Below are positions 1 through 36,379 of a DNA stretch of 36,379 bases, piece after piece (position 1 is the stretch's first letter; every line of letters begins with the position of its first letter). The position numbers and the translations under genes were made by a program. The stretch covers positions 1 through 36,379 of the forward strand of contig JAQVBK010000006.1 in NCBI GenBank assembly GCA_028690365.1, given 5' to 3'. Source of the stretch: Candidatus Cloacimonadota bacterium. GTDB taxonomy: Bacteria > Cloacimonadota > Cloacimonadia > Cloacimonadales > JAQVBK01. Below the pieces are notes generated by a model. It did no database searches and was not told the origin of the DNA. It saw nothing but the letters and a program-made list of their open reading frames with translations.

Positions 1-1290
1 ATAAGTGACATTGTTTGAAAAAGAAGATAGCTTAGCTGTGTTCTTATACACATCCTGATATTCAACTCTCACATTATAGACAACCCCATAAGCTAAAGAA
101 TTGAAGTAATTCAAGTCGACTTCATCAGCATCTGAATCATTACCAAAGTTATCACCTGCTAAAGTTACTGAATTATTCCCTTGATTATGATAATCTGGTT
201 TTAACTTAACCCTTGCTCTAGTAACAATCGCTCTTGAGGATGTTTCATAAAGGAAATTTATCCAGACATTATCAGCATTTTCAGGTAAGTTATAGTCTAT
301 AGTCAGATCATATGCGCTTATTTCTAAAACCGGACTAGAAGTAAAAGAATCCGTTTGACCATCAAAAGTGACAGTACTCGCAGAAGCGGTTGTGGCATAA
401 CCATTTTGCAGCTCATCGTCATAAGAAACTATTACATAATAAGCTGTATTATGAACCAAGGTTGAATTAGTTTCGTTCAGCGAAGAGACATCTGAATCTT
501 CAGTGGTAAACGGATAAGTTAATGTGACTGTATGGGCATTTCCGCTATTGTAGGTGTCATTTCCTGCGATACTCAAAAAAGTGCGGTCTGAACCAATTGT
601 ATTATCTACGGAAAAATAAATTCTCACTGAATTGGAGTATCCATCTTCCGGTAAATTGTAGCTAACACTTATTTCTGATGCTGACGTCTGTGACCATGAG
701 ACGTTGGTGGGAGCTTCGGTGGAAGAATCTACAGGAAGAGTCATATAAGAAAAAAAAGTTGTAGAATAGTCAGTGGTATATATTCTATCAGAGGTTATTT
801 GGTTTGCATCAGTATCTTCTCCATACAGTCTTGCTCTAAGTCCGAATGATTTTGCTCCCAAAGGAGGAGTGGGTAATGTAAAAGTACAATAATCTATCTC
901 ATTTGTACCCGGATCTCCATTTCCAAGTTCAGTAACAGTTACATACGAGTTGGATATTGCTGATGTTGTACCTACAACTGGAGTTGAAGTATCATACCAA
1001 TATATTCGAACCTGATTAAGAGTCGTCGAATAATTAAATCCATATACTAAATCTACATCACCAGAGGTTGAATAATCAACCCTGATTTTTACTAGATCTC
1101 CGCCTTCACAACTTTGCCCGCCTACGGTATTCTTTTGAATTCCATATTGATTAATAGTAATTGTCTGTCCCCAAATCAATCCGACCATCAACATCATAAC
1201 AGCTAAAAATATCATTCTTTTACTTAATATCCCGGAAGGGGTTAAACGATTTAGTGAGTTAATAAAACTACCACATAAAATCTTTTTCAT
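1..1290 (-). CDS. Secreted protein with Ig/FN3-like repeats, 3' end outside window
   Basis: This reading frame is open from an ATG at 1290 to the window edge (430 codons, no stop), so it is partial and missing from the ORF track. A strong GGAGGAAT ribosome site lies just before the start. The N-terminus has a long polar stretch, then a hydrophobic core (MIFLAVMMLMVGLIWGQ), read as a signal peptide ending near the WGQ. The rest is rich in Ser, Thr, Asn and Tyr. Two diverged units of roughly 100 residues are visible: each opens with a strand like YNLPE and contains SIAGND or TLAGDN, then a segment like TAYYVIVSYDDE or VVYNVRVEYQDV. This suggests beta-sandwich Ig/FN3-type domains in a large exported or surface protein. 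The C-terminus, where a sorting signal could lie, is not visible. The exact function is unknown. Confidence 0.8.
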   Translation of the reverse strand, partial: MKKILCGSFINSLNRLTPSGILSKRMIFLAVMMLMVGLIWGQTITINQYGIQKNTVGGQSCEGGDLVKIRVDYSTSGDVDLVYGFNYSTTLNQVRIYWYDTSTPVVGTTSAISNSYVTVTELGNGDPGTNEIDYCTFTLPTPPLGAKSFGLRARLYGEDTDANQITSDRIYTTDYSTTFFSYMTLPVDSSTEAPTNVSWSQTSASEISVSYNLPEDGYSNSVRIYFSVDNTIGSDRTFLSIAGNDTYNSGNAHTVTLTYPFTTEDSDVSSLNETNSTLVHNTAYYVIVSYDDELQNGYATTASASTVTFDGQTDSFTSSPVLEISAYDLTIDYNLPENADNVWINFLYETSSRAIVTRARVKLKPDYHNQGNNSVTLAGDNFGNDSDADEVDLNYFNSLAYGVVYNVRVEYQDVYKNTAKLSSFSNNVTY

Positions 1291-1403
1291 TATTCCTCCA
1301 AAATGTATCATTTTTTTATTCTTTTTTCTTTTAAAGAGCATATTGCAACACAACAAAAATATATGAGATGTATCTGTCAATTATAAAATTAGCAACGAAA
1401 AGA

Positions 1404-1418
1404 AATTGCGAAGCAATT
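1404..1418. repeat. Hairpin around GCGAAGC
   Basis: AATTGC-GAA-GCAATT is a perfect 6-bp stem with a GAA loop. Its core GCGAAGC is known as an exceptionally stable DNA mini-hairpin. It lies in non-coding DNA next to the GGATTAG repeats and may be part of the same repeat family. No function is assigned. Confidence 0.6.
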
Positions 1419-1438
1419 AACGAAAAAAAGTAGAATCA

Positions 1439-1466
1439 GGATTAGCAGGACTGAAGGATTAGCAGG
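1439..1466. repeat. Direct repeat of GGATTAGCAGG, two copies
   Basis: GGATTAGCAGG occurs at 1439-1449 and 1456-1466, exact copies 17 bp apart. The GGATTAG core recurs three more times about 150 bp further on. Confidence 0.7.
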
Positions 1467-1565
1467 TTTTTTTAACTAAGATACTTTTCTTTCTGGGATT
1501 TTTTTGTTTGAAATAATCAATTATGAATTAGAGAAATTATCATTCTCTTTTCTGATTCCAAGATA

Positions 1566-1575
1566 GGGGGGGGGG
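1566..1575. repeat. Homopolymer tract of ten G
   Basis: A run of ten G, rare in DNA this AT-rich. It lies between the guaA 3' side and the promoter side of the secreted-protein gene, about 275 bp from the latter's start. Such tracts are prone to slippage, and an assembly or read error in its length is also possible. Confidence 0.8.
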
Positions 1576-1613
1576 AAAGAGTTAAAGACAGATTTTAAAC
1601 GTTACTAATCAGG

Positions 1614-1693
1614 GGATTAGTGACGAGAGGTAGGTTTTTAAGATTACAAATCGGTGGATTAGTAACGAGATGTATCAGAGGATTAGTAGCGAG
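1614..1693. repeat. Degenerate GGATTAGTnnCGAG repeats, three copies
   Basis: GGATTAGTGACGAG (1614-1627), GGATTAGTAACGAG (1656-1669) and GGATTAGTAGCGAG (1680-1693) differ only at two adjacent positions. Spacing is irregular (42 and 24 bp). An inverted partial copy, GTTACTAATC at 1601-1610, can pair with the second copy. Confidence 0.75.
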
Positions 1694-1746
1694 GGGAATA
1701 GAATAAGCTTTGAAGGTTAGCTGGTGATTGTCGGAGAGTTGGTAAT

Positions 1747-1773
1747 GGGGAGAATTCGGTAAAAATTCTCCCC
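1747..1773 (-). terminator. guaA: Strong hairpin downstream of guaA
   Basis: GGGGAGAATT and AATTCTCCCC form a perfect 10-bp stem around a 7-nt loop, beginning 48 bp after the guaA stop on the minus strand. The position suggests a transcript end or a 3'-stabilising hairpin for tatD-guaA. No U-run follows on either strand, so it is not a textbook intrinsic terminator. Confidence 0.45.
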
Positions 1774-1820
1774 AAAATTAATACTGCACTATAAAATTAG
1801 ATTATTCTTTAGGTTGGATA

Positions 1821-3362
1821 CTACTCCCATTCAATGGTGGCTGGAGGTTTTGAGCTTATATCGTAAACTACCCGGTTGATTCCATTGACTTCGTTAATCA
1901 GTCGATTCGATACCCGTTTTAAAAACCAGTAGGGAAGTTCGGTCCAGTCTGCCGTCATTCCGTCAACACTGTTAACAGCTCTGAGAGCGCAAACATTTTC
2001 ATAAGTTCTTTCATCACCCATAACGCCGACGCTCTGAATGGGCAGAAGCACTGCGAAAGCCTGCCAGGTTGTTTTATATAATCCGTGTTTATGCAGTTCC
2101 TCAATGAAAATAGTATCGATATCCTGAAGCAGTCTCACTTTTTCTCGGGAAACGTCACTTATTATTCTGATGGCTAAGCCTGGTCCCGGGAAGGGATGTC
2201 TATCTACTAATTTTGCCGGTAATCCCAGATTTCTGCCTACTTCTCTGACTTCATCTTTAAATAATTCTCTGAGAGGTTCAACCAGTTTGAGATTCATTTT
2301 CTCCGGTAAACCGCCCACATTGTGATGAGATTTGATAGTAGCGGAAGGTCCTTTGAAAGAGACGCTTTCGATGACATCAGGATACAGGGTTCCCTGTGCC
2401 AGAAAAGCAGCTTCAGGATGTTTCAGAGCCTCTTTTTCGAAAATCTCTATAAAGGTGTTGCCAATTATTTTTCGCTTTTGTTCAGGATCGGCAATTCCTC
2501 CCAACTTTTCTAGAAATATATCTTCAGCATTAACCGTAATAAGTTCCATATTAAACGCTGACTTGAAAGCTTTATCTACTTCTGCTGCTTCATTTTTTCG
2601 CAGTAATCCGGTATCTACCAAAATCGGGATCAGGTTTTTTCCGATAGCTTTGTAGAGTAGCGCAGCTGTTACCGAAGAGTCAACGCCACCGCTTAGTCCC
2701 AGTATTACTTTCTGTTGACCCACCATTTGTCTGATTTCATTGATTGAAGATTCGATAAAAGAGGAAGCAGTCCAATCTTTAGAAAAATGGGCAATTCGGA
2801 TAAGGAAATTTTCCAGCATTTTTTCTCCACCGACTGTGTGAACTACTTCAGGGTGAAACTGAAGGGCAATAATTGGTTTATCTTGGTGAGCAATTGCGGC
2901 ATAGGGAGAATTTTCGCTAAAAGCTATTCGGTGAAATTCTTCTGATAATTCAGCTACTGCGTCACCGTGGCTCATCCAGACTTCTTCGAATTTCCCGAGA
3001 TTGTGGAAAATTGAACTATGATCGATGATTTCTATACGGGTGTGTCCGTATTCTTTTTTCTCAGCTCTCACAACTTTTCCGCCAAATACAGAGGTAATCA
3101 ACTGCATTCCATAACAAATGGCTAAAATTGGAAGATTCATTTCCAGAATTCTTTGATCTGGAATAGGTGATGAAGGCATGTTGACTGAAAATGGACTGCC
3201 GGATAAGACAATAGCTTTTGGTGATTTTGCAACTACTTCCTCAAAACTGATGTTGAAAGGAACGATTTCGCAGTAAATCTTCAGTTTTCGGATTTTTTTG
3301 GCGATAAGCTGTGTATACTGGGATCCAAAGTCCAATATAAGTACAAGTTCATGGTTGGTCAT
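1821..3362 (-). CDS. guaA: GMP synthase (glutamine-hydrolysing)
   Basis: Converts XMP, glutamine and ATP to GMP, the last step of guanine nucleotide synthesis, in the cytoplasm. At 513 residues it has the usual bacterial two-domain length. The N-terminal class I amidotransferase domain carries the nucleophile Cys83 in AICYGMQ and the His170/Glu172 pair in QFHPEV. The ATP pyrophosphatase domain has the P-loop SGGVDSS at 224-230. The C-terminal dimerisation domain ends in the typical YDISSKPPATIEWE. The ATG start is preceded by GAGGAG. It follows the TatD-family gene by 27 bp on the same strand, so the two are probably cotranscribed. All catalytic residues I can check are present. Confidence 0.98.
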   Translation of the reverse strand: MTNHELVLILDFGSQYTQLIAKKIRKLKIYCEIVPFNISFEEVVAKSPKAIVLSGSPFSVNMPSSPIPDQRILEMNLPILAICYGMQLITSVFGGKVVRAEKKEYGHTRIEIIDHSSIFHNLGKFEEVWMSHGDAVAELSEEFHRIAFSENSPYAAIAHQDKPIIALQFHPEVVHTVGGEKMLENFLIRIAHFSKDWTASSFIESSINEIRQMVGQQKVILGLSGGVDSSVTAALLYKAIGKNLIPILVDTGLLRKNEAAEVDKAFKSAFNMELITVNAEDIFLEKLGGIADPEQKRKIIGNTFIEIFEKEALKHPEAAFLAQGTLYPDVIESVSFKGPSATIKSHHNVGGLPEKMNLKLVEPLRELFKDEVREVGRNLGLPAKLVDRHPFPGPGLAIRIISDVSREKVRLLQDIDTIFIEELHKHGLYKTTWQAFAVLLPIQSVGVMGDERTYENVCALRAVNSVDGMTADWTELPYWFLKRVSNRLINEVNGINRVVYDISSKPPATIEWE

Positions 3363-3389
3363 ATTTGACTCCTCTATTTATTAATTTTC

Positions 3390-4148
3390 CTATTTATTAT
3401 TTGTCAGAAAGAATTGAACAGCATTTTGAAAAGATTGGTCTGCAATCAATTTAGGTGGAACCATTCTTATTTCAGAAATTTTTTCAATGATATATCTTAG
3501 CATGGCAGGATTATTTCTTTTCCCGCGGAAAGGTACAGGAGCAAGATAAGGAGAGTCGGTTTCGACAAAGAATTGTTCTTTGGGTACATATCTGATAACA
3601 GCATCAAGCAAGCTATTTTTGTAAGTGACCGTTCCGGTGAATGATATATTCCAGCCTTTTTCAATAACCCGTTTGGCAAAATTAATGTCTCCCGAAAAAC
3701 AATGAAACACAACTTTTACCGGATTGTATTCATTGAGTATGCTAAAAGTCTCTTCATGGGCATCTCTGTCATGAATTACGATAGGCAGCCTATTTTTAAC
3801 TGCGATTTCGATTTGTTTTCTGAACACGTCGATTTGAGTCTGTTTTGGAGAAATATTCCGGTAAAAATCCAGTCCGATTTCACCTATTGCTACAACTTTT
3901 TTATCCTTCAATAATGGTAAAATTACAGATTCATCGAAATCCTCAGCATCATGTGGATGGTAGCCAACAGTAGCATAGATGTTTTCGTATTTCTCAGCGA
4001 GCTTCACTGAGGCAATTGAAGTTTCTTTATCGACGCCAACGTTGACAATATATTCTATACCCTGTCTAAAACATTCACTAATTATCTGATCTCTGTCAGA
4101 ATTGTAATCTTTGAAATCAAGATGGGCATGAGTCTCAAATATTTTCAT
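3390..4148 (-). CDS. tatD: TatD-family metal-dependent hydrolase (DNase)
   Basis: A 252-residue TIM-barrel hydrolase of the TatD/YcfH family, members of which are Mg-dependent 3'-5' exonucleases linked to DNA repair or D-Tyr-tRNA-related clean-up. Metal and catalytic residues are all present: His7, His9 and Asp11 in THAHLDF, Glu90 in GEIGLDFYR, His126 in VIHDRDAH, His149 in FHCFSG and Asp198 in ETDSPYL. Length is normal. AGAGGT lies just before the ATG. It is the first gene of the tatD-guaA pair and diverges from the sigma-54 regulator across a 243-bp gap. The family is certain; the exact substrate is not. Confidence 0.93.
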   Translation of the reverse strand: MKIFETHAHLDFKDYNSDRDQIISECFRQGIEYIVNVGVDKETSIASVKLAEKYENIYATVGYHPHDAEDFDESVILPLLKDKKVVAIGEIGLDFYRNISPKQTQIDVFRKQIEIAVKNRLPIVIHDRDAHEETFSILNEYNPVKVVFHCFSGDINFAKRVIEKGWNISFTGTVTYKNSLLDAVIRYVPKEQFFVETDSPYLAPVPFRGKRNNPAMLRYIIEKISEIRMVPPKLIADQSFQNAVQFFLTNNK

Positions 4149-4391
4149 ATTACCTCTTTCAAAGAAATGTTTTTTTTAAAACACTTTATTTTTTTTTGCC
4201 GTCAAAAATTCAGGAAATAGTTAATTTGCTTTACACCTGAAAACTTTGTTGACAAATTATTGAACAAAAACTTTTTAAGCAATCAAAGTCACATTTTTTT
4301 GAGGGTAGAATACTTCAAGAATTATTTCGAATTATTTGTGCTTTAAGCTGGAGTAATTTAATCATAGATAAGATTCTAAAAGGGAGTTGAA
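4149..4391. promoter_or_regulatory. Divergent promoter region of tatD-guaA and the regulator
   Basis: This AT-rich gap separates divergent genes and must hold both promoters. A consensus -35 hexamer TTGACA lies at 4249-4254 on the plus strand, but the hexamers 17-19 bp downstream (TTTTTA, TTTAAG) are weak -10 matches, so the exact promoter is uncertain. No sigma-54 element with correct spacing was found. Confidence 0.35.
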
Positions 4392-7300
4392 ATGATCAAA
4401 TACAAATCTGTACTGGGGAATTTCAGAAGAGATGATATAATTGAAAAAATTTTGCAAAATTTACAGATTGATGAGAGTAGAATTATTGAAATTACCGGAA
4501 CTTCGGGAACAGGGAAAACTCATCTTTATAGAAATTTGCGAGAAGAACTAAAAAGACAGAAAATTGAGTGTTTGCGCTTTTTCCCTCGTCAGTTTAAGTT
4601 TAACAATTTTGCTCTACTGTTGGAAATACTTTGTGGTGTTAAGAAACAAGAATTGATAAAATATGCAGAAAAAGCACAAATCATGAAAGTCGATATGAAA
4701 TATGATTTTTTCTACTTTCTCACCGAAGCACTTTCTCAGGAGAAACGTTTACAGTCAAAATTGGTGATAGTTGATGACTTCGATTTACTTGACCAATATA
4801 CTAAAGATTTTGTTCAATATATATGTAATTACGATAAATCATTCAATATAAAATTCGTGGTTTTTAATACCAAGGAGATGTTCGCTAATTCTATTAAAAT
4901 TAAAATCGATTATTTAAGTCACGAAGAGATAAGCTCAATTATTTCCGGTATAAATCTACAGGGAGATCTAAACAAAGATGTATCTGCCGATATTTTGCAA
5001 AACATAACGGGAGGAAATGTATATCTTCTGGAGTCTCTGTTACGGACTATTGCAGGTAAGAATGATTATAATCTGACTGATTATTTCGAAGTGAAAATTA
5101 CTGTGTCGGGACTCTACGAAGAAAAACTTAATGAGATATCTGATGACTTAAAACAGATTATGTGTGCAATATATCTTCTGGAAGATCAAGCCGATGTGAA
5201 CAATATCAATATAATTCTGCAGAAAGAAATATCTTTGGATAAATTTGACCAATTAGTGGAAGAAGGTTTAATTTATTTCGATACCAACCATTATCGAATT
5301 GCTAAACATACTAGTTTTCAGGTCTACCTGACAAAATTCAGGAAAAAGGATTTGTGTAAGCTCTATAAACAAGCAATGGCTCTTTCTGAATTAGTTAGTT
5401 GTTTAAAGCAGCCAAAGTATTACTATGATCTGGATATTTATGATGAAGAAGTTTATTCAGAAATTGAGAGAGAACTTTTGCTGCTGAAAGATTTTGAAAA
5501 TCTACAATTGGTTTATTCAAAAATGCTTGAGATGGAGAATAATAGCCGCAAAAAGGCAAAAATCTTTGAAAAAATGGGGATTGCCTACGAAAAACTCAAC
5601 AATATCGAAGCTGCTGCTGAATTTTTTAGACAAGCTCTAAAGATAACTTCGGAGTATGGATTGCCGGTAGAGGAAATTATCTATCATCTTGTCACTGATT
5701 TAAATTCCATAAATTCGCACACTTTTGCATTAGAAATTATTAGAAAATATTCCCCTGAATCAATAGACTATTACTGGAAATGCAGGATAATAATGCAAAA
5801 AGCTCAGATACTTCTTGATTTGGAAAATATTGAAGAAGGAATGAGCGAGCTTGATAAGTTAGCTACTCAGATTAGAGATATTGAGAACGAAAGAGACCGA
5901 ATATTCATTTCTGCTGAGAGAAAAAGACTTCTGGGCAAGTTCAACTATTTTCAAAACAATATGAATCTTGCTGACGAGAACTTTAAAGAAGCTGAAAAGC
6001 TTTATAGCTCAATAGACGATTATTCCGGAATTGCAGCAGTTGCCAACAATCTTGGAGTAGTTGTAATGTCTCATGGTGATTGGAAAGAAGCAGAAAGGTT
6101 CTTTTTAAAAAGCATAGAATTTGAAAAAAAAGTATACAATCAGAATGGAATATCAGTTTGCTATAACAATCTTGGTGGTTTGATGTGTGATATGGGAGAG
6201 CTCACTAAATCCCTTTACTATCTTAATGAAGCTCTAAAGATTCAGAGTATGTTTAATGATAGATATAAAATTACTTTCATTTATCATAATATTGGTGTTA
6301 CCTGTATGGAAAATGGTATGTACAGAGACGCCGAGAATGCTTTTAAAAATGCTTTAGAGATATCTCTGAGTTTTAATTTGTACAGAAATATTGTCGCATC
6401 CTATTATCATCTTGGAGCATTAAACTTTAAAACCGGCAAATGGAAAAAAGCGATTGATTATTATGAACTGGCTATAGCAAAATCTCAGGAGAACAATTTC
6501 CTGGAAGGGATGTGCAAGGCTTACAATAACCTTGGCGAGCTTTATGAGAAGCGAAGCGAATATAATCTTGCTTATGACCTTTATTTCAAAGGAGTAGAAA
6601 TTCTGCCTGATGTTAAGGATGATTTTCTCAAAGCAGAGCTTTATGGCAATCTGGGTAGTGTTCTTACTCATCTACATAATTATGGCGAAGCTTATCCTTA
6701 TTTGGTCGAAAGTTATGATTATTTTAAAAGTCTCGATGCAAAAGATAAAATCATTGAGGCAAATCAAAAATATGCTTTTTATTTCATCCAAACACGAAAT
6801 TTTGAAAGTGCTGCATACTATATAAACTCCGCAATAAAAACAGCCAAAGAACTGAAAATGGAGTTTGAATTAGGTAAGGCTTATTACATAAGGTCTTTCC
6901 TACAAAGTTCCAAAAATGAGGCAATTAATGATATCAAGTTGGCAATAGAACTATTTATAAAAACAAATAATAATTTTGAGCTGGCTTTAACTAATTATCA
7001 CTATGCTAATCTTTTGGCAGAGGGAGAAGATACATGGGAACAAGCACTTCAAATTCTTTCTGAGAATAAAAAAATAATCAAGGAATTTGATTCAATTAGT
7101 CTCCTGGAAAAAAATGATTACTTGATAAACAAAATCACCAAGGATAGATCTGTAGAGTTAAAAGAATCAAAGTATCATGAATCACTTCTCAGTAAATTTT
7201 ATGAGATAACTGAGAAATTAAATCTGATAAACGATTTTGATAATTTGCTGGTTGCTTCGCTTGACTTACTGGTAGAAATTTCAGAATCAGACGGTGGAAT

Positions 7301-8648
7301 ATTGTGCCTTTACAATCTAAGAGATGCCGGTAATAATTGGGAATATAAAATTTTCAACTCTTTTTCTGAACAACAGGAAGATGCTGATGAATTTTTCAAC
7401 GTTATTACCGAAACTTTTGAAAACAATAAGACATTAAATTATCAACAACCTCATTTTGCAGCGAATTACAATAGCATAATTAGTTTTCCTCTTAGAATAA
7501 GAAACAAGACTCAGGGGGTTATTTTACTCTTTTGTAAACATGGCAATCATTATTTTACCAAGAAGATTATCAATCTTATTAGTGCTCTTTGCAATCAGGT
7601 TATTGTGACAATAGAAAATCTAAGACAATGCAATCTGGAGAAATCTCATGCAATAATCAGAGAAGAATTACTTACAGCATCAAATTTTACTAATATTGTC
7701 GGTAAGAGCAGCAGAATTGAACGAATATTTGAGTTGATTGAAAAGATTAAAGATACTCCTACTACTGTATTGATTGAGGGAGAAAGCGGGACAGGTAAAG
7801 AACTTATCGCCAGGGCAATTCATTTTAACAGTAACAGAAAAAATAAAAAATTTGTTGCCCAATACTGCGGAGCTTTACCGGAGACCCTTCTGGAAAGCGA
7901 GTTATTCGGTCATGTTAAAGGCTCTTTCACCGGAGCTGCCTATGATAAAAAAGGGTTGTTCGAGATTGCGGACGGAGGAACCTTCTTTTTGGATGAAATC
8001 GGAGACATAAGTCTTTCTATTCAAGCAAAACTGTTACGATTTCTTCAGGAAGGAGAGATAAAAAGAGTAGGTTCAACTAAAACTAATAAAGTAGATGTAC
8101 GGGTTATTTGTGCTACCAATGTATCTCTGAAACAAAAAGTAGAAAAGGGCGAATTCAGATTAGACTTGTATTACCGTCTGAATGTAATAAAAATTGATAT
8201 GCCGTCACTTAAGGAACGTAAATCAGACATACCGCTTCTTGCTATACACTTTCTCGATAAATACAATAAGCGAGTTATGAAAGATATTAAAGGTATAACT
8301 GATGAAACTATGAAACATCTGGTCAGATGTGATTGGCCCGGCAATGTCAGACAACTTGAAAACGAAATTGAAAGAGCTGTTACTCTGGCAGAACCCAATT
8401 CATTTATCAGACCTGTAGACTTATCAGAAGAAGTATTTAAACTGGCTCAGCAAAAAGAAACTATTGATATTCTGGAAGTAGTTCCTTTGAAGGATGCTTT
8501 GGAAAAACTTGAAATTCAAATGATAAATGATGCTTTGGAAAGATCTGGCTGGAATCAGACCAGAGCTGCAAAAGAACTTGGTTTGAGTAGGCAGGGACTT
8601 ATAAAAAAAATGAAGAGATACGGATTCGATAAGATAGATGAAAGCTGA
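4392..8648 (+). CDS. Sigma-54-dependent activator with N-terminal ATPase, TPR and GAF domains
   Basis: A very large (1418-residue) bacterial enhancer-binding protein. In order: an N-terminal P-loop ATPase (GTSGTGKT at 36-43, with VIVDDFD as probable Walker B), of the AAA/STAND type; TPR-like helical repeats from about 400 to 900 (recurring patterns such as YNNLGELYEK and YHNIGVTCME); a GAF-like domain around 940-1075; a sigma-54 AAA+ domain with GESGTGKE near 1130, the sigma-54 contact loop GSFTGA and GGTFFLDEIGD; and a Fis-type helix-turn-helix at the C-terminus (GWNQTRAAKELGLSRQGL). GGGAG precedes the ATG. The last 11 bp overlap dinG. It probably activates sigma-54 promoters in response to an unknown ligand or partner protein. 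Domain calls in the central and C-terminal parts are firm; targets are unknown. Confidence 0.93.
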   Translation: MIKYKSVLGNFRRDDIIEKILQNLQIDESRIIEITGTSGTGKTHLYRNLREELKRQKIECLRFFPRQFKFNNFALLLEILCGVKKQELIKYAEKAQIMKVDMKYDFFYFLTEALSQEKRLQSKLVIVDDFDLLDQYTKDFVQYICNYDKSFNIKFVVFNTKEMFANSIKIKIDYLSHEEISSIISGINLQGDLNKDVSADILQNITGGNVYLLESLLRTIAGKNDYNLTDYFEVKITVSGLYEEKLNEISDDLKQIMCAIYLLEDQADVNNINIILQKEISLDKFDQLVEEGLIYFDTNHYRIAKHTSFQVYLTKFRKKDLCKLYKQAMALSELVSCLKQPKYYYDLDIYDEEVYSEIERELLLLKDFENLQLVYSKMLEMENNSRKKAKIFEKMGIAYEKLNNIEAAAEFFRQALKITSEYGLPVEEIIYHLVTDLNSINSHTFALEIIRKYSPESIDYYWKCRIIMQKAQILLDLENIEEGMSELDKLATQIRDIENERDRIFISAERKRLLGKFNYFQNNMNLADENFKEAEKLYSSIDDYSGIAAVANNLGVVVMSHGDWKEAERFFLKSIEFEKKVYNQNGISVCYNNLGGLMCDMGELTKSLYYLNEALKIQSMFNDRYKITFIYHNIGVTCMENGMYRDAENAFKNALEISLSFNLYRNIVASYYHLGALNFKTGKWKKAIDYYELAIAKSQENNFLEGMCKAYNNLGELYEKRSEYNLAYDLYFKGVEILPDVKDDFLKAELYGNLGSVLTHLHNYGEAYPYLVESYDYFKSLDAKDKIIEANQKYAFYFIQTRNFESAAYYINSAIKTAKELKMEFELGKAYYIRSFLQSSKNEAINDIKLAIELFIKTNNNFELALTNYHYANLLAEGEDTWEQALQILSENKKIIKEFDSISLLEKNDYLINKITKDRSVELKESKYHESLLSKFYEITEKLNLINDFDNLLVASLDLLVEISESDGGILCLYNLRDAGNNWEYKIFNSFSEQQEDADEFFNVITETFENNKTLNYQQPHFAANYNSIISFPLRIRNKTQGVILLFCKHGNHYFTKKIINLISALCNQVIVTIENLRQCNLEKSHAIIREELLTASNFTNIVGKSSRIERIFELIEKIKDTPTTVLIEGESGTGKELIARAIHFNSNRKNKKFVAQYCGALPETLLESELFGHVKGSFTGAAYDKKGLFEIADGGTFFLDEIGDISLSIQAKLLRFLQEGEIKRVGSTKTNKVDVRVICATNVSLKQKVEKGEFRLDLYYRLNVIKIDMPSLKERKSDIPLLAIHFLDKYNKRVMKDIKGITDETMKHLVRCDWPGNVRQLENEIERAVTLAEPNSFIRPVDLSEEVFKLAQQKETIDILEVVPLKDALEKLEIQMINDALERSGWNQTRAAKELGLSRQGLIKKMKRYGFDKIDES

Positions 8649-11472
8649 CTTATTTGATTTTATTGCTTTTGATACTGAAACTACCGGTTTAAATCCAAGA
8701 GATAATGAAATAATTGAAATTGGTGCGGTTAAGTATAAAGCAGGGATTGAGGTGGAGAGATTCTCGGCTTTTATAAAACCAAAAGGTTTAGTCCCAAATT
8801 TTATAAAACAACTGACTCACATTACTGATAAGGATTTACAATCCGGTCAACCAATTGAGAAAGTTCTGCCCGAATTCAAAGAATTTTTGGGTAATAGCTT
8901 GCTGGTTGGGCATAATATCGGCTTCGATATTTCTTTTATCAATAACCAAATGGAAAAGTGCGGTTTCCCTTTACTAGCTAATCAGCAGATGGATACGGTT
9001 GAAATCAGCAGAATTTATCTACCTTTTATTGCTAATCACAAATTGGAAACTGTAGCCGGTTTTTTCAATATTACCAATGAATCTGCTCACAGAGCAATTC
9101 ATGATGCTGAAACAACAGCATTGATTTTTAGAAAACTTATTGATTTCATCCTTTCAGAAGTTCCATTGAAGATAAATGAAAACCTCTTAATGATTTCTGC
9201 CAATGCTCTTCTGAGAAATGAAACAGACCTTTTCTTTAAAAATATTGTCAACCATCAGAGAAGATACGCATTGGTTGAAAACAGAGATTACAGAATTGAT
9301 AAGTATTTTACTCATTACAATGTCATCAGCCATGAACCTGAGAGCAAAAAAGATTATACAATTGACGACATTTTTGCCGGTGATGGAGTATTCAGTAATC
9401 ATTTTCCTCAATATGAAATAAGACAGGGACAGATTGATATGGCTCATGCTGTTTCCGAAGCATTTGAATTAAAGCATTTCTTACTTGTTGAAGCCGGAAC
9501 CGGAGTGGGAAAATCTTTTGCTTATCTGATTCCTTCAATAATGTTTAGTAATAAAAATGACAGCCGTGTTATTCTTTCAACGAACACCAAGAATTTACAG
9601 GAACAGCTCTTCAACAAAGATCTACCAGCAATAAGAGATTGTACTGGAATGAAATTCTGTGCAGTAATATTAAAGGGAAGAGAGAACTATATCTGTGAAA
9701 AGAAATGGCTGGAAGTAAATTTTGATATTCCGGGATCGCTAACTCCTCAGGAAACTACAGAATTATTGAATCTGGTTTTATGGAAAGAATATACGAAAAC
9801 CGGAGATATTGAAGATAACTCTTCTTTTTCAAAAAACACTGCTTATGGTCTTTGGAAAAAAGTTGCCGCAGACAGACATTTCTGCAGCGGTAAGAAATGT
9901 CCTCATTTTCAGCATTGTTATCTGATGAACATAAGGAAAAGAGCGGAGCATGCGAATCTGGTGATAGTGAATCACTCCTTATTGATTATGGATATGGCGG
10001 CTGAGAACATAACTCTCGGAGAATATGATTACCTCGTAATTGATGAAGCTCACAATATTCCTAATATAGCGTCTACTCATTTTGGATTATCGCTTGGGTT
10101 TGCTGACATAACAAATCTTTTCACCAGAATCTTCAACACACGAGGTCAGTATCAGAGTGGAGTTATTCCGACGATAAGAGCTTCAATAACAAAATCGATG
10201 CTCAATGAACTTTTAAAAAGTAATGTTATATCTCTAACTGAACAAATAGTCAGCTTTATAGAAAAATCGCAAGAAACTTATCGAAACTTCTTCCGGTTGA
10301 TTTCTTCCAAGGTGACTGCAGAAGGTTCATACAACAAACTTCGCTTGAAAAATATCGATAATTTTGATTTTCTGAAACCGACTCTTATTCAATTTTCTAC
10401 AGAGTGGCAAAATCTTATTGAATTATTTAGCAGATTGTTTAATTCATACAATTCGATGGACGAGAAAATCGTTACGAATTTTCAAACAAACTCAGACAAT
10501 ATTTCTGCAATAAATCAATCACTTGAAGAAATAGACAAGGTTTTCTCGATATTAACTCAACCTGACTTCAAGGCGAATGCGTACTGGCTGTCAACTTTTG
10601 CAGCTTCCGATGACAATTTTCCTTCAGGGACAATAAATTTTGCTCCTCTGGAAATTGGACAATACTTTGAAAACTTCCTGTATAACAATGTTAAATCTGT
10701 AATTTTTACTTCTGCAACTGTTGCTCTGAGAGGCAAATTCAAATTCTATTCATCACGAATGGGTTTAGATTTAATCCATAGCCAAAAGATTGAAGAATTA
10801 GTAGTTCCTTCACCATTTGATTTCGAAAAACAATCCAAAGTATTGATAGCCTCTTTTCTACCGCTGCCTTCAGACAAAAAATATTTTCCTCTGCAGTCTT
10901 TAACGCTGCTGAAAAATGTCATAAAGTCTACGGATAAAGGTACTATGGTGTTATTTACTTCATATGCAGATCTGAATTTTATCTATGATGCATTATCTGA
11001 TGAAATGGCTAATTCCAATATTCCTCTTTTGGCACAAGGGAAAAGCGGGAGTAGAAGCAATATCCTGAGAGAATTCAAAGAACATGGCAAATCTGTTTTA
11101 CTTGGCACAAATTCTTTTTGGGAAGGGATTGATATAAAAGGAGATTCTCTTTCTCTGCTGGTTATTTACAAACTTCCATTTTCTGTTCCGTCTGAGCCTA
11201 TTGTAGAAGCTTATATCGAAAAATTGGAACAAGAAGGCAAAGACTCTTTTAATCACTACATGCTACCTACTGCCTTATTGAAATTTAAACAGGGATTCGG
11301 ACGATTGATAAGAAGTACCAGCGATTCGGGAATTGTCATTGTTCTGGATAATCGAATGCATAAGAAACAGTATGGACAGTATTTTAAGAGTATTTTACCG
11401 GTAAGAAGTGAAAATGTTGATTCTGAAGCTGTTTTAATGAATCAGATTTCAAGATGGTTCAGTAAAGTCTAA
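8638..11472 (+). CDS. dinG: DinG-type DNA helicase fused to a DnaQ-like 3'-5' exonuclease
   Basis: A 944-residue protein joining a DEDDh exonuclease (Asp12/Glu14 in FDTETTG, GHNIGFD, then HRAIHDAETT) to an XPD/DinG-type superfamily 2 helicase. Helicase signatures are an RQGQ Q-motif, Walker A EAGTGVGKS near 287, DEAH near 469, FTSAT, SFWEGIDIKG and QGFGRLIR. Four cysteines consistent with a 4Fe-4S cluster are visible (ENYIC, then C-x4-C-x5-C in CSGKKCPHFQHC), the same spacing as in E. coli DinG. DinG proteins unwind D-loops, R-loops and forked DNA. The gene starts inside the end of the regulator gene and ends tail-to-tail against the next minus-strand gene with no gap. Confidence 0.93.
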   Translation: MKADLFDFIAFDTETTGLNPRDNEIIEIGAVKYKAGIEVERFSAFIKPKGLVPNFIKQLTHITDKDLQSGQPIEKVLPEFKEFLGNSLLVGHNIGFDISFINNQMEKCGFPLLANQQMDTVEISRIYLPFIANHKLETVAGFFNITNESAHRAIHDAETTALIFRKLIDFILSEVPLKINENLLMISANALLRNETDLFFKNIVNHQRRYALVENRDYRIDKYFTHYNVISHEPESKKDYTIDDIFAGDGVFSNHFPQYEIRQGQIDMAHAVSEAFELKHFLLVEAGTGVGKSFAYLIPSIMFSNKNDSRVILSTNTKNLQEQLFNKDLPAIRDCTGMKFCAVILKGRENYICEKKWLEVNFDIPGSLTPQETTELLNLVLWKEYTKTGDIEDNSSFSKNTAYGLWKKVAADRHFCSGKKCPHFQHCYLMNIRKRAEHANLVIVNHSLLIMDMAAENITLGEYDYLVIDEAHNIPNIASTHFGLSLGFADITNLFTRIFNTRGQYQSGVIPTIRASITKSMLNELLKSNVISLTEQIVSFIEKSQETYRNFFRLISSKVTAEGSYNKLRLKNIDNFDFLKPTLIQFSTEWQNLIELFSRLFNSYNSMDEKIVTNFQTNSDNISAINQSLEEIDKVFSILTQPDFKANAYWLSTFAASDDNFPSGTINFAPLEIGQYFENFLYNNVKSVIFTSATVALRGKFKFYSSRMGLDLIHSQKIEELVVPSPFDFEKQSKVLIASFLPLPSDKKYFPLQSLTLLKNVIKSTDKGTMVLFTSYADLNFIYDALSDEMANSNIPLLAQGKSGSRSNILREFKEHGKSVLLGTNSFWEGIDIKGDSLSLLVIYKLPFSVPSEPIVEAYIEKLEQEGKDSFNHYMLPTALLKFKQGFGRLIRSTSDSGIVIVLDNRMHKKQYGQYFKSILPVRSENVDSEAVLMNQISRWFSKV

Positions 11473-11946
11473 CTATTTATCCTCTGCGATTTTTCTGATT
11501 TCTTTTTTTAAATTCTCTCTAATCAATTTTAGGTCTTCATATTCAATTGCTGATTCTTCTTTAACAAAATTGAGATAGTTGTCCAATTTATTCATTTCTA
11601 TAGCAAGTTGTTCAATTTTCTGACTTATATCCTGATAAACAAGAGTATTTTGATAGGAATCTTCATTTTTGCCAGTCTGATCAATAGCAGAATCTATCAG
11701 TTCATTTTCAGCCAGATCGAATAATGGATTCTGAAACAAGTTTTCTGCGAGTTCGGTAAAGGCATCGGTTATTACAGTGACTTCCTTCATTAGTGAAATG
11801 AGTTTATTATCAGATTCAGCTTCTTTTGTATTTTTGCTGTACTCCAGAATCTTTTCTTTAATCTCTTCCTGCTGAGTAATAAGCATGTCCAGATAACCCC
11901 AGTCTCTTTCATTAATATATACTTTTTTCAATTTTTCCTTTTTCAT
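11473..11946 (-). CDS. Hypothetical coiled-coil protein
   Basis: A small (157-residue), charged, mostly helical protein rich in Glu, Lys, Ile and Leu with heptad-like patterning; no signal peptide, membrane segment or catalytic motif is seen. The ORF track starts it at a GTG (11964) inside the upstream gene. The ATG at 11946 is preferred because AAGAGGA lies 8 bp before it and it begins one base after the upstream stop. It is the last gene of the minus-strand run and abuts the dinG stop. I do not recognise the family. Confidence 0.75.
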   Translation of the reverse strand: MKKEKLKKVYINERDWGYLDMLITQQEEIKEKILEYSKNTKEAESDNKLISLMKEVTVITDAFTELAENLFQNPLFDLAENELIDSAIDQTGKNEDSYQNTLVYQDISQKIEQLAIEMNKLDNYLNFVKEESAIEYEDLKLIRENLKKEIRKIAEDK

Positions 11947-11947
11947 T

Positions 11948-12181
11948 CTAATAATCCTCTTCACAAAAATTTGGACAGTTTTTCTTAAGCAGATGTCCGC
12001 CTAATTGCCAGTTTTTGCATTTTCTGCATTGTGATGATTCCCAAGAAAATCTAGCCTGGGACGCATTTGTGTTTATCCAATTGAGGATAAAATCTTTTCC
12101 GGGATCCCGCTGAATCTGTTCGCCCTTAATCCATTTGTCGATTTCGATCATTTTCAGTTGAACGTAATTAAACCTTGGCAT
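11948..12181 (-). CDS. Small Cys4 (putative zinc-binding) protein
   Basis: A 77-residue protein. The ORF track extends it upstream, but the ATG at 12181 has a near-perfect AGGAGG site and the extra N-terminus lacks one. Cys52, Cys55, Cys69 and Cys73 form a C-x2-C ... C-x3-C pattern with a His between, suggesting a small zinc ribbon at the C-terminus. The N-terminal half is amphipathic helix (IEIDKWIKGEQ). It lies 31 bp after lpxK and is followed directly by the coiled-coil gene. The family is not recognised; zinc binding is inferred from the cysteine pattern only. Confidence 0.75.
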   Translation of the reverse strand: MPRFNYVQLKMIEIDKWIKGEQIQRDPGKDFILNWINTNASQARFSWESSQCRKCKNWQLGGHLLKKNCPNFCEEDY

Positions 12182-12212
12182 TATTTCCTCCTGGTTAAGG
12201 AACAGATTCTTT

Positions 12213-13256
12213 TTAAGAAGTGACTTGCTCAATGAGGAAAGATTCATCATTATTTGCAAGATGAAATCTGACTTTCAGTATAACGACATCGAACTCTTTT
12301 TTAATTCTCTTCAATTTTGTAAAGTCTTTTTCGGTGGTTATAACGAAAGCTATTTTTTCTCTGTTGAGTACATCTGTTACTTCACTATTCCAGTTATCTG
12401 ATTGATAGTCAAAATGATCAGGAAAAGCGAAGTGGGTAATGAAACTTATATTGTTTTCTGTTATGGTTTTTTCGAAAGAATGAGGATTGCCAATTGCTGA
12501 CATTAATGCACATTTATTGTTTTGCAGAACAGATAATTCCACAATATTTCCTGACTCATCACAGAATTCTTCAATTCTAAGAGAGCCTTGTAATACATTC
12601 TGGTGCAAAATCTCGATTTCTTTCAACCTTTTTTTGCCATTAATGATTATGCAGTCTGCTTTTTTACAGTTTTTCAGAGGTTCTCGCAGAATTCCGGCAG
12701 GGAGCAGAAAGCCGTTTCCATAGCCTCCGGTTGCATTGAATAACAATATCTTGTAATCAGCTATAATTTTCTTGTTCTGAAATGAATCATCCAGAATAAC
12801 ATAATCCAGATCAGGGAATGTTCTGCACAATAGATTAATAGCTTCAATTCTGTTTTTCCCGCCTACTACAGGAATTCCGGGAAGGCTGGTTGCTATGAGT
12901 TGAGCTTCATCACACGCATAATTACTGAATTCATATACTTTTTGCCGATCAGAAATCAAGCTGGTTTTTTTTTCAAAGCCACCTTTGTAGTCACGATGAG
13001 AAACTGCGACTTTATATCCTTTGCGGGATAACAGATTGGCCAGGTAAATTGTAAATGGTGTCTTGCCGGTTCCTCCGCTGACAATGTTGCCGATGACAAT
13101 AATTCTTACTTTAAAAAAAACCGGATTACCGATAATTTTGTGAAGAATAGAGTCTATCAGAGTTCCTAAGTAGTAGATTAATGAAAATGGTAACAGCAGG
13201 AAGCTGATAAAAGTTTTCTGATAGAGATTGCGGAAGATAAAGTTTTGTAGTTTCAT
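12213..13256 (-). CDS. lpxK: Tetraacyldisaccharide 4'-kinase
   Basis: Phosphorylates the lipid A disaccharide precursor at the 4' position, at the inner face of the cytoplasmic membrane; it shows that the organism makes lipid A. At 347 residues it has a normal length. An N-terminal hydrophobic segment (about 16-36) precedes Walker A GGTGKT at 61-66. The family's DEP-like motif appears as CDEAQLIA, followed by VILDDSFQ and LLPAGILREPL. The usual SRGYG motif is altered to SHRDYKGG. The ATG has no ribosome site: a terminator-like hairpin with a U-run sits immediately before it, so expression may depend on read-through from lemA. No other lipid A gene is in the window. Confidence 0.93.
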   Translation of the reverse strand: MKLQNFIFRNLYQKTFISFLLLPFSLIYYLGTLIDSILHKIIGNPVFFKVRIIVIGNIVSGGTGKTPFTIYLANLLSRKGYKVAVSHRDYKGGFEKKTSLISDRQKVYEFSNYACDEAQLIATSLPGIPVVGGKNRIEAINLLCRTFPDLDYVILDDSFQNKKIIADYKILLFNATGGYGNGFLLPAGILREPLKNCKKADCIIINGKKRLKEIEILHQNVLQGSLRIEEFCDESGNIVELSVLQNNKCALMSAIGNPHSFEKTITENNISFITHFAFPDHFDYQSDNWNSEVTDVLNREKIAFVITTEKDFTKLKRIKKEFDVVILKVRFHLANNDESFLIEQVTS

Positions 13257-13259
13257 AAG

Positions 13260-13282
13260 AAAAAAGCAGGAGTAAATCCTGC
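13260..13282 (-). terminator. Terminator-like hairpin between lemA and lpxK
   Basis: On the minus strand, GCAGGA-TTTAC-TCCTGC is followed at once by six T. The stem starts 1 bp after the lemA stop and the T-run ends 3 bp before the lpxK ATG. It fits a short intrinsic terminator or attenuator. Because GCAGGA resembles a ribosome-binding sequence and lies in the left arm, it could also mask translation signals for lpxK. Confidence 0.65.
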
Positions 13283-13283
13283 C

Positions 13284-13895
13284 TTAATTAAATTTTACCT
13301 GAGGAGCAGTCTGGGCTTCATCAGGAGCTTTAAAGAACTGCGCCTGTTGTATACCGGCAATTCCTGCATATATGTTGTTGGGGAAGATAACCAGTTTCTT
13401 GTTGAAAACTGTAACTGCATCGTTATAACGTTTTCTTGCTACAGTAATTCTGTTTTCTGTACCTGCCAGTTCGTCCTGTAGTCGGATAAAATTCTCATTC
13501 GCTTTTAGTTCAGGATATCTTTCCTGTACAACCATAAGTCGTTGAAGCGCACTGCCTAATGAATTTTGAGCATCCTGATATTTTGCAAAAAGCTCCGGAT
13601 CATTAAGAACATTCTCTGAGATATTTATCATACCGCCAACCTTTGCTCTGGCCTGAGTTACTGATTCCAAGGTTTCACGCTCATGTGAAGCATAACCCTT
13701 AACAGTTTCTACCAGATTCGGGATGAGATCAAATCTTCTGTTTAGTTGATTATCTATTTCCGCAAAGTGATTCTGAACTTCAACTTTAAGAGTCTGTGCA
13801 GAGTTATAGAAAGCTATGTATTTGAATATTGCAGTGATTGAGACTACAATCAACAAAGCAAATACTATGAGTAGTGCGATTAAAAGTTTTTTCAT
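13284..13895 (-). CDS. lemA: LemA family protein
   Basis: A 203-residue LemA-family protein: one N-terminal membrane helix (about 4-26), then a long four-helix-type domain outside the cytoplasm. The family hallmark is clear in NRRFDLIPNLVETVKGYASHE, followed by an NIYAGIAG-type segment near the end. LemA proteins are widespread, often paired with TPM-domain proteins, and their role is still unclear; no TPM gene is seen here. AGGCAGGA precedes the ATG. It follows the MORN-repeat gene by 26 bp and is closed by a terminator-like hairpin. Confidence 0.93.
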   Translation of the reverse strand: MKKLLIALLIVFALLIVVSITAIFKYIAFYNSAQTLKVEVQNHFAEIDNQLNRRFDLIPNLVETVKGYASHERETLESVTQARAKVGGMINISENVLNDPELFAKYQDAQNSLGSALQRLMVVQERYPELKANENFIRLQDELAGTENRITVARKRYNDAVTVFNKKLVIFPNNIYAGIAGIQQAQFFKAPDEAQTAPQVKFN

Positions 13896-13921
13896 TTTTC
13901 CTGCCTCTTGAGTTTTGATAT

Positions 13922-14416
13922 TTAGTGAAACATTTCGGCAATCATTTTGCCATTATGAAATTGTCTGCTTACTTTCTTTTGACCATTTTCATAGATATCT
14001 TCCATGATAAGAGTACCTTTTTCATCGAAACCGTTTACCTTGCCGTGTAGAAGATTGTTATGATAGTTCTCGATTAATTTTACTTCTCCATTTTTATAGA
14101 ACCACCGGGTAACTCCTTCCTGAATTCCGTCTTCATATAACATTTCGGCAGCAAGTTTACCATCTTCATAGTACCATTTAGATAAACCGCAAATCAAATC
14201 ATCCTGATAAAAGCTTTCCTGCCAGATATTTCCATTTTCATAATATGATACATATCTGCCATGTCTTAAATCATTCAAGTATAATATTTCTGCCTCCAGA
14301 CTACCATTATCATAAAACCACTTTGAAATTCCATTCTTCTTTCCATTCTCATATCTTTCTTCAGTCCTGACTGCATGATTATCATGATATGTTCTTTGAA
14401 TTTCAGACAGAATCAC
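13922..14416 (-). CDS. MORN-variant repeat protein (YwqK-like)
   Basis: A 164-residue protein made almost wholly of about seven repeats of 20-24 residues, with the pattern Y-x-NG-x3-G-x3-W-Y-x-(D/N)G (for example SKWFYDNGSLEAE and TRWFYKNGEVK). This is the MORN-2/YwqK variant repeat. Databases often label such proteins as YwqK-family antitoxins, but no toxin partner is visible, so I do not assign that role. The start is GTG, overlapping the cheA stop by 4 bp (GTGA), with AGGAGG just upstream, so it is translationally coupled to cheA. It may be a scaffold or accessory for the CheA pathway; that is inference from position only. Confidence 0.85.
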   Translation of the reverse strand: MILSEIQRTYHDNHAVRTEERYENGKKNGISKWFYDNGSLEAEILYLNDLRHGRYVSYYENGNIWQESFYQDDLICGLSKWYYEDGKLAAEMLYEDGIQEGVTRWFYKNGEVKLIENYHNNLLHGKVNGFDEKGTLIMEDIYENGQKKVSRQFHNGKMIAEMFH

Positions 14417-17400
14417 AGTGCCTCCTGCTTAGAGATACTTTTTTTCTTATTGAGTAGTTTTTTAACTGTTTCTAAAAGATGCTCTTTATGAACTTTTATT
14501 TCATATGCATCAAATCCGATCTCTGTTGCTTTGGAACGATTAACATCATCACTTAGTGTAGTCAGTGCAATTAGCGGAGTCGTATCATATTCTTCATTTG
14601 ATCTCACTGCTTTGGCAAATTCAAATCCGTCCATTCTTGGCATGATAATATCTACAACAAAAGCTTGATATTTATTCTTTTGAAGTTTCTTCATTGCATC
14701 CATTCCGTCAACTGCAAGATCAACTTTATAACCGACTGATTCAAAGTATTGTTTGACTAAAGATCGGAAGAATGGAGTATCTTCTACCAGTAGGATTTTG
14801 ATTTTCTCGTTTTGATCCGAATGATATCGGTGAGTTTTTTCCGGATCTGCCATCTCAGCAATTGAGTAAATATCAGGGAACAGAACAATTCTCTTATCAA
14901 TAAGCGCAGATCCAATCAATCCTTTAGCTGTTATGCTTTCAGTGTCGATGTTAGCGTTTACTGAGATAGAGTCGATAATTTTATGAGCGATAATGCCAAT
15001 AGGATTTTCTATCCAGGTAGGAATTATTACATAAATGTTTTCTCCTGGATTTTGCTTTACTTTCACAGGTAAAAAATCTTCTAATTGTATTATTCTTAGA
15101 CTCTTACCTTCATGTTCAATGTATTTTTTATCACCTACAATTTCTATTTCTGACTGGTTTATCTTTTCTATTCTCTTAATCAAATCAAGATTCAACGCAA
15201 AGAATTCATCATCTGCATTTTCAAAAAGGAGCAAGTTTTGTTTTTCCTGAGTATCTTTTCTGAGTGAATCTTCCTTACTCTCTGTTTTTGTCTGAATAGC
15301 TGAGAAATTGAGTTTGGCTTTAGAAGCGATTCCGGCAATATCAAGAATTAAAGCAACAGTTCCATCACTCATAGTTGTAGTGCCGGAGTAACACATCGAT
15401 TTTTTGAAGAATCTGGGTATTGATTTAACCACAATCTCTTCGCTGTCAAAGATATTGTCAACTACCAGACCAAATTCATTTTCATCTTGTTGAAGTACCA
15501 GAACTCTAATAATTTCCTGATTTTCATCGTTTTTGGGTAAGCCCAGAACATCCGCTAAGTAAACTATTGGCAACAGTTTGTTGCGTAATCGAAGAACTGG
15601 TGCATTATTGACCATTTCTATTTTGTGCTGCCCTTCTCCCTTCTTTATTCTTACCAGTTCCCTGAGAGATACTTGCGGTAAAGCAAAATTCTGATTTTGA
15701 ACAGTAACGATGAGGGAAGGAATGATTGCCAGGGTTAGTGGAAGCTTGAGATTAACTACGGTTCCTTTGCCTTTTTCTGAATCAACGCTGACACTACCGC
15801 CCAGTTTTTCGATGTTTGTTCTGACAACGTCCATTCCGACACCTCTGCCTGATACATCAGAAACTTCTTCAGCGGTAGAAAAACCGGCAGCAAAAATAAG
15901 ACTGTAAACATTTTTGTCTGACATTATTTTTGCTTCTGATTCAGTGACAATTCCTTTATCAATTGCTTTCTTTAGAATGTTTTCTCTGTTAATACCTCTT
16001 CCGTCGTCTACTACATCAATATTTACTTTTCCGCCTTCGTGATAAGCTTTTAGCCAGATTGTACCGACTGAAGGCTTTCCTGCTTTTTGTCTGACAGAAG
16101 GCAACTCAATACCATGATCTGCTGAGTTTCTAATCAGATGTGTAAGTGGGTCGGAGAGGACCTCAATGATAGATTTATCCAAATCTACATCATTTCCGGT
16201 AACTTCCAGCTTTATGTCTTTTTTTAGTTTATTAGATAAGTCTCTGATAACTCTGGGAAATTTGTTGAATACGGTTGATATCGGCTGCATTCTTGTATTC
16301 ATAATCTTTTCCTGCAGCAGGGATGTTGTCATGTTGATGTCTTGCAAAACATTCTGTAATCCGGGGACTGTTTTCGAGATGTCTTCTGTCATTCTAAGCA
16401 GTTGGTTTCTTGCCAACACCAGTTCTCCGGCAAATGTCATCAAATCGTTCAATAGTGGTACCGAAACGCGGATACTTTCTGAATGTTTACTCGACTCGTT
16501 CTTAACAATTCTGCTTTTTGAGTCTGCAACTTCGCCATTTGTAGAATCAACATTATTTTCACTATCCAGATTGTCTTCTTCAGATTTATGGGTTAAATCG
16601 TTTTCTGTGGTATTTTCTTCGCTTGTTATCTTTTCTTTTTTTGTTTCTTTCATAACATCAGGGACTTCCAATAGTTCAACCTGGCTTTCTTCTACTTCGA
16701 GACCGAGAGCAATCAGATCAGGCTCCAACACAGAAGAAAACAGAAAAACGAAGGAAATATCTTTTTCTGTGAGATTGTCGTCTAAACCACCAATCTCGGA
16801 AATATCTGAGTATGAAGCGATTAAGTTGCCCAGTTTTTTGATCCCCTGTAAATAATCAAAAGGTGTTTTACCTTTATTCTTCATGTCTTTTTTTGTGTAG
16901 GCATGAACAGAATAAAGAAATCTACCATGACCAACAGCTTTTTCCAGCTCACTGACGGAGATTTCAAATTGACGATATAATCTTTCGGGCAGGGTTTCGA
17001 TGTTTTTAGGTTTAATAAGTACGTTTTTATCGGCCTGACCGCCATTGCTGAGGATTTCATTCAACCTTTTCATCTCATCCCGGATATCAATACTTTCACT
17101 ATTATCTACATCATCAATCATTTCTGTTAAACGATCCTTGCCATCAAGCAAACTAGTTATCATACCGGAATAAGGTTTCATTTTACCATCTCTAATCAGT
17201 GAAAACAAATTTTCCATTACGTGACTGAGATTAGTTATATTTTCGAAACCAAAGAAGCCTGCTGAACCTTTTAGGCTGTGAACTGAACGGAATATCCGAT
17301 TAATCAGTTCTTGTTCGGGAGCATCAACTGTATCTTCCAGAGTTAGCAGGTCGGCTTCGAGACTATTCAGATGTTCTCTGGATTCTTCCAGAAACATTTG

Positions 17401-17427
17401 TAGCATTTCAGGATCTTGCCCTACCAT
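14413..17427 (-). CDS. cheA: CheA-type hybrid histidine kinase with two CheW-like domains and receiver
   Basis: A 1004-residue hybrid kinase. An Hpt domain (1-110) carries phospho-acceptor His50 in SVHSLKGSAGFFG. A poorly conserved middle domain and an acidic linker (about 255-315) lead to a CheA dimerisation domain (317-385). The ATPase domain (385-563) has the N-box NSADHG, DDGRGI and GRGVGMDVV. Two CheW-like domains follow (about 565-705 and 728-855). A C-terminal receiver (876-990) has Asp883 in the acidic pocket and acceptor Asp926 in VVDIIMP. GGAGGA precedes the ATG. No MCP, CheR, CheB or separate CheW gene lies nearby; the direct upstream neighbours are a STAS protein and an RsbW-like ATPase. 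FrzE-like or pilus-linked signalling is more likely than flagellar chemotaxis, but this is inference. Confidence 0.95.
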   Translation of the reverse strand: MVGQDPEMLQMFLEESREHLNSLEADLLTLEDTVDAPEQELINRIFRSVHSLKGSAGFFGFENITNLSHVMENLFSLIRDGKMKPYSGMITSLLDGKDRLTEMIDDVDNSESIDIRDEMKRLNEILSNGGQADKNVLIKPKNIETLPERLYRQFEISVSELEKAVGHGRFLYSVHAYTKKDMKNKGKTPFDYLQGIKKLGNLIASYSDISEIGGLDDNLTEKDISFVFLFSSVLEPDLIALGLEVEESQVELLEVPDVMKETKKEKITSEENTTENDLTHKSEEDNLDSENNVDSTNGEVADSKSRIVKNESSKHSESIRVSVPLLNDLMTFAGELVLARNQLLRMTEDISKTVPGLQNVLQDINMTTSLLQEKIMNTRMQPISTVFNKFPRVIRDLSNKLKKDIKLEVTGNDVDLDKSIIEVLSDPLTHLIRNSADHGIELPSVRQKAGKPSVGTIWLKAYHEGGKVNIDVVDDGRGINRENILKKAIDKGIVTESEAKIMSDKNVYSLIFAAGFSTAEEVSDVSGRGVGMDVVRTNIEKLGGSVSVDSEKGKGTVVNLKLPLTLAIIPSLIVTVQNQNFALPQVSLRELVRIKKGEGQHKIEMVNNAPVLRLRNKLLPIVYLADVLGLPKNDENQEIIRVLVLQQDENEFGLVVDNIFDSEEIVVKSIPRFFKKSMCYSGTTTMSDGTVALILDIAGIASKAKLNFSAIQTKTESKEDSLRKDTQEKQNLLLFENADDEFFALNLDLIKRIEKINQSEIEIVGDKKYIEHEGKSLRIIQLEDFLPVKVKQNPGENIYVIIPTWIENPIGIIAHKIIDSISVNANIDTESITAKGLIGSALIDKRIVLFPDIYSIAEMADPEKTHRYHSDQNEKIKILLVEDTPFFRSLVKQYFESVGYKVDLAVDGMDAMKKLQKNKYQAFVVDIIMPRMDGFEFAKAVRSNEEYDTTPLIALTTLSDDVNRSKATEIGFDAYEIKVHKEHLLETVKKLLNKKKSISKQEAL

Positions 17428-17435
17428 AAATCCTC

Positions 17436-17738
17436 CTAAGATACGTCGAAATAAGATGAGAGTTTAAAGAGATTGAACAAATTTTTAATAGGTTTTGAGG
17501 TGTTAATTACAGAAAACTGTCTTTTCTCGGCAGTAACTTGTTTATACAAACCTACAACAAGATTAATACCCAGAGAATCAATTTCAACCACATTTTCTAA
17601 ATTGAGTACGATATTCTTCAGATCTGAGTGCTCAGACAGAAAGCTCTTTGATGTTTTTAATTGGTGGTCTAGATTTGAAGCAATCAGATTGTTGGAAAAG
17701 ATTAACTCCAGTGTGTTATTGTCAATTTTAGCTTCCAT
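17436..17738 (-). CDS. STAS-domain protein (anti-sigma factor antagonist-like)
   Basis: A 100-residue single STAS domain like RsbV/SpoIIAA. The core NVVEIDSLGINLVVGLYK holds the conserved Asp54-Ser55, the serine that RsbW-type kinases phosphorylate. GGGAGGT precedes the ATG. It lies 28 bp after the gene for an RsbW-like ATPase and 8 bp before cheA, so all three are probably one transcript. A partner-switch role with the neighbouring ATPase is expected; its downstream target (sigma factor, kinase or other) is not visible. Confidence 0.9.
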   Translation of the reverse strand: MEAKIDNNTLELIFSNNLIASNLDHQLKTSKSFLSEHSDLKNIVLNLENVVEIDSLGINLVVGLYKQVTAEKRQFSVINTSKPIKNLFNLFKLSSYFDVS

Positions 17739-17766
17739 ATTACCTCCCTGACTTATATTTTTTTCT

Positions 17767-18492
17767 TTAAAACTTTAATTCTGCAGTTACCAGATTTTTA
17801 TTAACTAAAAATCTTTCTGTATAACTACTTACAATAAAGAATCCGCGTTGTCCTTCTCTAAGATCTTCGACGGATTCAATTTTCCCGGGAAAATCAAATC
17901 CTTTTCCCTCATCTTTAACTTTCAAACAAATTCTCTTTTCTTTATCTTCAAAACTTATAGAGATAAATACCTGTTTCTGTGTATCAAAGAGATTTCCGTA
18001 TTTAACTGCATTCGTCAGCAACTCTCTGCTGACAACATTCAATTGAAAAATAATAACGGAGTCATCAAACTTTGCTATTCTTTTTATAAATTCTTCTATT
18101 CTTCTTACTGCTGTATCTATACTTTCGTAAGTAGAATCAACACAAAAAAATAACGAGAAAACTGATTCAGGATTAATGTATTCAGGAAACATGCTCTCAT
18201 GTATAAGATTATTTATGTGTAACAGACACTGTCTGTGAAAAAAAAAACGGGAATCAAATTTATTGTGCAAGTCAAGCATTTCATCAATAGAATCAGTTAT
18301 CCAAAAAACTTTGGCATCGGTTTTATGAATGAAAGAATAAGTATCATTGTCACAAAATGAGCCAAAGAACATGAGTGCAATATCATCAGGTGACAAGTTA
18401 TTTTCAGCTTCTGAGATATTGCAAATGCCTATGTTTTCAGGAAATGAAAACGTGAAATCTTCCGCTATCAGAAAAATCTTTCTTGGCATCAT
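17767..18492 (-). CDS. RsbW-like ATP-binding protein with receiver-like N-terminus
   Basis: A 241-residue protein. The C-terminal half (about 120-241) is a GHKL ATPase of the RsbW/SpoIIAB type: N-box SRELLTNAVKYGN (Glu157, Asn161), DEGKGFD at 194-200 and a glycine motif reduced to GQRGFFIV. The N-terminal 100 residues (KIFLIAEDFTF ... KVFWITDS) alternate strands and helices like a degenerate receiver, but no clear phospho-acceptor Asp is seen. The start overlaps the stop of the FKBP-like gene by one base; two adjacent ATG codons are possible. It probably phosphorylates or binds the adjacent STAS protein. It could also be an anti-sigma factor, but no sigma gene is nearby. Confidence 0.85.
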   Translation of the reverse strand: MMPRKIFLIAEDFTFSFPENIGICNISEAENNLSPDDIALMFFGSFCDNDTYSFIHKTDAKVFWITDSIDEMLDLHNKFDSRFFFHRQCLLHINNLIHESMFPEYINPESVFSLFFCVDSTYESIDTAVRRIEEFIKRIAKFDDSVIIFQLNVVSRELLTNAVKYGNLFDTQKQVFISISFEDKEKRICLKVKDEGKGFDFPGKIESVEDLREGQRGFFIVSSYTERFLVNKNLVTAELKF

Positions 18493-18824
18493 TATGTCCT
18501 TTTTAAGTCAATCAGCTCAATTGTAAGATAAATAATGTCATTGAAAATTTCTGGTTCAAGTTGTTTCCAGATAATCTTGTTTTGCCGCGATAATTCTAGT
18601 GTTCTGATATCCCCTATTCTCATCCCTCTAATTCCCTCTTCAAGCTCTTTGATTACATAGCCTGATCCATATTGGAAAATCAAAGGGTTATTCTGTACAT
18701 ATGAATCAGCGATTTTTCTGTTCTTTTCATCAGAGGCAGTATAATGCAATATAATCTGGTCACCAGTTTCAATTTTAATTCCGTCACCGCAAGAGATTTC
18801 CTTCCAGCTTACTTTATGATTCAT
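18492..18824 (-). CDS. Divergent FKBP-type peptidyl-prolyl isomerase-like protein
   Basis: A 110-residue single domain with the FKBP fold signature: GDGIKIETGDQIILHYTA, then IADSY, LIFQYGSGYVIKELEEGIRGMRIGD and a terminal IYLTIELIDL strand. Several active-site positions typical of FKBPs appear changed: the usual Trp after the VI-x-G segment is Leu, and the Y-G loop before the last strand is absent. It may be a weak isomerase or a binding domain only. It has no signal peptide. The ATG lies 3 bp after the outer-membrane protein stop without a clear ribosome site, so translation is probably coupled. Confidence 0.75.
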   Translation of the reverse strand: MNHKVSWKEISCGDGIKIETGDQIILHYTASDEKNRKIADSYVQNNPLIFQYGSGYVIKELEEGIRGMRIGDIRTLELSRQNKIIWKQLEPEIFNDIIYLTIELIDLKRT

Positions 18825-18827
18825 AAA

Positions 18828-20069
18828 CTATTTTTTGTAAATAGCTTTACTCAATTTCTCAAAATCCAGTTCAAATGAACACTTTAAATTGGCACATTTC
18901 ATTTCTGAAGTAAAATCTTTCATAAAAGCGAAGTTTAGGTTTCCGTAAACTGTTTTTGCTGTTAAACCCAAAGTGAACCAATGCTGATCAGTTTTCTTGA
19001 TTTTGATATCGTAATAATGAGTATAAAATACATTGCCTTCCTTGAGTGCGACAGGTACATCATATATGCCGTCAAAGACAGCTTTTGAATAGATATATCC
19101 TAATCTTAAGTCCATTTTTTTGCCAATTTTTTCGAAGCCAAATTTTGCTTTCATATTGTCATCATATTCATTACTTTGTTCGCTTGTAAATTCGTATTCC
19201 ATTTCGCCAGAGATTCTTTTGTTTCCTAACAGGTAACTTAGACCAAAATAAGTTACTGAAGGAATTTTGGTTTTATAAGATAAAGATTGTTGTGACTCTC
19301 CATTCTGAGAAAAGACAAGACTATCTGAAACAATATCAAAAGTTGTTTCTGCAGCTGTTTTATAACTTGCTCCCAGATTAAGATTTCCGAAACTGTAAAC
19401 AATACCGGGATTAAACCTGAATGCTGACTCGTTGAAGGTGATTTTTTGGAGATCTCCTTCAAGACGGTATTGAGAAAAAAGGTAAGTATTCAAAATTAGA
19501 TTCATACCTACTTGAAGATTACCAATTTTATAGGAACAGGTTGCAGTTGACTGCAAATTTGTAAACGTAGGTATGTAATCATAGAAATAATCCGATTGTT
19601 GTGCAAGTGTTCTACGAAAAGAATCATAAGACAAATTCTGAGGAATTGAGAAACTCATTCCAAGACTAAAATTATTCACAGGGAAAGCTATTCCTGCAAG
19701 TGAAAATGGCATTTTTGAATAATAAGTTTGTTTGCCTCTGTGAATCATTACGCCGGAATCATCTTCTCTACTATTATTATCTTCTTCATAAATATACTGA
19801 CCAATTTCATCTGTTTGGTATTTAACATTGATTTCAGCTAATAATCTAAAAGAGCTGACCCTGAGACTGGCAGGGTTTTTCAAAGAGAAGCCTATTCCAC
19901 CAAAATTTGCCACACTGCAATCTCCCATTCCGGCTGTTTCTACATTTAAATAATTGTATGAATATTGATCATATGGGCTTTGCATGAATTCTGGGGCTGA
20001 GTAATGAACAAGCTGAGCTTGTAAAGCTAAACTGAATAGCAGCAGAAATATCAATAAATAAGTTTTCAT
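18828..20069 (-). CDS. Outer-membrane beta-barrel protein (FadL/PorV-like)
   Basis: A 413-residue protein with a signal peptide (MKTYLLIFLLLFSLALQAQ) followed by alternating, Tyr-, Asn- and Gly-rich strands. The early segment GMGDCSVANFGGIGFSLKNPAS resembles the start of FadL/OmpP1 and PorV/PorQ-type barrels. Paired strand patterns such as FNPGIVYSFGNLNLGASYK repeat to the end. It probably forms a barrel in the outer membrane for hydrophobic substrates or protein export; the substrate is unknown. GGAGGTG precedes the ATG. It follows purA by 14 bp. Confidence 0.8.
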   Translation of the reverse strand: MKTYLLIFLLLFSLALQAQLVHYSAPEFMQSPYDQYSYNYLNVETAGMGDCSVANFGGIGFSLKNPASLRVSSFRLLAEINVKYQTDEIGQYIYEEDNNSREDDSGVMIHRGKQTYYSKMPFSLAGIAFPVNNFSLGMSFSIPQNLSYDSFRRTLAQQSDYFYDYIPTFTNLQSTATCSYKIGNLQVGMNLILNTYLFSQYRLEGDLQKITFNESAFRFNPGIVYSFGNLNLGASYKTAAETTFDIVSDSLVFSQNGESQQSLSYKTKIPSVTYFGLSYLLGNKRISGEMEYEFTSEQSNEYDDNMKAKFGFEKIGKKMDLRLGYIYSKAVFDGIYDVPVALKEGNVFYTHYYDIKIKKTDQHWFTLGLTAKTVYGNLNFAFMKDFTSEMKCANLKCSFELDFEKLSKAIYKK

Positions 20070-20083
20070 TTCACCTCCAATTA

Positions 20084-21627
<1,544 letters not shown>

Positions 21628-22572
21628 ATGGAAACTAAACGGAGAATTTTCATAAACATTAGTAATACTGATTCGACTTCTACGAAAAGCTATTCAATTT
21701 CCGAAATGTTTTTGAAATTACTGCTTACTGTTCCCTTGTTGATTGGGATTGCGATTACCGTTTCAATTATATATGTGACTGCAAGTCAAACAAACATGAA
21801 AGACTATAACAAACTTGCAGAAGAAAACAGTGTTCTAAGAAAAAAACTGGTTGTATTAAGTACGGATTTAGATTCTATAAGGACTAAGCTGCAACTAATA
21901 GAGCAATGGGAAGACGAAATCAGGCAAAAAAACAATATGGATGTGATCAGCAAAGACCTTCGTGAGCAAGGTATCGGTGGTTTGCCACAAATCGATTACA
22001 GCCTTGTATCGTACGATTCTCTACTTTCAAATCTTTACAACGATATCTTAAAATCAATGTTAATAGTAAATGCCAAGGTAAACTATGATTTACAAACAAT
22101 AACTGAGTTAGGAAATGTTATAGATGAAATAGATTATTACTACAGATATACTCCTTCTATATATCCAGCTTTTGGAAGAATCTCAGATGCCTATGGTTGG
22201 AGAAAAGACCCGTTTACTTCGAAACGTACTTTCCACAGAGGTTTGGATATTGCAAATCAAATAGGGACTCCTGTTTATGCGACTGCCGATGGAGTAGTCA
22301 AAGCTTGCGGGAATAAAAAATTCTTTGGAAGATATATCGAGATTGATCATGCAGGGGAATATCTTACAAAATATGCTCATCTGAATAAGGCGATGGTTAA
22401 ACCTGGAGACTCTGTAAAGAGAGGACAGATAATTGCACTGATGGGTAATTCCGGCAGATCTACCGGTGTTCACCTACACTATGAAGTAATTAGAAATAAT
22501 AAAAATAAAAACCCATATCATCATCTAACACTTTCGAAAAACAATGTATTAGCTGTGATGAAAAAAAAATGA
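21628..22572 (+). CDS. M23-family (LytM) peptidase, membrane-anchored
   Basis: A 314-residue cell-wall endopeptidase or its regulator. An N-terminal membrane helix (about 29-52) is followed by a coiled-coil (AEENSVLRKKL...) and a C-terminal M23 domain. Zinc ligands are visible: His203 and Asp207 in HRGLDIA, and His284 in the HLHYEV motif with His282. The core SDAYGWRKDPF and MGNSGRSTGVH are typical. It would act in the periplasm on peptidoglycan cross-links. The ATG at 21628 with AAAGGAAG upstream is chosen over the ORF-track start ten codons earlier, which has no ribosome site and would leave almost no leader. It is the first gene of a five-gene operon and overlaps xseB by 4 bp. Confidence 0.93.
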   Translation: METKRRIFINISNTDSTSTKSYSISEMFLKLLLTVPLLIGIAITVSIIYVTASQTNMKDYNKLAEENSVLRKKLVVLSTDLDSIRTKLQLIEQWEDEIRQKNNMDVISKDLREQGIGGLPQIDYSLVSYDSLLSNLYNDILKSMLIVNAKVNYDLQTITELGNVIDEIDYYYRYTPSIYPAFGRISDAYGWRKDPFTSKRTFHRGLDIANQIGTPVYATADGVVKACGNKKFFGRYIEIDHAGEYLTKYAHLNKAMVKPGDSVKRGQIIALMGNSGRSTGVHLHYEVIRNNKNKNPYHHLTLSKNNVLAVMKKK

Positions 22573-22796
22573 GAAAGAAACTGAAATTTGAAGAGGCTTT
22601 GGATAGGATTGAAGAAATTATTGCAGATATGGAGACAGGAATTGATGACCTTGATCGTATAGTCGGATTATTTGAAGAAGGTTCTCACTTGATTTCTTTC
22701 TGCCAGAAAAAAATAGATGATGCTGAAACCAGAATTTTTCAAGCTTCTCAAAAGAAGGATTTAAGCAGAGGAACAAAAAAACAAAATGATTTATAA
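22569..22796 (+). CDS. xseB: Exodeoxyribonuclease VII small subunit
   Basis: A 75-residue helical protein with the XseB pattern FEEALDRIEEIIADMETGIDDLD and a later LFEEGSHLISFCQKKIDDAE helix. With XseA it forms the ExoVII nuclease that degrades single-stranded DNA. The start overlaps the peptidase stop (ATGA). The large subunit gene xseA is not in this window; xseB followed by ispA is a common bacterial order. Confidence 0.92.
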   Translation: MRKKLKFEEALDRIEEIIADMETGIDDLDRIVGLFEEGSHLISFCQKKIDDAETRIFQASQKKDLSRGTKKQNDL

Positions 22797-23679
22797 CAAC
22801 ATCTTGCTTAAAAAAGACATGAAGGAAAAAAGGGAATTAATTAACATTACCCTTGATAGATATCTTCCACGAAAAGATGAGTATCCACGCGAAGTTCATA
22901 AGGCTATGAGACATACTTTGTTTGCCGGAGGTAAACGAATTCGTCCCTATCTGACTATTAGAACATACTCTTTGTTCCATGATAATATTGAACCAGTCAG
23001 ATTGGTAGCTTCTGCAATCGAAATGCTTCATACTTACACTCTTATTCATGATGATTTGCCTGCTATTGATAATGATGATTACAGAAGGGGGAAGAAGACC
23101 TGCCATGTTGTCTATGGTCCGGGAATAGCCCTGTTAGCAGGTGATTCTCTACTGACTTATACTTTCGAGATCCTTTCTGTTTTAGAATTAGACAGTGAAC
23201 TTAAAATGAAGATGATTCGTGAATTGACGAAAGAGGTCGGTGTAGACGGACTAATTGCCGGTCAGATGTCTGATATTATTCATGAAGGAAAAGAAGTCAG
23301 CAAATCTGAGTTGAAATATATCCATGATAACAAAACAGGAAGACTAATAGATTTGTCTATACGATTTGCTTGTTATATGGCTAATACTGATGCTGAACAT
23401 GCCAGAAGACTGGACAAGTATGGCAAGAATATTGGTCTGGCTTTTCAGATTACTGATGATATTCTTGATATAGAAGGTGATTCGGGGAAACTTGGTAAAA
23501 CAACTGGTAAGGATGAGAAAGTAAAAAAAGCAACTTATCCGGCAGTTTATGGAATTGAGAATTCACGAAAAATGGCTTTTGATTTGATTGAAGAAGCCAA
23601 AGAAACTCTGTCTGTCTTTGGAGAAAAAGCCGAGTACTTGATAATGCTGGCAGATTTTATCTATTCAAGGAGTTTTTAG
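22786..23679 (+). CDS. ispA: Short-chain polyprenyl diphosphate synthase (farnesyl type)
   Basis: Condenses IPP with allylic diphosphates to build GPP/FPP for quinones and undecaprenyl carriers. At 297 residues it matches the IspA family. The first Asp-rich motif is HDDLPAIDNDDYRRG, with the two-residue insertion (DD-x4-D) typical of bacterial FPP synthases. The second is QITDDILDIEGD. FAGGKRIRP and GQMSDI are also present. The ORF starts inside xseB. A second ATG twelve codons on (MKEKREL) is equally possible, since neither start has a close ribosome site. It is followed by dut with no gap. Confidence 0.94.
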   Translation: MIYNNILLKKDMKEKRELINITLDRYLPRKDEYPREVHKAMRHTLFAGGKRIRPYLTIRTYSLFHDNIEPVRLVASAIEMLHTYTLIHDDLPAIDNDDYRRGKKTCHVVYGPGIALLAGDSLLTYTFEILSVLELDSELKMKMIRELTKEVGVDGLIAGQMSDIIHEGKEVSKSELKYIHDNKTGRLIDLSIRFACYMANTDAEHARRLDKYGKNIGLAFQITDDILDIEGDSGKLGKTTGKDEKVKKATYPAVYGIENSRKMAFDLIEEAKETLSVFGEKAEYLIMLADFIYSRSF

Positions 23680-24117
23680 TTGAAAATCTTTTTTAAAAGA
23701 TTAAATGATATAGCAATGATTCCCCAGCAAATGACAATTCACAGTTCTGGTTATGATGTCTATTCTGCAAACAACGACACTGTAACTATTTTTCCCGGTA
23801 AACTCTCGTTAATACCTACCGGCATTGCAATTGCAGTTCCTGAAGGTTATGAAGCTCAAATTCGTCCCCGCAGTGGTTTAGCTTTGAATCATTACATTGG
23901 AGTACTGAATTCTCCGGGAACAATAGATTCAGATTACCGGGGCGAGATAAAGGTAATACTTTATAATTTTGGAGAAAATGAGTTTTCTGTAGAGCCTGGA
24001 ACTAGAATTGCACAAATGGTTATCAACAAAGTTGAGACAGCAGTTTTTATAGAAACAGATAATTTGTCTGTTACTGAGAGAAATGAAGGGGGTTTTGGTC
24101 ACAAAAAACTTAGTTAG
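23680..24117 (+). CDS. dut: dUTP diphosphatase
   Basis: Hydrolyses dUTP to dUMP, limiting uracil in DNA and feeding thymidylate synthesis. The 145-residue trimeric-type enzyme shows all five motifs: SSGYDVY, RPRSGLA, GTIDSDYRGE (catalytic Asp83), RIAQMVI and the C-terminal ERNEGGFG, which ends in HKKLS rather than the usual STG. The start is TTG, directly after the ispA stop, with a strong AAGGAG 7 bp upstream inside the end of ispA. Confidence 0.95.
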   Translation: MKIFFKRLNDIAMIPQQMTIHSSGYDVYSANNDTVTIFPGKLSLIPTGIAIAVPEGYEAQIRPRSGLALNHYIGVLNSPGTIDSDYRGEIKVILYNFGENEFSVEPGTRIAQMVINKVETAVFIETDNLSVTERNEGGFGHKKLS

Positions 24118-24124
24118 TGGGAAA

Positions 24125-25039
24125 ATGAAATTATCACAAATAGAATTAGTTGAAGAAATCAGACGTCTTAAAAAAGAAAAGAATGCTATTATTTTAGCTC
24201 ATCATTATCAGCGACTTGAGGTTCAGAAAATCGCTGATTTTCTTGGTGATTCATTACAACTGGCTCAGGAAGCAACAAGAGTTGAAAACGACATAATTCT
24301 GTTTTGTGGAGTTAGATTTATGGCAGAAACTGCTAAGTTGCTTAATCCACAGGCAAAAGTTTTATTAAGCAATGATAAATCCGGATGTCCTCTTGCTGAT
24401 AAAATCAATAAAGAACAGCTCATTAATTTTAAAGCTCAGTATCCGGGTGCAAAAGTTATATGCTATGTAAATTCTTCTTTGGAGACTAAGTCAGAAAGCG
24501 ATATCTGTTGCACTTCCTCCAACGCTGTTAAAATAGTTGAATCTTTTGAACCTACTGAAAAATTACTTTTCGTCCCTGATAAAAATCTTGGAACTTTTGC
24601 AAAGAATATTACGGCAAGAGATATTGTGGTGTGGCAGGGTTATTGCAATGTTCACGAGTGTTTTATTTCAATTGAAGACGTAAAGAAAGCAAAACATGAT
24701 TTCCCTGATTATAAAATTCTTATTCATCCTGAGTGTAATCCGACAATATATCCTTTTGCTGATTTGATCTCTTCTACGAAAGGAATAATTGATTTTGCTG
24801 AGAAGAATGATAAAGTCATTATAGGTACTGAAATTGGAGTCTATGATCAATTAAAAGACAGATTTCCAGATAAGAAAATAGAATTGCTCTCCAAAAATGC
24901 AATATGCCGAAACATGAAACTAACATCTCTCGAAGATGTTTATTACTCTCTTAAAGAGGAAAAGAACCCCATTGAAATTGATAATGAGATGGCAGTGAAA
25001 GCTCTGAGATGTATAGAGAACATGTTGGCAGTTAATTAA
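24125..25039 (+). CDS. nadA: Quinolinate synthase
   Basis: Makes quinolinate from iminoaspartate and dihydroxyacetone phosphate using a 4Fe-4S cluster, in NAD synthesis. Motifs include LAHHYQ, LGDSLQLA, CGVRFMAETAK, NSSLETKSESDICCTSSN, GYCNVHECF, HPECNP, IGTEIGVY and AICRNMK. The three cluster cysteines are most likely those in CGVRFMA, NVHEC (or the adjacent HPEC) and ICRNMK. The ORF track begins inside dut; the ATG at 24125, 7 bp after the dut stop, gives the normal family N-terminus (304 residues). It is the last gene of this operon. nadB and nadC are not in the window. Confidence 0.95.
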   Translation: MKLSQIELVEEIRRLKKEKNAIILAHHYQRLEVQKIADFLGDSLQLAQEATRVENDIILFCGVRFMAETAKLLNPQAKVLLSNDKSGCPLADKINKEQLINFKAQYPGAKVICYVNSSLETKSESDICCTSSNAVKIVESFEPTEKLLFVPDKNLGTFAKNITARDIVVWQGYCNVHECFISIEDVKKAKHDFPDYKILIHPECNPTIYPFADLISSTKGIIDFAEKNDKVIIGTEIGVYDQLKDRFPDKKIELLSKNAICRNMKLTSLEDVYYSLKEEKNPIEIDNEMAVKALRCIENMLAVN

Positions 25040-25064
25040 CTGATATTAACAGAATTAATTTATC

Positions 25065-27980
25065 CTATTCAATTCTATTAATTACATTACATATATCTTC
25101 TAGTCTGAAAGGCTTTGTAATGTAGCCTAGAAGCCCTTCTTTTTTGAGTTCCTGGATTGATTTATCTTCTGTTAATCCACTTGAAATTATTATATTGAGT
25201 TGGGGATATTTAGCTTTTAACTGGCGGAAAAGATCAATGCCACTAATTGTAGGTAGTATTCTATCCAAAATAGCAATATCAATGTCAGGATTTTCTTCTA
25301 AGACCTGCAAGGCTTTCTCGCCGGAATCTACTGCAATTACCGAGTTACCGATTTCTTCAAGCAATTCTTTGGCGATTTCCAGCACAATCTCTTCATCGTC
25401 TACTAGAAGTATTTTGTGTGGATTAAATTTTGAAGGAGTGGTAACAATTTGTACTTCTTTAGTCAAAGTTTTTTTACTCAAAGGCAAAGAGATGATAAAT
25501 TTGGAACCTTTATTGACTTCAGATTCCAGATCCAGTTTACCATTGAATTCCTGAATGATTCTGATAGTGGTAGACATGCCTAATCCTGTACCTTTTTCTG
25601 CACCTTTAGTGGTGAAGAAAGGTTCAAAAATGTGTTGTTTGACCTCTTCAGTCATACCGGTTCCGGTATCTGTAATCGATATTTTTGCAAAAAAACTTTC
25701 ATCAACTGTCTCTTCCGAAAAATCTACCATCTTCTGCGAACGAATGGTTAATAAACCACCATTCGGCATTGCATCTCTTGCATTTACTGTAATGTTCAAA
25801 ATAATCTGTTGAAATTTTACCGGATCACCTTCAAATACTAATGCTGTGTCCGATAAGTCTGTAGTGAAGGCAATATTCTTTGGAAACGTATGAGAAACCA
25901 GTTCCAGCACTTCATGAATAACTTCATTCAAATCAAACAGCTTAACTGTTTTATCATCTTTTCTTGAGAATTTTAATATTCGGTGCGCCAGAGCTGATCC
26001 TCTGTCCGCCGATTTTTTTATCATTGTAGCATAGTTATGTATTTTAGATTCAGGTTTCGAATTAATTAAAAGCATTTCAGTTGCACCAAGAATACCGGAA
26101 AGAATATTTTTAAAATCGTGTGCTATTCCTCCTGCCATAGAACCGACAGATTCCATTTTTTGAGTTTGATTGAGCTGATTATAAAGAGATATTTTCTCGG
26201 TGATATCCGTAACCATTCCCATAATAGCGAGTTTGTTTTCCCAATGTGCCATTGAGAACATTAGCTCAACTGTGACAATTCCGTGATCACTTTTGATCAA
26301 TTTTAGCTGTTGTACTTCATATTCACTGTTCAAGAGGAAATTACTCATTTTTGAAGCAAATTTCCCTTGCTCGGAAGGTTCAATAATATCCAACATAGAA
26401 CTTCCAACTAAGAAATCTTTGCTCATATCAAGCATTTTACAGAAAGAATCGTTAACAAAAGTGATTTTATTTGCCTGCAAGATAAATATTCCAACCCGGG
26501 CTTCATTGATGAGTGATCGGTAAGTTTTTTCGGAATTTGTCAGACGTTGAAGTAAATTGGCATTATCCATTACTGTTGCAACTTGTGAGGCGAAAATCTC
26601 CATAATGTGTAAGTCCTCATCAGTAAAATCAACTTCTTCCTGACGGGTAATAGTCATAACCCCGAGTAATTTGGTTTTACTTATCAGAGGAACGGAGAGT
26701 AATTTCTCTACAATATCGGGAGTGCCTTCAATGGTTTTTGTGACACTGTTACTTGTTGTGTTATTGAGATATATTCCCTGACGCGTTTCGGCAACAAGAC
26801 CAGATAAGCCTTCACCTATTTTAAGCTTGATAGATGATTTTACTGATTGAATCTCCGGGTCATTGGTATAAAAAACTGTAAGATGACCGTTGTCAAAAAC
26901 CAGCAGAGTTCCATACTTATAATCAACGAGGTTCTTGGTGTCATCAATTACGTATTTTGTAATAAGTTTAGGATCAGTGATAGAACTGAGCATTTCCGAA
27001 AATTTCATGATTGCCCTGAATTTTGCAATTTCCTTATGTACAACCTCATTTATACGAAGCTGCTCAGTAATGTTATTAATAAAGATTATGTACTTAATTT
27101 TTCTTTTGCCTATTTGAAGCTTTTCTACAAACAATTCAACGAAAACATTTTCTCCTCTGGTATTATTTAACGTGAATTGTTGTTTGTCTACAGATTCAAC
27201 ATCATATATTTTTTGGTTTTTATCTTCAAAAATTATCAGTTCAAAAAAATTCTTATTGGAAAGATAATTATCTTCTTTGGCAAAGAGATTAGAAGCAGGA
27301 GTATTAAATTTGCTTATTTGTCCTTGTCTGTTTGTGATTACATAGGGTGAAGAATGAGAATGAGTTGAGAGTGAAACATATATTTCTGCGTCTTCTTTGT
27401 TGCCTAGAGATAATCCTTTTCTGTGTAATAAATGACTGTATATAAATAAAATTACCCCAATGATTGTTAGCAATAAAGATAAAACTATAGATTGAATAAA
27501 TGATTTTCGCGCAATACTTGATAATGCTGAAGAGACTTTTTCTATAAGAACTACATAATAAATGTCATCTGAAATTATACTTTTCTTGAAAAAAACTGCA
27601 TAAGTGTTATCTGAAAATGAGGCTCCTTGTAATGCTGAATCATTAATGACTTCTGATATGATTCTCTGAAGGATACTTTCCTGTAGATCTTGTCTAAAAT
27701 GCTGCTGATAAGTGATTGATTCATTATTCAAAATTATGAGTGAATAATTAAAAGTTTCCAGTTCTGGGATCATTTTATCGTAATAAACGGAGATATCTTG
27801 TTTTTCGAGAGTGACTTTTTTCTCTAGAAAAGAAGTTATCATCTGCAGATGTTTGAAATTGGTACTAGTTTTACTGTGTTTATACAATGCAGAATAGTAG
27901 TTTAAAATTGAGAAATAACACAAAACAAGAAGAATTACAAAGATAACCACAGTTAAAAGTATAAGTTTAATGTTTTTCAT
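25065..27980 (-). CDS. Hybrid sensor histidine kinase (PAS-GAF-PAS-HisKA-ATPase-REC)
   Basis: A 971-residue membrane kinase. Residue numbers here follow the ORF track; subtract four for the chosen start. A first membrane helix (about 9-30) and a second (166-186) flank a periplasmic domain of about 135 residues. Then come a PAS domain (210-310), GAF (325-480), PAS (488-600), HisKA with His625 in GGIAHDFKN, an ATPase domain (NARDAMPNGG, DTGTGM, GTGLGMS) and a receiver with acceptor Asp910 (AILDRILP) and Lys960 (TKPF). The start is set at the ATG sharing ATGA with the upstream stop; the track's TTG start has no better ribosome site. It is last of the three coupled genes with the PAS protein and the solute-binding protein. 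No separate response regulator follows. Confidence 0.94.
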   Translation of the reverse strand: MKNIKLILLTVVIFVILLVLCYFSILNYYSALYKHSKTSTNFKHLQMITSFLEKKVTLEKQDISVYYDKMIPELETFNYSLIILNNESITYQQHFRQDLQESILQRIISEVINDSALQGASFSDNTYAVFFKKSIISDDIYYVVLIEKVSSALSSIARKSFIQSIVLSLLLTIIGVILFIYSHLLHRKGLSLGNKEDAEIYVSLSTHSHSSPYVITNRQGQISKFNTPASNLFAKEDNYLSNKNFFELIIFEDKNQKIYDVESVDKQQFTLNNTRGENVFVELFVEKLQIGKRKIKYIIFINNITEQLRINEVVHKEIAKFRAIMKFSEMLSSITDPKLITKYVIDDTKNLVDYKYGTLLVFDNGHLTVFYTNDPEIQSVKSSIKLKIGEGLSGLVAETRQGIYLNNTTSNSVTKTIEGTPDIVEKLLSVPLISKTKLLGVMTITRQEEVDFTDEDLHIMEIFASQVATVMDNANLLQRLTNSEKTYRSLINEARVGIFILQANKITFVNDSFCKMLDMSKDFLVGSSMLDIIEPSEQGKFASKMSNFLLNSEYEVQQLKLIKSDHGIVTVELMFSMAHWENKLAIMGMVTDITEKISLYNQLNQTQKMESVGSMAGGIAHDFKNILSGILGATEMLLINSKPESKIHNYATMIKKSADRGSALAHRILKFSRKDDKTVKLFDLNEVIHEVLELVSHTFPKNIAFTTDLSDTALVFEGDPVKFQQIILNITVNARDAMPNGGLLTIRSQKMVDFSEETVDESFFAKISITDTGTGMTEEVKQHIFEPFFTTKGAEKGTGLGMSTTIRIIQEFNGKLDLESEVNKGSKFIISLPLSKKTLTKEVQIVTTPSKFNPHKILLVDDEEIVLEIAKELLEEIGNSVIAVDSGEKALQVLEENPDIDIAILDRILPTISGIDLFRQLKAKYPQLNIIISSGLTEDKSIQELKKEGLLGYITKPFRLEDICNVINRIE

Positions 27981-29713
27981 GATAAACTGCAATAATGGAT
28001 TATGTAATCTTTTTCTGGAATGTGTGCAACAAGAGTTGTAAATGTCAATTCTTTGTTACTCATAGTAAGTAATGAGATTGTCTGCTGATTTTGTGCGGTA
28101 AAAATATTATTGAAATTGTATGATAACCAGATAGAGTCATATCCGGTAATGCCGGAGAATGATTTTGAAACAAAAACCAATTTCTTCTCTTGTGTAGTGA
28201 TTACAGTAAAGGAACTGGAGTATTCGAAAATGTATTTATGGAATTCTTCATCTTTTCTAAGATCAGTTATATCCTGGATAGTGACGGTAAAAAGATCTGA
28301 ATCAATGTGCGTTAATGAGAGAAGAAACCAAAGATTTAACTGTGGTTCAAAATATTCCATTTTTGCAGTTTTCTTTACTTGATTTAGCAGAAGATCAAGG
28401 TGAGTGATAAATTCTTTAAAATTCTTTAGAGCTGTAGTATAATCAACATTTATCACTTCATTTTTAGTCAGATTGAAAACATTGGGGAAAGAGTTATTTG
28501 TGTTAATAATTGTTTTGTTTTTGATTAAAATGAAAACTTCTTCTGTCAGATTCAGATATTCGTTGAGGGTTTGCTGAACTGATTGTTTTTCTTTTTCTTT
28601 TGATTCAATCTCCGTAATATCAGTGATAGCTCCATAAGAACCTGCTAATTTACCATTTCTGTCGTATATAGCGTTGCCCGAAATCAGACAGGATAATTTT
28701 GTTCCATCCATTTTGGAAAAATTTAGTTTATAAGCAGAGGATTTGACTTCTTCTCTGAGAGCTGTTTCGTTTGCGTATCGTTCCAGAGATTCTGTCCCCG
28801 TGATAAAATCAGTAAATCTTCTACCTACAATATCTGATTCAGATTCGTATCCCAATAAAGATATCAACCGACTGTTGCAGAAAGATATTCTACCATCAAG
28901 TTCTTCTATGATAATACCGTCATTTGAATTCTCTACTAACAGATTGAATTTTTCAGATAGTTCAAAAAATTTCTCTTGAGAGTTCTTGAGGTTTGCGATA
29001 ATGAAAGCTATTTTTCTTTCTAAGACCTGAAATGGTCTGATATATTTAAACTGAAGTTTAGTTTGATTTTCTCTATTATAAACTTGGGATTCAATACTTT
29101 GATTTATAATATTAATTGAGTCAGTGACCTTACTGTGGAAAATATGGAGCGAGAACAAAAGTCCAAGATAGACCATTGACAGAAGAATACTGGTCAGATA
29201 AGCCATTCTCATTACTTCTGAACGAGGTCTGTTATAATTAAAAAAGTAGACTGAGTTTAGTTTATGATTGCCATTTCTTTCAATAATAGGCAGAAAAACC
29301 AAGCAGAAATTCTTATCTTCAATCTTATAATCAAAGATTGTAGGATTGGTTAAGAATATATAATCATTCAGGAATGATAAATCTTTTGGCAGATAGAAAT
29401 AATTTTTTTTCTCATCTGAGTAATTAAACAACACATTGTTCTTAGTGTCCAAAATTAGAAGGTTTTCAAATCCATATTCCGCCAGGTCAGTATGAGTAGA
29501 AATCAATTTCTCCATTTGAAAGGGATTGATTGTTTTTAATTGTTCGATTACTTTATTTACGTTATTGCCCACGGTCAGAGATTTTGATAATACCATTTCC
29601 CTGAATCGTGATACTGAAAGAGAGTAATTTTGCAACAAAAGTATAATTGTTATCAGGATGATAATGAATAGAGAGGGAAAAGAAAGATTCAGGTATGTTT
29701 TACTGCTTGTCAT
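27977..29713 (-). CDS. Membrane PAS-domain sensor protein without output domain
   Basis: A 578-residue protein with a membrane helix (about 12-28), an extracytoplasmic domain (about 30-165), a second helix (170-192) and a linker resembling a HAMP or signalling helix. Three PAS-like domains follow: 250-370 (SNDGIIIEELDGRISFCN), 378-488 (weaker) and 488-578 (VFVSKSFSGITGYDS). The protein ends with the third PAS: no kinase, cyclase, GGDEF or receiver domain is present, and the stop is followed at once by the kinase gene in the ATGA overlap. It overlaps the binding-protein gene by 14 bp. It probably passes a signal to the co-encoded hybrid kinase, which is inference from layout. Confidence 0.87.
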   Translation of the reverse strand: MTSSKTYLNLSFPSLFIIILITIILLLQNYSLSVSRFREMVLSKSLTVGNNVNKVIEQLKTINPFQMEKLISTHTDLAEYGFENLLILDTKNNVLFNYSDEKKNYFYLPKDLSFLNDYIFLTNPTIFDYKIEDKNFCLVFLPIIERNGNHKLNSVYFFNYNRPRSEVMRMAYLTSILLSMVYLGLLFSLHIFHSKVTDSINIINQSIESQVYNRENQTKLQFKYIRPFQVLERKIAFIIANLKNSQEKFFELSEKFNLLVENSNDGIIIEELDGRISFCNSRLISLLGYESESDIVGRRFTDFITGTESLERYANETALREEVKSSAYKLNFSKMDGTKLSCLISGNAIYDRNGKLAGSYGAITDITEIESKEKEKQSVQQTLNEYLNLTEEVFILIKNKTIINTNNSFPNVFNLTKNEVINVDYTTALKNFKEFITHLDLLLNQVKKTAKMEYFEPQLNLWFLLSLTHIDSDLFTVTIQDITDLRKDEEFHKYIFEYSSSFTVITTQEKKLVFVSKSFSGITGYDSIWLSYNFNNIFTAQNQQTISLLTMSNKELTFTTLVAHIPEKDYIIHYCSLS

Positions 29714-31253
29714 CTTTTCTACTGAAATCGCTAAAATTTATCGTGTGGGAAAACTGATTCCAAACAAATTTATCAGAGAGAAGATATAACTCTTTTGGAG
29801 CATATAATGGAATGACAAAGAAAGTGTTTTGGGCAACTTCAGCTATTTTCAGTACAGCTTCTTCATTCAGTTCAGGATCAATTTCCAAGTCAATGTGATT
29901 ATCGAAAAGTATTTTCAATTCATTATCCACATTTCCAAACCTATTTAAAAGTCCTTTATTTTCATCGTGATGATAGAGTCCGAAGATTGAAAAAAAAGAA
30001 TAGTCTCCCGGATTTCTAAAACCTGTAATGTATGCAGAGGAGTTGCTTTCTGAGAGTTTATTGTAAAATGATTCTGAGTTATTGTAGCAGATTTCTGCCG
30101 TTATTCCGATATTTTTCAGGCTATTTTTGATAAATTCACCCAGTTCATAATCCATCGGATATTTATTTTGAATGCAATCAATAGTTAAGTTAAAGCCATT
30201 CAGATATCCTGCTTCCTTCAAAAGTTTGCTAGATGTATCCGGATTGTATTCAATAGGAGTAAGACTATGATTAAAACCGTTTGACTCCGGTAATGATGGT
30301 TGGCTTAAAACAATTGCGCTATACTGTAAATAGCGACTCACAAAAGTATGGGTGTCAATTGAATGAGCAATTGCTTTTCTGACTCTGATGTCAGTGAATG
30401 GATTTTGTTCCAGATCAATCATTGGTGATTTGCTTCGTCTGGCATCTAGCATCATGTACATAACGATGTTACCGGTTTTTTCTATTATATTAAAGGATGA
30501 ACGTTTTTGCAGAGTTTTAACTTCATTTACAGGTAAATCCATCAACAAATCAATTTTGCCGTTATAAGCAGCGTTAAGTTGGTCAGCTCTTTCTTTTATC
30601 TTAAAGATTTTAATTTTATCGATGCTTGCAGGTTCTCCCCAATATCTATTAAATTTTTCAAGGACAATTAGGGAGTCATTATTGGAACTGAGATAATACT
30701 TACCTGTGCCTACAGGATTTTTTGCGATTTCATCGTCAGTAAACTGTGAGAGTATTTCTGAATTATAAATTGGTAAACCGGCAAGAGTGAACATTAGAGA
30801 TTTAAAGTCAGATTTGTAGGTAAATTCTATGCTGAATTTGTCGATGATTCTGCAGATAAGCTCTTCAGCCATCTGTGGGTCCTTCATGAGAGATACATCA
30901 CTATTAAGTGCCCTGTTAAGACTTTCGATTACATCTTGACTGTCTAGCAACTTGCCATTATGAAAATGAACCCCTTCTCTGATTTTAAATACAATAGTTG
31001 AGTCAGATGAATTCAACCAGCCACTGGTTAAGATTGGCTTAAAAGTAGAATGCTCATATTCTAAGAAATATTCAAAAATATTACTGTTAACCAGCGTTGT
31101 AAAATGTTCGTTTCTGGTGATTTTGTCAAATGTCTCAGGAAAACTGGAAAAAGCTACTTTTAGTTCACTGGTTTCCTGTTTATTTGAACAGGATGTTGCT
31201 GTTACAATGAGTAACAGCAACAATAAGATTAAAGGTTGCAGCTTGATTTGCAT
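29700..31253 (-). CDS. Family 5 extracellular solute-binding lipoprotein
   Basis: A 517-residue peptide/nickel-type binding protein (SBP_bac_5). The signal peptide ends in a lipobox TATSC with Cys22 as the lipidation site, so it is membrane-tethered in the periplasm. Typical features are LTSGWLNSSDSTIVFKIREGVHFHNGKLLDSQDVIESLNRAL, IAKNPVGTGKYYL and RVRKAIAHSID. These proteins usually feed an oligopeptide ABC transporter, but no permease or ATPase gene is adjacent; instead the downstream genes are a PAS sensor and a kinase. The ribosome site is weak (AGGTT). It follows gap by 28 bp. Confidence 0.92.
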   Translation of the reverse strand: MQIKLQPLILLLLLLIVTATSCSNKQETSELKVAFSSFPETFDKITRNEHFTTLVNSNIFEYFLEYEHSTFKPILTSGWLNSSDSTIVFKIREGVHFHNGKLLDSQDVIESLNRALNSDVSLMKDPQMAEELICRIIDKFSIEFTYKSDFKSLMFTLAGLPIYNSEILSQFTDDEIAKNPVGTGKYYLSSNNDSLIVLEKFNRYWGEPASIDKIKIFKIKERADQLNAAYNGKIDLLMDLPVNEVKTLQKRSSFNIIEKTGNIVMYMMLDARRSKSPMIDLEQNPFTDIRVRKAIAHSIDTHTFVSRYLQYSAIVLSQPSLPESNGFNHSLTPIEYNPDTSSKLLKEAGYLNGFNLTIDCIQNKYPMDYELGEFIKNSLKNIGITAEICYNNSESFYNKLSESNSSAYITGFRNPGDYSFFSIFGLYHHDENKGLLNRFGNVDNELKILFDNHIDLEIDPELNEEAVLKIAEVAQNTFFVIPLYAPKELYLLSDKFVWNQFSHTINFSDFSRKDDKQ

Positions 31254-31281
31254 AACCTGATTCTGATAATTGATAAAAATG

Positions 31282-33260
<1,979 letters not shown>

Positions 33261-33313
33261 AAGTCCTCCCTTATTGATTAGATGCAAAACTTAAGCTTTC
33301 AAATCAATTTTAA

Positions 33314-33330
33314 TGTCAAGCAAATTGACA
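33314..33330. promoter_or_regulatory. Inverted repeat upstream of fba
   Basis: TGTCAA-GCAAA-TTGACA is a perfect 6-bp dyad 54 bp before the fba start and just after the parvulin-chaperone stop. It holds a -35-like TTGACA on both strands. On the minus strand no good -10 follows at 17 bp (GCTTAA). It may be an operator or part of an fba-gap promoter, or a weak hairpin at the end of the upstream transcript. Confidence 0.35.
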
Positions 33331-33333
33331 AGT

Positions 33334-35325
33334 TTATTCTGATATGAGAATGTTTTCTTCTCCTTCAGTGACGAGTTTGATCATATATTCTGCGGATTCA
33401 TGTAAATCTCCGGTTGGAAATTGAAGAACTTGCTGGAACAATGTTACAGCTTCATCTGGATTGTTAAGTTCTTCAGCGTAAATAAATGCTTTCATGAAAA
33501 GTGCCTTGTAATCGTCTTTATTGTTTTTGTAAACATCGATGATTTGATTGTAGTAATCAACTGCATTTTTGAATCGTTTTTTGAGTTGAGATTCTTCGGC
33601 AAGTTCAAAAAGTTCTTCAGCAGATAAACTGGTTTTAAGTCTCTCAGAAAAAATAGTGATTTTGTATTCAGCAAACAACTCTTCTTTTTTCTGTTCAAAG
33701 GCTTCTTTTTGTTTCTCTCTTTTAACTATATCTAATATGGAATTTTTAACTTCACTCAGAGGAATATGACTTCCGGGGGTTTCACTTAAGATTCTGACAA
33801 AAACAAATTCGTTTTTTGTGTTTCTGGTAATCTCAGAAAGATTGCCAACTTCAGTATTCCAGATAATCTGCGATAATTCATCATCTTTACCTATGCCGGG
33901 AATTACTCCATTATTGAATACTTTATCAATTGTGCTTTTATAGTTAGGCAAGGCAGATTCTGTGATTATCTTGTCCAGTTCATCAAAATTGTTCTTCTTT
34001 AAAGCTTTAGCAGCTGCTTTGAGACTTCGTTTAGCAATTTTTTCTGTTTCAAAAGCAAATAACTGAACTGAACGCTCTGTCTTTGTTTCATATTTCTCAA
34101 GATTTTCATTGTAATAATTATTAACATCATCGTCAGTTATCTCAATCAAGTCGATAACTGTTTCCTTATATGCAGTTCGTATCAAAACTGATTTTCGTGC
34201 ATGTTTAACTTCAAACATATTGTCAATTTCCGATTTATATTTCTTTGTCTGTGAGTCTATATATAGAAGTCTATTGTCAATAACGGATTGCCAATATTGA
34301 GTGTTGTTGTCAGGGTTCTTTAGTCCTGCTGCCTGCTGGGAGGTAATCTGGGAAAGAAAATCGATATAATCAGCTACTGTAAGCTTTAGTACCGGACTCT
34401 TGCTATTAATAATATGTTTATCCATAATATCTATATATGAAAGACTGTCATCAAAGTTTACGCTAACTAATAATTCGTTGTCAAAAACTACATTGTATTT
34501 TTCTTTAAGTTCGGCTTGTTTTTTGTCGTTCAACTCTTTTTCTTTTTGAGGTAATAGAGATGCTGTTATCTCTTCTCTAATTTCATCTAAAGGTCTGATG
34601 TATTCAGGCTTGAGTTGAGTAACAATAAAGAAATGTATACCTGATTCAGTTGTTATGGGACCATTGAAGATTGCTACATCAGCTTCCAATATTCTTTTTT
34701 CAAGTTCAGGATCTTTTCCTATCAGTGGAATGTATCCCTCACCTTTTATGTTTCGTATTTCACCTTTCTTATTTTTTGAAGATGCATGATTTGAATATTT
34801 TTCTACCAAAGCATCAAAGTCATTGTTGTCGGCGTATTCCTGGATAATTGTGTCGACTAATCCTTCATCACTGATTCTTAAGTACTTTATATCAGTGCTT
34901 GATTTAACTCTGAATTTTTCTTTGTTTTCATTGTAATAATCGGAGAGTTCTTTTTCAGAAATTGCAGCTTTATCTGTAACTTCTCTTTTAAGATACTCCT
35001 GTGCATAATAGGGGATTACTGTGTTCTGGATAATTTCCTGAATCAATGGGCGATCTTCGATCTTCATTTCCAAAGCTTTCAGATAAAAAGCTTCTTCAAT
35101 TGCCATGTTTTCAAGAAGCTTTATTTGTGACTCCATGGTTTGATACTGGCTCCTATACATCTGAGGTATTTTCGATAGTCTTGTATCCAGGTCTTCTCTT
35201 GTTATGCCTGAATTGCCGATTTCTACAAGATATTCCGTACTGTTTTCAGAGGCGAAAAGAAAAAGATTAAATTGAAAAAATGTTAAGATTAACATTGTGG
35301 TTAAAAGATAGTTTTTTGACTTCAT
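33334..35325 (-). CDS. Periplasmic parvulin-type peptidyl-prolyl isomerase/chaperone
   Basis: A 663-residue SurA/PrsA/PpiD-like folding factor. A signal peptide (about 1-26, ending FLFAS) leads to an N-terminal chaperone helix region with ITREDLDTRLSKIP. A first parvulin-like domain spans about 120-260 (DFDALVEKYSNHASSKNKKGEI, VAIFNGPITTESGIHFFIVTQL). A second spans about 410-540 (NNFDELDKIITESAL, VGNLSEITRNTKNEFVFVRIL). A short C-terminal helical TPR-like part follows (FKNAVDYYNQIIDVY). It would help outer-membrane and secreted proteins fold in the periplasm. It is the first gene of its strand group; AAGGAG precedes the ATG. Whether both parvulin domains are active is unclear. Confidence 0.9.
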   Translation of the reverse strand: MKSKNYLLTTMLILTFFQFNLFLFASENSTEYLVEIGNSGITREDLDTRLSKIPQMYRSQYQTMESQIKLLENMAIEEAFYLKALEMKIEDRPLIQEIIQNTVIPYYAQEYLKREVTDKAAISEKELSDYYNENKEKFRVKSSTDIKYLRISDEGLVDTIIQEYADNNDFDALVEKYSNHASSKNKKGEIRNIKGEGYIPLIGKDPELEKRILEADVAIFNGPITTESGIHFFIVTQLKPEYIRPLDEIREEITASLLPQKEKELNDKKQAELKEKYNVVFDNELLVSVNFDDSLSYIDIMDKHIINSKSPVLKLTVADYIDFLSQITSQQAAGLKNPDNNTQYWQSVIDNRLLYIDSQTKKYKSEIDNMFEVKHARKSVLIRTAYKETVIDLIEITDDDVNNYYNENLEKYETKTERSVQLFAFETEKIAKRSLKAAAKALKKNNFDELDKIITESALPNYKSTIDKVFNNGVIPGIGKDDELSQIIWNTEVGNLSEITRNTKNEFVFVRILSETPGSHIPLSEVKNSILDIVKREKQKEAFEQKKEELFAEYKITIFSERLKTSLSAEELFELAEESQLKKRFKNAVDYYNQIIDVYKNNKDDYKALFMKAFIYAEELNNPDEAVTLFQQVLQFPTGDLHESAEYMIKLVTEGEENILISE

Positions 35326-35371
35326 TATTTGAACTCCTTATTATTTTTTTAAATAAATACATAAAAAAAAA

Positions 35372-35390
35372 TTGACTACTTATGAGTCAA
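35372..35390. promoter_or_regulatory. Dyad upstream of the pilin promoter, candidate activator site
   Basis: TTGACT-ACTTATG-AGTCAA is a perfect 6-bp inverted repeat with a 7-bp centre. Relative to the start site predicted from the sigma-54 element it lies at about -122 to -104, the usual position for an enhancer-binding protein. It could also serve the divergent chaperone gene. Confidence 0.4.
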
Positions 35391-35467
35391 GAAATTAAAA
35401 GACGCACTGATTACATGAACCAAATAATATGTATAAAGTTTCAAAAGATTTGGAGAAATGTTTAATT

Positions 35468-35483
35468 TGGAATGTAATTTGCT
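35468..35483 (+). promoter_or_regulatory. pilA: Sigma-54 (-24/-12) promoter of the pilin gene
   Basis: TGGAATGTAATTTGCT matches the sigma-54 consensus TGGCACG-N4-TTGCW with the invariant GG and GC at exactly the right spacing. Transcription would start near 35494, about 40 bp before the pilin ATG. Sigma-54 control of pilin genes through PilR-type activators is well established in other bacteria. Confidence 0.65.
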
Positions 35484-35534
35484 TCAAAAAAGTCATCATC
35501 AAAAAATAGATGAACAAAGAACGTAGGAGGAGAA

Positions 35535-35960
35535 ATGTTTAAAAGTTTAAACAACCAAAAGGGTTTTACCCTCGTCGAAATTCTTGTGGTGGTAATTATT
35601 GTGGCTATCTTGGCAGCAATAGCAGTACCAACTTACATGAGGTATGTGGAACAGGCCAGATCTTCTGAAGCTCAGGCTGCATTAAGTAGTATCAGAACAG
35701 CATTTAGAATTTACAGACAGACTTATGGAACTACTGAAGGTTATCAAGTTGAAGATGCTCTTAAGGATGCAAAATTAGGAAATGCAACTGAAAAGAGATG
35801 GACATTTGAAGCAATTGGCAATCCACCTAACAGATACGTGGCAACTTCTACTGCAGATTTTCCAGCCGGTGAAGGCAAACAAGTAATGTATGATGAAAAG
35901 GAAGCTAAATTCCATGGTTATGGAATTGATGAATGGACTGACGAACAGGAAGATTTTTAA
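35535..35960 (+). CDS. pilA: Type IV major pilin-like protein
   Basis: A 141-residue prepilin. A short basic leader (MFKSLNNQKG) is followed by the cleavage site G-FTLVE with Glu at mature position 5, and the conserved N-terminal helix (ILVVVIIVAILAAIAVPTYMRYVEQAR). The mature globular part is small, acidic at the end (DEWTDEQEDF) and has no cysteines, so no disulfide loop. It could be a type IV pilin or a pseudopilin of a type II-like secretion system; the adjacent pilT favours a pilus. AGGAGGAG lies just before the ATG, with a sigma-54 element upstream. Confidence 0.92.
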   Translation: MFKSLNNQKGFTLVEILVVVIIVAILAAIAVPTYMRYVEQARSSEAQAALSSIRTAFRIYRQTYGTTEGYQVEDALKDAKLGNATEKRWTFEAIGNPPNRYVATSTADFPAGEGKQVMYDEKEAKFHGYGIDEWTDEQEDF

Positions 35961-35975
35961 TAATCGGAGGCTGGT

Positions 35976-36379
35976 TTGACAATACAAGATCTACTAAGAT
36001 TTACTTCTGATGCGGGAGCTTCTGATTTGCACGTAAGTGCCGGATCATATCCGATGATTCGTGTACATGGTCAGATGAAAAGATTAAATCTTCCCAAAAT
36101 GAATGAGTCAGAAGTAAGAGACCTCGTTTTCAGTGTAATGAACGAGTCACAACGAGAACTCTTTATAAAAGAGCTCGAGATAGATTTTTCCACCAAACTA
36201 AGCAATGATGTTCGTTTCCGAGTTAATGCCTTTCATCAGGTTAATGGAATAGGTGTAGCATTTAGAGTTATTCCTAATGAAATTAAAAGTTTTGAAGAGC
36301 TTCGTCTTCCTGACATTTTAAGAAGACTTGCCTTGAAAGACAAAGGATTGATTTTGGTAACTGGCCCCACCGGTAGTGG
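35976..36379 (+). CDS. pilT: Type IV pilus retraction ATPase PilT, 3' end outside window
   Basis: This frame is open from a TTG at 35976 to the window edge (134 codons) and is absent from the ORF track because it has no stop. GGAGG lies 5 bp before the TTG. The protein starts with the PilT-type N-terminal domain (TIQDLLRFTSDAGASDLHVSAG, PMIRVHGQMKRLNLP, DFSTKLSNDVRFRVNAF) and is cut within Walker A (VTGPTGSG). The short N-terminus and ASDLH motif point to PilT/PilU rather than PilB. It would drive pilus retraction and twitching. It lies 15 bp after the pilin gene, so the two are probably cotranscribed. Confidence 0.93.
   Translation, partial: MTIQDLLRFTSDAGASDLHVSAGSYPMIRVHGQMKRLNLPKMNESEVRDLVFSVMNESQRELFIKELEIDFSTKLSNDVRFRVNAFHQVNGIGVAFRVIPNEIKSFEELRLPDILRRLALKDKGLILVTGPTGS

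Follow-up and report, generated by a model that had tools for sequence, protein, structure and literature searches.

Does a solute-binding protein (SBP) of family 5 serve uptake when it is encoded without a transporter and next to two membrane sensor proteins? This question is raised by a 36,379-nucleotide stretch of DNA from a Candidatus Cloacimonadota bacterium (contig JAQVBK010000006.1), referred to here as the window. The initial annotation described a coupled operon of an SBP gene, a gene for a membrane protein with PAS domains and a hybrid kinase gene, and suggested that the SBP reports a peptide or other solute to the two sensors. We conclude that the trio is probably a dedicated SBP-dependent receptor, in which the SBP reports to the hybrid kinase and to a kinase-less PAS partner (probability about 0.65).

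Gene arrangement and its conservation

The cluster lies on the minus strand of the window in the order prolyl isomerase, fba, gap, SBP, PAS protein and hybrid kinase, and nadA follows on the opposite strand. All coordinates given for the cluster refer to the minus strand. According to Pfam and gene order, the PpiC/SurA-type prolyl isomerase gene (33334..35325) is followed by fba, which encodes a class II aldolase (32283..33260), and directly by gap (31282..32271). The prolyl isomerase gene, which precedes fba in many relatives too, is the probable first gene of the operon. The SBP gene (29700..31253; 517 aa) starts 28 bp downstream of gap, and no terminator-like site was found on the coding strand of this interval. 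The PAS protein gene (27977..29713; 578 aa), assigned by Pfam, hydrophobicity and a low-confidence model, overlaps the SBP gene by 14 bp (29700..29713). The kinase gene (25065..27980; 971 aa), assigned by Pfam, hydrophobicity and residues conserved in orthologues, overlaps the PAS stop codon by 4 bp (ATGA, 27977..27980). The listed open reading frame of the kinase starts with TTG at 27992. The alternative ATG at 27980 was taken as the start because it forms the ATGA overlap and agrees with the relatives. The ORF coordinates and the sequence confirmed the two overlaps and the place behind fba-gap, and the domain contents described initially (SBP_bac_5, PAS without an output domain, hybrid kinase) were found by Pfam. 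Neither an ABC permease nor a transport ATPase was detected in Pfam scans of the three genes and of the window's other main genes, as had been claimed.

Searches for the trio covered the Cloacimonadota, and the genome search was centred on this phylum, to which the window belongs. Six genomes carry the trio, and all are Cloacimonadota: the window genome (G000), G003 (contig JAOZMQ010000042.1), G006, G008 (JAKPKU010000100.1), G016 (WRLO01000087.1) and G020. They span four families and five genera. The order fba-gap-SBP-PAS-kinase is kept in all six, with the PAS gene between the SBP and kinase genes. The contig of G020 begins inside gap, so that fba is out of view, and the gene order of G006 is split over two contigs, which share identical residues where they overlap within the SBP gene. 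An apparently broken SBP gene in G003 was rejected, as the split is an assembly gap (a run of N). The SBP and PAS frames overlap in every carrier, by 1–4 bp in the relatives versus 14 bp in the window. Identical gene order in five more genomes places the arrangement beyond chance. The identity to the window proteins is 22–34% for the SBP, 20–27% for the PAS protein and 32–34% for the kinase; that of Fba is about 70%.

The informative part of the profile searches is the absence outside the six carriers from which the profiles were built: the PAS protein profile gave 611–776 bits in the carriers and at most 86 bits, in the PAS region only, elsewhere among 107 genomes of the order, and the profile of the kinase sensor region (first 210 residues) detected the same six carriers and nothing else among 125 genomes of the phylum. 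The expectation that the three genes stay together in related genomes holds: every genome found with the PAS protein and the kinase, six in number, keeps the trio together. SBP relatives were detected in 7 of 59 genomes, the window's own counted, and a contig scan with the SBP as lone query gave no relative. The termite-gut genome G016 has two tandem SBP genes before one PAS protein and one kinase (L024:2983-6248), which looks like two inputs feeding a common pair of receptors. In G023, an SBP of the sensory clade is encoded alone (L026:5237-6787), away from fba-gap and with no PAS or kinase genes beside it. Neither the PAS protein nor the kinase was found by profile searches of this 64%-complete genome.

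The two membrane proteins

The hydrophobicity profiles of the kinase and the PAS protein each predict two transmembrane helices that flank one periplasmic domain. In the kinase, TM1 (residues 7–25), the periplasmic domain and TM2 (about 167–185) are followed by a PAS region, and Pfam assigns GAF (342–472), PAS (487–593), HisKA (614–676), HATPase_c (718–835) and REC (857–967) domains. The protein is a hybrid histidine kinase, as it contains HisKA, HATPase_c and REC together with the catalytic His and Asn, the G boxes and the phospho-acceptor Asp. His621, Asn729, the DTG/GTGLG boxes, Asp861/862, Asp906 and Lys956 are conserved in the six orthologues. Since these phosphotransfer residues of the kinase and REC domains are conserved, the kinase is probably active.

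A response regulator gene was looked for downstream of the trio in the relatives, and none was seen. No separate HPt gene was seen either, and all three HPt domains of the window genome belong to large proteins. Other regulatory proteins are encoded in the window. The minus-strand region 14413-18492 contains the gene of a CheA-like protein (1004 aa) with an Hpt domain, two CheW-like stretches and a REC domain, and after it STAS and HATPase_c_2 (anti-sigma-like) genes. Proteins of comparable length with an HPt match were detected in G003, G006, G008 and G020. On the plus strand (4392-8648), a 1418-aa protein is encoded in which an AAA/STAND-like ATPase and many TPR repeats are joined to a sigma-54 activator domain and an HTH of the Fis type. 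Such a combination of a MalT-like sensor with an enhancer-binding protein is unusual.

The PAS protein consists of TM1 (8–26), a periplasmic domain (about 27–172), TM2 (173–191), a PAS domain (254–368) and two more PAS-like folds (about 390–482 and 497–577), as assigned from Pfam, hydrophobicity and a low-confidence model. The last of these folds is missing from the PAS protein of G003, which stops before it, and thus seems dispensable. The Pfam matches are PAS only, and no output domain was found in the scan.

The periplasmic domains of the kinase (27516..27905) and the PAS protein (29198..29635) have no Pfam match. The predicted models of the two membrane proteins are of low confidence (mean pLDDT 58 and 56). 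The order of elements is common to both models: a long helix, short helices, two strands, a helix, three strands and a long helix. This topology fits the Cache/PDC features in both low-confidence models, and the fold matches, which are weak, point to PAS/Cache-type sensor proteins; for the kinase domain these are the sensor domains of CpxA and CzcS. When the two periplasmic domains were compared by their profiles, the match was weak, though collinear (E 4e-4, probability 35%). Both domains are tentatively called Cache/PAS-like, and no narrower identity was obtained from the Pfam, fold and sequence comparisons.

The weak likeness of the two periplasmic domains bears on the question of whether both proteins receive the SBP signal. 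The SBP might serve the kinase alone, and the PAS protein might be a separate cytoplasmic sensor of redox, ligand or energy state, which joins the pathway inside the cell or acts on another target. PAS proteins often sense intracellularly, and there is no output domain that would restrict this one to the kinase. However, the PAS gene stands between the SBP and kinase genes and overlaps the SBP gene, and the PAS protein has its own periplasmic domain in all six carriers. We regard this separation of the two sensors as possible but rather unlikely, and the receptor reading with both membrane proteins is preferred.

The binding protein: uptake or sensing

The SBP matches SBP_bac_5 (PF00496, 5.1e-58) with 197 bits against a cut-off of 32.4, over profile positions 2–346 of 368. 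It is the sole PF00496 match in the window genome, and the family occurs in just 10 of the 125 genomes of the phylum. According to hydrophobicity and the N-termini of the relatives, the protein begins with a hydrophobic stretch and Cys22. The Cys22 codon (31188..31190) is a candidate lipidation site in an imperfect lipobox (VTATS-C), and Cys22 is the likely lipid anchor. The lipoboxes of G003, G006 and G016 are clearer, the SBP of G020 has no such Cys, and that of G008 lacks a canonical box. Such a variable anchor would fit a protein that needs merely membrane proximity.

The SBP profile matched the chitin-binding protein CBP (PDB 1zty) with an E value of 6e-18. In OppA and DppA, an acidic segment of the GDNGDPDNF type supplies the Asp that holds the peptide N-terminus. 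This segment is present in the phylum's own ABC-type SBP from G006, and an alignment of these divergent sequences indicates that it is not retained in the trio SBPs. The initial suggestion of a peptide as the ligand is therefore not supported. The trio SBPs also have additional residues before the 'NP..D.RVR.AI' stretch, which are absent in the ABC-type copies.

Family-5 SBPs do occur beside ABC permease operons in relatives: G006, G105, G025 and G003 each have a copy in an operon that also encodes two permeases and two ATPases. These copies are placed on other branches of the SBP tree, outside the clade (98/98) to which all trio SBPs belong. In none of the six trio loci does an ABC permease or ATPase gene lie beside the SBP gene. 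Four genomes, G000, G008, G016 and G020, lack oligo_HPY, the signature of the Opp/Dpp ATPase, and in these no family-5 SBP was found outside the trio operon. In G003 and G006, oligo_HPY is confined to separate ABC operons. The permease signature BPD_transp_1_N is absent from all carriers except G006; since it missed the ABC permeases of G003, less weight attaches to its absence on its own. With the window genome at 90% completeness, any single absence is soft, and the same absence in four genomes is firmer. A pure uptake role of the trio SBP is thus unlikely, since four carriers have neither Opp/Dpp signatures nor another family-5 SBP and the SBP clade is separate. These results lend good support to the proposal that the SBP serves sensing and not uptake.

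In an alternative with a transport role, the SBP would feed a permease encoded elsewhere, and the two sensor genes would regulate that uptake or simply be co-expressed with it. A precedent for such a split system is CuaABC of R. cellulolyticum, whose ATPase gene lies at another site (PMC10384115). Ten BPD_transp_1 matches occur in the window genome, and G003 and G006 have their separate ABC operons. However, judged by eye and from their neighbours, the ten matches resemble polyamine, phosphate, amino-acid, nitrate/sulfonate-like, sugar and phosphonate-like systems, which are other types with their own partners. Moreover, each ABC operon of G003 and G006 has its own SBP from another branch, and the Opp/Dpp signatures are lacking in the four carriers listed above, the window genome among them. 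A remote permease is accordingly improbable, and a dedicated sensory SBP remains the preferred reading.

The history of the trio was traced by the trees. Fba relatives in named genomes belong almost without exception to Candidatus Cloacimonadota. Among the 62 named fba loci, gap lies directly downstream of fba in nearly all, and the trio follows in three (G003, G008 and G016). The carriers are scattered on the Fba-Gap tree as the window, G006, G003 and a group of G016, G008 and G020. A recent joint spread of trio and fba-gap was rejected, because the carriers are not clustered on this tree (p-AU 2e-7). A split of the window, G006 and G003 from G016, G008 and G020 is compatible with each of the four trees (SBP, PAS, kinase and Fba-Gap), with support from about 70 (SBP tree) up to 100 (Fba-Gap tree). 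A strict trio-only SBP clade was also rejected (p-AU 0.004), as the lone SBP of G023 nests beside that of G016. In the simplest reading of these trees, the trio would be an old vertically inherited unit that evolved several times faster than Fba-Gap and was lost many times. Repeated independent insertion at exactly the same site is less likely than vertical descent with losses. An accidental neighbourhood, in which a leftover transport SBP and two unrelated sensor genes hitch-hike behind fba-gap, agrees with the patchy occurrence of the trio (6 of 125 genomes, which do not form a single clade on the Fba-Gap tree) but is highly improbable, because the place and order are kept at 20–34% identity with overlapping frames and compatible trees where a chance neighbourhood would have broken up, and decay of catalytic residues was looked for in the carriers and not seen.

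Several other loci were inspected. The kinases that lie behind gap in L054 and close to gap in L061 were rejected as trio members; they are different kinases, and no trio is present. L054 belongs to another Cloacimonadota genome, and the genes downstream of its gap encode a short protein and then the different PAS kinase (L054:2843-4883). The sole reason why L083 shows no trio is that the contig breaks off within gap; the distance between its fba-gap and that of the trio genome G020 is zero. L074 is a contig filed as Bacteroidota, the Fba of which falls inside the Cloacimonadota, probably owing to a naming or binning error.

A proposed receptor of three parts

The SBP-dependent receptor is supported by the conserved order, the compatible trees, the SBP clade, the absence of Opp/Dpp signatures and of any other family-5 SBP in four carriers, and the kinase residues. 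The similar periplasmic topologies, the two SBPs per sensor pair in G016 and the known SBP-driven kinases also support it. The low-confidence models, the weak match between the two periplasmic domains, the lack of a linked response regulator or separate HPt gene, and the related SBP kept alone in G023 (64% complete) count against it. In the proposed mechanism, the SBP would be kept at the membrane by the lipid or, in some relatives, probably by an uncleaved helix, and would bind a periplasmic solute. The SBP, loaded or empty, may then dock on the periplasmic domains of the hybrid kinase and the PAS protein. The PAS protein would pair with the kinase and tune its kinase or phosphatase activity in a ligand-dependent manner. 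Docking on both domains and a kinase-tuning PAS partner are suggested by the conserved residues, the similar topology and the variable SBP anchor. The kinase would first phosphorylate the REC domain that it carries, and afterwards a partner encoded elsewhere.

Presumed co-transcription with fba-gap would tie the receptor amount to glycolytic gene expression. The link to carbon supply, which the initial annotation had raised, is suggested by a single feature, the conserved position behind fba-gap. A more specific proposal is that one SBP (two in G016) switches a paired hybrid kinase and kinase-less Cache/PAS-like co-receptor, which feeds back on its own fba-gap operon. This proposal is speculative; if true, an operon of central carbon metabolism would contain a membrane sensor of its own.

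Sensor kinases under the control of a binding protein are known from TorT–TorS, LuxP–LuxQ and XylFII–LytS (PMC6321045) and from CuaD–CuaS (PMC10384115), and binding proteins act on other receptor types too (PMC9602780). In Pseudomonas, many SBP-driven kinases are encoded beside their SBP gene (PMC11113362). In Vibrio, the chitin-binding CBP controls the membrane hybrid kinase ChiS (PMC10208484). In GlnH–GlnX–PknG of Corynebacterium, an SBP lipoprotein and a membrane relay adjust central metabolism (PMC9769921).

In TorT–TorS and LuxP–LuxQ, the periplasmic binding protein acts on the kinase sensor domain, and the trio is similar in that its SBP gene is kept near the kinase gene. TorS and LuxQ are hybrid kinases, TorT and LuxP belong to an SBP class other than family 5, and to our knowledge neither has its own transporter. 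Unlike the trio, these systems are not known to have a second, kinase-less membrane sensor between the SBP and the kinase, or a metabolic operon upstream. CBP is related to the trio SBP and likewise controls a membrane hybrid sensor kinase. CBP additionally serves an ABC transporter, and ChiS itself binds DNA. In contrast, the trio has no Opp/Dpp-type signature in four carriers and no DNA-binding domain, and has the extra PAS protein. The three-component sugar sensors CuaD–CuaS–CuaR and XylFII–LytS also have a dedicated SBP that is encoded beside the sensor kinase and reports a solute. CuaS–CuaR has a linked response regulator and an adjoining transporter operon, whereas the trio has neither, and its kinase is a hybrid. 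GlnH–GlnX–PknG shows the same succession of an SBP lipoprotein, a kinase-less membrane protein and a kinase. PknG is a Ser/Thr kinase without a membrane sensor domain, GlnX is not known to have PAS domains, and we know of no homology of the two to the trio PAS protein and hybrid kinase. Finally, the ABC importers of the Opp/Dpp/Nik type share the family-5 binding protein, but the trio cluster lacks permease and ATPase genes and four carriers lack such signatures genome-wide.

SBP-dependent sensor kinases are thus already known, and the trio adds a new combination: a family-5 SBP in genomes devoid of Opp/Dpp signatures, a second membrane sensor that lacks a kinase, the absence of a linked regulator and the constant position behind fba-gap. 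No published description of such an SBP-PAS-kinase unit was found in the literature searched. The family-5 SBP, usually filed as an oligopeptide-transport subunit, is kept here in genomes without matching transporter signatures, so that automatic annotation as an importer would be wrong in this case. The trio lends itself to testing the idea of a receptor in three parts, one of them a membrane partner that lacks a kinase. A connection of an external solute with carbon metabolism can also be tested, given the constant position of the trio after two genes of glycolysis.

Follow-up and report, generated by a model that had tools for sequence, protein, structure and literature searches.

A conserved sigma-54 promoter element at the head of the Cloacimonadales type IV pilus operon and a candidate STAND-TPR-GAF activator

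The DNA that precedes the major pilin gene pilA in the window, the whole stretch of 36,379 nucleotides analysed here, contains what is strongly supported as a real sigma-54 promoter element, conserved across the order Cloacimonadales. In the reading we prefer, to which we give a probability of about 0.62, this element would be the promoter of the entire pil operon, its most likely activator would be the large protein encoded near the other end of the window, and the arms of an upstream dyad would be TTGAC -35 elements (Table 1). The window is one of 449 contigs in a metagenome-assembled genome (MAG) of 3.6 Mb (G000), and it was compared with 59 relatives from the same order, the sole complete one being G009, a single contig of 2,246,820 bases.

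Table 1. Coordinates of the features discussed, in positions of the window
Feature	Position	Strand	Remarks
Large sigma-54 activator	4392..8648	+	STAND-like NTPase, TPR array, GAF, AAA+ (GSFTGA loop), Fis-type HTH (HTH_8); proposed activator of the pil promoter
PpiC/SurA-type peptidyl-prolyl isomerase (PPIase) with TPR, divergent gene	33334..35325	-	PF13145, 77 bits
Dyad left arm, TTGACT	35372..35377	+	possible -35 of a sigma70-type TTGACT-N17-TTAAAA-G (35372-35401) towards pilA, weakly supported
Dyad right arm and next base, CTTGACT	35385..35391	-	best read as -35 of the divergent PPIase gene, whose ATG follows after about 65 bp
Sigma-54 -24/-12 promoter, TTGGAATGTAATTTGCT	35467..35483	+	predicted +1 at about 35494
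Major type IV pilin gene pilA	35535..35960	+	prepilin motif KG/FTLVE (cleavage between G and F); PF07963 N_methyl, 37.3 bits
pilT, start of the remaining pilus operon	35976..36379	+	separated from pilA by 15 bp; truncated at the contig end

The promoter element has GG at 35469-35470 and GC at 35481-35482 with 10 nt between them, as in the -24/-12 consensus, and when the 130 bp before pilA were shuffled 2000 times no equal score arose. Among the relatives we collected 52 upstream records, corresponding to 50 distinct loci given that L010/L035 and L022/L036 are identical in upstream sequence. A matching -24/-12 element was found in 49 of these 50 loci (51 of the 52 records), against a mean of 0.6 and a maximum of 4 for shuffled upstream regions, with its -12 C placed 29-67 bp before the pilA ATG. 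The only record without it, L048, comes from a genome that is 64% complete (G023), and another reading frame ends close upstream there. The sigma factor gene rpoN was detected in 57 of the 59 relatives; in the window's own genome it appears as two pieces flanking a run of N. The initial annotation had proposed a sigma-54 promoter with correct -24/-12 spacing and an alignment of pilA upstream regions as a check; both the alignment and the shuffle controls bear the promoter out, and we infer that it is in actual use.

The pilin gene is preceded by an AGGAGG ribosome binding site at 35525-35530. Orthologs occur in 54 of the 59 relatives, the named matches being Candidatus Zophobacter franzmannii and a Candidatus Cloacimonadota bacterium. 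The gene order pilA-pilT-minor pilins-pilM-like-pilN/pilO-like-secretin (pilQ)-pilB-pilC recurs in the 15 relative loci read, where NCBIfam best matches in one locus (L072) name four members (pilC/GspF-, pilB-, secretin- and pilM-type) and the other names follow from position and size. Because the genes are closely spaced they would be transcribed as a single operon, and the -24/-12 element at its head probably drives the whole of it, from pilA to pilC. The pilB gene of L072 (5713-7416) encodes an MshE-type cyclic di-GMP-binding motif above the cut-off (NF053729, 59.9 bits). No histidine kinase/response regulator (pilRS) pair was seen in the pilus operons of the 15 relative loci, and the window holds no pilS-pilR pair either, as had been noted at the outset; the four histidine kinase/NtrC-type pairs of the genome lie elsewhere.

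The perfect dyad TTGACT-N7-AGTCAA, placed by the initial annotation about 110 bp upstream of the predicted start, is indeed present at 35372-35390, with its centre 113 bp before the predicted +1 at 35494. The classic enhancer role ascribed to it there finds no such support. In shuffled copies of this intergenic region, which has 24% GC, a perfect 6-bp dyad of any kind arose in 83% of cases and one with at least two G/C per arm in 18%, so that the dyad alone is within chance expectation. The suggested genome-wide search returned two exact copies and 12 with at most one mismatch, compared with 32 for a reversed control pattern, which is no enrichment, and in the aligned pil upstream regions of the relatives the dyad was not seen outside this locus. 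Its lack of conservation, the genome counts and the shuffles together led us to reject it as a conserved enhancer. A wider search for a conserved enhancer motif upstream of the pil promoter, by k-mer and spaced-dyad counts both near and far, yielded only TTGAC across the order, with a flanked version of it in family f10. In family f8, CTTGCA recurs about 25-40 bp before the -24 (L018, L022, L025, L032, L033, L045, L051 and L054).

It could still be that the dyad is a true enhancer, in which case control would follow the classic PilS-PilR scheme and the protein bound there would be a response regulator of NtrC/PilR type whose gene lies in another part of the genome. Its perfect 6-bp arms, its plausible distance from the +1, the histidine kinase/NtrC-type pairs that the genome carries outside the window and the enrichment of a related GAC-N8-GTC arrangement in six f10 loci speak for this; its absence from the pil promoters of other families, the counts given above and the fact that -35 usage accounts for the TTGAC arms speak against it, and we regard it as the most improbable of the alternatives considered here.

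The -35 reading of the arms, preferred here, draws on the distribution of TTGAC. In G009 (2.0 Mb scanned) it heads the 5-mers over-represented ahead of genes, being found on the sense strand with a peak 40-80 bp before the ATG, and for this reason it fits a sigma70-type -35 element. In the G009 upstream regions (L152-L251) the -10 region that follows TTGAC looks A/T-rich, with no evident TATAAT and a G after it. Of the pil upstream regions of 49 loci, 32 contain TTGAC, against 13.8 expected, and 18 contain CTTGAC, against 2.1. On the antisense strand TTGAC was found in 13/13 loci that have a divergent gene start within about 260 bp, compared with 3/36 of the others (P = 2e-9), the close-divergent set having been assigned by hand and the related genomes not being independent. 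Homologs of the PPIase adjoin pilA in most of the relative loci read. The dyad looks like part of ordinary promoter sequence, in which the right arm would be the -35 for the divergent PPIase. What each arm does is suggested by these patterns and by a sigma70 -10 model that was built from G009 and gives weak support in G000: the -10 following the left arm towards pilA had p = 0.04 against shuffled spacers (uncorrected, one of many tests), and the weak -10 following the right arm towards the PPIase gene had p = 0.49.

The position of the right arm at the PPIase -35 would also suit an operator, bound by a repressor or dual regulator of the divergent gene and overlapping its -35. A pattern TGGAC-N8-GTCAAG, at the same place with respect to the divergent gene, recurs in three genera of f10, in six loci altogether (L021, L023, L034, L050, L052 and L053), in agreement with that possibility. 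However, these six loci are related, other families lack the pattern, and the GAC-to-GTC spacing is N8 in f10 but N9 in G000, one base apart. An operator function consequently appears unlikely, though slightly less so than an enhancer function.

Turning to the activator, the 4392-8648 product shows the features of a sigma-54 enhancer-binding protein, that is, a PF00158 domain, a GAFTGA-type loop and an HTH. A single-copy ortholog with about 50% identity is found in 55 of the 59 relatives. Of the 30 loci read, all but one carry the loop GSFTGA, the exception having GAYTGA, and the recognition helix SRQGLI is invariant among them; serine at position 2 and tyrosine at position 3 of the loop both occur in validated sigma-54 activators (PMC3162934). 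The Walker B motif is FLDE in 29 of these proteins and FLDD in the remaining one, L150, from a genome without a close pilA match (G017). An exonuclease/helicase-like gene (8638-11472) overlaps the end of the activator gene in the window, and a frame with an exonuclease motif adjoins it in many relatives.

We consider the large activator the best candidate for the pil promoter, by elimination and by conservation. The initial annotation had pointed it out within the window; its role as a possible pil partner has gained support on these two grounds, and proximity is not part of the argument. Three relatives, G009, G033 and G048, each encode two PF00158 proteins, the large activator and one other, and all three retain the pil -24/-12 element, that of G033 (L023) being off consensus (TTGGCTCGTTCCGTGCA) and that of G048 being L050. 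The other PF00158 protein is a response regulator whose loop reads GSFTSA in G009, GFDGKS in G033 and GIGGKD in G048. Changes at F3 or T4 of the loop like those in G033 and G048 are treated as inactive, and serine at position 5 as possibly functional (PMC3162934). Given the F3/T4-type changes in G033 and G048, elimination of the second protein holds there, whereas it is weakened in G009, where the serine at position 5 of GSFTSA is possibly tolerated. The elimination thus relies on two MAGs, 99% (G033) and 95% (G048) complete. In family f10 the GAFTGA loop of this response regulator (L260-L273; L202:14117-15529 in G009) is progressively altered (GSFTSA, GSFTNA, GFDGKS, GTESVH and others), and a protein with such a loop may have moved out of sigma-54 control; GAFTGA is retained in the f7 ortholog L274.

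The pil promoter might instead be driven by another activator encoded elsewhere in G000, either a response regulator, of which there are four, or a TPR-type activator, with the large activator serving only other genes. About ten other PF00158 activators are present in G000, and four relatives (G007, G017, G019 and G049) keep the large activator with no close pilA match, implying that it must serve something besides pili. In the fragmented MAG G053 the pil promoter is present and the large activator was not detected. Against this alternative, near-universality is confined to the large activator, and, judged by the loop, no other protein of G033 or G048 is sigma-54 competent. We hold it to be doubtful, although it is the strongest of the competing explanations.

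With the large activator as the preferred partner, RNA polymerase carrying RpoN would wait as a closed complex at the pil promoter until an ATP-driven activator opened it. This activator would be a one-component STAND-TPR-GAF protein and not a PilS-PilR pair. In the shared divergent region the dyad arms would serve as TTGAC -35 elements, the right arm acting on the opposite strand for the PPIase gene.

The arrangement resembles the PilS-PilR/RpoN control of pilA in Pseudomonas aeruginosa, and also in Geobacter and Dichelobacter, in having a sigma-54 -24/-12 element before the major pilin gene. It differs in that no pilRS genes lie in the pilus operons read, in that the promoter heads a whole pilus operon, and in that the candidate activator, itself near-universal, is of the one-component STAND-TPR-GAF kind. 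PilR sites have been described as TGT-N11-AGA and GTCT (PMC6058289). The large activator shares the AAA+ domain with a GAFTGA-type loop and the Fis-type HTH with type Ib sigma-54 enhancer-binding proteins, which combine other N-terminal sensor domains, a central AAA+ and a C-terminal HTH_8 (PMC3162934), but its N-terminus consists of a STAND-like NTPase, a long TPR array and a GAF domain in a protein of about 1420 aa. It scores below the NCBIfam equivalog cut-offs.

Cloacimonadota are common in anaerobic digesters. Pilus genes are reported in almost all digester Cloacimonadota, where they are expressed, and a role in electron transfer with methanogens has been suggested for the pili; the passages of this source that we found contain no promoter work (PMC13082233). 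We found no paper on the control of pilus expression in Cloacimonadota, and none of the papers listed for Cloacimonas promoters and sigma factors deals with it, as judged by title and abstract. With a conserved sigma-54 promoter and a near-universal single-copy activator, pilus control in Cloacimonadota becomes testable, and the large activator is a named candidate regulator of a kind other than PilS-PilR.

Sigma-54 has been described as a controller of the bacterial exterior (PMC3162934), and the sites in G009 are in agreement with this, since -24/-12 elements precede its pil operon as well as several genes whose products look secreted. We found no report of such control in Cloacimonadota, and PMC12316311 does not mention the group. 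In G009 16 genes pass a -24/-12 score of 11, compared with 1.9 for permuted matrices; the pil promoter has the top score (25.0), and several of the other top sites precede proteins with signal-peptide-like starts. No shared upstream motif is evident among the G009 sigma-54 sites. A broader proposal, in which a one-component STAND-TPR-GAF activator replaces PilS-PilR across Cloacimonadales, turns on the pil operon through sigma-54 and also controls secreted protease-like proteins, is put forward tentatively, at somewhat less than even odds. Sites resembling -24/-12 elements lie 43-68 bp before the G009 genes for secreted-looking proteins at 503537-504559, 733183-738636, 1801571-1804618 and 1262877-1265159, and some of these proteins resemble, by eye and not by family search, gingipain-type or C10-type extracellular proteases.
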